A program made the position numbers and the translations under genes. A model generated the notes under the pieces. That model made no database searches and was not told the origin of the DNA. It saw only the letters and a program-made list of their open reading frames with translations. A DNA stretch of 64,000 nt from Calditrichales bacterium MX18-03 (GTDB lineage Bacteria > Bacillota > Clostridia > Lutisporales > Lutisporaceae), in contig JAJGRE010000001.1 of NCBI GenBank assembly GCA_021083345.1, positions 310,001 to 374,000 on the forward strand, written 5' to 3'. Position 1 is the first letter of the stretch, and every line of letters starts with the position of its first letter. Shown one piece after another: positions 1 through 64,000 of this stretch.

Positions 1-91
1 GCAGTTCATCCTTGCCGACTTGAAATTTTTTCATACCTTCTTCGACCAGTTTTTCATAATCCTTGCCTTCTAAAACAATAAAATCTCCCAT
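1..91 (-). CDS. FapA/DUF342 family protein, N-terminal fragment
   Basis: Only the first 30 codons lie in the window. They read MGDFIVLEGKDYEKL and continue VEEGMKKFQVGKDEL, which resembles the Jag_N-like N-terminal domain of DUF342/FapA polymerisation-family proteins. Such a gene often follows sigD in clostridial flagellar operons. The ATG is preceded by AGGTGG about 9 nt upstream. The gene starts 15 bp after the sigD stop, so it is probably the next gene of the same operon. The family call rests on few residues and on position. Confidence 0.55.
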   Translation of the reverse strand, partial: MGDFIVLEGKDYEKLVEEGMKKFQVGKDEL

Positions 92-106
92 AATCCATAC
101 ACCACC

Positions 107-847
107 TTAATTCTCGAAAGATGCCTTCAGTTTATTTTTCATCCGGATGATTGCCTTTGTATGCAGCTGTGATACTCTTGATTCAGAAACGCCCAGAAGC
201 TTTCCGATTTCCTTGTAGGTCAGCTCCTCATAATAGTACAGGGCGATAATTTTCTTTTCTTTTTCGGGGAGCAGGTTTATCGCATCTGCCAGGATGGTTT
301 TGACCACACCGCTTTCAACAATGCTCTCCGGACTATCCTCCAACCTTTCATCATCGCCTGCTACCTCGCGTTTCTGCTCAAGTAGGTCATCCAATGACAC
401 GATGGAGTAGTTGGTGATATTATGAATTTTTTTATGAAATTCATCCAGTGTGATTCCCAGCTGCTCCGCCATTTCCTCATCTGTCGCGGGACGCCCCAGT
501 TTATTCTCAAGCTCGGAAAAGGTCTTTTCCATTTCCTTTGATTTCTGGCGGACAGAGCGCGGCAGCCAGTCGATCTCTCTCAGCTGGTCGATAATGGCAC
601 CCCGTATGCGCAGCTGCGCATAGGTATCGAATTTGACGCCTCTTCCAACATCATACTTGTCAATGGCATCAATCAGTCCAAAAACACCATAGCTGACCAG
701 GTCATCGAAATCCACATTGTTTCCATAACTGGCATAGAGCCGTCCGGCAACATATTTTACAAGGTAAATATACCGGATGATCAACTCTTCTCTGATTTTT
801 ATGTCTTTTGACTTCGAATAGGTTTCCCACAAACTGCCCAGCTCCAT
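107..847 (-). CDS. sigD: RNA polymerase sigma factor SigD (FliA/WhiG family)
   Basis: This 246-residue sigma-28 type factor directs transcription of late flagellar, motility and autolysin genes. Region 2 (about residues 20-90) contains the core-binding and -10 recognition helices, around DLVSYGVFGLIDAIDKYD. Region 3 spans about 95-180. Region 4 (about 195-246) carries the helix-turn-helix LTYKEIGKLLGVSESRVSQ that reads the -35 element. Length is normal for the family. It lies at the promoter-distal end of the flagellar/chemotaxis operon, as in B. subtilis, where distance from the promoter limits SigD levels. AGGTAAGC-type SD sequence precedes the ATG. A 51-bp dispersed repeat sits just upstream. 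Confidence 0.96.
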   Translation of the reverse strand: MELGSLWETYSKSKDIKIREELIIRYIYLVKYVAGRLYASYGNNVDFDDLVSYGVFGLIDAIDKYDVGRGVKFDTYAQLRIRGAIIDQLREIDWLPRSVRQKSKEMEKTFSELENKLGRPATDEEMAEQLGITLDEFHKKIHNITNYSIVSLDDLLEQKREVAGDDERLEDSPESIVESGVVKTILADAINLLPEKEKKIIALYYYEELTYKEIGKLLGVSESRVSQLHTKAIIRMKNKLKASFEN

Positions 848-867
848 TGCTTACCTCCGTTATATAG

Positions 868-918
868 TTAAGACACTGTAATCTCTGATGCATCGCTTCG
901 ATGTCAACAGTCTCTAAG
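868..918 (-). repeat. Short palindromic dispersed repeat, copy A (upstream of sigD)
   Basis: The plus strand reads TTAAGACACTGTAA (868-881), about 21 variable bases, then GTCAACAGTCTCTAAG (903-918). The two ends are imperfect inverted repeats of each other. The same two end blocks with a different 20-base middle recur in opposite orientation at 12196-12245, and one end block recurs at 31118-31131. The unit fills most of the gap between sigD and the preceding gene. Confidence 0.6.
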
Positions 919-976
919 CTATTTATGATAACATACTAAAGCTTTTTTCATAATGAACCTTAAATCATGTTATCTG

Positions 977-1348
977 CTAAAACTGATCCTCACCTTTGTT
1001 TGCCTGTTTATAGCGGTTTATATAAGCAGGGTTTACTTCCATAAAAGCGTCATCGTCCTCTTGCTGGCTCAAGCTGCTCATCAGTTCGTCGTCCATGGGA
1101 GGCACCTGGATATCGATAGCCGTTCCGTTCTTTGCAGCATTAAGGTTCTCCTGGTTCAGCCGGCTCTGGTAAACTGCTTTACTGAACACCTCCGACATCA
1201 CATGACCTAAAACTGTGAAAACCACGGTCACAATGATGCTCCTTACCATCAGCGCAGAAAAACCTACTCCGGTTATTATACCTAAGATCAGATTGACCAG
1301 AACGGCAGCTGAAACGACATAAAGCGGCAACTCGCCCAATACCCTCAT
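977..1348 (-). CDS. Unknown two-helix membrane protein of the flagellar operon
   Basis: I do not recognise this 123-residue protein. From the chosen start (ATG at 1348, preceded by GGGAG at 7-nt spacing) it has two hydrophobic segments, about residues 7-26 and 30-50. A polar, acidic tail follows, with DDELMSSLSQQEDDDAF. A longer reading from 1381 would overlap cheD and has no good SD. The gene lies 13 bp after cheD and before sigD, so it is co-transcribed with chemotaxis genes. A small membrane accessory factor for motility or chemotaxis is only an inference from position. Confidence 0.75.
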   Translation of the reverse strand: MRVLGELPLYVVSAAVLVNLILGIITGVGFSALMVRSIIVTVVFTVLGHVMSEVFSKAVYQSRLNQENLNAAKNGTAIDIQVPPMDDELMSSLSQQEDDDAFMEVNPAYINRYKQANKGEDQF

Positions 1349-1361
1349 TTTGTTGCTCCCA

Positions 1362-1847
1362 TCATATTTGTTTTGTACCATATCCGATGGTTTTTATTAA
1401 TAATATACCCGAATCCGAGTATAGTTCAATCGTTCGTCCGTAATTTCCTCCGGTATCCTCCGCAATAATAGGGATGTTCAACGCCTTCAACGATTCCTTG
1501 GTAGCCGACACGTTCCTGGCACCGATTCTCATGATATCACTGCTGTCGTTGAAATTAAACATTTGAGCCCCGCCGGCAAGCTTAGCAACGATCTTATTGC
1601 GCTTGGCGCCTATCTGAAGCATATCCTCCAGCAGCTTGACAATCCCTGTGTCCGCAAATTTGGCGATATTGCTGTTATTCTTGATCTGCTGACTGCTCGG
1701 GAGCATGATATGGGCCATGCCGGCTATTTTTGTCGTGCTGTCGTAAAGGCATATTCCTACGCATGACCCCAGACCCAATGTCGTTAAAACACCGGGAAAG
1801 CATACCGTATTCAAATCCGCCATTCCGACCTTTATCAAATCTGCCAT
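1362..1847 (-). CDS. cheD: Chemoreceptor glutamine deamidase CheD
   Basis: CheD deamidates glutamines in chemoreceptors and, by binding CheC, links CheY-P levels to receptor activity. The 161-residue protein shows the family's catalytic cysteine in LGLGSCVGICLYD (Cys29) and histidine in GMAHIMLPSS (His46). The GGAQMF and ELYSDSGG-like segments of the CheD fold are also present. It starts 1 bp after the cheC stop, which suggests translational coupling with its partner. Length and motifs are complete. Confidence 0.95.
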   Translation of the reverse strand: MADLIKVGMADLNTVCFPGVLTTLGLGSCVGICLYDSTTKIAGMAHIMLPSSQQIKNNSNIAKFADTGIVKLLEDMLQIGAKRNKIVAKLAGGAQMFNFNDSSDIMRIGARNVSATKESLKALNIPIIAEDTGGNYGRTIELYSDSGILLIKTIGYGTKQI

Positions 1848-1848
1848 A

Positions 1849-2463
1849 CTATACTACTCCCAAACTCTTCAGTAAAATCTCAAAGGACTCTTCATCCGGT
1901 ATCAGGAAGAAGTTCCCTTTTACATGATTGGTTCCTTCACAGAAATCCGTCTCAATCAGCATGACTTTATCGCCGACCTGTCCAAACAGGATCACCGGTA
2001 CGCTGATGATGGCTCCGGCCATGTCCAACGCAAGGGAAGGAATGGAGACAATCAGCTTGAGCCCTGTCAGGGAAGACAGCGAGGACAAGTATGATCCTGC
2101 AAGGATGTTCCCTACCTCCTGCAGCGCTGAAAACTCCATTTCACTCAATGTATCCGTAGTATCCTCCATCCCCATCAGAAGGTTCGTCAGTAACTTGGAC
2201 GACTGTTTATCCAACAGGAACATGATGCTGCCCGTTATATCCCCGGTTACCTTAAAATAAATCCCGACAACCTCTACTTCCGGACCGCCCACCAGCTCAG
2301 CCACATTTTTGAACTCCAGGATATTGACCTTCGGTACGTCCATGTCTATACGCTTGGAAATCATTTTTGAAAGCGCTGTGGCTGCATTGCCTGCACCGAT
2401 ATTGCCGATTTCACGCAGTACGTCGATTTGGAGACTGTTCAGGTCATCAATGGTCAAGCTCAT
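1849..2463 (-). CDS. cheC: CheY-P phosphatase CheC
   Basis: CheC hydrolyses CheY-P and is stimulated by CheD. The 204-residue protein has two copies of the CheC active-site pattern, Glu plus Asn three residues on: REIGNIGAGNAATALSK (Glu18/Asn21) and LQEVGNILAGSYLSSLSS near residue 120. It lacks the C-terminal FliN domain of FliY, which is encoded separately at 15-16 kb. Gene order cheA-cheW-cheC-cheD is as in B. subtilis. Confidence 0.95.
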   Translation of the reverse strand: MSLTIDDLNSLQIDVLREIGNIGAGNAATALSKMISKRIDMDVPKVNILEFKNVAELVGGPEVEVVGIYFKVTGDITGSIMFLLDKQSSKLLTNLLMGMEDTTDTLSEMEFSALQEVGNILAGSYLSSLSSLTGLKLIVSIPSLALDMAGAIISVPVILFGQVGDKVMLIETDFCEGTNHVKGNFFLIPDEESFEILLKSLGVV

Positions 2464-2479
2464 TCTATCACACCCTTTT

Positions 2480-2932
2480 CTATATTGCGGAGTTGGTGAT
2501 GATCTTTACAACATCAAGCAAAATAATGAGTCTTTCTCCGACTTTACCGATTCCGAATATATTGCCCTGCTCGACATTCCCTATGGCGGCCGGCGCTTCT
2601 TCTATAGCAGCACCGTTGATTTCGGTAACCTCCGAGGAGCTGTCTACAACCAGGCCGACCGTCAGATCATCCACCGAAACGATAATGATCCGGGTGCTTT
2701 CTGTTTCTTCAACCTTTGGAAGGCCGAATTTCTTGCGCAGGTCCACAATGGGTATGACTTCGCCCCTCAGGTTGATTACACCCCGTACAAAGTGGGCCGC
2801 TTTGGGGACCCGGGTGATATTCATCATTTCCTTGATTTCCTTGACTCTGAGAATATCTATACCATACTCTTCGTTGGCCAGCCTGAATATGACAAATTGC
2901 CTTGTAACATTAACTGCATCCATCGGTGGCAC
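2480..2932 (-). CDS. cheW: Chemotaxis coupling protein CheW
   Basis: CheW links chemoreceptors to CheA in the signalling array. The 150-residue protein is a single CheW-like beta-barrel domain, with RQFVIFRLANEEYGIDILRV at the N terminus and VRGVINLRGEVIPIVDLRKK in the middle, typical of the fold. It follows cheA with a 4-bp gap. Length is normal. No CheV-type receiver domain is attached. Confidence 0.95.
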   Translation of the reverse strand: MPPMDAVNVTRQFVIFRLANEEYGIDILRVKEIKEMMNITRVPKAAHFVRGVINLRGEVIPIVDLRKKFGLPKVEETESTRIIIVSVDDLTVGLVVDSSSEVTEINGAAIEEAPAAIGNVEQGNIFGIGKVGERLIILLDVVKIITNSAI

Positions 2933-2936
2933 CTCC

Positions 2937-4955
2937 TTATATTAGAGAATTCGTATCGACGATAAGCGCTACCTGGCCATCACCAAGTATCGTTGCACCG
3001 GCTATATATTTGATGCCTGACAAGAACTTGCCCAGGGTTTTGATTACGATTTCCTGCTGTCCGATCAGCGTGTCCACGATGAATGCAGCATGCTTTTCAC
3101 CTTTTTTGACAACCACAGCGGTAAGTTCTTCACTGTCGGCACTCTGACTGTTTTCTACATCCAGCATTTTATCCAGCCTCACGATGGGAAGTACATTGCT
3201 TCTGTTGAGCACCACCTCCTGGCCGTGGATGTTTCGGATCGTAGCCCCGTTGATGGTAGTGATATCCCGGATGACATTAAGCGGGATGGCGTATTTTTCT
3301 TCGCCTATGGTGACCAAAAGCGCCTGAATGATCGCCAGTGTCAACGGCAGGCGGATGATGAACTTGCTTCCTTTGCCCCGGATGCTTTCGACCTCGACGA
3401 TACCGTTCAACGACTCAATCTTGGTCTTGACAACATCCAGACCTACGCCTCTTCCGGACAGGTCGGACACCTTCTCAGCCGTACTGAAGCCCGGCTTGAA
3501 GAGCAGCTCAATGGCTTTCTTTTCATCCAATTCATTGGCGGCGCTTGGGCTGATCAAACCGCGCTCTACTGCCTTTTTCAAAATCTTTTCGGTGTTGATG
3601 CCGTGTCCGTCATCTTCCACTTCAATAACAACACTGTTTCCATCCTGATATGCCCTGAGATACACCGTTCCGGTTGATGACTTATTATTGGCGATACGAA
3701 CGTCCTTTTCCTCAATACCATGATCAATGGCATTCCGGATCAAATGAATCAATGGATCGCCGATCTCATCAATAACCGTTCTGTCAAGCTCTGTTTCTTC
3801 ACCGGACATATTGAGCAGGATATCCTTTCCCAGATCCTTGGACAAATCCCTGACCATTCTGGGAAAACGGTTGAAAACTCTCTCTATGGGAACCATCCTG
3901 ACCTTCATGACGGCATCATGCAGGTTGGTTGTGATTCTCTCCAGATACTCTACAGCTTCAGTCATATCCTGGGATCTGGACTCACCCCCGGCACCTTCCA
4001 TCCTTGTCTTGATGATGATCAGCTCGCTAACCAGGTTCATCAGGTTGTCCAGTCTGTCGATATCGACACGCACGGTCTTGCCTGCTTTGCCTTTCTTGTT
4101 CTGGGTCTCCTCGTTGCCTTCCTTCTCTTCCACAGCCGCAACCGAGGCAGCAGAGCCTCCCCTGATTTCTTGCATCGCTTCTTCAGGTGCTGCTGCTTCC
4201 ACTTCAACTTCTATCTGATCGATGCGGATCTCCACTACTTCAGAAATAGATTCCAATTCTTTCTTGATCAGGCTGTCCGGCTCCTTTGTAACAATAGCAA
4301 TTGTGAACTCATTGTCGAATTTTTCATCCTCAATGTCTTCTACCTTCGGAATTGACTTGAATATTTCGCCATAGCGTTCCACCGTCTGGAAAACGATAAA
4401 GGATCTTGCGGATTTCAGCATGCAGTCCTTTGCCAGAATGACTCTTATTTTAAAAACGTTCATGCCTTGTTGAAGGGCTTTGCGTATGACGTTTTCATCA
4501 TACTGGTTGAATTTGATATGATCTTCCTTGGCCTCCGCCTTTTGCTCCTTGGCAGTTGTTGCAGCTACGGGCTTATTGTTCTGAATGTTATTCAGGCTGG
4601 CAATGATGGCGTCCGCCTTCTGACTGCCTTCTTTCCCGGTGCTTGCAATGCTGTTAATGGAATTATCCAGATAGTCCAGGCATTCAAACAAAACATCTAC
4701 AATCTCTGTATTGACATCGATTTTTCCGTTTCGGATGGCGTCCAGAACGTTTTCCATCTGGTGCGTCAGCCCGGTTACACCCGAAAAGCCCATTGTACCC
4801 GCCATACCCTTTAAGGTATGAGCTACCCGGAAAATCTCATTTAAAATTTTCAGATCCTTCGGGTTTGTCTCCAGTCCCAAAAGGCTCTGATTCAGATTCT
4901 GAAGATGCTCTTGAGACTCTTCTATGAAAATCTCCAAGTATTGATTCATGTCCAT
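2937..4955 (-). CDS. cheA: Chemotaxis histidine kinase CheA
   Basis: CheA autophosphorylates and passes phosphate to CheY and CheB. The 672-residue protein has the expected domains in order. The Hpt domain has its phospho-accepting His46 in FRVAHTLKGMAG. A CheY-binding P2-like region (about 150-260) follows, then a Glu/Ala-rich linker and the P3 dimerisation helices (VDIDRLDNLMNLVSELIII). The HATPase domain has N box LIRNAIDHGIE, G1 EDDGHGI and G2 GRGVGLDVV. The C-terminal CheW-like domain ends at residue 672. It starts 4 bp after cheB. Confidence 0.97.
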   Translation of the reverse strand: MDMNQYLEIFIEESQEHLQNLNQSLLGLETNPKDLKILNEIFRVAHTLKGMAGTMGFSGVTGLTHQMENVLDAIRNGKIDVNTEIVDVLFECLDYLDNSINSIASTGKEGSQKADAIIASLNNIQNNKPVAATTAKEQKAEAKEDHIKFNQYDENVIRKALQQGMNVFKIRVILAKDCMLKSARSFIVFQTVERYGEIFKSIPKVEDIEDEKFDNEFTIAIVTKEPDSLIKKELESISEVVEIRIDQIEVEVEAAAPEEAMQEIRGGSAASVAAVEEKEGNEETQNKKGKAGKTVRVDIDRLDNLMNLVSELIIIKTRMEGAGGESRSQDMTEAVEYLERITTNLHDAVMKVRMVPIERVFNRFPRMVRDLSKDLGKDILLNMSGEETELDRTVIDEIGDPLIHLIRNAIDHGIEEKDVRIANNKSSTGTVYLRAYQDGNSVVIEVEDDGHGINTEKILKKAVERGLISPSAANELDEKKAIELLFKPGFSTAEKVSDLSGRGVGLDVVKTKIESLNGIVEVESIRGKGSKFIIRLPLTLAIIQALLVTIGEEKYAIPLNVIRDITTINGATIRNIHGQEVVLNRSNVLPIVRLDKMLDVENSQSADSEELTAVVVKKGEKHAAFIVDTLIGQQEIVIKTLGKFLSGIKYIAGATILGDGQVALIVDTNSLI

Positions 4956-4959
4956 ACGT

Positions 4960-6039
4960 TTACACCCCCATTAGTTTGGTAATTTCTTTAGCAATGTTTT
5001 GCAGTGGAACAATATTTTCAACTGCCCCGATGTTTACTGCGGATTTCGGCATTCCGTACACAACACAAGTGCTCTCGTCCTGGGCAATAGTCCGCCCTCC
5101 CATCTGCCTGATCTTGAGGATTCCATCGCTTCCATCGCTTCCCATGCCCGTCATCATAACGGCGATGATGTTCTTATGTCCGCATTCTGCAGCAGAACTC
5201 ATCATGACATTGACCGATGGCCGGTGACCGGTCACCGGAGGACTCTGATTGATGGCTATTCTATAATCTTCAAAGCCGGACTTTTTCAGCAGCATATGAT
5301 AATCTCCCGGCGCTATGTAAGCCCAACCCGGCTTCAGTACATCCCCATCCTCCGCCTCCTTGACATGAATATGGGATAAGCTGTGCAGCCTGGCAGCAAG
5401 AGATTTTGTAAAACCGGGCGGCATATGCTGAACCACAAGCACGGCTGCGGGTATATCCGGCGGCAGCAGCGGAATGACGTCCTGCAATGCCCTGGGCCCT
5501 CCCGTTGATGTCCCGATGGCAATGATATATTTCAGCTTTCCGGGGCTGTCTTCCGGCTTGGTTTCAGATTTCCTTCTCTCTCGTTCAGCACCCTTAGGCA
5601 CAGGCATGAAATGATAACTTGAATTTGCCAGTTGATGGATCTTTTTGATAAGGCCATCCTTGATTTCGTCAGCATTAAAATTCAGTATGGACGCTGAAGG
5701 CTTTGGCACAAAATCCATTGCCCCCAGCTCCAATGCCTTAATCGTAGCTTCAGCACCTTCGAAGGTATGGCTCGACAACATGATGACCTTGGACTCCGGC
5801 TTTGCTTTCATGATTTCCGAAAGTGCCGTAAGTCCGTCCATAACCGGCATTTCTATATCAAGGGTAATGATATCAGGGCTTTGGGCAATCGCTTTGAGGA
5901 ACCCTTCCTGCCCGTTCCGTGCCGTATCTATGACCTCGATGCTTGCATCCGATTTCAGCATGTCCGAGATAATCCTTCTCATAAAGGCTGAATCATCTAC
6001 AACCAGAACCTTTATTTTGTTGTTCGACAATCGTGTCAT
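4960..6039 (-). CDS. cheB: Receptor methylesterase/deamidase CheB
   Basis: CheB removes methyl groups from chemoreceptors when phosphorylated by CheA. The 359-residue protein has an N-terminal receiver domain with acidic pocket VVDD and phospho-acceptor Asp61 in LDIEMPVMDG. A linker follows, then a CheB esterase domain with a Ser/His/Asp triad: Ser178 in GTSTGGP, His205 in QHMPPGF, and Asp in MTGMGSDG near residue 300. All catalytic residues are present. No cheR is present in this window. Confidence 0.96.
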   Translation of the reverse strand: MTRLSNNKIKVLVVDDSAFMRRIISDMLKSDASIEVIDTARNGQEGFLKAIAQSPDIITLDIEMPVMDGLTALSEIMKAKPESKVIMLSSHTFEGAEATIKALELGAMDFVPKPSASILNFNADEIKDGLIKKIHQLANSSYHFMPVPKGAERERRKSETKPEDSPGKLKYIIAIGTSTGGPRALQDVIPLLPPDIPAAVLVVQHMPPGFTKSLAARLHSLSHIHVKEAEDGDVLKPGWAYIAPGDYHMLLKKSGFEDYRIAINQSPPVTGHRPSVNVMMSSAAECGHKNIIAVMMTGMGSDGSDGILKIRQMGGRTIAQDESTCVVYGMPKSAVNIGAVENIVPLQNIAKEITKLMGV

Positions 6040-6042
6040 TCT

Positions 6043-6708
6043 TTATATCAACCCCTTCTTGATCAATTTTCTTTGCTCTTCAAAAATGAATTTCATGATC
6101 TCATTTCTTTCAAACTCAGACATTCTATCAAACCTTACACCGTATAAAAAAGGTGCCTTGGCATTGTTGGTGAAGTTCTTTCTTACAATGATCCCAAACA
6201 ACGTCATTTTCTTGTCGTTCAGGGTCATTGTCAGTTCGACGGAAGCATTTTCCTCCAACTCTGTCAGCATGTTGAATTGAATGCCGCCGCCGCTGATATC
6301 CAGAAGGTTGCCTTTGAATTTATCACCAAACTTCCGCTCTTTGAGGTTTATAACCGTCCTGCCTTCAAGCTCCTTGATCACCTTGAGCCTGAAATAGTTC
6401 CGTCTCTGTATTTTGTTGACTTGACCGCTTACCTGCAGGCGAAGCAGCGGGATTTTCCCAAACTGCTTTTCTGCTATCTGCGTCTGGAATTCGAAAACAG
6501 CCTCCCCCTTAGGTACGACGATTTTGAGTTTGGCGTCATTCCTGAAATATACAATCTGGTTTTTATAAAGCGGGATGAGAATATCCAGCATACCATTGCT
6601 ATAGAACTCTACAACCTGGCTTGAATATTCATGGACATTATTATTGGCGTCTGTATACTGCACCTGTATCTTTTCTCCAACCTGCAAGTATTTACTAAAA
6701 TCAAGCAT
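6043..6708 (-). CDS. PilZ-domain c-di-GMP-binding flagellar brake (YcgR/MotI-like)
   Basis: This 221-residue protein has an N-terminal YcgR_2/PilZN-like beta domain and a C-terminal PilZ domain. The c-di-GMP-binding motifs are intact: RRNYFR (RxxxR) and DISGGG (D/NxSxxG). The family slows or disengages the flagellar motor when c-di-GMP is high; B. subtilis MotI (YpfB) is the nearest known example. Its place inside the motility operon, just before cheB, supports that role. The ATG has AAGGAG 7 nt upstream. The 101 bp to flhG hold no recognisable gene or terminator. Confidence 0.88.
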   Translation of the reverse strand: MLDFSKYLQVGEKIQVQYTDANNNVHEYSSQVVEFYSNGMLDILIPLYKNQIVYFRNDAKLKIVVPKGEAVFEFQTQIAEKQFGKIPLLRLQVSGQVNKIQRRNYFRLKVIKELEGRTVINLKERKFGDKFKGNLLDISGGGIQFNMLTELEENASVELTMTLNDKKMTLFGIIVRKNFTNNAKAPFLYGVRFDRMSEFERNEIMKFIFEEQRKLIKKGLI

Positions 6709-6809
6709 CCATATTCTCCTTATGTGAAACTAGTATACGTGCCAGCAAAGAAATACTGCTCTATTCGTCGCAATTCTAAAAGCTGAAGAAATGTATACTG
6801 AGCTACCGT

Positions 6810-7715
6810 CTAGTTGAAAATACTGGTCAACCGGTTGATAAACATCTTGATGCCCGATACCGATGCCGGGTTCAGCTCCCTGTTGTCCATTAGGGTGATC
6901 GCTATGTCGTTCAGGTTGCGGGTGGCTTCACACCGGTTGAAGCTGACCACAAAGGGCTGCTGCATTTTTACCGCCTTGGAAACACACGGGTCATTCAGAA
7001 TATAACCCAGCTTCTGGAGCTTCACACCCAGAAACTTTTCTGTCACGACATTCAGTTTATCCAATATATTGAATGCTTCAGCAGCGTTATCGGCTCGATT
7101 GACGACAATCTTGATATTCTTGCTCTTGTCTTTATAGGTTATTGTTTTAATCAGCGCATAAGCATCCGTAATGGAAGTAGGCTCCGGTGTCGTTACAAGG
7201 ATGACCTCCCTTGCAGCATGAACAAAGCTCAGAACATTTTCTGAGAGTCCTGCACCGGTATCGATCAGTATGACATCCGCCTCGTCATCCAGCTTTCCAA
7301 GCTTCATCAAGAGATCTACCAGCTGCACCTTATTCAGCTTGATCAGCTCCTGCACGCCGGAACCGCCTGAAATAAAGCGCACGCCGCTGGGACCTTCCTC
7401 CAAGATATCCAATATGTCCTTGTGGCTTTTGATGACATCGGAAAGGTTATATTTCGACATTTTTCCCATGATTACATCGACATTTGCCAGTCCCAGGTCC
7501 GCATCGATAATGACGACCCGCAGTCCCATCTGTGCAAACTTAATGCCCAGGTTGACGGTGAAGTTGGTCTTCCCCACGCCGCCTTTACCACTGGTAACGG
7601 CAATAACCCGTGACCAGGTCTTCCGTCCGTGAAGACTGCCGCCGGTCCGCTCTTCTTCCCTGGTGGGCTTTATGCTGCTTATGATTTCTCTCAATCTTTC
7701 AGCTTGATCTCTCAT
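6810..7715 (-). CDS. flhG: MinD-like ATPase FlhG, flagellar number/placement regulator
   Basis: FlhG (YlxH) is a SIMIBI-class ATPase that, with FlhF, sets flagellum number and position. The 301-residue protein starts with the FlhF-activating motif DQAERLREII. It carries the deviant Walker A motif SGKGGVGKTNF (about residues 42-52), a switch region with IIDADLGLANVD, and a C-terminal membrane-targeting helix. It overlaps the end of flhF by 17 bp, so the two are translationally coupled. Confidence 0.94.
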   Translation of the reverse strand: MRDQAERLREIISSIKPTREEERTGGSLHGRKTWSRVIAVTSGKGGVGKTNFTVNLGIKFAQMGLRVVIIDADLGLANVDVIMGKMSKYNLSDVIKSHKDILDILEEGPSGVRFISGGSGVQELIKLNKVQLVDLLMKLGKLDDEADVILIDTGAGLSENVLSFVHAAREVILVTTPEPTSITDAYALIKTITYKDKSKNIKIVVNRADNAAEAFNILDKLNVVTEKFLGVKLQKLGYILNDPCVSKAVKMQQPFVVSFNRCEATRNLNDIAITLMDNRELNPASVSGIKMFINRLTSIFN

Positions 7716-8997
7716 ATAGCTTATCTCCCAACAAACAATTAATTATTTTCCCGTTGTCGGCAATCTCTATATCGTCCGGAACGCTTTGTCCTGTCGTGAT
7801 ATAGGAAACAGGCTTTTTTGTTATATAAGCAACATTGAGAATCACGCCCAGTGTGGAGGTTTCGTCCAATTTGGTGAACAAAAGCTTGAAGTCATCAAGG
7901 AAGCTGTAATTCTTGATGATTTCAATGCAGTCGGTAAACTTCGTCGTTGCACTGACTACCAGGTAGACCTCATAATTGATGCTTGATTTGATCAAGGTCT
8001 TCAGCTCCATCAGCTGATATTTGTCCTTATGGCTCCTGCCTGCCGTGTCTACAAGCACAATATCCTTCTCCTGATAATTGTTGATGGCGTTCAGTATCTC
8101 GCCAGGCGTATAAATTATGGAAAGCGGAACACTGATGATTTCGCTGTAGGTCTTCAACTGCTCTACAGCGGCAATTCGATAGGTATCCGACGTTATCAGC
8201 CCGACTTTTTTCTTCTCTGCCAAAACCATGTTGGCTGCCAGCTTTGCCAGCGTTGTCGTCTTTCCTACCCCCGTTGGACCGACGAAAATGATGACCTTCT
8301 TGTCCTTGGCAAAGGAAAAGGGCTCTGGCTCTCTGAGGTACTGTCCCAATATCGTATAGAATGCATTGCGGACAATGGTCTCGCTCTGCTGTTTTTCACT
8401 ATCCAGCTTCTCCATGATCTTATCCTTGATCTCATTAAGGATCACCTTGTCGACTTCATTGTTTTCCAGGACCTTCAGATACTTTTTCACGACCTCCGAA
8501 AGCTTGTTGTTTTCATAGTCCACCTTCACCGCATCATATACCTTGCCCAGCATATTTTTGAGTTCCTGGAAATCCTGCTGTATCTTGGCCTGATCCTCCG
8601 AAACGGCAGGTGCTTTCGGCTGGTATACGGGTTCTTCCTGCCGCATCATTTTCATATTGGTATTCAGCTCTTTCTTGAAGCTGTAGGATTCCTGTTCCTC
8701 AGGCTCTTCCTTACGGAACTGCAGCTGCGGTATTTCCAGAGGCCTCTGCGGCACCGCCTCCTGCCTGGGCTCATATGCGGCCTGTGGTCTTTCGTAGGTT
8801 GAAGGGCGGGGCTTGCTGCCGCTGATATCTCCGTCGATGGTTGCAACAACTTCAACCAGGGGCTTCGAAAAAAGACCTGCAATCCCTTTTTTTCTGATTT
8901 TTCTGGTATTCAGGATAATGGCATCCCTGCCCAGGTCTGATTTCACTTTTTGCAAAGCTTCCTGTGCTGTTTCCCCGACATATCTCTTAACTTTCAT
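7699..8997 (-). CDS. flhF: SRP-type GTPase FlhF
   Basis: FlhF is the third SRP-GTPase of bacteria and marks the site of flagellar assembly. The 432-residue protein has a B domain starting VKRYVGETAQEALQKVK, a Pro/Gln/Glu-rich linker (about 80-140), and an NG domain. The G1 motif is [15 protein letters not shown] near residue 245. DTAGRSHKD and TKLDETSTLG follow as the G3 and G4 motifs. Its start codon overlaps the flhA stop by one base. Confidence 0.95.
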   Translation of the reverse strand: MKVKRYVGETAQEALQKVKSDLGRDAIILNTRKIRKKGIAGLFSKPLVEVVATIDGDISGSKPRPSTYERPQAAYEPRQEAVPQRPLEIPQLQFRKEEPEEQESYSFKKELNTNMKMMRQEEPVYQPKAPAVSEDQAKIQQDFQELKNMLGKVYDAVKVDYENNKLSEVVKKYLKVLENNEVDKVILNEIKDKIMEKLDSEKQQSETIVRNAFYTILGQYLREPEPFSFAKDKKVIIFVGPTGVGKTTTLAKLAANMVLAEKKKVGLITSDTYRIAAVEQLKTYSEIISVPLSIIYTPGEILNAINNYQEKDIVLVDTAGRSHKDKYQLMELKTLIKSSINYEVYLVVSATTKFTDCIEIIKNYSFLDDFKLLFTKLDETSTLGVILNVAYITKKPVSYITTGQSVPDDIEIADNGKIINCLLGDKLYERSS

Positions 8998-11024
8998 TAC
9001 AAGCTCACCATCCCTACTGATTGAACTTCAACCGACGGATCCAATTCATTATATGATAATACGACCAAACCAGGCGCTACCTGCTCCGTCAGACGTTTGA
9101 AATAGAGTCTGACAACGGGAGAGGCCAGGATAATGGGCTGCTCACCCACAGCCGTCAGCTTCTGCATTTCCCGCATCACGTTGTTGATCACGCGCTGTGC
9201 CTGACTGGGATCTATGTTAAGGTAGGCTCCGTATTCCGTCTGCTGGACCGAATCCATGATTACCTGCTCCAACGCTGTATCCAACGTAATGACTTTCGCA
9301 CTTTTTTCATATATGAACCTTTTTGTGATGCTTCTCCGCAACGCCTGCCTGACATACTCCGTCAGCATATCAGGATCCTTGGTCATCGGCGCATAGTCGG
9401 CAAGGGTTTCCATAATAGTGACCATATCACGGATGGACACACCCTCTTTGAGCAGGTTGGCCAAAACCTTCTGGATCTCGCCGATGGACAGCATCTTTGG
9501 CACCACCTCTTCAACAAGTGTAGGATAATTTTCCTTTATATTGTCTACCAGTTTCTGGACATCCTGTCTGCCCAAAAGCTCATGCGCATGCGCTTTGATA
9601 ATTTCAGTCAGATGTGTAGCTACAATAGATGGCGGGTCTACCACCGTATAACCCATCATTTCGGCTCGCTCCTTTTGATTATCGCCGATCCACACGGCCG
9701 GCAGCCCGAAAGCAGGCTCTATTGTCTTTACGCCTTCCAGTTCACCATCCGCCGTGCCCGGGTTCATTGCCAGATAGTTGTCGAACATCAACTCGCCGCT
9801 GGCAACCTCAATTCCCTTTATCTTAATAATATACTCATTGGGACGCAGCTGAATATTGTCCCTTAGTCTAATTACAGGTACAATGATTCCCAAATCCAGT
9901 GCGCACTGCCTTCTGATCATGACCACCCGGTCCAGAAGGTCTCCGCCCTGGCTGGCATCCGCCAGCGGTATAATCCCGTAACCGAACTCCAGTTCAATGG
10001 GATCCACCTGCAGCAGCGTCATAACATTCTCCGGCTTTCTGATTTCTTCGACCTCTACATCCTGCGCTTTGATTTCCTCTTCCTTTTCGGCTTCCTTGAT
10101 GGTCTTCTGCAGCGAATAGCCCATAAATGCCATAAAGCCTGCCAAAAGTAGATTTGGAACCATCGGAAGCCCCGTAAAAGCAAAAATACCCAATACGCCG
10201 GAGGTCATGTATAAAACCTTGGGCTGTGCCAGAAGCTGTGCAATGATATCATTCCCCAGGTTGGATTCCGAAGCGGCTCGTGTCACCACCATACCGGCTG
10301 CTATGGATATCAAAAGCGCCGGTATCTGGCTGACCAGGCCGTCTCCGATGGTCAGTACCGTAAATCTTGAAATGGATTCGCCCGCACTGAGATTCATTTG
10401 AAACATGCCGATGAAAAAACCGGCGGAAATATTGATGATTGTAATTATTATACCCGCAATGGCGTCTCCTTTTACAAATTTGCTGGCACCATCCATGGCG
10501 CCATAAAAATCAGCTTCCCTTTGTATTTTGAGACGTCTGTGCTTTGCTTCAGCTTCATTGATCAAACCGGAATTCAAGTCCGCATCGATTGCCATTTGCT
10601 TTCCCGGCATCGCATCCAATGTGAAACGTGCCGATACTTCCGCTACTCTCTCAGAACCCTTTGTAATAACCATAAACTGTACCACGACCAGAATCAGGAA
10701 CATGATGACACCCACCACGGGATTGCTGCCCGTAACAAAGTTTCCGAAGGCATTGACAACCTCGCCGGCCTCGCCTTCACCCAATATGAGCCTTGTAGTG
10801 GAAAAGTTCAGCGACAGCCTGTATAGGGTGGTAACCAGCAGCATGGTCGGAAAGATTGAAAATTCCAATGGCTCCTTTATATACATCGAAAGCAAGAATA
10901 TGACAAGTGACAAAGACAGATTCAGGGTTAACAGTATATCTACCAGGATACTGGGCAGCGGTACAACGATTAGCAATATGATCCCAATGATGGCAATTGT
11001 AACAAGATCGCTGTATCTTCCCAT
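8997..11024 (-). CDS. flhA: Flagellar type III export gate protein FlhA
   Basis: FlhA is the large export-gate subunit that couples proton motive force to secretion of rod, hook and filament proteins. The 675-residue protein has about eight membrane helices in its first half. The conserved FHIPEP-family cytoplasmic loop includes DAMPGKQMAIDADLNSG. The C-terminal cytosolic domain (from about residue 330) docks chaperone-substrate complexes. Length is typical. It follows flhB with a 12-bp gap. Confidence 0.97.
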   Translation of the reverse strand: MGRYSDLVTIAIIGIILLIVVPLPSILVDILLTLNLSLSLVIFLLSMYIKEPLEFSIFPTMLLVTTLYRLSLNFSTTRLILGEGEAGEVVNAFGNFVTGSNPVVGVIMFLILVVVQFMVITKGSERVAEVSARFTLDAMPGKQMAIDADLNSGLINEAEAKHRRLKIQREADFYGAMDGASKFVKGDAIAGIIITIINISAGFFIGMFQMNLSAGESISRFTVLTIGDGLVSQIPALLISIAAGMVVTRAASESNLGNDIIAQLLAQPKVLYMTSGVLGIFAFTGLPMVPNLLLAGFMAFMGYSLQKTIKEAEKEEEIKAQDVEVEEIRKPENVMTLLQVDPIELEFGYGIIPLADASQGGDLLDRVVMIRRQCALDLGIIVPVIRLRDNIQLRPNEYIIKIKGIEVASGELMFDNYLAMNPGTADGELEGVKTIEPAFGLPAVWIGDNQKERAEMMGYTVVDPPSIVATHLTEIIKAHAHELLGRQDVQKLVDNIKENYPTLVEEVVPKMLSIGEIQKVLANLLKEGVSIRDMVTIMETLADYAPMTKDPDMLTEYVRQALRRSITKRFIYEKSAKVITLDTALEQVIMDSVQQTEYGAYLNIDPSQAQRVINNVMREMQKLTAVGEQPIILASPVVRLYFKRLTEQVAPGLVVLSYNELDPSVEVQSVGMVSL

Positions 11025-11036
11025 TTTGTGTCTCCT

Positions 11037-12122
11037 TTATTTTGTCTTGAGGCTGTAGACGAAAGCCAAAACTTCCGCTACCGCTTTGTACAGATCGGAG
11101 GGTATTTTATCTCCGATTTCCACGCTTTTATATAATGCCTGTGCAAGGGGCTTGTTCTCTACTATCGGTACGTTGCTTTGCTTTGCTGTGTCTTTGATCT
11201 TTTGCGCAATCAGGTCCTTTCCCTTGGCAATGACAAAGGGCGCATCGGACTTCTCTGAATCATATTTGATTGCCACAGCAAAGTGGGTGGGGTTTGTGAT
11301 AATCACATCGGATTTCGGTACTTCGCTCATCATCCGGCTAAGAGCCATCTGCCTCTGTTTTTCCCTTATTTTGGACTTGATCTGCGGATTTCCTTCTATC
11401 TGTTTATATTCTTCCTTGATCTCCTGCTTGGACATACGTATGTTGCGTTCGAATTCGAAACGCTGATAAACATAATCGATGATGGACAAGATCAGCAGTA
11501 CGGATGCGGCACGGATGCCGATATCTACTAAGGTGTCTCCGACAAAAACGACGGTACCGCCAATGCTCATATCAATCAACTCGGGGATAACCTTATAACT
11601 TTTGATGAAGTAGTCAAAAACAATATAGCCTATAATGATGATCTTAAATATGGACTTGATCAGCTCAACTAGAGCATTCCTGGAAAACAGCCGCTTGAAC
11701 CCCTCTATGGGATTCAGCTTGTTGAAGCTGGGCTTCAGCACCTTCAATGTAAACACAAAACCGATCTGCAGGTAATCCACTATAAATATCGTAATGGCAA
11801 TGATCAGGAGAATGGGTCCCAATACCTTCGCCAGAACCAGCATACAGTAGCCAAAAGTTGCCGTTAGGTTTTCAACGCTGAAGGCAACATCCATATCTTT
11901 AGTAAAACTCAGGAAACGTGTTGCCGCCTCCGTCAGATCCTTGAAAATATACCTTGAAAGGTAGCGCAGGCTGAAAAACGCAACCAGCAGCATGACGGCT
12001 GTAACCAGCTCTCTACTCTTGGCAACCTGCCCCTTCTCCCTTACCTCCTGCCTTCGCTTGGCAGTTGCCGGCTCGGTACGCTCTTCTGCAAAGAGCTGAA
12101 GATTTATTCTGAAATCAATCAA
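11037..12122 (-). CDS. flhB: Flagellar export switch protein FlhB
   Basis: FlhB sets export specificity by self-cleavage. The protein has the usual N terminus (INLQLFAEERTEPAT), four membrane helices (roughly 35-210), and the cleavage motif NPTH in DVIITNPTHFAVAIKY. The C-terminal domain ends at SLKTK. I place the start at TTG 12122, because AAGAAGG lies 8 nt upstream; an ATG at 12131 would touch the SD directly. The gap to fliR contains copy B of the dispersed repeat. Confidence 0.94.
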   Translation of the reverse strand: MIDFRINLQLFAEERTEPATAKRRQEVREKGQVAKSRELVTAVMLLVAFFSLRYLSRYIFKDLTEAATRFLSFTKDMDVAFSVENLTATFGYCMLVLAKVLGPILLIIAITIFIVDYLQIGFVFTLKVLKPSFNKLNPIEGFKRLFSRNALVELIKSIFKIIIIGYIVFDYFIKSYKVIPELIDMSIGGTVVFVGDTLVDIGIRAASVLLILSIIDYVYQRFEFERNIRMSKQEIKEEYKQIEGNPQIKSKIREKQRQMALSRMMSEVPKSDVIITNPTHFAVAIKYDSEKSDAPFVIAKGKDLIAQKIKDTAKQSNVPIVENKPLAQALYKSVEIGDKIPSDLYKAVAEVLAFVYSLKTK

Positions 12123-12195
12123 AGGAATCATCCTTCTTTAGATAACGCAACATGAAGCTTGAAAAATAAAAGCTTTATGCGGTAATCCCAAATAT

Positions 12196-12245
12196 CTTAG
12201 AGACTGTTGACTTATAAGGAATACTTACAGCTTACAGTGTCTTAG
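12196..12245 (+). repeat. Short palindromic dispersed repeat, copy B (between fliR and flhB)
   Basis: The plus strand reads CTTAGAGACTGTTGAC (12196-12211), a 20-base middle, then TTACAGTGTCTTAG (12232-12245). It begins directly at the fliR stop codon on the minus strand. The end blocks match copy A (868-918) base for base over 16 and 13 positions, while the middles differ. Orientation is opposite to copy A relative to operon transcription. Confidence 0.6.
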
Positions 12246-13025
12246 TTATAACATAGACTTAATGATAACATCGATATAAATATACATTTTATCAAAGGTT
12301 GCCGCCATGATTCTGAAAAACACCGGAAACATCAAATAAAGCGTTAATAGACCTATCCCAATTTTCAACGGAATCCCCACAACAAACACATTCATTTGAG
12401 GAACGGTTCTCGATAGGATTCCCAAGGCAACCTCTGTCAATAACGCTGCTGCCAGCACCGGGATGCTGATCTTAAAACCGATCACAAACACCTCGACAAA
12501 AATCGTCGACATGTTTTTGACCAGCTGCTCCGACATTACGAAGCTGTTGAGGGGCAGAATGCTGTAGCTCTTAAATAGGGCAGCCAGCAGAACATGATGT
12601 CCGTTCATCATCAGAAAAAACAAAGTTGTCAATATATAAATAAAATTACCCATTAAGGGAACTTGGGTATTCATTGTTGGATCCAGAACATTAACCATTC
12701 CGAAGCCTATTTGTATATCGATAATCTGCCCTGCAACATACAAGGCTGAAAACACAAGAAAACTGACAAATCCCAGGATGATGCCTACCAAAAACTCTCT
12801 CGCCACAATAACAGCAAATTCATACACGTGCTGGTATTCCAGCTTGACGTCTCCCAATAACGGAACAATGATCATAGAACAAAAAAAAGCGAATCCGATT
12901 TTTAAATAGCTTGGCATTTCCCTTCTACCAAATACAGGCGTTACAACAAATAAAGCCGACATCCTCACCAAAACCAGAAGCAATATGACAAATCGATCCG
13001 ATAAAAGCGCACTCATATTCGTCAT
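12246..13025 (-). CDS. fliR: Flagellar export gate protein FliR
   Basis: FliR forms the export-gate core with FliP and FliQ. The 259-residue protein is almost wholly hydrophobic with about six membrane segments. It has the conserved FliR stretches GQIIDIQIGFGMVNVLDP and SRTVPQMNVFVVGIPLKI. Length is normal for the family. It follows fliQ with a 6-bp gap and is not fused to flhB, unlike in some clostridia. Confidence 0.95.
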   Translation of the reverse strand: MTNMSALLSDRFVILLLVLVRMSALFVVTPVFGRREMPSYLKIGFAFFCSMIIVPLLGDVKLEYQHVYEFAVIVAREFLVGIILGFVSFLVFSALYVAGQIIDIQIGFGMVNVLDPTMNTQVPLMGNFIYILTTLFFLMMNGHHVLLAALFKSYSILPLNSFVMSEQLVKNMSTIFVEVFVIGFKISIPVLAAALLTEVALGILSRTVPQMNVFVVGIPLKIGIGLLTLYLMFPVFFRIMAATFDKMYIYIDVIIKSML

Positions 13026-13031
13026 GGCTTA

Positions 13032-13301
13032 TCACTTAATATACATGGGTATGGTTTCGTAAAGCCGGACGGTGAATTCATACATGATATTCATCATCCA
13101 AGGCCCGAAAATCAACATAACCAGTGAGATTGCCACAAGCTTCGGTATAAATGACAAGGTAGCCTCCTGTATTTGAGTTGTTGCCTGCATAATACTGACG
13201 ATAAGCCCTACTAAGAGCCCCAGTCCAAGCACCGGAGCCGACAGCATCAGAACCACCTTGATGGCTTCCTGGGCTACGTCCATTACAATACCCTGATCCA
13301 T
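13032..13301 (-). CDS. fliQ: Flagellar export gate protein FliQ
   Basis: FliQ is the small two-helix subunit of the FliPQR gate. The 89-residue protein has two hydrophobic helices, about 15-38 and 50-75. Between them lies the family signature GLIVSIMQATTQIQEATLSF. The start ATG has GAGGTG 6 nt upstream. It sits between fliP and fliR as usual. Confidence 0.96.
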   Translation of the reverse strand: MDQGIVMDVAQEAIKVVLMLSAPVLGLGLLVGLIVSIMQATTQIQEATLSFIPKLVAISLVMLIFGPWMMNIMYEFTVRLYETIPMYIK

Positions 13302-13316
13302 GAACTACACCTCATT

Positions 13317-14078
13317 CTATTTGAATGTCATAATCAATGACCGAATGACCAGGTTCCACCCGTCTACCATCACAAAAAGCAGTATTTTGAAGGGCATCGA
13401 AATCATAACGGGGGGAAGCATCATCATACCCATTGACATCAGGGTACTGGATACAACCATATCAATCATTAGGAACGGTATATACAGGAAAAAGCCTATC
13501 TCAAAAGCAGTTTTCAACTCGCTGATGATGAAGGCCGGTATCAACGCCACAGTCGGAACATCCTCCTGTTTGACGGGGTTGGTTTCACTAAGCTTTAAGA
13601 ATAGTGCCAAATCCTTAGTACGGGTATATTTGAACATGAATTCCCGAACCGGATCCATTGCATTCTCGATGGCGGCCTCCTGTGCAATTTCGCCTCTTGT
13701 AAAGGGCTGGAAGGCCTTTTCATTCACTTCAGTAATGACCGGCGACATGGTGAAAAAGGTAAGGAACAAGGCCAGACCGATCAATACCTGGTTCGGCGGC
13801 ATCTGCTGCGTTCCCAGTGCATTTCGCATAAAGGACAAAACGACGATGATCCTGGTAAAGGATGTCAGCATGATCAGCAGCGATGGAGCCAGCGACAATA
13901 TAGTCATGATAAACAGGATCTGGATGCTCGTCGCAACATCCTGGGGATTCTCAGCCGCCTCTATGTCCAGTCCGATTTTGGGTATCGGCAGCGGCTCTGC
14001 CGACACGGCTATAGCAGAGAAAGATAAAAGGAAGATGACAAGAAACGTTACTATGAGGCTATCATTAGCTCTTTTCAT
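13317..14078 (-). CDS. fliP: Flagellar export gate protein FliP
   Basis: FliP forms the pentameric core of the export gate. The 253-residue protein begins with a cleavable-type signal sequence (KRANDSLIVTFLVIFLLSF). Four membrane segments follow, with the FliP signatures TSFTRIIVVLSFMRNALG and PPNQVLIGLALFLTFF. The C-terminal pair of helices ends LVIRSLIMTFK. Its start overlaps the end of fliO by 14 bp. Confidence 0.96.
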   Translation of the reverse strand: MKRANDSLIVTFLVIFLLSFSAIAVSAEPLPIPKIGLDIEAAENPQDVATSIQILFIMTILSLAPSLLIMLTSFTRIIVVLSFMRNALGTQQMPPNQVLIGLALFLTFFTMSPVITEVNEKAFQPFTRGEIAQEAAIENAMDPVREFMFKYTRTKDLALFLKLSETNPVKQEDVPTVALIPAFIISELKTAFEIGFFLYIPFLMIDMVVSSTLMSMGMMMLPPVMISMPFKILLFVMVDGWNLVIRSLIMTFK

Positions 14079-14571
14079 TTAATCTGTTACCCCTAACCAT
14101 GGATTTTAGCTTCAGCAGACTACCCTTTACACTATACAGTTCATTTTGGGATTCATCTGCCGTCAGCTTTTTCATATAATTTTCAACACTTTCTCCTTTT
14201 ATCTCACGGAATTCGCCAGTCCCTTGAACAGACTCGGCCGACTCGGCACCCTGAACAAACTTCAGCTTGTCCGCTTCGATTTCGGTCAGCAAGGTTACGG
14301 TCTTGTTGCTGTTTCCCATCAGGAAATACTGCTCACCTGCTTTGATCAGAAAAACGCTTTTATCCATTCCCAGGTTCAGTGTCTCAACCAGCTTCAAGTT
14401 CCGACCGTTTTTCCCGGAAACTCCTTTTTTTGCAATATATCGCGTTGCCAGATAAGCTGCACCTAATACAACGGCTGACATAAAAAGGAAATACAAAAAG
14501 CTGAAAACGCTGCTCCCAAACGTATTGCTTACTGCTAGTTGCGGTAAGCTGTATGCAGTATATGCCAGCAA
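14065..14571 (-). CDS. fliO: Flagellar biosynthesis protein FliO
   Basis: FliO stabilises FliP during gate assembly. The protein has one membrane helix (about residues 20-45) and a short cytoplasmic FliO domain (LKLVETLNLGMDKSVFLIKA), then a less conserved polar tail. I prefer TTG 14571, with GAGGTG 6 nt upstream, over GTG 14580 which lies inside that SD. Its position just before fliP supports the call. FliO sequences are weakly conserved. Confidence 0.85.
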   Translation of the reverse strand: MLAYTAYSLPQLAVSNTFGSSVFSFLYFLFMSAVVLGAAYLATRYIAKKGVSGKNGRNLKLVETLNLGMDKSVFLIKAGEQYFLMGNSNKTVTLLTEIEADKLKFVQGAESAESVQGTGEFREIKGESVENYMKKLTADESQNELYSVKGSLLKLKSMVRGNRLNEKS

Positions 14572-14624
14572 AGCAATCACCTCTTCCTTTAAAATCGCGG
14601 ATCAGGCTGGCATACAAAAATACT

Positions 14625-14987
14625 TTATCCCAGAACCTTTTTTACCGCTTCAATGATTCTTTCAGCCTGGAACGGCTTCACGATAAAATCCTTTGCGCCG
14701 GCTTGTATGGCTTCAATAACCATCGCCTGCTGCCCCATAGCGGAACACATGATGACCTTTGCCGCGCCGTTCAGCTTCTTGATTTCCTTTACAGCCTGGA
14801 TACCGTCCACTTCCGGCATGGTGATGTCCATAATGACCAGATCAGGGCTGATCTCTTTATACTTTTCAATCGCTCTGGCACCATTCTCTGCCTCACCGGC
14901 GATGGTAAAACCATTTTTGCTTAACACATCCTTGATCATCATCCTCATAAAAGCAGCATCATCAACGATTAGAATTCCATTTGCCAT
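14625..14987 (-). CDS. cheY: Chemotaxis response regulator CheY
   Basis: CheY-P binds FliM and changes motor behaviour. The 120-residue single receiver domain has the acidic pair Asp9/Asp10, phospho-acceptor Asp54 (VIMDITMP), Ser82 in the switch position and Lys104 in FIVKPF. There is no output domain. It lies between fliY and fliO, as in B. subtilis. AGGAGG stands 10 nt before the ATG. Confidence 0.95.
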   Translation of the reverse strand: MANGILIVDDAAFMRMMIKDVLSKNGFTIAGEAENGARAIEKYKEISPDLVIMDITMPEVDGIQAVKEIKKLNGAAKVIMCSAMGQQAMVIEAIQAGAKDFIVKPFQAERIIEAVKKVLG

Positions 14988-15021
14988 TTATTTTTTTCCT
15001 CCTTGCATTTGTTGTTATCAT

Positions 15022-16209
15022 TTATTGAATTTTGTTCAATCGTTTAGCGGCACTGACAATATCTGTAATTCTTACACCGAAGCTTTCGTCAATGACCACG
15101 ACTTCACCTTTGGCAATATACTTACCGTTAATCATGATATCCACCGGTTCCCCTGCCAGTTTGTCGAGCTCCAGAATGGTTCCGGGTCCGAATTCCAAGA
15201 TGTCCTTGATCAGCTTTTTGGTACGGCCCAACTCAACTGTGATCTCCAACGGTACATCCATAATCAGTTCGATACTGTCCTTCTCCGCACTCCATTGGTC
15301 GCTTTCAAAGTTCTGATACTGTACCGGCTGCACGTTGACAACCTTGGGCTCCTCCCTGTGAATAGGCTCTTCATATTTCCGCTGTGGGCCTCCATTGCTT
15401 TGGGTCGGCGGCGGAGGCACCGGCCTGCTTTGCGGTGGCGGCTCGTGAGCCTGCTTGACCGCACGGGGCGGTTCAGGCTGCTTTGGCGGCGGTTCCTGAG
15501 CCTGTTCGGGACTGATCATGCTGCTGAACAGATTGCCTACCAGTTCTTTTGCAAATTCGATGGGAAGCAGCTGCATGATCTCACTGTCGATGATATCCCC
15601 GACTTCCATCTTGAAAGCAATCTTTACGATTCGCTCTTGTGGATTATATATCTCCAGGTCCTCCAGATTCTGAAAGTGCATAATGAAGGCCCTGGGCGGC
15701 GAAATATCGATCCGCTTGTTGAACATGGTGGATAAGGAGGTGGAAGAAGAACCGATCATTTGATTCATGGCTTCTCCGATGGCGCTCAGATGCAGGTCGC
15801 TGATGTCCTCCTGATTGTTCTGCCCATCACCGCCCATCATCAAATCGGTAATGATCCTGACATCGTCCTCTTTCAGGATCAGCAGATTCGTTCCTATCAG
15901 GCCATCCGTATATTGCACCTGAACTGCCACATAGGGTGATGTATAGCTTTCCGACAGCTCTTCCCACGTCAGGACGGAGACCTTGGGCGTGGTAATATTG
16001 ACCTTGTTGTTCAACAGCGTGAAAAGCGTCGTTGCTGACGTTCCCATGCTGATATTTCCAATTTCACCCAGCGCATCCCTTTCTTCGCTTGTCAGGTCTG
16101 AATCACTTTCAGATGAGCCTCCAAGAGAAGATGAATTATCTTGAGCCGGAGAAACACTATCTCCTCTAAGCAGCGCATCAATTTCTTCCTGAGACAGCAT
16201 CTCACTCAT
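15022..16209 (-). CDS. fliY: C-ring protein and CheY-P phosphatase FliY (FliN family)
   Basis: FliY combines a CheY-P phosphatase with the FliN C-ring part. The 395-residue protein starts with a CheY-binding peptide (MSEMLSQEEIDALLRG). A CheC-like domain follows with two Glu/Asn active sites, GEIGNISMGTSATT and GEAMNQMIGSSSTS. Then comes a long Pro/Gln-rich linker (about 225-275) and a C-terminal FliN/SpoA domain (about 310-395). The start ATG 16209 overlaps the fliM stop and has AAGGAG 8 nt upstream. With CheC this gives two phosphatases in the operon. Confidence 0.95.
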   Translation of the reverse strand: MSEMLSQEEIDALLRGDSVSPAQDNSSSLGGSSESDSDLTSEERDALGEIGNISMGTSATTLFTLLNNKVNITTPKVSVLTWEELSESYTSPYVAVQVQYTDGLIGTNLLILKEDDVRIITDLMMGGDGQNNQEDISDLHLSAIGEAMNQMIGSSSTSLSTMFNKRIDISPPRAFIMHFQNLEDLEIYNPQERIVKIAFKMEVGDIIDSEIMQLLPIEFAKELVGNLFSSMISPEQAQEPPPKQPEPPRAVKQAHEPPPQSRPVPPPPTQSNGGPQRKYEEPIHREEPKVVNVQPVQYQNFESDQWSAEKDSIELIMDVPLEITVELGRTKKLIKDILEFGPGTILELDKLAGEPVDIMINGKYIAKGEVVVIDESFGVRITDIVSAAKRLNKIQ

Positions 16210-17197
16210 CGTAATCATCTCCTTTCCTCATAACATTCGTAATTTTGACTGCCACCTTGTTCTTTTTCAACCCGGGCTTTCCTGAGAATTTCAGCGTATT
16301 TCCCACAAAGATCTCCAAATCGTCATTGATTGAAGAACTGAGGGGAACCACATCTCCAATCTGTAATCCCAGGAAGTCTTTCACCGTAATATCATTTTTC
16401 CCTAGTACCACCCGCAATGGCAGCAGTGTGCTCTGTATCTTTTTCTCAATGATCTTCAGGTCAGTACCCGATATCTCCTTACTCATTCCGGAAAACCAGA
16501 ATTTTGTACTCAGCTTGGGAATAACAGGTTCGATGACCAGATGCGGTATACAGATATGAATCATGCCTTCAATGCTTCCTACTTTGGTATTCAGTGTGAT
16601 CAGCGCAACCGTTTCGTTGGGCGACATGATTTGTGCAAACTGCGGGTTCGTCTCAATTTTCTTCAGCCTAGGCTTCAATTCAATGACATTTTTCCACGGG
16701 TCCTTGAAATAGGTAACCATTTGGCCCAGGATCCTTTCAATTAGGCTCAGCTCTATCTCAGTAAAACCTCTTGCCCTTTCGAAGGCATGTCCCGAGCCTC
16801 CCAGGACCCGCTCAATCATGGCAAAAGTGATGCTGGGCGTCATCTCAATGATGATGGAGCCGTTCAGCGGAAGGAAATCAACGATTCCCAACACAGAAGG
16901 ATTGGGCATGGAGTTGGAAAACTCATTATAAGTCAACTGGTCTACCGAAATAACTTCAATTTGCACCAAAGTCCTCAGGTAACCGGATAAATAGGTCTGC
17001 AAAAGCCTGGAATAATTCTCATGCAAAATTTGAAGCGTTCTGGTATGATCTTTGGCAAATTTATTAGGAATTTTGAAGTTATAGTCTTTGACTTTTCTTT
17101 CTTCTTTTTCTTCCCTTATCTCATGAACACTGATCTCGCCTGAATTCAGGGCACTAAGCAGCGCATCTATCTCATTTTGCGAAAGAACCTCCGACAC
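16202..17197 (-). CDS. fliM: Flagellar switch protein FliM
   Basis: FliM is the CheY-P receptor of the C-ring. The 331-residue protein has the N-terminal CheY-binding motif LSQNEIDALLSALNSG. The CheC-like middle domain has GSIIIEMTPSITFAMIERV, and the C-terminal SpoA domain ends near residue 320. Length is typical. It overlaps fliY by 8 bp, so the two C-ring proteins are translated together. Confidence 0.96.
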   Translation of the reverse strand: MSEVLSQNEIDALLSALNSGEISVHEIREEKEERKVKDYNFKIPNKFAKDHTRTLQILHENYSRLLQTYLSGYLRTLVQIEVISVDQLTYNEFSNSMPNPSVLGIVDFLPLNGSIIIEMTPSITFAMIERVLGGSGHAFERARGFTEIELSLIERILGQMVTYFKDPWKNVIELKPRLKKIETNPQFAQIMSPNETVALITLNTKVGSIEGMIHICIPHLVIEPVIPKLSTKFWFSGMSKEISGTDLKIIEKKIQSTLLPLRVVLGKNDITVKDFLGLQIGDVVPLSSSINDDLEIFVGNTLKFSGKPGLKKNKVAVKITNVMRKGDDYDE

Positions 17198-17234
17198 CTT
17201 GCCACCTCCTTATCCCTTACTGCGACTAAACAGC

Positions 17235-17663
17235 TTATTGCACGATAAACTCGTCGAAAAATACATTGACAACTTTTTCCGAATTCAGTATTTTTCGAAC
17301 CGCCTGCAGAATCTCTTTCTGAAGCTTCAGCTGACCTTCCTGCCCAGCCAGATCCAATTCTGTTTTTGAACGGATCAACAGGTTGATTTTATCTCTGATT
17401 TCCGACTCGCGGTTAAGCATCAATTCTTCAATCTTCTTATCGATTTCGAATTTAAGCACCAGTTTGCACATTTTTTTGCTGTCTTTGACATTATTAACAA
17501 ATGAATCTCCTACAGTAACTGTAATGACATTTTTGTCGATTTTTCTCGGTTCTTCTGCTTTTTTCGCTGTTTTTCCCGAAAATATCATATATACTATTAT
17601 ACCTGAAACAATGACTAAAAGTAAAAGTATTATAATTGCAATTAAGATAATATTTTTTTTCAC
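17235..17663 (-). CDS. fliL: Flagellar basal body-associated protein FliL
   Basis: FliL surrounds the stator and supports motor torque. The 142-residue protein has an N-terminal membrane helix (about 4-28), a short Lys/Glu-rich linker and a periplasmic-side FliL domain. That domain includes VTVGDSFVNNVKDSKKMC and the C-terminal VNVFFDEFIVQ. It lies between motB and fliM. Confidence 0.92.
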   Translation of the reverse strand: MKKNIILIAIIILLLLVIVSGIIVYMIFSGKTAKKAEEPRKIDKNVITVTVGDSFVNNVKDSKKMCKLVLKFEIDKKIEELMLNRESEIRDKINLLIRSKTELDLAGQEGQLKLQKEILQAVRKILNSEKVVNVFFDEFIVQ

Positions 17664-17686
17664 TTATTTCGCCTCCTTATCGGATA

Positions 17687-18406
17687 TCAAGGATTGCCGG
17701 ATTGTATCTCGGAACGCAGGATGACCATGTCAACCCTTCTGTTGCGCTGTCTTCCCTCTACATTTGCATTATTATCAATGGGGTGCTGATCTGCATATCC
17801 CGATGCGGATAAACGCTTGGCCTCGATTCCATTCTCTTCTATCAGATACTTGACGACATTGACTGCCCGCGTTGTCGACAGCTCCCAATTTGAAGGGAAT
17901 CTGACCGTATGAATCGGCACATTGTCGGTATGGCCCTCTATTCGTATATTTTTGTCATTTTCTTTCAAAATGTCCGAGACCTTATTGATAATCTCTCTCG
18001 CCTTCGGCTTCAGGTCCGCTTTGCCGGAATCAAAAAGTACGTTATCCAGGAATCGCACAAGCAAGCCTCTTTCATCCAGGTTCAGCGTTATACTTGACTC
18101 AAGCTGATTCTCCTCGATGAATTCGTTTATTTCCTCATAAAGCCTTTTGAACTCTTCATTCTCTTCCGTGGGCGTATCATTGGGAAACGCGTTGGTAAGC
18201 GGATCCATCTGAACAGTGGTACCGGAGTCCAGAACGCCTAGAGAACCCTGCATGGACTGCATGATGGCTTTGAACTTTTCCACATCCAGGGTGGAAAATG
18301 AAAACAGCAGGACAAAAAAGCACAATAAGAGGGTCATCATATCGCCATAGGTCGCCAGCCATTCCGGCGCACCAGCCTTATGCTCCTCTTCCTTTTTCCT
18401 TGGCAT
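17687..18406 (-). CDS. motB: Stator protein MotB
   Basis: MotB anchors the proton-driven stator to peptidoglycan. The 239-residue protein has one membrane helix with the ion-binding aspartate Asp22 (YGDMMTLLLCFFVLLF), a plug/linker region and a C-terminal OmpA-like domain (FDSGKADLKPKAREIIN, then IEGHTDNVPI). Ion type (proton or sodium) cannot be settled from the sequence. It overlaps the motA stop by one base. Confidence 0.95.
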   Translation of the reverse strand: MPRKKEEEHKAGAPEWLATYGDMMTLLLCFFVLLFSFSTLDVEKFKAIMQSMQGSLGVLDSGTTVQMDPLTNAFPNDTPTEENEEFKRLYEEINEFIEENQLESSITLNLDERGLLVRFLDNVLFDSGKADLKPKAREIINKVSDILKENDKNIRIEGHTDNVPIHTVRFPSNWELSTTRAVNVVKYLIEENGIEAKRLSASGYADQHPIDNNANVEGRQRNRRVDMVILRSEIQSGNP

Positions 18407-19197
18407 TATGCTTCACCTTCTTTAGGTTCTTTTGGTGCGCCGATCTTGCTTCTCAAGCTGGGAGCCATAAACGCTTTCAGCTTTTCTTCAATGATCCTGG
18501 GATTCTCTCCGGCCTGTATGGACAGCATGCCCTCCATCATGACCTCCTTGAGCAGAGACTCCTGTGAGCTTCTCAATTTTAGCTTGTTGACGACAGGATT
18601 GCAGAAAACATTGGCAATGATCGAGCCGTAAAGCGTCGTGATAATCGCTATGGCCATGTTGGGTCCCAAGGATGCGGGGTCGGACAGGTTCGCAAGCATG
18701 TTGATCAAACCGATAAGCGTACCCAGCATTCCAAAGCCAGGCCCCATGGTTGCGATAAACTCAAAAACACCCTGGTTGCTCTTATGTCTGTCCTCTATGA
18801 ATGAAAGCTCCGTTTCCAGAATATTTCTGACCAACTCCGGGTCGGTTCCGTCAACGATGAGCAAAATGCCCTTCTGAAGAAAATCGTCCTTCAGCTGCTG
18901 GGCGGCTTCTTCCAAGGCAAGCAGGCCTTCTTTTCTGGCAACATTCGCCAGATCTATGATGGACTTGATTACGCCTTCTGAATCCATTTCCTTGTAGATA
19001 AAAACATGTTTCAAGGACTTCAAGCCTTCCATCAGCTTTTTAATGGGAAATGCCATGACCGTTATGGCAATTGTTCCTCCGAATGTACAGACAATAGAAG
19101 GAATGTCAACATAACCTGACAGGCTCCCGCTCAGCAGAATAGTGAAAAGCATAACCGCAATTCCGCCAATTAAACCAATAACCGACGCTAAATCCAA
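18406..19197 (-). CDS. motA: Stator protein MotA
   Basis: MotA forms the ion channel with MotB and pushes on FliG. The 263-residue protein has four membrane helices (two near the N terminus, two at about 145-205). A large cytoplasmic loop carries the charged FliG-facing segment. The MotA/ExbB signature MGPGFGMLGTLIGLINML is present. It starts with TTG; GAGGTG lies 7 nt upstream. Confidence 0.95.
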   Translation of the reverse strand: MDLASVIGLIGGIAVMLFTILLSGSLSGYVDIPSIVCTFGGTIAITVMAFPIKKLMEGLKSLKHVFIYKEMDSEGVIKSIIDLANVARKEGLLALEEAAQQLKDDFLQKGILLIVDGTDPELVRNILETELSFIEDRHKSNQGVFEFIATMGPGFGMLGTLIGLINMLANLSDPASLGPNMAIAIITTLYGSIIANVFCNPVVNKLKLRSSQESLLKEVMMEGMLSIQAGENPRIIEEKLKAFMAPSLRSKIGAPKEPKEGEA

Positions 19198-19213
19198 TGT
19201 TTCGCACCTCGCT

Positions 19214-19426
19214 TTAGTTGTTATCCTTAATAATTATAGATGAAAGGTCGAAAATCCTTTTTTTATGCTCAATAATTTTTTTTACAATTTCATCAGGTCT
19301 TTCCTTTACGACAAATTTTTTACCGTCACGCAAAGTTATAACGGTATCCGGTGTTATTTCCATCATTTCAATGAGTTCACAATTTAAAAAAAAGCTTACG
19401 CCGTTCAAACGAGTAACCTCAATCAT
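19214..19426 (-). CDS. flbD: Flagellar protein FlbD/SwrD
   Basis: This 70-residue cytoplasmic protein begins MIEVTRLNGVSFFLNCELIE, which is the FlbD family signature. The B. subtilis relative SwrD (YlzI) raises motor torque and supports swarming. It lies between flgE and motA as in many Firmicutes. A strong stem-loop separates it from flgE. AAGGATGTG precedes the ATG. Confidence 0.93.
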   Translation of the reverse strand: MIEVTRLNGVSFFLNCELIEMMEITPDTVITLRDGKKFVVKERPDEIVKKIIEHKKRIFDLSSIIIKDNN

Positions 19427-19445
19427 TTTCTCACATCCTTTTAAG

Positions 19446-19471
19446 AATCCCTGGGCTTGCGCCCAGGGATT
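19446..19471 (-). other. GC-rich stem-loop after flgE
   Basis: An 11-bp perfect stem (AATCCCTGGGC paired with GCCCAGGGATT) closes a four-base loop, GCAA on the minus strand. It starts 10 nt after the flgE stop and ends 20 nt before flbD. No T-run follows on the minus strand, so it is not a normal terminator. It could protect the 3' end of a processed flgE mRNA or reduce read-through. Confidence 0.75.
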
Positions 19472-19480
19472 TCATTTATA

Positions 19481-20881
19481 CTATCTCTTTAGGTTAACAA
19501 GCTCCTGGAGCATTTCATCCGAGGTGGTGATGATCCTGGAGTTTGCCTGGAAGCCTCTCTGTGTGCTGATCATCTCGGCAAATTCTCTGGAGATGTCGAC
19601 GTTTGACATTTCCAGGGTTCCCGAGTTCAATGCACCCATCCCGCTGGAGCCAGGCAGCCCTGTGATAGGATCGCCTGAGTTGGGTGTGGTCTGGAACATG
19701 TTTTCCGCCGTCTTCTCCAGGCCGGCAGGGTTCTTGAAGACTGCCAGGGCCAGCTGTCCGATCACTTTGTTCTGTCCGTTGGTGAAGATACCGTTGATCT
19801 CACCTGTCGGTCCGATGCTGAAGGTGTCCAGGGAGCCTTGCGGATAACCGTCAGAGGAGGTTACCGCTGCATTGGATTCGTTGGAGAACTGGGTGATCTT
19901 GGAAAAATCGATATCGATAACCGTATCGGAAGATCCGCCTTTTCCGGGAACGGTAAGCTGTACTTTCCCGCCATTGGTGCTGGTTGTGGTATTCATACTG
20001 CCATCCGCATTGAATTTCAATCCGAAGCAGAGGCCGGCCATATTGTTTGCATCGACATTTGTATCCATCGTATCAAAATCTGTTGTATCAGTGAATCTGA
20101 AATATCTGTCAGAATCCTGATCCTTGATGAATACACCCCAGTCGCTTTCTCCTCCTGTTGCAGTTCCAGCGGAAGCCAAACCTCTGACAAATGTCAGCTT
20201 GATATTATGCTTGCCACCCAAAGAATCGAAGATGGTAGTTGTTGTCTCCCAGTATTTTGTCCCTGAGGCAAGTGTGAAGCTGTCTTGTGGATCGCTTCCT
20301 CCGCTGACATAGGTCGGTGAAGTAGTCACTTTGGCAAGCTGGTTATCCAGATTGCCTTCCATCGTCGCATAGGTTGTGGCTTGTGCAGGTACTGCCTCGG
20401 ATTTTGAAATTTTGATTCCTTCCAAGTTGCTCTTAAGCGCTTTAGTTGTGGGGTCCACCATGTAGCCCAGCACCTTGTAACCGTTTGACGAAACCAGATT
20501 ACCATCGTCGTCCAGAGAAAAATTCCCTGCTCTTGTATAAGTCCGGTTCATGCCGTCGGCTGAGTTGGAAAGGATGAAGAAACCGTCTCCGTTGACTGCC
20601 AGGTCGGTAAGGTTGTCCGTTCTCTGAACGGCACCCCTTACATGGAAAGTGTCAATGGAGGAAAGGGAGATGCCCAAGCCCACCTGCTGGGGGTTGGTGC
20701 CGCCTTTACCGCTCTGCGGCGAGCCTGCGCCCCTCAGGGTCTGGTTGAACACTTCCTGGAAACTGACTCTCTGGGATTTGTAGCCTACCGTGTTGACATT
20801 GGCAATATTGTTACCGATGGTATCCATCTTCAACTGATGGGCCCTCAGGCCTGATACACCGGAAAACATTGATCTCATCAT
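19481..20881 (-). CDS. flgE: Flagellar hook protein FlgE
   Basis: FlgE polymerises into the flagellar hook. The 466-residue protein has the N-terminal rod/hook motif (LKMDTIGNNIANVNTVGYKS). A variable D1-D2 middle is rich in Thr, Gly and Ser. The C-terminal coiled region has VDISREFAEMISTQRGFQAN and ends LQELVNLKR. The start has AGGAGG 9 nt upstream; two ATG codons are adjacent (20881 and 20878). The gene is flanked by RNA stem-loops on both sides. Only one hook-type gene is seen here. Confidence 0.96.
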   Translation of the reverse strand: MMRSMFSGVSGLRAHQLKMDTIGNNIANVNTVGYKSQRVSFQEVFNQTLRGAGSPQSGKGGTNPQQVGLGISLSSIDTFHVRGAVQRTDNLTDLAVNGDGFFILSNSADGMNRTYTRAGNFSLDDDGNLVSSNGYKVLGYMVDPTTKALKSNLEGIKISKSEAVPAQATTYATMEGNLDNQLAKVTTSPTYVSGGSDPQDSFTLASGTKYWETTTTIFDSLGGKHNIKLTFVRGLASAGTATGGESDWGVFIKDQDSDRYFRFTDTTDFDTMDTNVDANNMAGLCFGLKFNADGSMNTTTSTNGGKVQLTVPGKGGSSDTVIDIDFSKITQFSNESNAAVTSSDGYPQGSLDTFSIGPTGEINGIFTNGQNKVIGQLALAVFKNPAGLEKTAENMFQTTPNSGDPITGLPGSSGMGALNSGTLEMSNVDISREFAEMISTQRGFQANSRIITTSDEMLQELVNLKR

Positions 20882-20909
20882 AATAATTGACCTCCTTAAT
20901 TGTAATTGT

Positions 20910-21055
20910 GGTGTTTGCGAGCAAACACCGAGAATAATACGGCAATCGAAACGATTGCGTATTATTCCGCCTTTCTTCTATCAATCCGAAAGGCTCAGGC
21001 CCCCTTAAAAAGGTCCGGCCTGTGTATGACGCCTTGAGATAACGCAAGTGTTATC
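20910..21055 (-). promoter_or_regulatory. Five tandem stem-loops in the flgE leader
   Basis: Between the preceding stop codon and flgE the minus strand can form five hairpins. They pair GATAAC/GTTATC (21038-21055), CAGGCC/GGCCTG (20996-21022), GCCTTTC/GAAAGGC (20969-20994), a 16-bp stem with one bulge (20932-20967) and GGTGTTTGC/GCAAACACC (20910-20929). The flgE SD lies 13 nt beyond the last one. No U-run follows any of them. The region does not match the c-di-GMP riboswitch pattern as I know it. Confidence 0.6.
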
Positions 21056-21447
21056 TATATGATCACTGCCCCGTCGATGTTGGTGAATACATTCTCCTTG
21101 AGGTTTTCGTCCATTGCTGCCGTAATGATGGTCTTGCTTTTAACGTTGGCTATGAACGCCGTATTCCCCATCAGGATCAGGGTTTCCTTGACGCCCTTCT
21201 CGGCGGCTTTGTTGACCGCGTTGTTGAGCTTGCCGATCTCATCCTTGCTCAGGCTTATGTTTCTTGCCTGCAGCCTTTCCATCGCGTGCTTGGAAAACTT
21301 CACTTCGCTTTGCTTGCTGACTTCCGCCTGAAGGATGGAATCAAAGCTGCTGCCGGTATTGCTGACGTTTTGCTTTTCCGTCGTCTTGCCGGTATTGGCC
21401 GGTCTTCCTACCGGTATGATGGGCCTTTGATTGTAGATTCCGTTCAT
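21055..21447 (-). CDS. Flagellar operon protein (TIGR02530/Flg_new type)
   Basis: This 130-residue protein matches the small flagellar-operon family found between flgD and flgE in Firmicutes. The core is FSKHAMERLQARNISLSKDE, followed by NNAVNKAAEKGVKETLILM and the C-terminal stretch ENVFTNIDGAVII. The N-terminal 30 residues are polar. Molecular function is not established in the family as far as I know. Position points to a role in hook assembly. Confidence 0.85.
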   Translation of the reverse strand: MNGIYNQRPIIPVGRPANTGKTTEKQNVSNTGSSFDSILQAEVSKQSEVKFSKHAMERLQARNISLSKDEIGKLNNAVNKAAEKGVKETLILMGNTAFIANVKSKTIITAAMDENLKENVFTNIDGAVII

Positions 21448-21474
21448 TTTTTCACCTCATTTGCCTTGGTCAGC

Positions 21475-22152
21475 CTACATCTGAGTGGTGGTCGTCTTGA
21501 CCTCGCTTACATCTTCCAGCAAAACATCCTTGCCGTTGACCGACAGGTTAATGGTACTGCCTTTCTTGCTTACCCTCTCCACGACGCCTTCTATGTCGAC
21601 CATCTTTATTTTCTTGACACCGTCAACCGTTTCGATGGTCTCATATTTTCCCTTGATGGTTTTCCCGATTAGGTTGAAGGCCGCCGACATCCTGGTGGTT
21701 TGATTCACTGCATATACCTGCTCTGCCTGATTAGTCAGCTCCGTGACCTCCGTGACATCGTCAAACTTGATATCCAGTTTCTTACCGTTGTAATCCACCG
21801 AAAGAAATATTTCATTGTCCTTCATCACGATCTTTTCTACCAGACCGATGATCTCTTTGGATTGGATTGAGTCTTCTTCCTTGTAGTTTGCCTTGACCAG
21901 CTTGTTGACCATGTTGCTGGCTGAGTTGACCTTGACGGATTTGTTCATGTTCTGGGACTGCTCCAATGAGCTGAACTGCGCCATCTGTCCGATGAACTCC
22001 GTATCCTTCGTCGGCTCCAAAGGGTTCTGGTTCTTAAGCTGTGTCACCAGGATCTTCAGGAAAGCATCCTTGTCCAACGTGCTCTTGAATTCCTTGGGCT
22101 CTTGCTTGTAGCTATAAGTGTTGTAGTTTCCGCTGATTCCGTCTACTGCCAT
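21475..22152 (-). CDS. flgD: Flagellar hook capping protein FlgD
   Basis: FlgD forms the scaffold cap for hook assembly. The 225-residue protein has the conserved N terminus [20 protein letters not shown] and [20 protein letters not shown]. Tudor/Ig-like beta domains follow with a repeated [18 protein letters not shown]-type strand pattern. AGGAGGTG stands 7 nt before the ATG. It is directly downstream of fliK. Confidence 0.94.
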
Positions 22153-22163
22153 TCTTTCACCTC

Positions 22164-23762
22164 CTATGCTTTGAAGTCTACCTTCCCGTCATGGTAGTTA
22201 TAAGGGTTCCCTGCCCTGACCGTCTGCACGTCTTCCGCTCCGTATGCGCCATGCCTTCCGGTATCGCTGCTCCTGCCGTTAGCTCTGATTGTTTCCTTCC
22301 ACATCTGGAACTGGTTCTGCTGGTCCTGCCATTTGTTATCCTGACCTACTGAAACGCTGAAACTCTGTACCGCAATTCCCTTCTCTTCCAGCATGTCCTT
22401 CAACTGGTTAAAGTTTGACTCAATGATCTCTTTGACCTGTTGGCTTTCTGCTACAAACTTTGCTGTTATCAAACCCCGCTCTACTGCTACCTTCAGAGTC
22501 AGCTTTCCCAGGTTTTCAGGCTCCAGCTGCATCCTCAGCTCCTGCTGTGCATCCTTTATAATAAACTCTGCCTTCTTGACGATCTGGTTGATGACATCGC
22601 TTTTTGTGGCATTTGATGCTCTCGATGCCTGCTCCTGCACTGCAGTTGCTTTAGCCCTGTCTAAGTGCGCCTGCTCTTCAGGCATGACGAACTTTTCAGC
22701 ATCTGCACCAGCCTGAACCGGATTCTCAACCTTTGAGGCTTGTACTTTCACTTCTCTCTGTCCAGAAGCTTGTTCCCGATTTTCATCTTGACTATGCTTT
22801 CCACTGTCCTCCAGTTTTGCATCCAGCGCCTTTTTTTCAGCTGCCTCATCCGATTCGGCTTCTGCGGTCTCACCGCTTACATTGCTTTCCTTCAGTCCGG
22901 CCGTACCGGGTTTTTCTTCCGTATTCCGCACCTCTGAATGTACTTCCTTGCTTGGAGTTGAATCATCCTTGGCATTGCTGTCCTTTGTTTCCTGGATGCG
23001 CTCCCCCGGGGTATCTTTTATGCTGTCCTTCTTTACAGCTTCCGGCTGAGCTGTCTTTATTTTCTGCGTATTCTCAAGCCCGCTTTGCTGATATTTGGCA
23101 TCATGCAGTTCTTTGGCCTGCATATTCTCCATTAATGCCTTCATTTCCCTGATTGCCTCTCCGACAGCTTCTTTCGCAGTGCTCAACTGCGCATTTGCCA
23201 TTTCTGATGTCCCGCCTGCAGCAATACCGCCCGGTTTCAAGCCGTCCAGCAACTTGCCGACTGCTGCCGCCAACTGGCTGACACTTGCCGCCATTTGCTC
23301 CGGCATCGGCTCTCCTTCAGCCTCCAAGGCATTCAGGACTTCCATCAGCTGTTGAATCAGCTTTTCCTTGTCTTCACCGGAAGTTTCTTCGGCAGCCGTT
23401 GTGTTCATCAATCTTTCCAGCAGGGGTATCAATTCTTCCAACACTTTTGCTGCTTTCGGCTTTGTTTCCTTGTTTTCCTTTTCCTGATCCTGTGTTTCCT
23501 TTTCCGGCGCCTTTACTTTCTTGAGCGTCTTCTGCCCATTATCCAGCCGGGCGGCAAGGATCTCTTCCTTTGTCCTGCTCACATCTCCTTTCTCATGGTT
23601 GGATTCTTTTCTGTTTCTTGAGGCGGCAATCAATTCCCTTCTAAAGCCGTCAGCCTTGTCGGCCCTTTGCATTGCAGGCTTGCTCTGCTGAGCTGCACCC
23701 TTTGCACCAACGGCCGGATTGCCGAACTTGAGAGCAGACAGGATATCCATGTTCATCGCCAC
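22164..23762 (-). CDS. fliK: Flagellar hook-length control protein FliK
   Basis: FliK measures hook length and switches export specificity through FlhB. The 532-residue protein has a long, low-complexity N-terminal ruler region rich in Glu, Lys, Ala and Gln (to about residue 390). A globular C-terminal Flg_hook domain follows, with [17 protein letters not shown] and [20 protein letters not shown]. It starts with GTG, with AGGAGG 8 nt upstream. The ruler region diverges quickly, so the call rests on the C-terminal domain and position. Confidence 0.92.
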
Positions 23763-23802
23763 TCTCTGCGCCTCCTTTCTTTTCTATATACCTAAGGTCC
23801 GA

Positions 23803-24495
23803 TCAGTTCGAACCGGAGGTTTCGCTATTGTTCCCGGGAACAGCTTCACCGGCTGCAAGCTCCTCCAAAAGCTGTGCTGCTTGCAGCGGATCCATCAATG
23901 CCAGTATGGCGGAGGCTTTTTCCTTTTTCATGTTCCGGAGTATCTGGATGACTGTGGCTTGTTCTTCCATACTCATCAAGATCTGAACCGCTTTGTTGTT
24001 TTCAATTTTTTCAAGGTACTGTACCTGCTCCTGTATGCTTGTCAGCTTCTCACTGAGCTGCGTCCTGGTTTCAGCAATTTCCTGCTCTTCCAGCTTCAGT
24101 GCCTCTTCTCTGGCAGTCAGCGTCTTTTCCTTGGCCTTAAGCTCATTCTCCTTCTCCTGCAGCTGCTTTTCCTTTGTAGTCAGCTCGTTCCGCTGCAGAT
24201 CCAGCTTTTCCTGTGCAAGCTGCTCCGGCGTTTTGTCTTCCACCACCGGCTGGATCAGCTTGCCTACTACGGGGATATTGACCAGCATTTTTGCCACTTG
24301 CTGTTTCAGGCCGCCGAAGTTGAACAGGAAGATGGCCCCTAAAGCAATGATTGATGTCAAAATCAGGATAATCAAGATCAGAAGCAGGCTTCCGGCCAAT
24401 CCGCCGCCTTTTTTCCCTGGCTTTGCATCCTTGGCGCCTGCAGCAGCCGTTTTTTTGCCCTGAGGTTTGGCATTCCTTCCGTCACCCTGTGTCAT
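23803..24495 (-). CDS. YlxF/MotE-like protein with MgtE-type intracellular domain
   Basis: The 230-residue protein has a Lys/Gly-rich N terminus, one membrane helix (about 32-55) and a long coiled coil (about 85-165). A C-terminal MgtE_N-like domain contains ILMSMEEQATVIQILRNM and KASAILALMDPLQAAQLLEEL. This layout fits YlxF of B. subtilis and the MotE chaperone family. YlxF has the same place between fliJ and fliK. A scaffold or chaperone role at the basal body is inferred. Confidence 0.8.
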   Translation of the reverse strand: MTQGDGRNAKPQGKKTAAAGAKDAKPGKKGGGLAGSLLLILIILILTSIIALGAIFLFNFGGLKQQVAKMLVNIPVVGKLIQPVVEDKTPEQLAQEKLDLQRNELTTKEKQLQEKENELKAKEKTLTAREEALKLEEQEIAETRTQLSEKLTSIQEQVQYLEKIENNKAVQILMSMEEQATVIQILRNMKKEKASAILALMDPLQAAQLLEELAAGEAVPGNNSETSGSN

Positions 24496-24509
24496 GATGT
24501 GCTGTCCTC

Positions 24510-24953
24510 CTACGCCTTATTTCCTTCCTTGAAGGAAATTAAGTCATCGACTAATTTATCGTCTTTTTTCTGCTCATTATATAGATGTTTTTTGTAATCT
24601 ATCTCTTTTAATTTTTCCATCATCTTTTTTTCCTGTGTCGCTTTGATAAGCACCTGTCTGCAGCTGTCGGCATAGTCTTCAGCCATTTTAATCTTCAGAT
24701 GCTGCTCTCTAAGTCGCTTCTTGAAATACTCAATATAGGTCAAAAGCAGTTTCAACTGGCTTACCGGAAGCCCTGCAGCAGCCTGACCATTGAAATCCGC
24801 CTGCATATCGGCATGCCGGTGCTGTATCTCTGCCAGCTTGTTTTTTTCATCCTCAAGCCTTTTTAATGCCAGCCTCAGCTCGTTCTTTTTTTCTTCCTCC
24901 ATGCTCTCTTTAAGATCCAGGATCCTCTGCAGTCTGAATTTGTAGCCAGCCAT
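24510..24953 (-). CDS. fliJ: Flagellar export protein FliJ
   Basis: FliJ is the coiled-coil stalk of the FliI ATPase and links it to FlhA. The 147-residue protein is almost wholly helical and charged, opening with YKFRLQRILDLKESMEEEKK as is typical. It follows fliI with a 16-bp gap. Length matches the family. Confidence 0.92.
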   Translation of the reverse strand: MAGYKFRLQRILDLKESMEEEKKNELRLALKRLEDEKNKLAEIQHRHADMQADFNGQAAAGLPVSQLKLLLTYIEYFKKRLREQHLKIKMAEDYADSCRQVLIKATQEKKMMEKLKEIDYKKHLYNEQKKDDKLVDDLISFKEGNKA

Positions 24954-24969
24954 CCGCTATCTCACACCC

Positions 24970-26295
24970 TCATATAACCAGATTTTTCATGATGTTCAAA
25001 GCTTGTTCCATGCCGATTTTTTCATGGACATCCTGCTTCAGGAACTGATTGATCTGCTCGATCCTTTCCATGGCACGGTCGATGCTTTTGCTGCTTCCCT
25101 TTACGTAGGCACCGATATTGATCATATCTTCGGCATCCCGGTATACTGACAGGATGTTTTTCATTTCATTGGCATATTGCTTGTGGGCGTCGCTGATAAT
25201 ATTCGGCATAACCCTGCTGACACTTGCAAGTACGTCTATCGCCGGATAATGGTTCCTGTTGGCCATGTTCCTGGACAGGACGATATGCCCGTCCAGAATA
25301 CCCCGTACCGTATCAGCGATGGGTTCATTCATATCGTCTCCATCAACCAGTACGGTATACATGCCTGTAATCGAGCCTCTTTCGGATGTACCGGAGCGTT
25401 CAAGCAGCCTAGGCATGATGGCAAAAACCGATGGTGTATAGCCGCGGGTCACCGGCGGCTCTCCGATGGCCAGTCCCACTTCTCTCTGTGCCATAGCAAA
25501 ACGGGTCAGGGAATCCATCAGAAGCATCACATCCAGACCCTGGTCTCTGAAAAACTCCGCTACTGCCGTCGCCAGCTGTGCAGCCTTCAAACGCACCAAG
25601 GCCGGCTGGTCCGAGGTGGCTATGATAACCACTGAGCGCCGAAGCCCTTCTTCCTTCAAATCGTTTTCGATAAACTCCCTTACTTCCCTGCCTCGTTCGC
25701 CAATCAGCCCGATGACGTTGACATCCGCCTTGGTATTCCGGGCAATCATGCCCATCAAAGTACTCTTTCCGACGCCGCTGCCAGCAAAAATACCCACCCT
25801 CTGGCCTTTGCCGATGGTCAGCAGGCCGTCAATGGCTTTGACCCCCAAAGGCAGAATTTCTTCTATCCTTTTTCTGGTCAGCGGATTGGGCGGGCTATTT
25901 TCTACCGGATATGACAAATGGCTTTCGATAACGCCTAAATCATCGATGGCGTTACCTAAGCCATCCAAAATCCTACCCAGCATGCTTTTGTCGACATTGA
26001 CGGTCAGGTTCCTTCCTGTTGCTTCCACCCGGCTTCCCGGTCCGATCCCGCTCATGTCGCCCAAAGGCATCAGGCATACGATATTATTCTTGAAGCCCAC
26101 CACTTCTGCTTTGATAGGCACATCACTCTTGACCGGATAGATGAAGCACAGCTCTCCCAGGTTCGCTGCCGGCCCGATGGATTCGATGGTCAGACCGACG
26201 ACCTGGGATACTCTCCCGGTATATTTAATCAGATCGTTTGATGTCAGTGCATATTTGTACTTGATCAAACTGATGCCATTCATTTTATCACTCAT
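24970..26295 (-). CDS. fliI: Flagellum-specific ATPase FliI
   Basis: FliI is the export ATPase related to F1-beta. The 441-residue protein has Walker A GIFAGSGVGKSTLMGMI (about residue 165), the glutamate/arginine stretch GERGREVREFI, Walker B VMLLMDSLTRFAMAQREV and the C-terminal domain ending QALNIMKNLVI. Its start overlaps the fliH stop by 8 bp. Confidence 0.97.
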   Translation of the reverse strand: MSDKMNGISLIKYKYALTSNDLIKYTGRVSQVVGLTIESIGPAANLGELCFIYPVKSDVPIKAEVVGFKNNIVCLMPLGDMSGIGPGSRVEATGRNLTVNVDKSMLGRILDGLGNAIDDLGVIESHLSYPVENSPPNPLTRKRIEEILPLGVKAIDGLLTIGKGQRVGIFAGSGVGKSTLMGMIARNTKADVNVIGLIGERGREVREFIENDLKEEGLRRSVVIIATSDQPALVRLKAAQLATAVAEFFRDQGLDVMLLMDSLTRFAMAQREVGLAIGEPPVTRGYTPSVFAIMPRLLERSGTSERGSITGMYTVLVDGDDMNEPIADTVRGILDGHIVLSRNMANRNHYPAIDVLASVSRVMPNIISDAHKQYANEMKNILSVYRDAEDMINIGAYVKGSSKSIDRAMERIEQINQFLKQDVHEKIGMEQALNIMKNLVI

Positions 26296-27040
26296 TTCTA
26301 AGCATATATAAAAATATTTTTTCCAATTCAGTCATCTGGGTCTCCGTACCGGAATTGATTTCGCCGGAAGGCGTCTCAATGATGCAGCCGCCCTCATTCA
26401 AGGAGAGGTCTGCTACCACTTCGATCTCGGAAATCCCTTCCACCATCCTGCTTATTCTGTCCCTATTCTGCGATACGTGATTAAAATCTGCTTGTGAAAC
26501 ACGCAGGATCAATTTATTCTTAAAGGCACATTTGCTGAGTGCCTGCCGGATAAGGGAAAAAATCAGGTCCTTATTCTGCTTCAGCTCCTCGCCGATGACC
26601 TTCCCGGAAATTTCCAGGACCAGACTGATGACGTCCTCTTCCACTTCTTTATATAGAACGGATTTCCTTTGGTCGATAAAAGTCCTTATATCGGCCGCCT
26701 CTTCAATGATGGCGCCAGCTTCCTTATAGCCTTCGCCGAAGCCGGCTTCAAAGCCCTCCTTATAAGCCGCTTCCCTAGTGGCATAAAGCAGCTGCTCTGC
26801 ATCCGCATTGGCCTGCCGTGTGATCTTCTCTGCTTCACTGTTTGCTTCTTCAATAATTCTCAAATACATCTGCTTGGCATCTTCTATAATATTCTGGGCC
26901 ATTTCCTCCGGATTATTAAGCTGCGTGGTGCCTCCAGCCGGCATTTCCCCGGGCTTGACCTTCAGGCTAGGCTGGTGTGCCGTGTCCAACGGTTTTGGTG
27001 TCCCCACCTGCACGTAGTTGGACTTGAATACCTTAGACAA
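26288..27040 (-). CDS. fliH: Flagellar assembly protein FliH
   Basis: FliH regulates FliI and tethers it to the C-ring. The roughly 250-residue protein has a variable N terminus and a long coiled coil (EEANSEAEKITRQANADAEQ). A C-terminal domain like the F-type delta subunit follows, with EEDVISLVLEISGKVIGEEL. I favour the TTG at 27040, since GGAGGAG lies 9 nt upstream; an ATG at 27049 sits almost on that SD. The gene overlaps the end of fliG by 8 bp. Confidence 0.9.
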   Translation of the reverse strand: MSKVFKSNYVQVGTPKPLDTAHQPSLKVKPGEMPAGGTTQLNNPEEMAQNIIEDAKQMYLRIIEEANSEAEKITRQANADAEQLLYATREAAYKEGFEAGFGEGYKEAGAIIEEAADIRTFIDQRKSVLYKEVEEDVISLVLEISGKVIGEELKQNKDLIFSLIRQALSKCAFKNKLILRVSQADFNHVSQNRDRISRMVEGISEIEVVADLSLNEGGCIIETPSGEINSGTETQMTELEKIFLYMLRNE

Positions 27041-28052
27041 TAATTTCATCTCCTCCGCCTCTGGAGATGACGATTTCACCTGCGTCCTCCAGCTTTCTGA
27101 TTATGTTGACGATCTTCTGCTGCGCTTCTTCGACGTCGCGCAAACGTACAGGACCCATATAGTCCATGTCTTCCTTGATCATTTCAGCCAGACGCTTGGA
27201 CATGTTGCTGAATATGGCTTTTTGTACTTCTTCGTTTGCATTCTTGAGTGCCAGAGACCAGTCGTTGTTTTCAACTTCTCTTGTAACGCGCTGTATGGAC
27301 CGGTTGTCCAGCGTAATAATATCGTCAAATACGAACATCCTCTTGCGGATCTGTTCTGCCAGGTCGGTATCCTGAACCTCCAGCGTTTCCATAATGAATT
27401 TCTCCGTTCCTCTGTCTACGGAATTCAAAATCTCAACGATGGAAGTGATGCCGCCGGCTATGGTGTAATCCTGTGTTACCATGGAAGAAAGCTTCCGTTC
27501 CAGTACCCTTTCTATTTCCTTGATGATTTCCGGTGATGTACGGTCCATGATGGCAATCCTTCTGGCTACATCCGCCTGCTTGTCCTGAGGCAGAGAAGAT
27601 ACGATGGCCGCCGCCTGCTGGGGCTTGAGATAGGCCAGTATCAAAGCGATGGTTTGTGGATGCTCTCCCTGTATAAAGTTCAGAAGCTGCGCGGGATCCG
27701 ACTTCCTTACAAAATCAAACGGCCTTACCTGCAGTGAAGCAGTCAGCCTGTTGATGACGTCCAAGGCCTTCTGACCACCCAAGGCTCTCTCCAGGATATC
27801 CTTCGCATAGGATATGCCACCCTCGGAAATATACTCCTGTGCAAGGCAGATCTGGTAAAATTCCTTAAGCACATCCTCTTTTTCCTCGGGAGTGACTGTC
27901 CGCATATTGGCAATTTCCAGGGTAAGCTGCTCAATATCCTCTTCCTTCAAATGCTTGAATATTTGTGCAGACTTTTCCGGTCCCAGCGTAATCAGCAGGA
28001 TAGCGGCTTTCTGCCTTCCGGCCAAGCCTGCTCCCCTATTTCCTCTGCTCAT
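27033..28052 (-). CDS. fliG: Flagellar motor switch protein FliG
   Basis: FliG is the C-ring subunit that takes torque from MotA. The 339-residue protein has an N-terminal FliF-binding domain (ILLITLGPEKSAQIFKHL). The middle-domain EHPQ motif appears in GEHPQTIALILAYLKP. The C-terminal torque domain has the charged helix SKRLAEMIKEDMDYMGPVRL. Length is normal. Confidence 0.97.
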   Translation of the reverse strand: MSRGNRGAGLAGRQKAAILLITLGPEKSAQIFKHLKEEDIEQLTLEIANMRTVTPEEKEDVLKEFYQICLAQEYISEGGISYAKDILERALGGQKALDVINRLTASLQVRPFDFVRKSDPAQLLNFIQGEHPQTIALILAYLKPQQAAAIVSSLPQDKQADVARRIAIMDRTSPEIIKEIERVLERKLSSMVTQDYTIAGGITSIVEILNSVDRGTEKFIMETLEVQDTDLAEQIRKRMFVFDDIITLDNRSIQRVTREVENNDWSLALKNANEEVQKAIFSNMSKRLAEMIKEDMDYMGPVRLRDVEEAQQKIVNIIRKLEDAGEIVISRGGGDEIIV

Positions 28053-28065
28053 TATTCAATCACCT

Positions 28066-29664
28066 CTACTCCTCATTCAGCCAGGACTTAAGCAGTTGAG
28101 CCGCTGTCTCGGGTTTCTGGCCTACAAATTTGTCTATTTTCTTCTTCACTTCGTTTTTATCTTCAACATCTATTTCAGCAATGGGTGCTGATTCCATAGC
28201 ACTGAGCGGTATGGTCCGTCCCGAACTGTCGGTCACGTATTCTTCAGCCTCGGAACCGCCAGAACCGCGGCCTCTTCTTTTAAAGAGCAGGAAAATTGCA
28301 GCACCGAATATCAGAACTGCTGCTATCCCCGTCCCGGCCATAACCAAAAACTCTCTGGTCTGCAGCTTCGCTTCCTCAGCTTCCGCTTCGGCTACAGCAT
28401 CCTGGAAGGAAGTATCAAAGCCCATCAGGGCGACATTGATGCTGCTGTCTATAGGTATAGCCTGTGCGCCAAAACCCTGGACGGAATACTTTACAAGCTC
28501 CTTTACCTTGGCGACCAGCTCCTCACTGTTGGCTCTGGACTCTTCCTTCAGGCTGTCCTCGTTGACCAGTACCGAGACCGTCAGTCCCTGAATGCTTCCC
28601 ATTTCCTTTACGATCTGCTTTTTGATTTCATTGATTTCATAATTGACGATGGTGCTGGCTTCGTTATACTGTGCTTTTGAGGTGTCGGTTTCCACATACT
28701 GTTCGACTTCCGTGTTGCTGTCGGTTCCCGGTACACCGCCGTTGCCGGCGTCGACCCATTCTTTCTTGATATCCTGCATATTCCGCACAATACCGGCGTT
28801 TTTCTCGGTATCCGGTGCTTCAAAAACCGTACTGACGGTTTCTTCGCTGTTGTAGTCCAGATTAACGGCTACCGATACCTTTACATTGTTTACACCGAAA
28901 GGCGCCTCCAGGAACTTGATGATGGTCTTTTCAATGTTGGTCCTGACTGCATCCTGCATCTCCATTTGAGTGGAAATCTGTGCGCTTGTATTGTCGATAT
29001 CCTGAACCAAAGGCCTGCCGTTTTCATCCATTACAAATACATTCTCAGGCTTCAAACCTTTGACGCTTTTGGCCACATACTGCACAATACCCTGCACCTG
29101 GTTACGGTCCAAGGGTGACGTACCCGGCTTCATCTTCACAATCAGGGATGCCGTCGCTTCATTATTCTGGGGATCCAGCACAAAAGCCGTATCCTCCGGG
29201 ATATACAAGTTCACATCAACAAAATCCACACCCCGGATGGCCCGGATCCCTTTTTTCAGGTTATTCTGCTTTGCAGCCAAGTACCGCTGCTGTTTGTCCT
29301 GGCTTGTTTCAAAAAAAGATGCCTGAGCATCCTCGGGGACCTCATAGTCCTCGCTTATGACACCTTCCATAGCCAACTGCGCTCTGAGTTCATCCACCTT
29401 GTTCTTTGGCACATAAACGGTGGTTCCGTCGATCCTGGTGTTGATTCCCATTTCCTTCAGCTTTGCGTGCACATTTCCGGCATCGTTCTGGCTCAGGTTG
29501 GCGTAGAGTATTTCCATCTGCGGTCTTGCCGCATAGATGACAAAGCTGACCACCAGGGTTATGGACAGAACGGTTGCAATAATCAGCCGAAGCCTTTGCC
29601 CTTTATCCAGTCCACCCCAGAAAGCGTTCAGCTGGTTTCTCAGATTATTAAACATTTCACCCAT
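28066..29664 (-). CDS. fliF: Flagellar MS-ring protein FliF
   Basis: FliF builds the MS ring that hosts the export gate. The 532-residue protein has membrane helices at about 25-45 and 435-455, with YscJ/FliF ring-building domains between them (VVSFVIYAARPQMEILYANL start, then QNNEATASLIVKMKPG). The C-terminal cytoplasmic tail binds FliG (KPETAAQLLKSWLNEE). GAGGTG precedes the ATG. Confidence 0.97.
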   Translation of the reverse strand: MGEMFNNLRNQLNAFWGGLDKGQRLRLIIATVLSITLVVSFVIYAARPQMEILYANLSQNDAGNVHAKLKEMGINTRIDGTTVYVPKNKVDELRAQLAMEGVISEDYEVPEDAQASFFETSQDKQQRYLAAKQNNLKKGIRAIRGVDFVDVNLYIPEDTAFVLDPQNNEATASLIVKMKPGTSPLDRNQVQGIVQYVAKSVKGLKPENVFVMDENGRPLVQDIDNTSAQISTQMEMQDAVRTNIEKTIIKFLEAPFGVNNVKVSVAVNLDYNSEETVSTVFEAPDTEKNAGIVRNMQDIKKEWVDAGNGGVPGTDSNTEVEQYVETDTSKAQYNEASTIVNYEINEIKKQIVKEMGSIQGLTVSVLVNEDSLKEESRANSEELVAKVKELVKYSVQGFGAQAIPIDSSINVALMGFDTSFQDAVAEAEAEEAKLQTREFLVMAGTGIAAVLIFGAAIFLLFKRRGRGSGGSEAEEYVTDSSGRTIPLSAMESAPIAEIDVEDKNEVKKKIDKFVGQKPETAAQLLKSWLNEE

Positions 29665-29679
29665 TTCATCACCTCGCTG

Positions 29680-29970
29680 CTATACAGGCATTCTCATGAT
29701 TTCCTGATAGGCTTCAAGAATCTTGTTTCTCACCTGCAAGGTGAACTGCAGGGCTATTTCAGCCTTTTCTGCCGCTACCATGACCTGGTGGATATTATCG
29801 GTCTTGCCTGCAGCAAGGGCCGTATTCAGGCTCTCTGACTGCAATTGCAGGTCATTGACCTGGCTTATTGCGGTATTCAAAAAATCAGCAAAAGAAGCAC
29901 TTTTTGCATTGTCCTTCCTTTGCGTATCCTGGATATCCAAATTAAGCTGGCTTGGAAAATTTATCTTCAA
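29680..29970 (-). CDS. fliE: Hook-basal body protein FliE
   Basis: FliE joins the MS ring to the rod. The 96-residue helical protein has the family pattern SFADFLNTAISQVNDLQLQS and ends VRNKILEAYQEIMRMPV. Translation begins at TTG with GGGAGG 8 nt upstream. It lies between flgC and fliF. Confidence 0.94.
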   Translation of the reverse strand: MKINFPSQLNLDIQDTQRKDNAKSASFADFLNTAISQVNDLQLQSESLNTALAAGKTDNIHQVMVAAEKAEIALQFTLQVRNKILEAYQEIMRMPV

Positions 29971-30023
29971 GGATCATTCCTCCCGTACCTAAATGTTAGA
30001 TGCTTCGTTGTCTGCTCTCCTGC

Positions 30024-30467
30024 CTATGCACGTCCTATTTCCAATGCCTTCATCGCCATGGATTTTGTGGAATTCAACGCCGTCACGTTTGCTTCATAAG
30101 CCCTGCTGGCGGTGATCATATTGACCATTTCCGTCATGATATCCACATTGGGCAATCTGACATAACCCTCTTCATCGGCATCCGGATGCCCCGGCTCATA
30201 AACCATTTTGAAGGGGGACTTGTCCTCCTGGATGGCTGCAGCTTTTACCCCGCCGCCCATTGTTCCCTTGCTGGCTTCTGAAAGGTATTGGCTGAAGCTG
30301 GGCTTTCCTTCGGCTTCCTGAAAAACAACCACCTGCCTTCTATAAGGTGTACCGCTGGCAGTTTTGGTGGTGTTGACGTTGGCTATGTTCTTGGACATGA
30401 CATCCATCCTGAGTCTTTCAGCTGTCAGTCCCGAAGCGCTTATGTTAATTGAATTGAAAAATCCCAT
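30024..30467 (-). CDS. flgC: Flagellar proximal rod protein FlgC
   Basis: FlgC is a proximal rod subunit. The 147-residue protein has the N-terminal rod motif MDVMSKNIANVNTTKT. Its C-terminal helix is NVDIMTEMVNMITASRAYEA. Length is normal, and it follows flgB with a 5-bp gap. Confidence 0.95.
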   Translation of the reverse strand: MGFFNSINISASGLTAERLRMDVMSKNIANVNTTKTASGTPYRRQVVVFQEAEGKPSFSQYLSEASKGTMGGGVKAAAIQEDKSPFKMVYEPGHPDADEEGYVRLPNVDIMTEMVNMITASRAYEANVTALNSTKSMAMKALEIGRA

Positions 30468-30472
30468 TTCAC

Positions 30473-30880
30473 TTACCTCCCACTATTTAAAACCAGTTTG
30501 ATCTTGCTGAACTCCTTTGTCAGCTGGGCAATGACCGCATTATACTTGATAGTGTTTTTTGCCAGTTCTGCCATTTCAACATCAATGTCCACATTGTTCT
30601 TGTCACGTTTGGTCGACGTGAAGCTTTCCTGCTCGACGCTGGGTTCCGGAATGTCCTGGCTGCCGTGGCCGATTGGGATGAACTTATCGCTTTTCTTTAT
30701 ACCGGACAGCTGCAGTTCCGATATGGAGTCCGACAAATATTCTTCAAATCGGACATAGGATTTTTTGAAACCGGGTGTGTTGACATTGGCAATATTGTTG
30801 GATATGACTTCGTTCCTCAGCCAGGCTGCATCTAAAGCCTTTTCCAGAACCTTGGTCTTTCCGGTGATCTTGTCGATCAT
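30473..30880 (-). CDS. flgB: Flagellar proximal rod protein FlgB
   Basis: FlgB is the first gene of the flagellar operon and encodes a proximal rod subunit. It has the rod motif LRNEVISNNIANVNTPGFKK and the C-terminal VDIDVEMAELAKNTIKYNAV. The most credible start is ATG 30880, six bases after GGAGGG. An ATG two codons earlier abuts the SD, and a TTG at 30898 lies upstream of it. Protein length from 30880 is 135 residues. Confidence 0.94.
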   Translation of the reverse strand: MIDKITGKTKVLEKALDAAWLRNEVISNNIANVNTPGFKKSYVRFEEYLSDSISELQLSGIKKSDKFIPIGHGSQDIPEPSVEQESFTSTKRDKNNVDIDVEMAELAKNTIKYNAVIAQLTKEFSKIKLVLNSGR

Positions 30881-31009
30881 GCTCATCCCTCCAATCAAAG
30901 CGATGTATTTCTCGTGCTTCAGCCATTATTTTGCATAAATTGATCATTCTGCAAGTGGTTTTTGTACTTACATCAAATATAAACTATTCGACACAAACCC
31001 TTCATTTCC

Positions 31010-31038
31010 TTTATAAATCCGCAAATATTTATTGTCAC
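31010..31038 (-). promoter_or_regulatory. Candidate sigma-A promoter of the flagellar operon
   Basis: On the minus strand GTGACA (31033-31038) and TATAAA (31010-31015) are 17 bp apart. Transcription would start near 31003 and give a leader of about 120 nt before flgB. The candidate lies downstream of the codY terminator. It therefore gives the flagellar genes their own promoter while some codY read-through remains possible. No SigD-type promoter was found here. Confidence 0.5.
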
Positions 31039-31117
31039 GGGAGCCATATTTCGCTATGGAAATCAGGCATCTTTTATACAAAAGATAACGTACTCAAAGC
31101 TGAAAATGAATACAGCT

Positions 31118-31131
31118 TTACAGTGTCTTTG
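31118..31131 (+). repeat. Partial copy C of the dispersed repeat (upstream of flgB)
   Basis: TTACAGTGTCTTTG followed by ATATAA matches the right end of copy B (12232-12245) with one change in the core, and the preceding bases TACAGC also match. The other end block is absent. It lies between the codY terminator and the flgB promoter. Confidence 0.45.
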
Positions 31132-31143
31132 ATATAAGTATCG

Positions 31144-31186
31144 AAAAAAAAAGAAGACTTCTTAAGTATGACTCAAGAAATCTTCG
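31144..31186 (-). terminator. Intrinsic terminator after codY
   Basis: Minus-strand hairpin with stem GAAGATTTCTT / AAGAAGTCTTC (one mismatch) and loop GAGTCATACTT, followed by nine T. It starts a few bases beyond the codY stop. It ends the topA-trmFO-hslVU-codY transcript before the flagellar operon. Confidence 0.85.
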
Positions 31187-31192
31187 CTGCTG

Positions 31193-31975
31193 CTATCTGA
31201 TTTTTTTCAGTTCTTCCATCAGCTTATCGTTCAGTATCTTGATGTGCGTTCCCTTCATGCCGAGGGATCTGGACTCAATGACACCGGCGCTTTCGAACTT
31301 TCTCAGCGCATTGACGATAACAGACCTTGTGATGCCCACTTTATCGGCAATTTTGCTGGCGATGAGCAAGCCTTCACTTCCCTCCAGTTCCTTGAAAATA
31401 TGCTCAACAGCTTCCAGTTCGGAATAAGAAAGCGTCCCGATAGCCATCTGGACTACTGCTTTCTTTCTGGCTTCTTCCTCTATCTCTTCATGCTTGGACC
31501 GCAGGACTTCAATACCGACAACGGTAGATCCGTACTCCGCCAGGACTAGATCCTCATCATTGAAGCCTTGGTTGTATTTACCAAGGATGAGTGTTGCAAG
31601 CCTCTCTCCTCCGCCGAAAACCGGTACCACCGTGGAATAAGGTGTGCCCATATCGCATCTTTCCTTATTGTCTATGACGCAGACATTTTCTGGATTTGCA
31701 ATGTTGGCTTGGGTTTCGGTAATGCTCAGTAAGGACTTGTTGTACTCATCCGGAAATTTCTTGTCAACAAGCAGTTCATTTTTCAGGTATTCGCACTCTT
31801 CCTTGCTGCCCAGGGCGTACCCGAGGATCCTTCCTTTTCTGCTCAGAATATAAACGTTGGCTTCCAGCACCTCGCTCAGTATTTTGCAAAGGTCATAAAA
31901 CGATACCGCTTGCGTCCCCGACGTCTGCAGGACTTTGTTCACTCTTCTCATTTTTTCTAATAGTGTAGAGCTCAT
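31193..31975 (-). CDS. codY: GTP- and branched-chain amino acid-sensing global repressor CodY
   Basis: CodY represses nutrient-limitation genes when GTP and isoleucine/leucine/valine are high. The 260-residue protein has an N-terminal GAF domain ([20 protein letters not shown] onward). A C-terminal winged helix carries the recognition segment [20 protein letters not shown]. Length is normal. It lies directly after hslU (15-bp gap) and just upstream of the flagellar genes, which CodY controls in B. subtilis. Confidence 0.97.
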
Positions 31976-31990
31976 ATGTTTCCTCCTTCA

Positions 31991-33394
31991 TTAAATGATG
32001 TATTTGCTGACATCCCGGTTTTTTATGTCGTTCATTAAAGCATTCTTTACATAATCCCTGGTTATCATAAGCTTCTTTTCCGATATGTCCGGTGCATTGA
32101 AGGAAACATCCTCAAACAACCGCTCCATTACGGTATAAAGCCTTCTTGCCCCTATGTTTTCATATTGCTCGTTCATATAAACCGCTATTTCCGCCATTTC
32201 GGCAATAGCCTCTTCCTCAAATTCAACCTCTATGTTTTCTGCACCCAAGAGGGCTTTGTATTGCTTTGACAATGCATTGTTGGGCTTTGTCAGGATCTCC
32301 CTGAAGTTCTCCTTTGTCAGGCTGCTAAGCTCCACTCTGACCGGAAAACGACCCTGCAGCTCGGGTATCAGATCGGAAACCTTGGCAACATGAAAAGCTC
32401 CGGCTGCAATAAACAGCATATAGTCCGTCTTGACCGGTCCATATTTGGTAATAACAGTGCTGCCTTCCACGATAGGAAGGATATCCCGCTGCACACCTTC
32501 ACGTGACACATCAGGGCCGCTGCTGTACCCCTTTCCGGCAATTTTATCAATTTCATCGATAAAGATGATTCCTTTTTCCTCCGCCCTTTTGATGGCTTCC
32601 TCAGTCACATTGTCCATATCGATGAGCTTTTGGGCTTCCTGTTGCGTGAGAAGTTTCATCGCTTCTTTGACAGAAACCTTTCTCTGCTTCGTTTTCTTGG
32701 GAAAAAGGCCGCCAAACATGTCCTGCATATTAATGTTCATCTGTTCCATGCCAAGCCCGGACAGCATTTCAATCGTGGACCCGGAGGAGTCCTCCACCTC
32801 GATTTCCACCTGCTGGTTATCCATTTCGCCGGCTTTTATCTTCTGCCTGATGTAAAACCGGTTGGTCATGATGTCCTCTTCCTTCTGCCTGCTCTGCTCA
32901 TCCGCATCGCTCTCACGGGAAGGATAGCCGCCGCCAAAAAGCATTTCAAAAGGGTTTTTGTTGGCGTTGGCCTTTCGGGATGACGGTATCAGAACCTCTG
33001 CGATTCGCTCCGCTGCCATGTCATGGGCCTTTTCGCCCACTTCGGACATTTTTTCAGTCTTGACCATCCGGACGGCAAATTCCACCAAATCCCGGATAAT
33101 GGACTCTACGTCCCTTCCGACATATCCCACTTCAGTGAACTTTGTGGCTTCCACCTTGACAAAGGGTGCATTGACCAGCTTTGCCAGCCTTCTGGCAATT
33201 TCGGTCTTGCCGACACCTGTGGGTCCGATCATCAATATATTCTTAGGCGTGATCTCACTCCGCATTTCCTCATCCAATAGGTTTCTCCGGTACCTGTTTC
33301 TCAAAGCAACTGCAACGGAACGCTTTGCATTCTCTTGCCCGATAATGTATTTATCCAGTTCTTCCACGATTTGCTTTGGAGTCAATTCCTTCAT
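31991..33394 (-). CDS. hslU: ATP-dependent protease ATPase subunit HslU (ClpY)
   Basis: HslU unfolds substrates for the HslV peptidase. The 467-residue AAA+ protein begins [20 protein letters not shown]. Walker A is [14 protein letters not shown], the intermediate domain lies at about 110-240, and Walker B is GIIFIDEID. The C-terminal tail that docks into HslV ends SKYII. ATG 33394 is chosen because GGAGGAGG lies just upstream. The gene starts 15 bp after hslV. Confidence 0.96.
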
Positions 33395-33408
33395 GGCATC
33401 CTCCTCCA

Positions 33409-33939
33409 TTATAATTCCTCAACTGCTACGTTGCTGTTGGTAAAGACACAGATGGAAGCCGCAATTTCCAGAGACTTTCTGACGATTTCCCTGGCCGGCA
33501 GGTCTGTATTTTGCTGCAGAGCCTTTGCCGCTGCAAGGGCGTAATTGCCTCCCGAGCCGATGGCAATGACGCCGTCATCCGGTTCTATCACTTCACCGCT
33601 GCCTGAAATAACCAGCAGTGTTTCATTATCTATGGCAATGAGCATTGCTTCCAGATTCCGCAGTACCTTATCACTTCTCCATTCCTTAGCAAGCTCCACA
33701 GCTGCCCGCTTAAGATTGCCACTGTGCTGCTCAAGCTTCTCCTCCAACCGCTCCGACAGTGTAAAGGCGTCGGATACCGAACCGGCAAAGCCAACGATGA
33801 CCTTTCCGCCGAAAAGCCGTCTGACCTTCCTGGCCGTGGCCTTTATAATGGTGCTCTGGCTCATGGTGACCTGCCCGTCTCCGGCAATGGCACCTTGCCC
33901 ATCCTTCATGACTGCCACTATAGTCGTTGCATGAAACAT
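33409..33939 (-). CDS. hslV: ATP-dependent protease peptidase subunit HslV (ClpQ)
   Basis: HslV is the double-ring peptidase of the HslUV complex. The 176-residue protein starts [14 protein letters not shown], with [10 protein letters not shown] and [20 protein letters not shown] as family markers. The likely nucleophile is a threonine of TTIVAV, freed by removal of the short leader. B. subtilis ClpQ has a Ser-containing leader (MSSFHATTI) and uses serine; that serine is missing here. ATG 33939 has GGAGGAG 5 nt upstream. Confidence 0.95.
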
Positions 33940-33984
33940 ATTCTCCTCCAAATTTCCTGACGGATCTCTATTGACACGTGAACA

Positions 33985-34012
33985 ATTGTAAATATTCGTA
34001 AAAGTCAAACAA
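33985..34012 (-). promoter_or_regulatory. Weak candidate promoter before hslV
   Basis: TACAAT (33985-33990) with TTGTTT 16 bp upstream (34007-34012), in the 99-bp gap between trmFO and hslV. The -10 is good and the -35 poor. It could give hslVU-codY an internal promoter. Confidence 0.25.
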
Positions 34013-34038
34013 CTTTCAAGTTAAATATATCACTTCGT

Positions 34039-35367
34039 TTACACAATTGCAACAATATCCGGCATGCTTTCAGCAAAAATTTCTAAGTCACTCAGCGCCC
34101 GCTCCGCATATTGCATGTATTTCTCTTTCTTGTTCTTGATACGGTACCCCAAATCGGGAAAAATGCCAAAGTTTACATTCATCGGCTGAAAACGCTTGTT
34201 GGTGGTATCGGTAATGTAGCTGCAAAGCGCACCATGAGCGGTAGTGTCTGGAAATACAAAAGGCGCTTTTCCCGAAAAAAGCCTTGCTGCATTGATGCCT
34301 GCGATGAGACCGGAAGAAGCGGACTCCACATAGCCTTCCACACCGGTCATCTGTCCCGCAAAAAATACCCTGCTGCTGTCTTTAAGCTGCAAAGTCGGCT
34401 GCAAGACCTTGGGGGAATTGATGTAGGTATTGCGGTGCATGACGCCGTACCTGACGAATTCGGCATTTTCCAGTCCCGGTATCAGGCTGAAAACGCGCTT
34501 TTGCTCTCCCCACTTCAAATGTGTTTGGAAACCGACAATATTATACAGCGTCCCTTCTTTATTGTCCTGTCTGAGCTGGATGACTGCATAGGGCTGTTCC
34601 CCGGTCCTTGGGTCAGTCAGGCCTACCGGCTTCAGAGGACCGAACAGCAGTGTCATGGGACCCCTTTTCGCCATTGTTTCCACCGGCATACAGCCTTCAA
34701 AAACGATTTCCTTTTCAAAGCTCTTAAGCGGCACGACTTCCGCCTTGATCAACTCGTTGTAAAAGTGTTCATACTCCGCTTGAGTCATGGGACAATTGAC
34801 ATAATCGCTTTCACCCCGGTCATAACGGGAAGCCTTGAATACCCTTTCCTTGTCGATGGACTCATATGTCACGATAGGTGCAGCCGCATCATAAAAATAG
34901 AAATAATCGTTGTCTAGCCGCTGCCGAATCTCCTTGGCAAGGATATCGGATGTCAAAGGGCCTGTCGCAACGACCACGATCCCGTCCTCCGGTATCTGTG
35001 AAACTTCTTCTCGCACAACCTCGATATTTGGGTGGTACTGAATCCGGTCCGTGATATCCTGTGAGAAACCTTCCCGGTCCACAGCCAAAGCCCCGCCCGC
35101 AGGCAAAGCATGCAAATCCGCGCAAGTCATGATAAGGGAATTCAGCCGCCGCATTTCCTCCTTCAAAAGCCCCACTGCATTTTCAAGCAGGTTCGAGCGG
35201 AGGGAATTGCTGCATACCAGTTCCCCGAACTTGTCGGTATGATGTGCAGGCGAGGACTGGATGGGGCGCATCTCATAAAGTCTCACCCTCAGCCCCCGCT
35301 GTGCGATCTGCCATGCTGCCTCGCTGCCGGCCAGCCCGGCGCCGATAACGGTAATATAATCCTTCAA
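34039..35367 (-). CDS. trmFO: tRNA uracil-54 C5-methyltransferase TrmFO (folate/FAD-dependent)
   Basis: TrmFO makes ribothymidine-54 in tRNA using methylenetetrahydrofolate and FAD. The 442-residue protein begins with the FAD-binding motif [19 protein letters not shown]. It contains the GidA-like second half with [20 protein letters not shown]. The start is TTG with GGTGG 7 nt upstream. It follows topA directly. In B. subtilis xerC lies between trmFO and clpQ; here it is missing. Confidence 0.96.
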
Positions 35368-35370
35368 AAT

Positions 35371-37464
35371 CTATTCCACCTTCTTGTCGTTTACCTTCTC
35401 AAAATCGCAGCCCTCGCTGATGCACTTCAGTGTCTGTCCCTTTTTGCTTGCTTTTTTCAGCAGGTGATTCCCGCACCTGGGGCAGGTTTCAGCTACGGGC
35501 TCATCCCAGGTTACAAAGCTGCATTCGGGATATTTGCTGCAGCCATAGAACTTGCGGCCTTTCTTAGTTTTCCGCGCAATCAGCTCTCCGATGCATTTTG
35601 GGCACTTGAAGCCAGTGCTTTCGATAATCGCTTTGGTATTCCTGCACTGAGGGAAGCCGGGGCAGGCCAGGAACTTTCCATATCTGCCCTGCTTGTAGAC
35701 CATATTGCGTCCACATAACTCACAGATCACTTCGCTGACCTCATCCTGAATTTCTATCTTGCCGATTTTCTCTTCGGCATTGACCAAGGTCTTTTCAAAG
35801 GGGCGGTAGAACTCTTCGATAATCCTGATCCAGTCCTTTTCTCCTTCTTCCACATCGTCCAGCTTATTTTCCATGTTAGCTGTAAATTCAGCATCCACGA
35901 TATCGCTGAAATGTTCCTTTAAAAGGCCTGTTACCTTATCGCCCAAATCTGTGGGAATCAGGAATTTTTTCTCCCGTATGATATAGCCTCTGGCCAGGAT
36001 GGTTGAGATGATCGGCGCATATGTGCTTGGCCTTCCGATTCCCTTCTCTTCCAATGCCTTTACCAGTGTGGCCTCTGTATAACGCTGCGATGGCTCTGTA
36101 AAATGCTGCTTGGGTTCCAGCTTCCTGAGCTTGGGTTTTTGGTTCTCCTGGAGTTCGGGAAGCGTGACCTCTTCGTCCTCTTCCTTTTCATCCTTGCCTT
36201 CAGTATAGATATGCATAAAGCCAGGAAAACGCAGAATACTGCCATATGACTTGAACAAATAGCCGTTCGCTGTGATGTCTACCGTTACAGTGTCATATAC
36301 CGCAGACTGCATCTGGCTGGCCATGAACCTTTCCCAAATCAGTTTGTACAACTTATATTGGTCCTTTTCCAGGGAATCCTTTATCTTATCCGGTTCGCGG
36401 GACACAGAAGTAGGCCGGATGGCCTCGTGGGCATCCTGTACCTTTTTGCCGCTTTTTACCGGCTTGGTTTCGGTACTCATATAGTTTTTGCCATATTTCT
36501 CCGTTATGTATTCCGCCGCATCCTTTTTCGCTTCTTCGGATACTCTCACCGAGTCCGTTCTGATATAAGTCACAAGACCGATGGTCCCTTCTCCCTTTAC
36601 ATCAACGCCTTCATACAGCTGCTGTGCAATCATCATGGTCTTTTTTGTCGTAAACCCAAGCTTTCGGTATGCTTCCTGCTGCAGCGTGCTTGTGATGAAG
36701 GGGCTGGGCGCATGGCGCTTTTTTTCCCCTTTCTTGATTTTCTTGACGGTATATTCCGCACCTTTCAGGTTTTCCAGAAGGCCGTCCATTTCCTGGCCGC
36801 TGCCGATTTCAATCTTCTCCGTCTCGGTGCCGTAGAATTTGGCATCAAAATTTTTCTTGGACTCGGAATCGGTAAGCCTGGCGGTTAGAGACCAATATTC
36901 CTTCGGAACAAAGGCCCTGATTTCATTCTCACGGTCACAGATCAGCCTGACTGCCACCGACTGTACCCTTCCTGCGCTGAGGCCTTTCTTGACCTTTTTC
37001 CAGAGCAGGGGGCTGATCTTGTAACCCACCAGCCTATCCAGGACCCGCCTGGCTTGCTGGGCATTGATCAGATTGGTGTTGAGTTTTCTCGGATGCTTCA
37101 AGGCAGAGGTCACTGCCGTCTTGGTAATCTCGTTAAACTCAATCCTGCATGCTTGTTCGGTGTTAAGTCCCAGGATTTGCGCCAGATGCCAGGAGATGGC
37201 TTCACCTTCACGATCAGGGTCGGTAGCCAGGTAGATCTTGTCGCAGTTCTTCGCTTCCTTGCGAAGCTTTTCTGTGATATCCCCTTTTCCTCTGATGGTA
37301 ATGTACTTGGGCTCAAATCTATGCTCAACATCGATTCCCAACTGGCTTTTCGGCAGATCCCGGATATGCCCCATGGACGCCTCAACCTTGTAGTTGGCGC
37401 TCAGGAACTTCTTTATAGTCTTAACTTTGGCAGGTGACTCAACGATAACAAGAGATGTTTTCAA
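35371..37464 (-). CDS. topA: DNA topoisomerase I
   Basis: TopA relaxes negative supercoils. The roughly 697-residue protein has the TOPRIM domain (VIVESPAKVKTIKKFL, then TDPDREGEAISWHL) and the active-site tyrosine in GLVTYIRTDS near residue 300. Three C-terminal four-cysteine zinc ribbons start at CELCGRN, CPKCIGE and CPRCGNH. TTG 37464 is preferred, with GAGGTG 5 nt upstream; a GTG at 37473 lies within that SD. It heads the topA-trmFO-hslV-hslU-codY unit. Confidence 0.96.
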   Translation of the reverse strand: MKTSLVIVESPAKVKTIKKFLSANYKVEASMGHIRDLPKSQLGIDVEHRFEPKYITIRGKGDITEKLRKEAKNCDKIYLATDPDREGEAISWHLAQILGLNTEQACRIEFNEITKTAVTSALKHPRKLNTNLINAQQARRVLDRLVGYKISPLLWKKVKKGLSAGRVQSVAVRLICDRENEIRAFVPKEYWSLTARLTDSESKKNFDAKFYGTETEKIEIGSGQEMDGLLENLKGAEYTVKKIKKGEKKRHAPSPFITSTLQQEAYRKLGFTTKKTMMIAQQLYEGVDVKGEGTIGLVTYIRTDSVRVSEEAKKDAAEYITEKYGKNYMSTETKPVKSGKKVQDAHEAIRPTSVSREPDKIKDSLEKDQYKLYKLIWERFMASQMQSAVYDTVTVDITANGYLFKSYGSILRFPGFMHIYTEGKDEKEEDEEVTLPELQENQKPKLRKLEPKQHFTEPSQRYTEATLVKALEEKGIGRPSTYAPIISTILARGYIIREKKFLIPTDLGDKVTGLLKEHFSDIVDAEFTANMENKLDDVEEGEKDWIRIIEEFYRPFEKTLVNAEEKIGKIEIQDEVSEVICELCGRNMVYKQGRYGKFLACPGFPQCRNTKAIIESTGFKCPKCIGELIARKTKKGRKFYGCSKYPECSFVTWDEPVAETCPRCGNHLLKKASKKGQTLKCISEGCDFEKVNDKKVE

Positions 37465-37526
37465 ACGCTTCACCTCATTTAAAAAATTAGCTCCATGGTC
37501 TTTTAGCTTTTAAAAAGTCAACACAT

Positions 37527-37556
37527 ATTATAACAGAATTTTCTAAAAAAACGCAA
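37527..37556 (-). promoter_or_regulatory. topA promoter with possible CodY site
   Basis: TTGCGT (37551-37556) and a perfect TATAAT (37527-37532) are 18 bp apart on the minus strand. The spacer holds AATTTTCTAAAAAAA (37537-37551). This agrees with the CodY box AATTTTCWGAAAATT at 12 of 15 positions. Since codY is the last gene of this unit, the site could give feedback control. The A-rich context makes chance matches more likely. Confidence 0.55.
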
Positions 37557-37632
37557 TAGAAACTAGAAAAAACTTGTTAATTATTTGTCTTGTTGCATTG
37601 GTTACCGTCTTGCTTGCTTGCTTTCTCATGCT

Positions 37633-38736
37633 TTAATAAATGTCGCCTTGTGCGATGAAGAAACATCCTTCATTTTGCAGGATAATGCCCTTTAACTCCA
37701 TTATCGTCAGGCAAGACATCACCCTTCCGGCAGGCAGTCCGGTGTCCTGAATGATGGCATCTATGCTTCTGCCGTGCTGCTGCATGCAGCATAGGATCAG
37801 GCCTTCCTCTGCCGTTAAACCTGTTTCTTCATTATTTATAATATACTTATCACGGGATAATATAAGCGGAATATTTAGCTCCTCCAATATGTCCTCCAGA
37901 CAATCCACCAGCTTGGCACCGTTTTTTATCAACCAATGGGTCCCCTTGCTGCCTGGTGAATGGATATTTCCGGGTATGGCAAAGACCTCCCGGCCCTGCT
38001 CCAATGCAAAATCTGAAGTGATCAGGGAGCCGCTTTTCTGCCCGGCCTCCACCACCAGAACGCCCAGGGAAAGCCCGCTGATGATCCTGTTCCTGGCAGG
38101 AAAATACGCCGGCCGTGCTTCGACCTCAAATGGATATTCCGAAACCAGTGCCCCGTGCTTCAGGATTTCACAACTCAGGTTATAATGGTTTTTCGGATAG
38201 ATATTGCCCAGGCCGCAGCCCAATACCGCAATGGTTCTGCCCCGCCCCTTCAAAGCACCTCTATGGGCAGCGGAATCGATTCCCAAGGCCATACCGCTGA
38301 CGACCGTGACACCGTTCTCCGCCAGCATGCTGCCAAATTTTTCTGCCGTTCTCATTCCGTAGTCACTGCCTTTTCTGGAGCCGACAACGGCAACAGCGCT
38401 CTTGTCCGCCTCGGTTAAGCTGCCTTTGACATACAGGATGCAGGGCGGGTCGTAAATATTTTTAAGGTTCTCCGGATATGCTTCATCGTTTATAGTATAA
38501 ACCTTTATACTTTTTTCTTTCATTTTAATAAGATAACGGTTAACCATTTCGATATCTCTGCATGTCAACAATCTATCAATGATTTTTTTCTCCAGCAGTC
38601 CGCAGGCTTCAAGCTCTCGGCCAGTGCTTTGATAAACCGCTTCAGCCGTGCCATAGTATTGCACCAGGCTTGCAATGGTCCTGTTTCCGACGCCTGTTAT
38701 GCCTGAAAGCCACAGCCAGTATTTCAGATCCTTCAT
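37633..38736 (-). CDS. dprA: DNA processing protein DprA/Smf
   Basis: DprA loads RecA on incoming single-stranded DNA during transformation. The 367-residue protein has the Rossmann fold motifs VVGSRKGSDYGMRTAEKFG, SGMALGIDSAAHRGALKG and GCGLGNIYPKNH. It ends in a small winged-helix domain. ATG 38736 has AAGGAG 8 nt upstream. A terminator-like hairpin stands just before the SD. Competence in this organism is not shown by its presence, since dprA is widespread. Confidence 0.95.
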   Translation of the reverse strand: MKDLKYWLWLSGITGVGNRTIASLVQYYGTAEAVYQSTGRELEACGLLEKKIIDRLLTCRDIEMVNRYLIKMKEKSIKVYTINDEAYPENLKNIYDPPCILYVKGSLTEADKSAVAVVGSRKGSDYGMRTAEKFGSMLAENGVTVVSGMALGIDSAAHRGALKGRGRTIAVLGCGLGNIYPKNHYNLSCEILKHGALVSEYPFEVEARPAYFPARNRIISGLSLGVLVVEAGQKSGSLITSDFALEQGREVFAIPGNIHSPGSKGTHWLIKNGAKLVDCLEDILEELNIPLILSRDKYIINNEETGLTAEEGLILCCMQQHGRSIDAIIQDTGLPAGRVMSCLTIMELKGIILQNEGCFFIAQGDIY

Positions 38737-38760
38737 TTTATCTACTCCTTGCATTCATTT

Positions 38761-38799
38761 ATAATAATAAAAGCAAAAGGCTCTGAAAAAGCTTTTTGC
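38761..38799 (-). terminator. Terminator-like hairpin before dprA
   Basis: On the minus strand a 10-bp stem (GCAAAAAGCT / AGCCTTTTGC with one G-U pair) and a 7-base loop are followed by TTTTATTATTAT. It lies about 12 bp upstream of the dprA SD. It may end comM transcription or act as an attenuator for dprA. Confidence 0.5.
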
Positions 38800-38840
38800 T
38801 TTAAAGCTGTTTGAAAGAAATCGATACAATTTCGTTACAA

Positions 38841-38896
38841 TTATCATCAAATTGTCATATTCTCATAACGGTTCTGTAACATATCTTTGCTATAAT
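38841..38896 (+). promoter_or_regulatory. Candidate PhoB-type promoter (11-bp repeats plus extended -10)
   Basis: Four 7-base units separated by 4-base spacers: TTATCAT (38841), TTGTCAT (38852), TCATAAC (38863) and CTGTAAC (38874). They resemble the Pho box unit CTGTCAT at 11-bp phase. The last unit ends 10 bp before TATAAT (38891-38896), which is preceded by TG (extended -10). There is no -35 box, as expected for a PhoB-activated promoter. No coding sequence follows on this strand. Confidence 0.5.
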
Positions 38897-38902
38897 AAAA
38901 AC

Positions 38903-38980
38903 ATAGATTTTTACAAAAGTATCAATTAATCTTCCCCCTCCTATTATAGCCGGCAGCATTGCTGCCGGTTTTACTTTTTT
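38903..38980 (+). ncRNA. Candidate small RNA with C-rich anti-SD motif
   Basis: From the inferred start near 38903 to the terminator the transcript is about 78 nt. It has no open reading frame with an SD. An unpaired CTTCCCCCTCCT (38931-38942) is complementary to Shine-Dalgarno sequences. The end is an intrinsic terminator: CCGGCAGC / GCTGCCGG (38950-38968), then TTTTACTTTTTT. Promoter, C-rich loop and terminator in close order are the layout of C-rich Firmicutes riboregulators such as RsaE/RoxS. Expression is not shown. Confidence 0.5.
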
Positions 38981-39054
38981 GAATTAACTGCCCGCACCAA
39001 TATTTGCGATTTGCGAATCGATTCTTAAACTCGGAAATGGTGCCTGGGCTTCAA

Positions 39055-40587
39055 TTAAAAACCGTATTTCCTGTCGAGGCTCCTATGCTGGATCGCTTCT
39101 GCAATATGCTCGGCACCGATGGCAGCAGAACCGCTCATATCGGCAATGGTCCTTGCTACCTTCAAAATCCGGTTGTACGCTCTGGCACTCAGGTTGAACC
39201 TTTCGAAAGCATGCCTCAGAAGCTCCTTTTCCTGCCTGCCGATGCTGCAGAATTTTGACATTTGCCTGACCTTCAGCTGAGAGTTGAAAAAAATTCCTTC
39301 TTTTCGGTACCGTTCCAGCTGAATGCTCCTGGCTTTGTTGACGCGCTGGCGTATCGCGGCAGAGCTCTCAGCAGTCTTACTTTCTGAGATATCGCTGAAC
39401 TTGACCGGTGATACCTCAATATGCAGATCGATCCTGTCCATCAGGGGGCCGGATATCTTTCCGATATAGTTTTTGACCTGCATGGGCGTACAGGTGCATT
39501 TCCCGGATTCATCCCCGAAAAAGCCGCAGGGACAAGGATTGATCGATGATATCAGGATGAATTTCGCCGGATAGGTAATGGTACCGCTGACCCGCGATAT
39601 GGTGACGCTCTCATCCTCCAGGGGCTGCCGCAGAACCTCCAGTACATTTTTCTGAAACTCCGGCATTTCATCGAGAAAAAGCACCCCGTAGTGGGACAAG
39701 GATACCTCGCCGGGATGCGGAATCCTGCCGCCTCCAATCAGGGCTGCCTGGGACATGGTGTGGTGGGGGGAGCGGAAAGGCCGCTTGGTGATCAACGCGT
39801 GCCGGTCCTTCAACAGCCCGGCGACGCTGTATATCTTCGTAACCTCCAGGCTTTCCTCAAAGGCCATGTCAGGCAGGATGGATGGAAGGCAGCGAGCCAG
39901 CATCGTTTTACCGGACCCCGGCGGTCCAATCATCACGACATTATGTCCGCCAGCCGCTGCGATTTCCAATGCCCGTTTGACCGTCTCCTGCCCCTTGACG
40001 TCAGCAAAATCGAAATCCTCATTATGTGGATTGGTAGGCAGCTTGTCCGGCTCAGCGGCATAAGGCAGTATCTCCAGCTTTCCATTCAGGTAGTTTACCA
40101 TTTCCTTGATATCGCTGACAGCGATAACCTTCAGCCCTTTTATCAACGCCGCTTCGTCTGCGTTTTCAGTCGAAACCACTGCAGTCGTGCTGCCTCCTTT
40201 TAAGAGCTCCAGGCACATGGGCAGCACCCCTCTGATTCCTTTTATGCTGCCGTCCAGTGACAGCTCTCCGAGAAAAGCCGTTTCGTCCAGCCTGTCGTTT
40301 TCTATATACATCCCGGCCTTCAGGATTCCGGCGGCAATGGCAAGGTCAAAAACCGAACCTTCCTTTTTAATATTGGCCGGCGCCAGGTTCACCGTGATCC
40401 TTTTCTGCGGAAAAAGAAAGTCGGAGTTCTTAATGGCAGCACGCACCCTTTCCCTGGACTCCTTTACAGCGGCATCGGGCAGCCCTACGATGTCAAAGCC
40501 CGGAAGCCCGTTGGACAGGTCGATTTCGACATTGACGATGCAGCCTTCCATTCCATTCAGCGTGCAGGTTTTTGTTCTGCTTATCAT
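39055..40587 (-). CDS. comM: YifB/ComM-family AAA+ ATPase (Mg-chelatase-like)
   Basis: ComM is a helicase that promotes branch migration during DNA uptake in some species. The 510-residue protein has an N-terminal Lon-like fold (MISRTKTCTLNGMEGCIVNV, then GLPDAAVKESRERVRAAI). The AAA+ core has Walker A GPPGSGKTMLARCLPSIL and Walker B GVLFLDEMPEF. A C-terminal Mg_chelatase_C domain contains the pattern LSARAYNRILKVARTIAD. ATG 40587 has GGAGTG 6 nt upstream. The Cys-rich loop NPCPCGFFGDESGKCTC is present. Confidence 0.93.
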   Translation of the reverse strand: MISRTKTCTLNGMEGCIVNVEIDLSNGLPGFDIVGLPDAAVKESRERVRAAIKNSDFLFPQKRITVNLAPANIKKEGSVFDLAIAAGILKAGMYIENDRLDETAFLGELSLDGSIKGIRGVLPMCLELLKGGSTTAVVSTENADEAALIKGLKVIAVSDIKEMVNYLNGKLEILPYAAEPDKLPTNPHNEDFDFADVKGQETVKRALEIAAAGGHNVVMIGPPGSGKTMLARCLPSILPDMAFEESLEVTKIYSVAGLLKDRHALITKRPFRSPHHTMSQAALIGGGRIPHPGEVSLSHYGVLFLDEMPEFQKNVLEVLRQPLEDESVTISRVSGTITYPAKFILISSINPCPCGFFGDESGKCTCTPMQVKNYIGKISGPLMDRIDLHIEVSPVKFSDISESKTAESSAAIRQRVNKARSIQLERYRKEGIFFNSQLKVRQMSKFCSIGRQEKELLRHAFERFNLSARAYNRILKVARTIADMSGSAAIGAEHIAEAIQHRSLDRKYGF

Positions 40588-40786
40588 GCAATCCACTCCA
40601 AAACGTTTTATTTATACTATTCTACATGGCATCGCATAATCCTCCATAATTTACCATTTATTTCTACATATTTCCATTTTGTGTCTAGTTCATACTTTTT
40701 TAGTTTAAATGGCTTACCTCGAATGGCTTAAATGAAAATCGAAATTCCGTTTTGGAAAATTGGCGGAACTTAGTCTTTCATCAATT

Positions 40787-40795
40787 TGATATAAT
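40787..40795 (+). promoter_or_regulatory. Extended -10 promoter upstream of the IS element
   Basis: TGATATAAT (40787-40795) is an extended -10. About 26 nt later AGGAGG (40822-40827) and an ATG (40836) follow. The reading frame from that ATG runs straight into the left end of the IS element and stops. This may be the promoter and start of a gene lost when the element inserted. Confidence 0.4.
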
Positions 40796-40904
40796 TATCT
40801 GGATATCTGTCTGTGTTCATCAGGAGGAATATTCCATGACTGACCTTGCCCCAGTTTGATGGACACCAAGAATTCCTCTATAATAAAAAATGGAGGGATT
40901 CAAA

Positions 40905-41198
40905 ATGGGAGAAAGAAAAACATACGACAAAGCATATAAGGAGCAAGTGGTATTACGAATACTATCAGGTGATTCAACTACAAGTAAAATGGCAGATGAA
41001 GTTGGCGTCCATTAGACTACCGTTAAAGAGTGGGTTAAAAACTACAAAAAGGATGGTAATAACGCCTTCCCAGGCAGCGGCAATCTAAAACCTGAAGACG
41101 AGGAAATCCGAAGACTTCGCCGTGAGCTTGTCGATCTCAGGGAGGAAAATGACATATTAAAAAAAGCCGCGGCCTACTTTGCGAAGAATCAGAAGTAA
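40905..41198 (+). pseudogene. IS3-family OrfA (transposase HTH subunit), interrupted
   Basis: The frame from ATG 40905 reads GERKTYDKAYKEQVVLRILS, an IS3 OrfA helix-turn-helix start. A TAG at 41013-41015 interrupts it; a single C-to-T change from CAG would explain this. The frame then continues through the leucine-zipper-like LRRELVDLREENDILKKAAA to TAA 41196. It is not functional as read. Confidence 0.85.
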
Positions 41199-41200
41199 CA

Positions 41201-41775
41201 AAATTCAAGTTTATTCATGAAAATCGCTTCATATTTCGGATTGCAAAGATGTGTAAGGCCTTACAAGTATCAAGAAGCGGTTATTATGCTTTCGCTTCCA
41301 GGGGTGAGAGCAACCGAACCAAGGAAAATCGTGAGCTTCTAATAACCATCAAAGAGATACATGAGAAGAGCCATAGGATCTATGGTGCACCTCAAATAAC
41401 GAAGAATCTACCTGCTGACCAATAGGCAAGCAGGGGACACGTCGCCAGACTCATGAAGGCAGATGGAATCAGATAAAAAGTAACAAGGAAATACAAGGCA
41501 ACAACAAACTCTAAGCATAATCTGCCAGTAGCAGAGAACATATTAAATCAAAACTTTAAAGCAGACAAGCCCAGTGAAAAATGGGTCTCAGATATAACAT
41601 ACATACCAACAAAAGAAGGCTGGCTATACCTAGCAGGAGTAATGGACTTATATGGTAAATCGTCACAGAACACATTCTACAAATGATTATGCACTTCCAT
41701 TTTTAATGGATAGAGTTGCATAGCTATTTTGAGAAAATCAAAGGAAATCTGGGATTCTTGCTGTCTACTTTATTA
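41201..41775 (+). pseudogene. IS3-family OrfB (DDE transposase), truncated remnant
   Basis: The OrfB frame shows MCKALQVSRSGYYAFASRG and two in-frame stops near 41425 and 41475. The rve core start [20 protein letters not shown] and GVMDLYG supply the first two catalytic Asp residues. The sequence then jumps to the C-terminal EKIKGNLGFL-type motif near 41731. The segment with the catalytic Glu is deleted, so no transposase can be made. Confidence 0.85.
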
Positions 41776-41981
41776 AGGCAAGGTCAGTTCCTCATTGTTA
41801 TCTGAGGATTTTGTCCACTCTGACGGATACTAGCTTCAGCCATTAAACATAAAACCTAGTGAGCTATCCCTAGAGAATTACCCCTAATGATAGCTCATTC
41901 ATTATATCTCCTACTTTTAATTATTGTAATACAGAAAGCTTATAATTTATCTTATAAAGCCTTGTACTTATGAGTAAATGC

Positions 41982-42422
41982 TTAATAACTCCAAAATGAC
42001 CGGATAAATTCTTTATCTTGATATACAAACCATTGCCGATATTTAAATTCGTGTGAAGCCGTATATTTTAGTTTGGATTGTCCTACCCAGAATGTTACTG
42101 CTAGTGTTCCAGCTATAGGTGAAGCTTTTTCAAACATATTGTTTTCGGAGACCAAATTGTAATTGTTTTCAACAATAGCATCATATGCTTTTTCGTCTAG
42201 CGGTTTTGTTAAGTAGTAATCGAAACGCAATTCACTAGCGAGACTATACACATCTAATTTTTCTATGTTCGGATACGTATTCTTAACATTTTCTGTATAG
42301 GGCATTATAGCATTATCTTCTAAGGGTATTCTCTTAGTAGCAGGACTATTTACTACAGAATTCAACATCATTATAGATATAACAAATATCGCTATGCTTA
42401 AATATATAATAGATTTCTTCAT
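41982..42422 (-). CDS. Unknown exported or membrane-anchored protein
   Basis: I do not recognise this 146-residue protein. It has an N-terminal hydrophobic segment (about residues 4-21), uncleaved or signal type, then a polar domain. Towards the end it is aromatic-rich, with SHEFKYRQWFVYQDKEFIRS. It starts 12 bp after the preceding exported-protein gene, so the two form a pair. The DNA is visibly AT-richer than the flagellar and housekeeping regions. The element at 41786 lies just beyond its 3' end. Confidence 0.7.
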   Translation of the reverse strand: MKKSIIYLSIAIFVISIMMLNSVVNSPATKRIPLEDNAIMPYTENVKNTYPNIEKLDVYSLASELRFDYYLTKPLDEKAYDAIVENNYNLVSENNMFEKASPIAGTLAVTFWVGQSKLKYTASHEFKYRQWFVYQDKEFIRSFWSY

Positions 42423-42433
42423 AAACCTGGCTC

Positions 42434-43171
42434 CTAATAATTGTAGAAACAGACGGCTTTAGCAAATATTTTGGATGTTACTAAATCCCTTAAGTCAATG
42501 GTACCATATATAGGATATATTCTTCTCCAAGAGGATACTGTAATATTGTATATATCATCATGATAAGAATACCCCGTGATCGTTACCCAATGGTTTGAAA
42601 AATAGTCATAGTAATCATCGTCTATATCCTGTGGACCTAAAAGCAGTGCTACTGGATTATTGTTGTCAATAGAATTCTTAATCAGATCTGCCAAATCTGT
42701 AAATGATTGTGTCGCACTAATATAGCATAATTCATCCTCTTCTTTAAGTCTTTTGCCTTCTTCTTTTAACAGCTCTTCAGTACTTCCTGGCGAAGGTGCA
42801 GGTGTAGGCACCGGTATATCTTCAGAACTTATGCCCTTCAAATTTTCAGCAGCATCTTGCTCTAGTCCCAACGTTGGAAACTCCTTGATTTCTGGAACAA
42901 CGTAGTTGTTTTGGGAATGACGACTCCTTTTTAGTTCTGCTAAGGCTTTCTTATCCTCATCTTTTTGCTTTTTAAAGTCAGGGTGTTGTTCATAATATTC
43001 CTCTACTGTTAATTCTCCTTTGAGAAGTTTGAGTTCGTCTTCATCACTTATCGTAATTTCTTCCTTCTCATTTTTGACATTATCCTTCTCATCAGCATAT
43101 AATCCTATGTTAAAAACTGATAGAATAAGAATGAATACCAGTACAATAGAAATTATCTTACGCATTTTCAT
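42434..43171 (-). CDS. Exported protein with a partial C39-like peptidase fold
   Basis: The 245-residue protein has a signal peptide (MKMRKIISIVLVFILILSVF), a Lys/Glu-rich charged region and a Pro-rich linker (PVPTPAPSPGS). The C-terminal part has FTDLADLIKNSIDNNNPVAL and NHWVTITGYSYHDDIYNITV. The last looks like the His half of a C39-family papain-like fold. A catalytic Cys block at the usual N-terminal position is not visible, so activity is doubtful. ATG 43171 has GGAG 8 nt upstream. Codon usage is AT-rich, suggesting acquisition. Confidence 0.65.
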   Translation of the reverse strand: MKMRKIISIVLVFILILSVFNIGLYADEKDNVKNEKEEITISDEDELKLLKGELTVEEYYEQHPDFKKQKDEDKKALAELKRSRHSQNNYVVPEIKEFPTLGLEQDAAENLKGISSEDIPVPTPAPSPGSTEELLKEEGKRLKEEDELCYISATQSFTDLADLIKNSIDNNNPVALLLGPQDIDDDYYDYFSNHWVTITGYSYHDDIYNITVSSWRRIYPIYGTIDLRDLVTSKIFAKAVCFYNY

Positions 43172-43315
43172 GAATTCACTCTCCAACGTTTCATATTTTT
43201 TGATCAAAGGATGAACAATTTTCTACAATACTCTCAATAATACCACTCCTCCGCTGCATATTTGAACAATTTCAATTAACGTTTTTGATATAATACCGGA
43301 TGTCCATAAAAATGA

Positions 43316-43345
43316 TAGACAAATTTACTAAACTTTACTTATAAT
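43316..43345 (+). promoter_or_regulatory. Candidate sigma-A promoter of the PfpI-like gene
   Basis: TAGACA (43316-43321) and TATAAT (43340-43345) are 18 bp apart. They lie about 80 bp before the ATG at 43424. Other TATAAT-like sequences in this AT-rich gap have worse -35 boxes. Confidence 0.45.
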
Positions 43346-43423
43346 GGATACAGTGCTTTGTCTTATAATCGGCACTAACACGTCTGTAAAAATGTCTTTA
43401 TTCATGAAAGTGGGGGTTGCGCT

Positions 43424-44002
43424 ATGGGAAAAGTCCTGGTTTTTATCTATGACAAAATGGTGGAATTTGAGATGACTTTTGCGTTGAATTACCTGGTTGG
43501 GCTCGGCCAGAAAGAACTTGTGACCATTGCTTATGGGAATGAACCGGTCACAAGCATGTGCGGAATCGAATACAAGCCTAAGACTACTGTCCGTGAGGCT
43601 TTGAATCTTCCCGATGTTGAAGGGCTCATTATTACCGGTGGAAGGACTTGTGACTTCCGGCCCGAGCTGCAGGAACTGATATGCAAGCTTGACGGAGAAA
43701 AGAAATTGCTGGCTGCAATATGTGCGGGGCCGCAGTATCTTGCAAAGTCAGGGGTTCTGACAGGGCGGAAATATACCACAAGCCTGCATGAATGGCTGCC
43801 GCAAGTTGAAGAAGTTTTTGGAGCGGTTGACCCATTCCCCAGAGAATCCTATTTGGATCAGAGGTTTGTAAGGGATGGTCATATCATTACGGCCAAAGGG
43901 CATGCCTTTTTGGATTTCGGATTTGAGATAATGAATTGGTTTGAATTGTTCAGTTCTGAAGAAGAAAGAGCTGAATACGCGCAGATATTCAGCGGTAAAT
44001 GA
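43424..44002 (+). CDS. DJ-1/PfpI family protein
   Basis: The 192-residue protein has the DJ-1/PfpI fold. A glutamate lies in the first helix region (DKMVEFEMTFALNYL), GGRTCDFRPELQELIC follows, and the nucleophile elbow is AAICAGPQYLAKSGVL with Cys100. Members act as glyoxalases/deglycases, amidases or regulators. No second domain is present, so the regulator class is excluded, but the substrate is unknown. A purine-rich GTGGGGGT stands 7 nt before the start. Confidence 0.85.
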   Translation: MGKVLVFIYDKMVEFEMTFALNYLVGLGQKELVTIAYGNEPVTSMCGIEYKPKTTVREALNLPDVEGLIITGGRTCDFRPELQELICKLDGEKKLLAAICAGPQYLAKSGVLTGRKYTTSLHEWLPQVEEVFGAVDPFPRESYLDQRFVRDGHIITAKGHAFLDFGFEIMNWFELFSSEEERAEYAQIFSGK

Positions 44003-44064
44003 TGCGTTAATTTGAAGCGGCATACTTCCATTTGCCGTCTCATATTATAACTGGAGGTGATTTT

Positions 44065-44403
44065 GTGAACAAGATCCGGTTATCGGTACGTGTTCTGTTT
44101 ATACTGACAGCAGCCCTGCATTTTCTGCAGATCTTTTTTCTGGGCGTCTATTTTACCACTATCGGCTGTTTTACTTTTGGAGCAATATACTTTGCTCTGG
44201 GAATCTTTGTAATGAACGAAAAAAAGTGGACCCTATGGGCGAGTATTATACTTCCGACTATCGGTATCATTGTCAGTTATGTTGATTCACTGACTTCTCC
44301 TGTGAAGATAGCAATGTATCCTTTGCTAGTAGTTATAGATATCGTCATAATTATTCTGTGCATTTTTGAGCTTTATAAGATTAAGAGGGCTAAGGCCGAA
44401 TAA
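44065..44403 (+). CDS. Unknown small membrane protein (about four helices)
   Basis: This 112-residue protein starts at GTG 44065, with GGAGGTG 5 nt upstream. It has about four hydrophobic segments, including VLFILTAALHFLQIFFLGV and FTFGAIYFALGIFVM, and ends in a basic tail (YKIKRAKAE). I do not recognise the family. It follows the PfpI-like gene by 62 bp, is on the same strand and is closed by a shared terminator, so the two are probably one transcript. Confidence 0.75.
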   Translation: MNKIRLSVRVLFILTAALHFLQIFFLGVYFTTIGCFTFGAIYFALGIFVMNEKKWTLWASIILPTIGIIVSYVDSLTSPVKIAMYPLLVVIDIVIIILCIFELYKIKRAKAE

Positions 44404-44410
44404 GGCCAGT

Positions 44411-44443
44411 AGGGATCTATCCAGAGGGTAGATCCCTTTGTTT
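44411..44443 (+). terminator. Intrinsic terminator after the small membrane protein
   Basis: Stem AGGGATCTATCC / GGGTAGATCCCT (44411-44422 with 44426-44437, one T-G pair), loop AGA, then TTTGTTTA. It faces the plus strand. The converging DUF3006 gene ends within its T-rich tail. Confidence 0.85.
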
Positions 44444-44645
44444 ACTCCTCCCACACACCCTGCATCAGCTGCGCAATCTCCTCTTTCAGTTCCTCAGTCC
44501 TTGCCTGATCCACTGCAATCCCAATTTCAAGCACATCCCCCTCCTTGGCTTCTACGGGCACAAAAAGCTTCGGCAGGTTGTACACTTTCTTCTCATATTC
44601 TACGACTGCATATTCCCCTTCAAACCGGTCAATGATGACTTTCAT
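44442..44645 (-). CDS. DUF3006 family protein
   Basis: This 67-residue protein reads MKVIIDRFEGEYAVVEYEKK followed by the acidic/proline strand VPVEAKEGDVLEIG. This is the DUF3006 pattern. Such small beta proteins are often encoded next to ComEC-like metallo-hydrolases, as here (18 bp after that gene). The molecular role is unknown. Confidence 0.85.
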   Translation of the reverse strand: MKVIIDRFEGEYAVVEYEKKVYNLPKLFVPVEAKEGDVLEIGIAVDQARTEELKEEIAQLMQGVWEE

Positions 44646-44662
44646 TCGTATTCCCTCGCTTA

Positions 44663-45751
44663 TTATCTTTTTGCCTTCCTAAAGCCGGCAGCCTGAGCTT
44701 CCGACTCAGTCTTGAACCAGGATTCCGGGATGGTCATGTCATAGTATGCACCACCCGGCATATGGTATATCTTTTCGCCGCTGCTGCTCAAATTCCCTTT
44801 AATCAACCCATTGCCTTTGGCATCGACAAATTGCTCCTCCACCGGATCAACAGGCGTTTGTGCTACGCCATCTCCAGCAGCATTGCTCACCGGCTTGACA
44901 TCAAATGTGACAGTCTTGCCGTCACTGGTTGCAATGATGGTGCCGTTGAGGTCTGTCCGGTAAAACAGGATATTCCGGCTATTCAAGCGCTCGATGGTTT
45001 CTTTATGCGGGTGATTATAGACATTATCCTTCCCCACCATGATGACAGCATACTTCGGCTGTACCTTTTCCAAGTAGTCCATAGTCGTTGAGCTGCTGCT
45101 GCCGTGATGGCCGACCTTGATTACATCTGATTGCAGCTTTGCAGCCAAATCACTATTGAGGAGTTCACTCTCAACTGCCGCTTCAGCATCTCCCTGGAAT
45201 AAAAAGCCGGTGGATCCATAATCAAGCTTCAGAACGGCACTGTAATCATTCAAATCCTTGTAAGAAGCGCCTACAGGCCCTAAAAACGCTGCCGATATGC
45301 CTTCCAAAGGAATGGCTACCCCTTTTGCCGCCGTCGTAACCTTCAACCCCTTTGCCTGAACTGCCAGCAGCACATCCCTGAAGGTTTCGGTATTATTAGA
45401 AACCTTCGGCATATAAACCGATTCCACGGTAAAGCTCCTAATCACCGCATCCAGGCCGCCGATATGGTCCTCATGGGGGTGCGTGCCTATAACCGCTTTC
45501 AGGTTCCTTACCCCTTGATTCTGTAAGTAAGTAACGACGCTATCGCTGTCAGCATTATTACCTGCGTCAATCATGATATTCTGATCTTTGGGTCCCATGA
45601 TCAGTATGGCATCAGCTTGGCCTACATCAATAAAATGGACTTTAAGGGGCAGCACCTCCGGCGCATCCACATTGGCACTGCAAGCCAGGAGGTTAAAATT
45701 CAATAGGATAACCGCTAGTATGACCACCAGCTTATATCTGTACTTCATCAT
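44663..45751 (-). CDS. ComEC/Rec2-type metallo-beta-lactamase-fold lipoprotein
   Basis: The 362-residue protein begins with a lipoprotein signal (lipobox LLAC, Cys24). A metallo-beta-lactamase domain follows: VHFIDVGQADAILI, metal motif THPHEDHIGGLD, and KVGHHGSSSSTTMDYLEKVQ. It ends in a short Cys-free domain with YHMPGGAYYDMTIPESWFKT. It matches the hydrolase part of ComEC as a stand-alone, surface-anchored protein with no ComEC membrane domain. Nuclease or phosphodiesterase activity is inferred. Confidence 0.88.
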   Translation of the reverse strand: MMKYRYKLVVILAVILLNFNLLACSANVDAPEVLPLKVHFIDVGQADAILIMGPKDQNIMIDAGNNADSDSVVTYLQNQGVRNLKAVIGTHPHEDHIGGLDAVIRSFTVESVYMPKVSNNTETFRDVLLAVQAKGLKVTTAAKGVAIPLEGISAAFLGPVGASYKDLNDYSAVLKLDYGSTGFLFQGDAEAAVESELLNSDLAAKLQSDVIKVGHHGSSSSTTMDYLEKVQPKYAVIMVGKDNVYNHPHKETIERLNSRNILFYRTDLNGTIIATSDGKTVTFDVKPVSNAAGDGVAQTPVDPVEEQFVDAKGNGLIKGNLSSSGEKIYHMPGGAYYDMTIPESWFKTESEAQAAGFRKAKR

Positions 45752-45809
45752 CTCTTACCCACCCTTTCCCTCTGCTCTAACTGATAAAGTGTACGAATAA
45801 ACCTTTAAT

Positions 45810-45839
45810 ATTATATGCCCCATGCCTGCTCATTATCAA
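45810..45839 (-). promoter_or_regulatory. Sigma-A promoter of the metallo-hydrolase/DUF3006 pair
   Basis: TTGATA (45834-45839) and a perfect TATAAT (45810-45815) are 18 bp apart on the minus strand. They lie 59 bp before the start codon of the lipoprotein gene. Confidence 0.65.
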
Positions 45840-45846
45840 TAATGGA

Positions 45847-45877
45847 CAAAAAGAAACTCCCCACAGCACGTGGAGAG
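45847..45877 (-). terminator. Intrinsic terminator after the zinc-ribbon gene
   Basis: Minus-strand stem CTCTCCAC / GTGGGGAG with loop GTGCT, then TTTCTTTTTG. It lies about 33 bp after the zinc-ribbon stop and just before the promoter of the next gene. Confidence 0.75.
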
Positions 45878-45909
45878 CGTCTTGTCACTTTATCTTATTA
45901 TCACTCGAT

Positions 45910-46068
45910 TCACGATTCTGCCGAAAGTTTCTCAACCTGTTCTTCCGTCAGCATTGTTTTTCTTGAAATCAGCTTTTTGCACTTGCTGCACAAATAGCTG
46001 ATTGAGCCGCAGCCTTCGATTTTCTCCAGTTTGGAAGAGCACTCCGGGCAGTAAAAATTCTTTTCCAT
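45910..46068 (-). CDS. Small zinc-ribbon protein (YfgJ-like)
   Basis: This 52-residue gene starts at ATG 46068 with AAGGTG 5 nt upstream. It reads MEKNFYCPECSSKLEKIEGC, then YLCSKCKKLISRKTML. Two CxxC pairs (CPEC and CSKC) form a zinc ribbon. The length and the C-terminal acidic tail (TEEQVEKLSAES) fit a family of small zinc-ribbon proteins of unknown function. It lies 48 bp after the DUF4153 gene and has its own terminator. Confidence 0.8.
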   Translation of the reverse strand: MEKNFYCPECSSKLEKIEGCGSISYLCSKCKKLISRKTMLTEEQVEKLSAES

Positions 46069-46115
46069 GTTGCACCTTACATAATGCAGAGGCAGCCTGC
46101 ATTAGCCTTTCGTCC

Positions 46116-47897
46116 TTACTTGGGCGCTTTGAACAGGATATAGAAGGAATAATCCGCACCTTCCTTTGGGTTTATAGTGATATGCTGAAAAATCACTTTA
46201 AGGCTGCTTCCGTTGCGATCAACATTGAACGCCATCGTAGAAGGCGGCAGACTGTTCTCCTTGTTGTGCGAGACGGATGTCAGCTTCTGTGCCTGCTCAT
46301 ATACGAGAGTCGATACGATCACGGAACCGGTGGGATCTGTGATGCTGATTTCCGCATCAAAGTCCGATGTCCTTTTAATATCAATTCGATAGACGTTACC
46401 TCTGATATCTACATTGGCTGATGGTGACGCATTGGCATATCGTGACTGGTTCGAATACATGACGTTTAGGGAATCATAGCCTGAAATGTCCAGGCTTTCG
46501 GTATTATCAAGCTGGATATAGTAGTTCCTGGCTGTCTCATAGCCGGGATTGGTATAAAAAGGCTCAAAACCGATGACGGTTTTCATATCGTTATAAGGCT
46601 GAAAATCCTTCGGCAGCCACGCCACTCTGCCGGTATAACCCCTTGAGTCAAGATAGGTGAGGACGTTGGTCAGTTCGGTTTTTACTTCTTCAGGCACGTC
46701 GCTCTTGGGCGTAACGACGTTCCCCTCCAGCATATTCTGGCTTTTCAGCATTCTTTCGGCGCGTTTCGTCTGGCTTATGCGTGAGACCGTAAAGGTATCT
46801 ACGGGGGGTATGATTGAAAACACCGCAAATGCAGCTGCCAATAAAACAACGAGGCCGTTTCTGCCTGTATGCTTTATGCTCAGAATGGCGCCTGCTGTCA
46901 GAGAAAAAATCCCGAATAGCGTAATGTAATACCTGGATTCTGTAATGCCGTATGCATTCAGCCGGATGCCTATGGAAACCAACTGGAGCATGACGATGGG
47001 CATCCATATTTTCGGAAAAAGCCTTTTATAGGTCGTGGCAAACCGATTCTCCAAAACGCTGCAAAGCAGGAAAGTCAGCAGCCCGGCAGTGGAGTAGCCC
47101 AGGACAATGGGTCCCAGTTGCCCCACCGGCCATTTCTGGGTTAAAACGATTTTGAAAAAGTATATGACCAGGACACCGGTGAAGGTAAGAATAAGGGGTA
47201 TGGCAATATAGGACAGCAGGATTTCCAGGTACTTGGGGCACAATGCCGCCTTTTCGACATACTGCCTGTCGCCTTCTTCTTCAGAATTGAACCTCGGAAG
47301 CAGTGACAAATAATAGAGGGGAAAGAAAAATATCCAGATGATTGAAGCTGTATAGGCATAGGCATCATTGGATATGTCGAACAGCAGGACGTCGACTGCC
47401 GTTATGATTGCAAAGATCCCCATCATCAGGACGCCCGAGTAAAGGACAGATGTAAAAAACGACTTAAAGTGTGTTATCGGTATGCCGGCGAAAATACTGC
47501 TCTGCTTGTAAGAAGGCAGCCACACGAAAAGACATAGCAGCGCAAATATTGCAACCATCGTTCTTACCAGGACTTCCACTTCGATCTTTTGAGCCGGCAG
47601 GATCGTGACATAATAAGCAATGGTAAACAACAAGGAAACCAGCACATAAATCAACCTTGGCGCCTTAGGCCAGATTTTTCTCTCCCTTGCAGCCTGCGCA
47701 GCGGCACTGAATACAGCCCCGAAGAGGCAAGAGAAGAATAGCTTTTCAAGGATGATCGGCGGCTTCTCATGCAACTGCACCATGTAGCAGACGATCATTG
47801 CGGCTATTGCCAAAAGCAGGACCGTCAGCGGGAAGCGTGAGGCAGCCTGGTAGAAGCCCATCATTGTCTTTATCATTATTTCTTTCAACCGTTTCAC
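46116..47897 (-). CDS. DUF4153 family multi-spanning membrane protein
   Basis: The 593-residue protein has about 12 hydrophobic segments in residues 15-400 and a C-terminal soluble domain (about 410-593) with YLDSRGYTGRVAWLPKDFQP. This matches DUF4153 membrane proteins. I start it at GTG 47897, where AAGGAG lies 7 nt upstream; the longer frame from 47981 has no SD. Function is unknown. Confidence 0.78.
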   Translation of the reverse strand: MKRLKEIMIKTMMGFYQAASRFPLTVLLLAIAAMIVCYMVQLHEKPPIILEKLFFSCLFGAVFSAAAQAARERKIWPKAPRLIYVLVSLLFTIAYYVTILPAQKIEVEVLVRTMVAIFALLCLFVWLPSYKQSSIFAGIPITHFKSFFTSVLYSGVLMMGIFAIITAVDVLLFDISNDAYAYTASIIWIFFFPLYYLSLLPRFNSEEEGDRQYVEKAALCPKYLEILLSYIAIPLILTFTGVLVIYFFKIVLTQKWPVGQLGPIVLGYSTAGLLTFLLCSVLENRFATTYKRLFPKIWMPIVMLQLVSIGIRLNAYGITESRYYITLFGIFSLTAGAILSIKHTGRNGLVVLLAAAFAVFSIIPPVDTFTVSRISQTKRAERMLKSQNMLEGNVVTPKSDVPEEVKTELTNVLTYLDSRGYTGRVAWLPKDFQPYNDMKTVIGFEPFYTNPGYETARNYYIQLDNTESLDISGYDSLNVMYSNQSRYANASPSANVDIRGNVYRIDIKRTSDFDAEISITDPTGSVIVSTLVYEQAQKLTSVSHNKENSLPPSTMAFNVDRNGSSLKVIFQHITINPKEGADYSFYILFKAPK

Positions 47898-48026
47898 AAT
47901 AACACTCCTTCCAAACAGAACAAATACTTGAATCCGAAAGATTGATCTCTTTCCTTTATTATACTTCTGTATGACTGCCAATTATCCTTCAAATGCGCAG
48001 TCACACAAGCATATTATTTTGAGATA

Positions 48027-48035
48027 TGGTATAAT
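48027..48035 (+). promoter_or_regulatory. Extended -10 promoter of the flavoprotein gene
   Basis: TGGTATAAT (48027-48035) carries TG one base before a perfect TATAAT. It lies 38 bp upstream of the start codon at 48073. No clear -35 is visible. Confidence 0.5.
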
Positions 48036-48072
48036 TTAGATGATTTAAAGTGATTCAATGGAGGTAGAAAAT

Positions 48073-48627
48073 ATGAAAGTACTGGCACTGCTTGGTAGTC
48101 CAAGAAAAAAAGGCAACACAGACCTGCTGCTGGATGCGTATCTGAAGGGCATCGAAGCTTCCGGCAAAGGTGCGGAGGTTAGCAAGGTTTATCTACATGA
48201 AAAAAACATTCGGAATTGCGCTGCCTGTGATGCATGTCATGTTGTCAATATCGGAAAGTGTGTGATTCAGGATGACATGCAGGCACTTTATCCTGAATTT
48301 ATTGAAGCCGATGTTGTCATCTATGCCACGCCGGTCTATTGGTGGAGCGTCTCTTCGCAACTAAAATCCTTTATGGACCGGTGCTATGCGCTAGGCTCCG
48401 TTGAAGACAGCTTTGCAGGTAAAAAAGCCGTACTTCTCCTAACCTACGGCGGAGAGCTGCCCAACAAGGGACCTGAAATCGTAAGGGTCTGCTTCGAGGA
48501 AATATGCGATTACAAAGAAATGGATCTGATTGACGTTTACGGCGTTTGCACGGATGAATATATGCCGGTTGCCGAGAATGCAGCAGCACTGAATGAAGTA
48601 TTTGAAATGGGCAAGAAAATAGGCTAA
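48073..48627 (+). CDS. NADPH-dependent FMN reductase/iron-sulfur flavoprotein family
   Basis: The 184-residue protein has the flavodoxin-like motif LLGSPRKKGNTDLLLDAYLK for the FMN phosphate. NCAACDACH follows, as in iron-sulfur flavoproteins, then the flavin-facing YATPVYWWSVSSQLKSFMDR. Such proteins reduce quinones, metals or nitro compounds with NAD(P)H. The physiological substrate cannot be told. GGAGG lies before ATG 48073. A terminator follows. Confidence 0.88.
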   Translation: MKVLALLGSPRKKGNTDLLLDAYLKGIEASGKGAEVSKVYLHEKNIRNCAACDACHVVNIGKCVIQDDMQALYPEFIEADVVIYATPVYWWSVSSQLKSFMDRCYALGSVEDSFAGKKAVLLLTYGGELPNKGPEIVRVCFEEICDYKEMDLIDVYGVCTDEYMPVAENAAALNEVFEMGKKIG

Positions 48628-48673
48628 GCAGGTAAAACCGAAAATAATCTTTGAGAAATCCGCATTATTCCGT

Positions 48674-48709
48674 AAGGCTTATACTAAATATAGATAAGCC
48701 TTATTTTTG
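48674..48709 (+). terminator. Intrinsic terminator after the flavoprotein gene
   Basis: Stem AAGGCTTAT / ATAAGCCTT (48674-48682 and 48694-48702), loop of 11 bases, then ATTTTTG. It lies about 46 bp after the stop codon. Confidence 0.8.
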
Positions 48710-48739
48710 TTGTGCAAGTATCACCCAAGGAGAAAAGCC

Positions 48740-49249
48740 ATGAATTTCAGGAATGAGTACTTCTTGTTCAATCAACGGCTGTTGCGGAATGTCAATGAGA
48801 TAAATGAAATAGGGAAATGCATCAAAACGCTGCAATGGAAGCCCGAGTTCTCATTGGAAGCAGACGGAATCAACTATGTTTACCAGGCCGGGTACTACAA
48901 GGCGTTTGATCTGGCCTTCAAGCAGTGCGGCTGGAGGCTGCCTCCCGCCCTGCTGGACGATCCCCCCGGTGCAATGGGCCATTATTTTAAAAACAGCATT
49001 TTTATTGAGGTGCAATTAGGGGACAGCTCAACCGTATTCCGGGACTACCTGAAATACCATAAGGGCTTCAAAAAAGGCCTGCTGACCCTTGCCGTTCTGA
49101 TCGTACCATCGTCACCCAAGGCGTTTTTCCCATCCGGCGCAAAAAATGTCCAAAGTATGATCGGCTATGAATTCGCAAGCAAGTATTTCAAACTGATGCC
49201 GGTTCCAATCCCCTTGCTGCTTATAGGATTGCTGGATGAAAACGATTGA
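48740..49249 (+). CDS. Orphan BglII-like endonuclease-fold protein
   Basis: The 169-residue protein starts at ATG 48740 (AAGGAG 7 nt upstream). Residues 84-169 resemble the BglII/BstYI core. IFIEVQLGD places Glu90 and Gln92 like the E-x-Q of BglII. LAVLIVPSSPKAFFPSG matches its following beta strand and Phe-Pro-Ser turn. PIPLLLIGLLDE matches the C-terminal strand. The aspartate expected nine residues before the Glu is a His here. No methyltransferase is nearby. A restriction-type fold is likely and activity is uncertain. Confidence 0.6.
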   Translation: MNFRNEYFLFNQRLLRNVNEINEIGKCIKTLQWKPEFSLEADGINYVYQAGYYKAFDLAFKQCGWRLPPALLDDPPGAMGHYFKNSIFIEVQLGDSSTVFRDYLKYHKGFKKGLLTLAVLIVPSSPKAFFPSGAKNVQSMIGYEFASKYFKLMPVPIPLLLIGLLDEND

Positions 49250-49276
49250 TCCGGAATAGTCACTTAAAATAAAGCA

Positions 49277-49316
49277 AAAAAGAGCAGATACTCCGTAAGA
49301 AGCACCTGCTCTTTTT
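49277..49316. terminator. Bidirectional intrinsic terminator
   Basis: Stem AAAAAGAGCAG / CTGCTCTTTTT (49277-49287 and 49306-49316), 11 bp, with T-rich tails on both strands. It serves the endonuclease-like gene (plus) and the ornithine cyclodeaminase remnant (minus), which converge here. Confidence 0.85.
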
Positions 49317-49318
49317 CA

Positions 49319-49507
49319 CTACAATTTCAGAACCGTACCGGTTTTTCGCTCCAGTGCGCGGTTGAACACTTCCTTTGCAACCACCATGTCACATACTGCC
49401 ATGCCGATATTGCTGCATACAATCAGTTCATCGTCGGATTCCCTCCCCTTTTGGATGCCGGCAATAATTTCGCCTGTTTCACATGTGATTTCCAGCAGCC
49501 CGCTTTG
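49319..49507 (-). pseudogene. C-terminal remnant of an ornithine cyclodeaminase/mu-crystallin family gene
   Basis: A 62-codon open stretch reads LLEITCETGEIIAGIQKG, then ESDDELIVCSNIGMAVCDMV and ends ERKTGTVLKL. This is the C terminus of the ornithine cyclodeaminase/mu-crystallin family (E-IAG-K-GR-SDDE--I--S-GMA-D pattern). A TAG at 49508-49510 interrupts the frame, and no N-terminal NAD-binding domain is found upstream. A possible shifted extension runs to about 49590. It is a decayed gene. Confidence 0.75.
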
Positions 49508-49691
49508 CTATCAGCAGCTCCCTCAGAATGACTGTGGCAGAACTCATGACTGCGCAGCTTTTCGCTATTTCTTCCGGACTTCCCGCTTATTACCAGATTA
49601 TACCCTTTTAAAAGAAATTATAATATGTTAAACTTTTCCTGATGCAGTACGTAAATAGAGTTGACGAGCACAATGAATGGAGATGGATAGG

Positions 49692-50369
49692 ATGAGATTC
49701 TGGGGACACCTTAAAAAGCTTTTTATTTGGGGATTGATCTGTGTCGCAATCGTTGCAGCTATATATTTTACATTTGTCAGGCCCTGGATCATGCGTATAG
49801 GCGCCACAAACGAAGAAGTCGTTATGACTCTCCCTGGAGACGGTCTGGTGACAACCCCTGGGGTAAAATACACCCATGCGATCACCATCAACGCACCGAA
49901 GGAAATCATATGGGGATATGTGGTACAGATGGGTCACAAGCGTGCAGGCTGGTACAACTGGGATGCTTTCAACCGGCTGGCTGACAAGGATTATTTCTTT
50001 GAAAACGGCAAATCTGCCGACCGCATCATACCGGAGCTGCAAAACCTGGAAAAAGGCGGCAAGATCGCCATCACGCCTCAAATCCCCGCCTTTGATGTAA
50101 CAGAACTGGAGAAATACAGGCACATGCTCTTGACTGCCAGAAATGGGGATGCATATACAGTCACCTGGGCCTATTCACTAAAAGAGATCGACAAGGACAC
50201 AACGCGCCTCTACGTGCGCTGGACCAGCGACATCAGCGATTCCGCCATTGCAAGAGTCTTTGACCTGCTGCTGACAGAGCCCGGCGGTGCCGGCATTCAG
50301 CAGTCGTTGAACCTCCGCGGCATCAAAACCCGCGCTGAAAGAGACTTCGCCAACCAAACGGCAAGATAA
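49692..50369 (+). CDS. Membrane-anchored SRPBCC-fold protein
   Basis: The roughly 225-residue protein has an N-terminal membrane helix (about 8-30). A polyketide-cyclase/START-like domain follows, with KYTHAITINAPKEIIWGYVV, GHKRAGWYNWDAFNRL and a late strand TRLYVRWTSDI. The SRPBCC fold binds hydrophobic ligands. No specific role is known. ATG 49692 has GGAG 9 nt upstream; an ATG at 49683 is possible. Confidence 0.75.
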   Translation: MRFWGHLKKLFIWGLICVAIVAAIYFTFVRPWIMRIGATNEEVVMTLPGDGLVTTPGVKYTHAITINAPKEIIWGYVVQMGHKRAGWYNWDAFNRLADKDYFFENGKSADRIIPELQNLEKGGKIAITPQIPAFDVTELEKYRHMLLTARNGDAYTVTWAYSLKEIDKDTTRLYVRWTSDISDSAIARVFDLLLTEPGGAGIQQSLNLRGIKTRAERDFANQTAR

Positions 50370-50386
50370 ATGAAAGACTCATATCA

Positions 50387-51199
50387 TCACACGGATATGA
50401 GTCTTTTTCTTACGCCTATTTCATACATCATAATGGCTGCTGCAATACCGGCATTCAGCGACTCCGCTTTTCCCGGCATGGGAATGGTGACGCTGAAATT
50501 CAGCTTTTCTTCTATTTCACTGCTCATCCCTTTGGATTCATTGCCAATCACAATAGCGTATTTATCCATAGGTTTCAGTTCTATGACACTTTGATTGCTA
50601 TGAGGATCTGCCCCTATGGTGACCACCCCGTTGTCCTTCAATTGATCCATCAGTGTCAGCGAATCAAGGTTCTGTATGACAGGTATATGGAACAGGGAGC
50701 CCATGGTGGACCGGACAGATTTACCGTTATGGATGTCAACGCATCCCTTCAAGAGCAATACCGCACTCAGCCCGCAGGCGTCCGCCGTTCTGACAATGGT
50801 CCCCAGGTTTCCCGGATCCCGGATTTCATCCAGCAGGACAAAACTGAGCTGATTTGATTGCATCAGCGCATCCATGTCGAACACCGGTTTTTTTACCACT
50901 GCCAGAACACCTTGAGGTGTCTGTGTTTCCGAGATATCCTTAAAAAGCCGTTCTTCAGCCGCATAAATGGGGATTCCTCTGTCCTTGAGCTGTTGAAAAA
51001 CCGCCATGCCCTCTTCTTCTGCAGTAAAGGTCTCGCTGAATACAGCAAAAGAAAGCGCTGCGCCATAGGCCAGGGCTTCCTCTATCAGCTTCTCCCCCTC
51101 AATGATGAATTCACCGTACTCATCACGGTGCTTCTTTGTCTGAAGGGCTTTTACATGCTTGATGGTCGCATTTTGATTGCTTTTTATCATATCCTTCAT
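50387..51199 (-). CDS. SpoU/TrmH-family RNA 2'-O-methyltransferase
   Basis: The 270-residue protein has an N-terminal substrate-binding domain (KHRDEYGEFIIEGEKLIEEA) and a SPOUT knot domain. The three SpoU motifs are LLDEIRDPGNLGTIVRTADA, IVIGNESKGMS and MPGKAESLNAGIAAAIMMYE. It methylates a ribose in rRNA or tRNA, and the target is not evident. This layout is that of B. subtilis YsgA-like proteins. It follows the Ktr genes by 9 bp. Confidence 0.92.
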   Translation of the reverse strand: MKDMIKSNQNATIKHVKALQTKKHRDEYGEFIIEGEKLIEEALAYGAALSFAVFSETFTAEEEGMAVFQQLKDRGIPIYAAEERLFKDISETQTPQGVLAVVKKPVFDMDALMQSNQLSFVLLDEIRDPGNLGTIVRTADACGLSAVLLLKGCVDIHNGKSVRSTMGSLFHIPVIQNLDSLTLMDQLKDNGVVTIGADPHSNQSVIELKPMDKYAIVIGNESKGMSSEIEEKLNFSVTIPMPGKAESLNAGIAAAIMMYEIGVRKRLISV

Positions 51200-51208
51200 A
51201 ACAGGAAG

Positions 51209-51871
51209 TTACTCTGCCTTTCTTTCCAGCTTTCTCAAATCCTCATTGCTGCCGATAACGATGAGGATATCGCCTTCCTTGATTTCATTATCTGCTTTAG
51301 GCGATACGTTGATATGCTCGTCGTCATTGATGTTTCGGATCGCAACGACGTTGACTCCGTACTTTGCCCTCAGGTTCAGGTCCCGAAGGTCCTTGCCGAT
51401 CCAGACATCAAGCACGGCAAATTCAATGATGCTGTGCTCCGGCGATAGCTCGATGAATTCCAGAATGTTTGTTGCAATCAGGTTGTGCGCCACACGTTCC
51501 CCCATGTCTCTCTCAGGGAAAACGACCCTGTCGGCGCCGATTCTGAAGAGTACTTTAGCATGCACATCACTTTGGGCTTTTGCCACAACATATTTGACGC
51601 CCATTTCCTTCAGCATCAGCGTCACGATGATGCTAGACTGAATGTCAGAACCGATGGAGACAACGCCTACGTCAAAATTCCTTACGCCCAGGGATCTCAG
51701 AACATTCTCATCCGTAGCATCCGCCGTTACTGCATGGGTTACCTTATCAGAAATTTTTTGGATCTGCTCTTCATTTTCATCTATGGCCAGCACCTCATGT
51801 CCCAATTGGTACAGCCGCTCTGCCACAGACTTCCCAAACCTCCCGATCCCTATTACGACAAACTGTTTCAT
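51209..51871 (-). CDS. ktrA: Potassium uptake regulatory subunit KtrA/TrkA
   Basis: The 220-residue protein has an N-terminal RCK/Rossmann domain (IGIGRFGKSVAERLYQLG for NAD/ATP binding, acidic end VLAIDENEEQ). A C-terminal RCK_C domain (VNVVAIRNINDDEHINVSPK) often binds c-di-AMP in Firmicutes. It forms the gating ring of the adjacent KtrB-type channel. It lies 14 bp after ktrB. Confidence 0.93.
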   Translation of the reverse strand: MKQFVVIGIGRFGKSVAERLYQLGHEVLAIDENEEQIQKISDKVTHAVTADATDENVLRSLGVRNFDVGVVSIGSDIQSSIIVTLMLKEMGVKYVVAKAQSDVHAKVLFRIGADRVVFPERDMGERVAHNLIATNILEFIELSPEHSIIEFAVLDVWIGKDLRDLNLRAKYGVNVVAIRNINDDEHINVSPKADNEIKEGDILIVIGSNEDLRKLERKAE

Positions 51872-51885
51872 TTTGCCTCCCCTTT

Positions 51886-53220
51886 CTAACCGACCATAAT
51901 CCGGTCCTCAGGATATTTCATATTATTTTTATTCCGCACCGCACTCTGGGCTAAAGCCAACACCAGGGACAACGGACCTACCCTTCCGGCAAACATCATA
52001 ATACTGATGATGATCCGTCCGGGAAAGCTCAGGTTCGGTGTATAGTTGAGGGTCAGGCCCACAGTCCCGAAAGCGGAGGTTGACTCGAAAATCAAGGTCA
52101 TAAAATCAGTATTCTCCGTAATGGATAGCACCATGGCCATAAAAATGACCAGGCTCAGACTGATAATCGTAATGGCCAATGCCCTATATACCAGATACTT
52201 CGGCAAATGCCTTTCAAAAATCTCTGCATCTTCCTTGCCTTTGACGACAGAGATAACTGTCAAAAGCAATATTGCAGCCGTCGTCGTTTTGATGCCGCCT
52301 GCCGTCGAGCCTGAAGATCCCCCGATGAACATCAGTATAATGGTCATAAACTTGCTGGGCACAGTCAAAGAAGCCATATCCAGCGTGTTAAAGCCTGCAG
52401 TTCGAGGTGTGACGGAGTGAAAAAGCGATGCAAGAATTTTACCGGAAGCCGGTAGGTTCCGGAGGGTATCCGGATTACCCATCTCCAGTATAAAAATAGA
52501 AATAGTGCCTGAAACGATCAGGAAGGCTGTCATTGTCAATACAACCTTGCTATGTAAAGAAAGCTTGCTGAAACTCCTGGTTCTAAGAAGCCCATAAAGG
52601 TCAATCCATACAGAAAATCCCAGACCCCCGATTATGATCAGCAGCATAGCCGTAATGTTGATGATCGGATTGCTGACATAGGGCATAAAACTCCTGAATC
52701 CGCCTATCAGGTCAAACCCTGCATTGCAGAACGCGGAGATACCGTGGAACAGGCCAAAGGCAATCCCCTTGCGGAAGCCGAACTCCGGTACGAAAACCAG
52801 CGAAAAAAGGAAGGCTCCGATCAGTTCTATGGTGAAGGTGGCGATAATGATCCGCTTGGTCAATCTGACCAGACCCTCCAGGTCAAATTGGTTCAACGAC
52901 TCCTGAATTAAAAGCCGTTCCTTTAGCGTGATGCGCCGTCCTACGATAAGCGCAAACAAGGTGGACATGGTCATAAAACCAAGACCGCCAATCTGGATCA
53001 AAAGGATAATGATAAGCTGTCCGAATACCGTCCAATGGGTTCCGGTGTCCACAATAACCAGGCCGGTCACGCAGACTGCAGAGGTCGCGGTAAAAATAGA
53101 ATTGACGAATCCCACTGATTCGCCGTTTCTTGAAGCAATGGGCAGGTTCAGCAGGATCCCCCCCATCAAAATGATAACGGCAAAGCCGAATACAATCATC
53201 TGAGTCGGTGTGATTTTCAA
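51886..53220 (-). CDS. ktrB: Potassium uptake channel subunit KtrB/TrkH
   Basis: The 444-residue protein has the four M1-P-M2 repeats of the Trk/Ktr/HKT superfamily. Pore stretches include FTATSAVCVTGLVIVDTG, FHGISAFCNAGFDLIGG and FIGGSSGSTAGGIKT. The start is uncertain. TTG 53220 has no SD, while a strong GGGGTGG lies 5-6 nt before ATC codons at 53250/53247 in the same frame. Either a rare ATC start or weak TTG initiation is used. Confidence 0.92.
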   Translation of the reverse strand: MKITPTQMIVFGFAVIILMGGILLNLPIASRNGESVGFVNSIFTATSAVCVTGLVIVDTGTHWTVFGQLIIILLIQIGGLGFMTMSTLFALIVGRRITLKERLLIQESLNQFDLEGLVRLTKRIIIATFTIELIGAFLFSLVFVPEFGFRKGIAFGLFHGISAFCNAGFDLIGGFRSFMPYVSNPIINITAMLLIIIGGLGFSVWIDLYGLLRTRSFSKLSLHSKVVLTMTAFLIVSGTISIFILEMGNPDTLRNLPASGKILASLFHSVTPRTAGFNTLDMASLTVPSKFMTIILMFIGGSSGSTAGGIKTTTAAILLLTVISVVKGKEDAEIFERHLPKYLVYRALAITIISLSLVIFMAMVLSITENTDFMTLIFESTSAFGTVGLTLNYTPNLSFPGRIIISIMMFAGRVGPLSLVLALAQSAVRNKNNMKYPEDRIMVG

Positions 53221-53297
53221 CCGTTTTTTTATCAGATTGAATTCGATGATTCAGACCACCCCCCATGCAATATGTTGTGCCATGTACTGACTCAATT

Positions 53298-53306
53298 ATT
53301 ATATCA
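53298..53306 (-). promoter_or_regulatory. Candidate extended -10 promoter of ktrB-ktrA
   Basis: TGATATAAT on the minus strand is an extended -10 and lies about 45 bp before the SD. A TTGACA sits only 4 bp upstream of the TATAAT and cannot serve as its -35. The leader is too short for a c-di-AMP riboswitch. From here to rplT the 190 bases hold a TTGCCATATGGCAA palindrome (53368-53381), no gene, and then the rplT terminator. Confidence 0.4.
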
Positions 53307-53497
53307 CTGTCAAACATAATAATAAATGTGTAAAATGACCAAGACTGTGCTCTCATGCCTATTATTGCCATATGGCAACCGTTTATCTCACTGCATAGCC
53401 GCTTTGCTCCCTACCGCTCACGCTTGCTGACCCACAACGTTGTTTTCTTTAGTATTACACGGAATTATGGGTTTATGAGATTATATACGAGCAAAAC

Positions 53498-53522
53498 AAA
53501 AAAAGACCTTGCGGTCCTTTTT
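53498..53522 (-). terminator. Intrinsic terminator after rplT
   Basis: On the minus strand AAAAAGGACC GCAA GGTCTTTTTTT forms a GACC/GGTC stem extended by A-T pairs, with a GCAA loop and a T-run. It lies 12 bp after the rplT stop. Confidence 0.85.
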
Positions 53523-53533
53523 AAGCGCTTTGT

Positions 53534-53893
53534 TTAGGCGTTCAGCTTGGCTTTAGCCAGGTCAACCAGCTTTTGGAATGCAGCTGCATCATTGATAGCC
53601 AGCTCTGAGAGCATCTTTCTGTTGATTTCGATGCCGGAAAGCTTCAGGCCGTTGATGAACTTGCTGTAGGATAAGCCGTTGGTTCTGGTTGCCGCATTGA
53701 TTCTGGCAATCCAAAGCTTTCTGAAGTCTCTTTTTCTCAGCTTTCTGCCGATATATGCGAACCTTAACGCTCTGATAACGGTTTCGTTGGCTATTCTATA
53801 TTTCTTGCTTCTGGCTCCAACATAACCCTTAGCCAGCTTCATTATTTTTCTGCGCTTCTTATGTGCATTGACTGCTCTTTTTACTCTTGCCAT
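53534..53893 (-). CDS. rplT: Ribosomal protein bL20
   Basis: The 119-residue basic protein has the L20 pattern [20 protein letters not shown], then [21 protein letters not shown]20 is an early 50S assembly protein and represses its own operon by binding the leader. It follows rpmI by 20 bp in the standard infC-rpmI-rplT order. Confidence 0.98.
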
Positions 53894-53913
53894 GGTTTGC
53901 TACCTCCCTATCC

Positions 53914-54111
53914 TTATTTATATGGAACTAACTTCCTGATCATTTTTGCTTCCGTTGCGGTTGCATAGGCGCCTTTTCTCAGCTTCCTGGTTCTCTTTGT
54001 AGACTTCTTAGTCAGGATATGTGACTTATATGCACATGCTCTCTTTACTTTTCCAGTCTTTGTAAAGCTGAATCTTTTTGCTGATGCCCTGTGAGTCTTC
54101 TGCTTAGGCAT
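53914..54111 (-). CDS. rpmI: Ribosomal protein bL35
   Basis: The 65-residue basic protein reads [20 protein letters not shown], continues [20 protein letters not shown], and ends [10 protein letters not shown]. This is a full-length L35. It is the middle gene of the infC operon. Confidence 0.98.
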
Positions 54112-54178
54112 TAAAAATCCTCTCCTTCTGTGCTATTGTTTATAGTGATTAAGTTGAGTGCCGCATTTTGCAATGCCA

Positions 54179-54694
54179 CTATTGCTTTGGTGCCAGCACC
54201 ATCGTCATATTCTTACCTTCCAATTTTGCCGGCTTCTCAACAACACAATAGTCCTTTACAATATCGTAAAATCTTCCCAAGGCGTTCTGACCGAAGGCCA
54301 CATGATCCACTTCCCTACCTCTGAAACGGATCGTCACCTTCACCTTATCGCCATCCTGCAAAAACTTTTGAGCATTCTTCGCTTTGAAGCTTAAATCGTG
54401 ATCTTCAATGGTGGGAGAAAAGCGGATCTCTTTGATATTGATAATCTTCTGATTCTTTCTGGCTTCTTTTTCCTTCTTGCTTTGCTCAAACTTGAATTTG
54501 CCGTAATCCATGATACGGCATACAGGCGGCTTTGCCTGGGGGGCAATCTTTACCAGGTCAAGCTGTTTCTCTGCGGCCAGTTCCATAGCCTGCCGAGTCG
54601 TTATAATGCCTAGCTGTTCGCCATTTGCATCAATGACTCTGAGTTCTTTTTCCTTGATTTCCTCATTAATCTGTAAATCCTTGTTACTGCTTAT
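54179..54694 (-). CDS. infC: Translation initiation factor IF-3, AUA start codon
   Basis: IF-3 checks start codons and prevents subunit joining. The frame is open upstream of the first ATG (54586) and encodes the missing N-terminal part: LQINEEIKEKELRVIDANGE, QLGIITTRQA. With the ATA at 54692-54694 the protein has 171 residues, normal for IF-3; from the ATG it would lack 36. GGAGGTG lies 7 nt before the ATA. Non-AUG infC starts (AUU in E. coli and B. subtilis) allow self-repression. C-terminal domain is complete. Confidence 0.93.
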   Translation of the reverse strand: MSSNKDLQINEEIKEKELRVIDANGEQLGIITTRQAMELAAEKQLDLVKIAPQAKPPVCRIMDYGKFKFEQSKKEKEARKNQKIINIKEIRFSPTIEDHDLSFKAKNAQKFLQDGDKVKVTIRFRGREVDHVAFGQNALGRFYDIVKDYCVVEKPAKLEGKNMTMVLAPKQ

Positions 54695-54720
54695 AACGGT
54701 TCACCTCCACAAATAATATA

Positions 54721-54881
54721 GGCAGGTAGAATGATCCACCTGCCCAAAACACGCAACAATAGTTACTAGGGTTTCATGACCTTACTGACATTATCGTAAG
54801 GTGAGAAGTGGAGCTTCTACTTCGTATGATATTCACTTTGCAATTTACTGTATAAACATCGTGAAATTAATACTTGCTGAC
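54721..54881 (-). ncRNA. L20-type leader of the infC operon (candidate)
   Basis: The roughly 190-nt leader can form ACCTTAC / GTAAGGT (54779-54785 with 54796-54802), a GAAGT/ACTTC hairpin near 54810-54825, and GGCAGGT / ACCTGCC (54721-54727 with 54738-54744). A weak T-rich tail follows the last one, just before the infC SD. In Firmicutes L20 binds such a leader and triggers early termination. The assignment rests on position and shape, not on a model search. Confidence 0.55.
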
Positions 54882-54887
54882 TCATAT

Positions 54888-54916
54888 ATGATATCACTTA
54901 GTACTATCACTGTCAA
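54888..54916 (-). promoter_or_regulatory. Sigma-A promoter of infC-rpmI-rplT
   Basis: TTGACA (54911-54916) and TATCAT (54888-54893) are 17 bp apart on the minus strand. TG stands one base before the -10. Transcription would start near 54881. It lies in the gap after pepV. Confidence 0.75.
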
Positions 54917-54925
54917 CTATATTTT

Positions 54926-56356
54926 TCATTTTGAAGCATCCGATTCCACCCTGACCAGCTCACAAATCGCTTCAGCGAAGATTTTTGTGCATAAAATCAA
55001 GTCTTCGACTTCGATATACTCATCCTTTTGGTGTGCGGTTTCGGCTTTTCCCGGGAAAAGCGGTCCGAATGCCACTGCATTCCGGATCGCACGGGCGTAG
55101 GTGCCACCGCCGATGGAAATTAGCTGCGCTTTTTCTCCAGTAGCATCCTCGTATACCTTCTGCAGCTTCTGCACCAAGAAATTGTCTGCAGGTACATAAA
55201 GCGGATTTTTCTCCGGTCCTTCCTTTAGCTGTACGCCGAATTCCGATATCTTATTCTTGATGATGTCATAAACATCATCTCTTGTCCTTGTGACAGGATA
55301 ACGGATATTGATGGCAGCCGTTCCTTTTTCTTCATTGATTTCTACAATACCCAGATTGAAAACGAGCTTTCCCGATACATCGTCACACATCGCCAAGCCG
55401 AATGACGTGCCATCCGTTTCCAGACCAATCTGCTCGGCAAGAAAATGAATATACGCCGCCTGCTCGCCGGTATGAAGCGGCAGCTTGCTGACAACTGCAA
55501 GCAGTCTTGAAACGGCATTAACGCCCTTTTCCGGGGTGCTGCCATGAGCCGAAGCCCCATAGGACCGGATAAGGCATTTGTCTTTTTCAAATTCCACCTT
55601 CAGGTTAAAGCCCGGTATGCTGTTGAAATACTCTATCGTTTTATTGATCCGCTCTGTAAAATCCTTAGTCATCAGGAGCTGGCATTCACAGTAGTCCGGC
55701 ACCATGTTGACCTTGCTGCCGCCCTTCATGGAAATGACCTTCAGTCCGCCGCAGCAATCGGCTGCCGGTGCAGCGAAGCGCTTCTCCAGGTTGAAAATCA
55801 GGATACCCATTTCACTGTTTATGATCGGAAAATCCGCATCCGGAGAAAAACCGCAGGTGGGCATTTCGGCATGCTTGAAATAATGGCTCATGCAGTCCCA
55901 GCGTCCACTTTCTTCATCGCACCCTACAATAATACGAACCCGTCTGCCAAATTTGACACCTGCATCCTTTACGGCCTTCAACGCGAAAATAGCTGCTGCA
56001 GCAGGTCCTTTGTCATCAATGGCACCCCTGCCGAAGAGCTTGCCGTCCGCCACCGTTCCCCCATAAGGGTCTTGGGTCCAGCCGGAGCCTTCCGGCACAA
56101 CATCGACATGTACCAGGATCCCTACGATCTCTTCTCCTTCGCCGTATTCCGCATGTCCGGCATAGCCGTCAAAGCTCTCGACGCTGAAGCCTTGTTCCTG
56201 GCATATCTCCAGCGTTTTATCGAGACATTGCCGCAATTCCCTGCCAAAGGGCGCACCTGGCTCCGGTACCGATTCTATACTCCTGATGCGGATCATATCC
56301 CGGGCTGCCTTAATAATGTCCTCTCTCATGGCTTCTACAGCCTGATCAAATCTCAT
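54926..56356 (-). CDS. pepV: M20-family dipeptidase PepV
   Basis: PepV is a zinc dipeptidase of low specificity. The 476-residue protein has the metal ligands in LVHVDVVPEGSGW, GRGAIDDKGPAAAAIFALK and GCDEESGRWD. A lid domain lies in the middle, and the final His region falls near the C-terminal GGGTYARA. Length fits PepV rather than the shorter PepT. It stands alone between the ABC transporter operon and infC. Confidence 0.93.
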   Translation of the reverse strand: MRFDQAVEAMREDIIKAARDMIRIRSIESVPEPGAPFGRELRQCLDKTLEICQEQGFSVESFDGYAGHAEYGEGEEIVGILVHVDVVPEGSGWTQDPYGGTVADGKLFGRGAIDDKGPAAAAIFALKAVKDAGVKFGRRVRIIVGCDEESGRWDCMSHYFKHAEMPTCGFSPDADFPIINSEMGILIFNLEKRFAAPAADCCGGLKVISMKGGSKVNMVPDYCECQLLMTKDFTERINKTIEYFNSIPGFNLKVEFEKDKCLIRSYGASAHGSTPEKGVNAVSRLLAVVSKLPLHTGEQAAYIHFLAEQIGLETDGTSFGLAMCDDVSGKLVFNLGIVEINEEKGTAAINIRYPVTRTRDDVYDIIKNKISEFGVQLKEGPEKNPLYVPADNFLVQKLQKVYEDATGEKAQLISIGGGTYARAIRNAVAFGPLFPGKAETAHQKDEYIEVEDLILCTKIFAEAICELVRVESDASK

Positions 56357-56420
56357 TCTAACCCACCTTTACAATAAGCTTATGAATTTCTATACAAAGT
56401 ATGCCCCCAACAAATCGGAC

Positions 56421-56451
56421 AAAAAGAACCCTTCGCTTGTGCTCCAGGTTC
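56421..56451 (-). terminator. Candidate terminator after the ABC transporter operon
   Basis: On the minus strand GAACC...GGGTTC (56447-56451 with 56426-56431) with inner GGAGC/GCGAA-type pairing is followed by TTTTTG. The stem is short. It lies about 20 bp after the permease stop and before pepV. Confidence 0.5.
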
Positions 56452-56472
56452 ATCTTATCATTCAATGAAGTA

Positions 56473-57582
56473 TTATCCCAGCTTTTCCTTGTTTCTGGCA
56501 GCCACGTTCTTCTGCCATGCATGGAGGAACAGGGACATTGCAATAACACCGTAAGCAATGAACGACCGGAAGTATTCGCCGATCTGGGCATCACCAAACA
56601 GATTCTTGCCGGCTGCAGGCGACAGCGAGAACAAAGTATGGAACAGAATGGTTCCGATAATCGCCTGCCCGATAGTTGCTTTGGTAACGGTAGCGCCGCC
56701 GATGACCAGCGCTGCTACGGCAAACATACCGACCTGCTCATGGGCCGTGTAGGTCTGCATCGTCCCGATGTTCTGAAGGAAGATGATCTGCCCCCAGGCA
56801 GCCAATACAATAGATATGATCATGGCAATGATCCTTGTCTTGTCAACATTGATGCCTGCAACGTCTGCGATATGGATATCCTGACCCAGCGCTCTGAAAT
56901 TCTGGCCCAGCTTTGTCTTTACGATGAACTGGTTGAATACGCAGAGCAGTGCTACGAGAATAAATGTAAACACCGGTATCTTGATTCCCATGATGGGAAC
57001 ATTGATGATGTTATCCAATGCATATTTGATCAGGTCCAGCTCCATGGCATTCTTGAAACCAATACCGCCGGCCAGGACCAGCTCAGGGTTCTTTACCGGT
57101 ATGATCGTGCCGATGAACAGCAGGAATACCAGTTGGTACAAGCCGTTTGCAAAGTAACCCAGGATCAAGCTGGTGATCATTTCTCTTCCCTTTGTCTTGT
57201 TGAGGATCTTGCCCACGCCGTATCCGAACAAAATAGCAAAAGGCGTCGCAATAACAAAGGCAAGCGCCAGTCCGGGCACACCACCGATATCAAATACCTT
57301 GATGGTCATTAACCCGATCTGTCCGGCAATAGCACCAATAACAACAGCGAAGTTAAGACCCATCCCGGCAAGGACCGGAATAATCAATGCAATAACCAGG
57401 AACAGATTTCTGTCCAGTCTTGAGACCAGCTCCATCGCAATATACGGCAGCGGTAATTTAGATACAATGATACAAATGATGCAGATGATCGTAAAAAGAA
57501 TGGGTACCGAATACTTGGCCAAAGTTGTTATCAAGTTGAACTTGTTTTCTTTTTTGTTTGTTACTTTCAATTCTGTGCTCAT
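56473..57582 (-). CDS. ABC transporter permease, RbsC/nucleoside-type (second)
   Basis: The 369-residue protein has about ten hydrophobic segments. The BPD_transp_2 pattern is ALIIPVLAGMGLNFAVVIGA near the N terminus and AGINVDKTRIIAMIISIVLA in the cytoplasmic coupling region. Such permeases work as pairs with a double ATPase of the RbsA type. It starts one base after the first permease. The last gene of the operon; a terminator candidate follows. Confidence 0.9.
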   Translation of the reverse strand: MSTELKVTNKKENKFNLITTLAKYSVPILFTIICIICIIVSKLPLPYIAMELVSRLDRNLFLVIALIIPVLAGMGLNFAVVIGAIAGQIGLMTIKVFDIGGVPGLALAFVIATPFAILFGYGVGKILNKTKGREMITSLILGYFANGLYQLVFLLFIGTIIPVKNPELVLAGGIGFKNAMELDLIKYALDNIINVPIMGIKIPVFTFILVALLCVFNQFIVKTKLGQNFRALGQDIHIADVAGINVDKTRIIAMIISIVLAAWGQIIFLQNIGTMQTYTAHEQVGMFAVAALVIGGATVTKATIGQAIIGTILFHTLFSLSPAAGKNLFGDAQIGEYFRSFIAYGVIAMSLFLHAWQKNVAARNKEKLG

Positions 57583-57583
57583 A

Positions 57584-58627
57584 TTATTCGTTACCTCCTA
57601 CTTTCGTTAGTGCGTATAAGATAACGCCATTCTGAACAATGATTCTGATGACTTCCGACAGGTTGCCCACCGGCATCAGGCCGTTAATAACAGGCAGGGA
57701 AATAGCAAGCAGCGCCTGGAAAATGACAACCCCGGAAATAACATTGCTGATGCTGGCCTTCTTTATGGTCGCACCACCGATAAGGATAGCCGATATCGCC
57801 AGGAAGGGCATTTGCAAAGGAGCCGTATACAGCTGGAAGAATCCGAAGCTTTGTGCATAGACAAGGATACCGATACCGCCCAGCACCATGGATAAAACCG
57901 TTCCAATGGTCCTTTGCCTGTTGACGTCGATACCCGAAGCTGCTGCAAACCGGGGGTTATCCCCTGCTGCAACCATGGCCGCCCCTGTCTTGGACTTTAA
58001 GAACAGCCACATCAGGAAACAGCATGCGCCAAAGAAAAGGAAGGTGCCTACCGGGATGACCTGCCCAAACATCTGGAAGCCGCCGAGGGTATCCAGTATC
58101 TTGTCATACCGTCCTGCCAGTGTAATGGTGGTTCTAAGGCCTTTGCCGCCGATTGCCCAGACCATTTCAGGGTTCTTGAAGGGTATGACCAGCCATCCGA
58201 TGCACATCAGCGATACGATGGAGTAACCCATATAAGTACCGACGGTCATTTCGTCCCCTTTTACCCTATTCTGAAGAATGGAGTAAAGCAATCCGCATAT
58301 TATGGAAATCGGGATTGAAACCGCGACAGCAAATGCAAATGCCGGCATTCCAATCATGTCCATCTCGATGGATATACAGCCTGCCAAAGCGCCGCAGATC
58401 ATGCCGATGGACAATGCAAAGTTAGGTCCAGTACCGGATATGATACTTGGTACCAGCGCCAGTACCAAAACGCTGCCCTGGCCGATTCTGATCAAGGCTG
58501 CACTTAGAAGCGGAGGTATACTTTGCTTTAATATAATTGCAGTTGCTAAAAGGAGTACCAGAAATATCGAACAGTAAACCTTGGGATAACCAAACCGTTC
58601 GATGGTTTTTTTCCATAAATTGCTCAT
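57584..58627 (-). CDS. ABC transporter permease, RbsC/nucleoside-type (first)
   Basis: The 347-residue protein has about ten hydrophobic segments with LVPSIISGTGPNFALSIGMI and the coupling region ASGIDVNRQRTIGTVLSMVL. It is related to the following permease, and the two probably form a heterodimer. Its start abuts the ATPase stop, so translation is coupled. Substrate is unknown. Confidence 0.9.
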   Translation of the reverse strand: MSNLWKKTIERFGYPKVYCSIFLVLLLATAIILKQSIPPLLSAALIRIGQGSVLVLALVPSIISGTGPNFALSIGMICGALAGCISIEMDMIGMPAFAFAVAVSIPISIICGLLYSILQNRVKGDEMTVGTYMGYSIVSLMCIGWLVIPFKNPEMVWAIGGKGLRTTITLAGRYDKILDTLGGFQMFGQVIPVGTFLFFGACCFLMWLFLKSKTGAAMVAAGDNPRFAAASGIDVNRQRTIGTVLSMVLGGIGILVYAQSFGFFQLYTAPLQMPFLAISAILIGGATIKKASISNVISGVVIFQALLAISLPVINGLMPVGNLSEVIRIIVQNGVILYALTKVGGNE

Positions 58628-60250
58628 TTAAACGACCTCCTTCGAGTGCGCTTTGAACTCCCCGGCCATCATGAGACCAAAGTCAACGTCGGAGTCCTGA
58701 GGACCTAATATGCCTTGCAGCTCACCTTCATAAATCAAAGCGATCCTATCGCATATGGATCTTAACTCTCCCAATTCACTGGAAGTCATGACTATTGTCA
58801 TGCCATGCTCAACATTCAGCTTGACAAGCAGGTCCAGTACCAGCTTCTTTGCACCGATATCAATGCCTCTGGTAGGTTCGGAGACAAAGAGAATGTCGGG
58901 ATCCAGGGTCAAAGCTCTGGCAATGCATACTTTTTGCTGGTTTCCACCGCTCAAGCGTCTTGTATACTGCGTCGGGCCGGTACATCTGATATCAAGATCT
59001 TTTATGAATTTGTTTGCATGCTCGCGGATTTTTTTGTCATCCATCATCTTAAGCGCCTTTATCCCCAGAAGCGGTTTCAGGAAGCCGTCCTGAATCTGCA
59101 TGCTGGTGATGGCGATGTTCAATTCAATGGAAGTATCCAGCAGCAAACCGATGCCTCTTCTGTCTTCGGAAACAAACGCAAGCTTGTTTTCGATGGACTT
59201 TCTGGGGTTGTTCAACTCGATGGGCTGATTGTTCTTAAGGACTTCCCCCGTTGCCCGGTGCAGTCCCATAATGCCATTGGCTATACCGATCTTCCCCTGT
59301 CCTGCCAATCCGCCGATTCCAAGTATTTCGCCTCTTTTTATATCCAGGTTGAGGTTCTTAACTTTTTCTCCTGGCATATGCACGGTAAGATTTCTGACCG
59401 ACATGACGATATCCTTGTCATCCTTGGCATCCGACTTGGTAACCTTCTCAATTCTGTCCACCTTACGGCCTACCATAAGCTGTGCTATTTTTTCAACAGA
59501 TACGTCTTCCTTCGTCATTGCACCGACCTGCTCACCGTCTCTCAATACGGTTATACTGTCTGCAACAGCGATAACTTCATCCAGTCTGTGCGTGATGAAC
59601 AAAATACTGATGCCTTTGGCCGCCAGCTTTCTCATCGCTTCCAGCAGCTTATCCGCTTCGCTTTCCGCCAATACTGCCGTCGGCTCATCAAATACCAGCA
59701 GCTTCATGTTCTGCTTGTCAATTTCTCTGGCAATCTCAACAAACTGCATATAGCCCACAGGCAAGCCGGCGATGGGAAGCCAGTCGTCCACTGTCATACC
59801 CAGCTCCTTCAATGCCTTCTGAGAATCCTTCCGCATGGTTTCTATGTCCAAGGACTTCAGGCTGGGACCAAAAATCTTGCTGATGGGATTATCCTTGAGT
59901 ATTTCACGGTTAAGCTTGATGTTTTCCGTAATCGTAAAACCAGGCAGCAGCATGAATTCCTGATGGACCATGCCGATACCAAAATCTATCGCATCATTAG
60001 GTGATTTAATATCAACTTTTTTTCCATCCAATAATATTTCGCCAGCGTATCCCCCTGTATTCTGAATGACGGGCATACCGAAAATGATATTCATCAAGGT
60101 AGACTTTCCAGCGCCGTTTTCGCCGACAAGGGCATGAATCTCTCCGGCTTTTACCGTCAGATTGATGCCTTTCAGAACTTTATTCCCAAAGTACTCTTTT
60201 TCGATGTTCTTCAGTTCAAGTACGTTCTTAACAGCATGATTATCTGCCAT
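58628..60250 (-). CDS. ABC transporter ATPase with two nucleotide-binding domains (RbsA-like)
   Basis: The 540-residue protein carries two ATPase domains. The first has Walker A GENGAGKSTLMN and Walker B LLVFDEPTAVL, but its signature region reads GYMQFVEIAREI instead of LSGG. The second has a degenerate P loop (GIGGLAGQGKIGI), a good signature (RLSGGNQQKVCIARA) and Walker B ILFVSEPTRGID with Ser in place of Asp. Uneven sites are common in this family. ATG 60250 has GGAGGAGG upstream. Confidence 0.92.
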   Translation of the reverse strand: MADNHAVKNVLELKNIEKEYFGNKVLKGINLTVKAGEIHALVGENGAGKSTLMNIIFGMPVIQNTGGYAGEILLDGKKVDIKSPNDAIDFGIGMVHQEFMLLPGFTITENIKLNREILKDNPISKIFGPSLKSLDIETMRKDSQKALKELGMTVDDWLPIAGLPVGYMQFVEIAREIDKQNMKLLVFDEPTAVLAESEADKLLEAMRKLAAKGISILFITHRLDEVIAVADSITVLRDGEQVGAMTKEDVSVEKIAQLMVGRKVDRIEKVTKSDAKDDKDIVMSVRNLTVHMPGEKVKNLNLDIKRGEILGIGGLAGQGKIGIANGIMGLHRATGEVLKNNQPIELNNPRKSIENKLAFVSEDRRGIGLLLDTSIELNIAITSMQIQDGFLKPLLGIKALKMMDDKKIREHANKFIKDLDIRCTGPTQYTRRLSGGNQQKVCIARALTLDPDILFVSEPTRGIDIGAKKLVLDLLVKLNVEHGMTIVMTSSELGELRSICDRIALIYEGELQGILGPQDSDVDFGLMMAGEFKAHSKEVV

Positions 60251-60289
60251 GTATATCCTCCTCCCATGAAATAGTATGCAAACATATAT

Positions 60290-60330
60290 CATGCATAAGG
60301 TTGCCGTATGATACGGCAACCTTATGCATG
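60290..60330. other. Perfect 19-bp stem-loop between lipoprotein and ATPase genes
   Basis: CATGCATAAGGTTGCCGTA is followed by TGA and its exact reverse complement (60290-60308, 60312-60330). In the operon direction (minus) no T-run follows. In the plus direction TTTTTT follows, so it could stop antisense transcription. The likely operon role is to protect the upstream binding-protein mRNA and lower downstream expression. Confidence 0.85.
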
Positions 60331-60371
60331 TTTTTTATAGACTCACACTTTTTTAAGTTTTATACTGCGGT

Positions 60372-61553
60372 TTAGAATGTAATGTAATCAGCCCACAGCA
60401 AGTAGAAGTTTTCCTGTGTTACGTCCTTGCCGTCCTTATCCTTTGTTGTGTAGTTGGTGAATCTGATGTTAGCGCCGTTGGAAACTTCTGCATAGGCTTT
60501 CTTCAAAGCTTCAGGATCGTTCTTGCCTGTCAGTTTGCCTTCAGCATATAACTTTCCATACTCAACCAATGCTGCTGTTGAAAGCATTGAGATCGGGAAA
60601 GGCCATGTTGAGAATCTGCCGGTGCCGCCTGCTGCTGCAAGCTTTGTCTTGATTTCGCCAAGCATGAATTCTGAGTCGCCGGCTTTTTCCGGAGGAATGG
60701 AGATACCCAGTGCTCCAGGATAGCCATGGAACGGGCTCGGGCAGCACTGCTGTGCTACGATGGCGCCCTGTGCGAGAGCTGTCTTCAACAGGGGTTCCTG
60801 CATACCGCAGTTTGTGCTGAAGAAGTTGGTGTCTTTGCCGTACTCGGCAACTTTTCTCGGAATATCTTCGCTGATGAACTGCTGTGCGCCGGGCAGACCA
60901 GCATCCCCTGTTGGGTCTGGAGCTGTAGCGTCAACAAACTTTATACCAAGCTTTGCGCATTCAGTCTTAAATACTTCTCTTCTCTGAGCAAGAAGCGGAT
61001 AAGACATATGTCTCGGGAAGGAGTAGTGAACAAATACCTTTGCGCCCAATGCTGCAGCCTGCTTCGGGATTTCATAGCCCATAGCGGCGTCATCGGCCTG
61101 CAGGACAACGTCAGCCTTTTCAGCAATGATGTCTGTTTCTGCCGGCTGGTAGGAGCAAATCAGTACGTCCGGTCTTGCTGCTCTAACTTTGTCAAAAGCT
61201 GCAGCTGCGCCAGGAACGGACTGGTTCATGATCAGGACCTTAACTTCCGGATCGGATACCAATGCAAGTGCGTTGGAGATCAATGTTTCCTGCTCTTTTG
61301 TGAAGTTGTCCGGATAAGTCTGTGTTACAACGATGTCCGGATACTTCTTCTGAGCCTGTTCAGCTGATCTGAACTCTTCCTCGTTCTGTGAAACTGTGGA
61401 AGTGTAAACAGCGATCTTGTACTTCGGAGCTTCTGCTGCAGCAGGAGCCTGCTCAGTTGTTGCTGCCGGAGCTGCCGGTTCTGCGGGCTTTGCGCAGCCT
61501 ACGAGACCGAAGACCATGACAAAGGCCAATACCAGTGCTAATACCTTTTTCAA
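60372..61553 (-). CDS. DUF3798 solute-binding lipoprotein
   Basis: The 393-residue protein has a lipoprotein signal (lipobox LVGC, Cys20) and an Ala/Pro-rich linker. A two-lobed periplasmic-binding fold follows. DUF3798 marks are FVHYSFPRHMSYPLLAQRRE, FVDATAPDPTGDAGLPGAQQ, STNCGMQEPLLKTAL and QQCCPSPFHGYPGALGI. The ligand is unknown. I use TTG 61553 (GGAGGGG 5-6 nt upstream) instead of ATG 61568. It is the first transporter gene after the two-component system. Confidence 0.88.
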   Translation of the reverse strand: MKKVLALVLAFVMVFGLVGCAKPAEPAAPAATTEQAPAAAEAPKYKIAVYTSTVSQNEEEFRSAEQAQKKYPDIVVTQTYPDNFTKEQETLISNALALVSDPEVKVLIMNQSVPGAAAAFDKVRAARPDVLICSYQPAETDIIAEKADVVLQADDAAMGYEIPKQAAALGAKVFVHYSFPRHMSYPLLAQRREVFKTECAKLGIKFVDATAPDPTGDAGLPGAQQFISEDIPRKVAEYGKDTNFFSTNCGMQEPLLKTALAQGAIVAQQCCPSPFHGYPGALGISIPPEKAGDSEFMLGEIKTKLAAAGGTGRFSTWPFPISMLSTAALVEYGKLYAEGKLTGKNDPEALKKAYAEVSNGANIRFTNYTTKDKDGKDVTQENFYLLWADYITF

Positions 61554-61668
61554 AAATTTCCCCTCCATTTGATTCTATTTATTAGTCTGAAAAGCTAGGC
61601 TTTCCAGGTACTAATCAATTGATATATGTATATTCTCCTATTTCGAGAATTATCGGACTTTTCCTACT

Positions 61669-61677
61669 TTTATAACA
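61669..61677 (-). promoter_or_regulatory. Candidate promoter and structured leader of the DUF3798 operon
   Basis: TGTTATAAA on the minus strand is an extended -10 about 110 nt before the lipoprotein start. The leader can form ATTCTC/GAGAAT and a long hairpin CTGGAAAGC CTA GCTTTTCAG inside ATTAGT/ACTAAT. It matches no riboswitch I know. The response regulator upstream is the obvious candidate activator. Confidence 0.4.
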
Positions 61678-61786
61678 TATTTCTCTGAATTAATTTGAAA
61701 AAAAAAGAAAATCCCCCAAAACAGGACGACCGTCAATGTGCTTATACGACGTATCCTCTCTCAAAGGATTCTTTGCCCGGTCTGTA

Positions 61787-62422
61787 TCAGACCAGTTTGT
61801 ATTTATTTTTGGGTCTTCCGATTTGCCCGTAAATCGGTATTATATCAATCTTTTTCTCTTCAATCAGGTACTGTATATACCGATGGACCGTCTGGTAGGC
61901 CAGATTCAGCCCGCTGGTTATTTCATCAATGGTAAGTCCCTCCTGCTGCTCACTGAGATAGTCGCAAATGATGCTTAAGGTAGCAGGGCTGATGCCCTTG
62001 TCTACATAGGTCTGATGCTTCTCCGCCTCGTACTTCTGCTGGATCTCATTTATTTTCAGATTCATTTTTATCCTGGAAATCAAATCCGGCGATTTGATGG
62101 GCTTTATGGCAAAATCGGTAGCCCCTGCCGCTATGAATTTTTCCGCGATTTCCTGCCGCTCGTCTACTGTGAGCACCAATATGGAAACAGCACTGTCAAA
62201 CTGGCGAATTTTTTTAACAGTGGTCAGTCCGTCCCAGTCCGGCATGTGATAATCCACAATGGCCAGGTTGGGCTTGTGTACCTTGCATAGCTCATAGCCC
62301 TGCTTTCCGTTTGAAGCGCCCACGGCATCCCATCCCCCGTGGGTGCAGATTTCCTTGATGGTATAAAGAATATCGGGCTCATCGTCAATGATGACGATCT
62401 TGCTGCCATTTGCCTTTTTCAA
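61787..62422 (-). CDS. Response regulator with winged-helix output (CitT/DctR-like)
   Basis: The roughly 211-residue protein has a receiver domain (acidic pair in IVIIDDEPD, phospho-acceptor Asp57 in LAIVDYHMP, Lys in FAIKPIKSPD). A C-terminal helix-turn-helix follows: LTIDEITSGLNLAYQTVHRY and then GQIGRPKNKYKL. TTG 62422 is preferred, with GAGGTG 6 nt upstream; the GTG at 62431 overlaps the kinase stop. It lies directly upstream of the DUF3798 transporter, its probable target. Confidence 0.88.
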   Translation of the reverse strand: MKKANGSKIVIIDDEPDILYTIKEICTHGGWDAVGASNGKQGYELCKVHKPNLAIVDYHMPDWDGLTTVKKIRQFDSAVSILVLTVDERQEIAEKFIAAGATDFAIKPIKSPDLISRIKMNLKINEIQQKYEAEKHQTYVDKGISPATLSIICDYLSEQQEGLTIDEITSGLNLAYQTVHRYIQYLIEEKKIDIIPIYGQIGRPKNKYKLV

Positions 62423-62427
62423 ATCTA

Positions 62428-63819
62428 TCACCTCTGTCTTTCTTGCTGGTCTTCTATAAACCGGATGTCCAACGGCAGGGAAATGGTAACAGACGTTCCC
62501 TGGTCAGGCTGGCTTGATACCGCTATAGTCCCTTCATTGTCTTCAATGATCTGTTTGGCAAAGGGAAGTCCCAAACCGGAGGTATTGTTGGTGGAATAGC
62601 CCACCTCCCATATTCTGGGCAGGTCCGCCTCGTTGATCCCGATGCCGTTGTCCTGAATGATGATCAGCAGTTTGTCGTCCTCGGGCTTTACATCCATCCG
62701 GATCAGCTTGTATGGGTGCTTGTAAGGAACAATGATGGCGTTTTCCAATATATTGATCACTGCCCTTGCAATCCGGATCTTGTTGACATAGATTTCGGGC
62801 AATTCTCCCTCTATATGGATGTCGAACTTGATCTTTTCATCCTCCAACGGCAGCTGCGCCCTGATGTAGCTGATCAGATCGGTAGCCTTCAGTTTTTGGC
62901 GCGAGGATTCATATAAAAAGCTGGAAATCATTTCACTCATCTTGGTGACGGAATTCTCAATCCTGTCGCTGTATTCCTCCAGCTTTCCCTGGTTGTTTGA
63001 GAGGGTCAGCAGGGAATTCAGACCGCGTATGGTTACCAGCGGTGTCTTCAGATCATGCACCAGGGATTTTACTTCCTGGTAGATCCGGTTCTCCAAGGCT
63101 TTAGCCCGCATATTCCGGATTTCGCTTTCTTTTTCATAGTTTTCCCGCATCATATGAATGTTTTTTGAATAGCTCATGAACAAGGTGGCAGTAATGAATG
63201 CAGAGGTTATGAAGGGCAGGAAAAATGCAAAACCGGTAAAATTCAAAACAGTGGCAGCCTGTAAATAAACGCCGGCAATTTTGATACTGTAGGAGATATC
63301 GCTTTGGCCAATTCGGTATATGGAAAAAAGCGGCATGATATTCAACCACTGAAATGCGAAAAACACCTGGACGGATACGATGGAGACCTGTATGAAATTG
63401 TAGGTCTCTTCGAAAAGCCTTTCAAAAAGGAATAGCGTAATCAACAAGGCCATTATGGTGGAAATGGGCTCCCAGGGTAGGTCGAAAACCAGCCCGTTCA
63501 GCCAGTGCAGTACCAATATGACGGAAAAGGACAGCAGGTAGACTTCAATCCTTTTCATTGTCTGCTTAAGCTCGGATTGATGGATGACCAGCATCACACC
63601 GAGAAACAGCATTGTGCATTGAACGGCATAAAGGAAATTAGCTGATGCGGATGCCAGGATCAGGTGTCCGCTGTCCCCCGCATTGATGGCTTCACGGATT
63701 TTTACCACAATGTCAAACCAGACATACTGTGTAAACAAGGGAAACAGCAAACCCAGGCAGACTAATAGGGCGCCGCCGGTCATCATTGCTTTATGGCGCT
63801 TCATATTTTGTGTTACCAT
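62428..63819 (-). CDS. Membrane sensor histidine kinase
   Basis: The 463-residue protein has about seven hydrophobic segments (12-215) and no large extracellular domain. A short coiled coil leads to the HisKA site VHDLKTPLVTIRGLNSLL (His255). The HATPase domain has N box INILENAIIVP, G1 IQDNGIGI and G2 GLGLPFAKQI. It may sense a membrane signal or the transporter itself. ATG 63819 has GGGAGAGG 6 nt upstream. Confidence 0.9.
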   Translation of the reverse strand: MVTQNMKRHKAMMTGGALLVCLGLLFPLFTQYVWFDIVVKIREAINAGDSGHLILASASANFLYAVQCTMLFLGVMLVIHQSELKQTMKRIEVYLLSFSVILVLHWLNGLVFDLPWEPISTIMALLITLFLFERLFEETYNFIQVSIVSVQVFFAFQWLNIMPLFSIYRIGQSDISYSIKIAGVYLQAATVLNFTGFAFFLPFITSAFITATLFMSYSKNIHMMRENYEKESEIRNMRAKALENRIYQEVKSLVHDLKTPLVTIRGLNSLLTLSNNQGKLEEYSDRIENSVTKMSEMISSFLYESSRQKLKATDLISYIRAQLPLEDEKIKFDIHIEGELPEIYVNKIRIARAVINILENAIIVPYKHPYKLIRMDVKPEDDKLLIIIQDNGIGINEADLPRIWEVGYSTNNTSGLGLPFAKQIIEDNEGTIAVSSQPDQGTSVTISLPLDIRFIEDQQERQR

Positions 63820-63866
63820 AATCAACCTCTCCCGAAAAACAGATCCGTCTTGCATGGCAGCAGCAG

Positions 63867-64000
63867 CTAGCGGAATGCTGAAGCAAAGGGACCGGATACG
63901 TCGTTGATTTCTTTCACCAGGGTCAGCGGAAAACCATTGCTTCTTGCCAGCTCTCCAAGAAAGTCGTCTTCATCGGCTTCCCTTAATCCGATCAGATAAT
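63867..64000 (-). CDS. Unidentified protein, C-terminal fragment
   Basis: Only the last 43 residues are in the window. They end DEDDFLGELARSNGFPLTLV, KEINDVSGPFASAFR and a TAG at 63867-63869. The kinase gene starts 48 bp later on the same strand, so this gene is probably upstream in the same unit. I cannot name the family from this piece. Confidence 0.6.
   Translation of the reverse strand, partial: YLIGLREADEDDFLGELARSNGFPLTLVKEINDVSGPFASAFR

Follow-up and report, generated by a model that had tools for sequence, protein, structure and literature searches.

A predicted C-rich small RNA gene with a phased, response-regulator-type promoter between dprA and yifB in a Clostridia lineage

In the 64,000-nucleotide stretch of DNA analysed here (the window), a 300 bp interval separates dprA (minus strand, 37633-38754) from a yifB/comM-like gene (minus strand, 39055-40596), raising the question of whether this interval encodes a regulatory RNA and, if so, which signal would activate it and on which mRNAs it would act. 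The original prediction had placed here a plus-strand small RNA (sRNA), made in phosphate starvation and oriented opposite to all of its neighbours. This orientation is as described, since dprA, yifB, topA, trmFO, hslV and hslU are all encoded on the minus strand, and no plus-strand gene lies downstream of the terminator. Likewise, the four 7+4 repeats, the extended -10, approximately 78 nt devoid of an ORF, the open C-rich stretch and the terminator were all located where they had been predicted, and the parts of the putative gene are as follows:

38823..38839, plus strand: upstream phased half-site pair GATACA-N5-GTTACA (GATACA at 38823-38828, GTTACA at 38834-38839), read from the sequence, kept in the sister genus and lying outside the coordinates of the original prediction
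38841..38881, plus strand: main 11-bp-phased array, based on the sequence, the sister-genus alignment and the pst-matrix score; in the 7-mer frame TTATCAT (38841-38847), TTGTCAT (38852-38858), TCATAAC (38863-38869) and CTGTAAC (38874-38880)
38888..38896, plus strand: extended -10 TGCTATAAT, with TATAAT at 38891-38896; TGnTATAAT is found in all six genomes
38903..38980, plus strand: predicted sRNA of approximately 78 nt, based on the fold and a covariance model
38931..38942, plus strand: C-rich anti-Shine-Dalgarno (anti-SD) stretch CTTCCCCCTCCT, unpaired in the predicted fold
38945..38980, plus strand: intrinsic terminator, with its stem at 38948-38970 and a T-rich tail

A repeat search of the window returned the upstream pair as an 11-nt direct repeat at 11-nt spacing, while in the main array 10 bp separate CTGTAAC from TGCTATAAT. 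No -35-like hexamer was seen on inspection of the plus-strand promoter at this locus. The start at 38903 was placed by counting 7 nt after the -10, and 34 nt lie between TGCTATAAT and CTTCCCCCTCCT, the latter being without a second exact copy in the window. The predicted RNA folds with a z-score of about -4.2 to -4.7 relative to shuffled sequences, and the C-rich stretch is single-stranded in both the MFE and the centroid structure of the 78-nt RNA. The terminator stem comprises 10 pairs, is G+C-rich and directional, and is followed by a U-run solely on its plus-strand side. The ORF list of the window contains no frame of 50 aa or more on the RNA, and no frame within it is conserved across the alignment of homologues.

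Three further elements were observed nearby. An inverted repeat (AAAGCAAAAGGCT / AGCTTTTTGCTTT) occupies positions 38770-38802, just ahead of dprA, while a dispersed intergenic element of approximately 60-80 bp (38977-39054) separates the sRNA terminator from the end of yifB; at least six copies of the latter are present in the genome (the others at L002-L006), these being 68-90% identical, with a middle block of approximately 15 bp absent from three of them. Additionally, a short frame at 41249-41425 was judged by eye to resemble how the second transposase frame of an IS3-type element begins (MCKALQVSRSGYYAF...) and appears to be a remnant.

A DNA search of 22 genomes of the order identified homologues in five genomes of the sister genus, with 68-74% identity over the promoter and the RNA. 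Conservation among related Clostridia, on which the original prediction had staked itself, was thereby borne out, as the sister-genus alignment retains the repeats, TGnTATAAT, the C-rich stretch and the terminator; CTTCCCCCTCCT is identical in four of the five genomes and reads CTTTCCCCTCCT in the fifth. The element is flanked by dprA and yifB at the sister-genus loci inspected, with a DUF1232 gene between the sRNA and yifB in one relative. A covariance model, a search that had also been proposed at the outset, recovers all six genomes with E values of 9e-17 to 1.5e-23 (1e-19 to 1e-23 for those of the sister genus), five of these six strong homologues being from one genus. One pair of the terminator stem is changed on both sides among the homologues, although this covariation is weak because only six sequences are available. 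Beyond the six genomes the model yielded no convincing copy, neither when 391 genomes of the class were scanned nor in a search of the order with laxer filters; the weak matches L038-L041 and those inspected from the laxer search lack the C-rich stretch and were taken as chance, and three BLAST matches (L021-L023) were set aside as short, partial and without a promoter. A collection of plasmids yielded no match. A weaker copy, GATAGTTTCCCCTCCATCTTCAACCGGCAGCTGCCGG, was detected at the dprA locus of a third genus (genome G009; E 0.002 when 37 kb were searched without filters), where the C-rich stretch reads TTTCCCCTCC. The dprA loci inspected in other genera show either a rearrangement of dprA and yifB or an intervening gap without the element. 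Counts of single motifs are at chance level (8 near-matches to the C-rich word versus 7.2 expected), and it is the ordered combination, together with its retention across two genera (six genomes), that exceeds chance on the sequences compared. The same-locus copies in the sister genus, the weaker third-genus copy and the lack of a convincing copy elsewhere thus argue that the predicted sRNA gene is real and lineage-restricted.

The reading that we favour, and which we consider likely, is that of a free-standing, response-regulator-activated sRNA gene whose C-rich stretch lowers the translation of mRNAs with G-rich SD sequences. A phosphorylated response regulator of the OmpR/PhoB family would bind the 11-bp-phased half-sites and substitute for the missing -35 contact at the extended -10; an RNA of approximately 78 nt would be transcribed up to the intrinsic terminator, and its single-stranded CUUCCCCCUCCU would then pair with G-rich SD sequences of the GGAGGGG type, thereby lowering translation. 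From the parts, their order and spacing, their co-conservation, the open C-rich stretch and the lack of a conserved ORF, which can be read directly from the sequences, we infer transcription, activation, pairing and repression. The stand-alone intergenic unit with its own predicted promoter and terminator, and the conserved SD-complementary stretch left unpaired in the predicted fold and retained in the alignment, are those of the anti-SD (C-rich) sRNA class, while the phased boxes, the last of them 9 nt ahead of a -10 without -35, reproduce the layout of the Pho regulon.

The closest known counterparts in plan are the CiaRH-controlled csRNAs of Streptococcus (PMC3091779, PMC4507080), which are intergenic and short (51-202 nt), possess an intrinsic terminator and carry an unpaired SD-complementary stretch; their promoters consist of a hexamer-N5-hexamer repeat of the OmpR-family type placed ten bases before TATAAT, with the start seven bases on (PMC3091779). 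Sixteen predicted csRNAs have a terminator hairpin alone, as does the sRNA described here. However, the csRNA repeat word is TTTAAG, in contrast to GTTACA/ATAACA/GTAACA here, csRNAs occur in two to six copies per genome as opposed to a single copy, and they are also complementary to AUG, a complementarity that was not seen in this sRNA. Membership of the csRNA family was consequently rejected on account of the absence of TTTAAG-N5-TTTAAG repeats. RoxS/RsaE of Bacilli and Staphylococci is likewise C-rich, controlled by a two-component system (ResDE) and pairs with SD sequences (PMC8216469), but it differs in its repeats and lacks a sequence match (Rfam), and RoxS is additionally under the control of Rex. 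The C-rich regions of FsrA and CsfG of B. subtilis and of IsrR of S. aureus pair with ribosome-binding regions (PMC8216469, PMC11257911), although these RNAs are controlled by Fur or sporulation sigma factors and are unrelated in sequence (Rfam search). The likeness to RoxS, FsrA and CsfG is one of presumed function (PMC8216469). No family of Rfam 15 reaches its gathering cut-off, the best being MicF, whose 32.1 bits fall far short of its cut-off of 79 and probably reflect the terminator. Furthermore, no paper describing an anti-SD sRNA of Clostridia under Pho or WalR control was found in a literature search of incomplete coverage.

To compare the promoter with a local Pho standard, pstS loci were gathered from the family and a pst matrix was derived from 60 boxes in 15 upstream regions. 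All 15 pst promoters (of the PhoP/PhoB-activated type, without a -35) follow one plan, with hexamers at 11-bp steps and the last box, TTAACA in 14 of them, exactly 9 nt before the -10. The sRNA promoter is identical in phase and in its 9-nt gap; in this frame its main array reads ATCATC/GTCATA/ATAACG/GTAACA. The words themselves differ, as the pst boxes are TTAACA/TTTATW and begin with T in 91% of cases, whereas the sRNA boxes (GTTACA/ATAACA/GTAACA) begin with G or A. On the pst matrix the pst promoters score 13.5-31. The sister-genus sRNA promoters reach 11-14.5, with p <= 6.5e-5 when the null is AT-rich, and the third-genus copy reaches 6.1, its p of 2.6e-4 applying to a single selected site. 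The promoter in the window, whose boxes are degenerate, scores 0.9 (p 1.4e-3). By these p values the array is unlikely to be random; the own-genome boxes do not discriminate between PhoP and other regulators. When whole genomes were searched for the triple-box promoter pattern, the sRNA promoter alone matched it perfectly in both G005 and G006.

Two further box arrays were encountered in this work. A strong Pho-type array (L253, G000:C7:1290955-1290997, minus strand, matrix score 19.2) lies 69 nt before an ORF named glgC (ADP-glucose pyrophosphorylase) by eye, and glycogen synthesis may therefore belong to the Pho regulon here. In addition, a TGTAAT-N5-TGTAAT-N10-TATAAT promoter is conserved in three genomes (L166, L171, L186) ahead of a short secreted protein that weakly matches Glucodextran_B.

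Activation by a regulator of the OmpR/PhoB family is thus probable from the promoter layout, and the member involved may be WalR-like or PhoP. The WalR/YycF consensus is TGTWAH-N5-TGTWAH, and pst sites are listed among the predicted YycF sites, so that the site types overlap (PMC5405149). The three main sister-genus boxes fit this consensus in reverse (DTWACA being TGTWAH backwards), and in the 1.6 Mb of G006 three DTWACA words at N5 occur perfectly at three places, as opposed to none in two shuffles: at the sRNA, upstream of a pstC-like gene (TTAACA three times) and at a secreted hydrolase with NlpC/P60 and PG_binding_1 domains (GTAACA/GTAACA/ATAACA), the last being the only companion of the sRNA besides pst. 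This hydrolase site (L327, G006:C23 near 591245) lies between the hydrolase gene and a divergent membrane-protein gene, after which a response-regulator gene is next. Cell-wall-like words thus stand together with Pho-like spacing. A WalR/YycF-like cell-wall regulator, which would place the RNA in an envelope-stress or growth regulon, is on these words a serious candidate that we hold at slightly under an even chance, as a single cell-wall promoter is available for comparison, its gap to the -10 is unlike that of the sRNA, and the window's own array fits only in part, the box proximal to the -10 being the only one of the main array to match perfectly. That PhoP/PhoB itself is the regulator, with the RNA belonging to the Pho regulon and produced when phosphate is scarce, is a tentative possibility: the genome carries a phoP-phoR-pst-phoU operon, phase and gap are those of the pst promoters, the sister-genus promoters score well on the pst matrix and the third-genus copy is preceded by TTCATG-N5-TTAACA-N9-TACATT, yet the first base of the sRNA boxes, the low score of the window's own promoter and the single chosen site behind the third-genus p value speak against it. 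The PhoP of G000 scores under both the YycF and the PhoB cut-offs. These weightings of the regulator are judgements rather than computed values. The phosphate control originally proposed thus finds only partial support: phase and gap agree with it, but the box words depart from TTAACA and resemble the WalR-type words that precede a cell-wall hydrolase gene in a relative, and the phosphate signal may be regarded as one of two good candidates.

As to its targets, the RNA had been predicted to block AGGAGGGG-type sites, including a GGAGGGG in the DUF3798 leader, and this motif is indeed present before a TTG start at 61553 (PF12683). There are 36 instances of AGGAGGGG followed by ATG at 4-9 nt in G000 and 25 in G006, whereas the reversed pattern gives 7 and 3, an excess expected of a strong SD. 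Among exact-match candidates, one clear orthologue with such a leader is common to both genomes, namely oraE (D-ornithine 4,5-aminomutase subunit; L133, L148), whose reading frame measures 501 aa compared to the 730 positions of the family model. The long complement TAGGAGGGGGAAG was discarded as a target signature since it did not exceed its control. Duplex energies over 1510 genes of G006 were just slightly better than those of shuffled RNA, and when ranks were combined over 308 orthologue pairs the top places were taken by nusA, an aminotransferase, an ABC transporter ATPase, DUF3798 (46th of 392 in G000 and fourth of 1510 in G006) and oraE. In the window's own genome the scans for targets and regulon members spanned 400 kb. 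A rank product as good as the best would be expected about 0.1 times by chance if ranks are taken as independent, and orthologues share SDs by descent; the two-genome ranking of these pairs singles out no target beyond chance, DUF3798 included. Target prediction with the C-rich loop, as originally envisaged, thus failed to nominate a gene; pairing with GGAGGGG-type sites is nevertheless plausible by sequence, but AGGAGGGG leaders are common, and the DUF3798 leader is one among many candidates. A broader version appears improbable to us: a csRNA-like system of Clostridia in which a response regulator of envelope or phosphate stress makes a single RNA whose core mimics the 16S anti-SD sequence, the translation of numerous strong-SD mRNAs, and not just of a handful, being damped simultaneously.

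The conserved signals could alternatively serve something other than an sRNA. The start of the divergent dprA is only approximately 70-90 bp off on the opposite strand, and the array might thus act on dprA with the plus-strand RNA being incidental; this is very unlikely, as the array is conserved jointly with the -10, C-rich stretch and terminator of the plus strand, and the gap from the boxes to the -10 is right for the plus strand. Even less credible is the notion that the conserved word is the ribosome-binding site of a short minus-strand gene (GGAGGGGG, which resembles an SD) or that the plus-strand RNA encodes a peptide (a 12-codon frame exists in one relative, L018), because the alignment contains no start codon or frame conserved on either strand across the homologues, and the U-run is confined to the plus-strand side of the stem; both of these readings were consequently dismissed. 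An sRNA gene thus remains the favoured reading; it is a known kind of gene, and the original prediction appears right on the object and plausibly right on its mode of action.

No described sRNA of the response-regulator-driven anti-SD type was found for this Clostridia lineage. If the present reading is true, this type, represented by the streptococcal CiaR-dependent RNAs and RoxS, would gain a counterpart in Clostridia (probably Lutisporaceae, as Lutispora saccharofermentans is among the genomes of the family, its locus L052 equalling L042), and phosphate or cell-wall stress would be tied to post-transcriptional control in that lineage. The relatives with perfect boxes render the question of the regulator directly testable.
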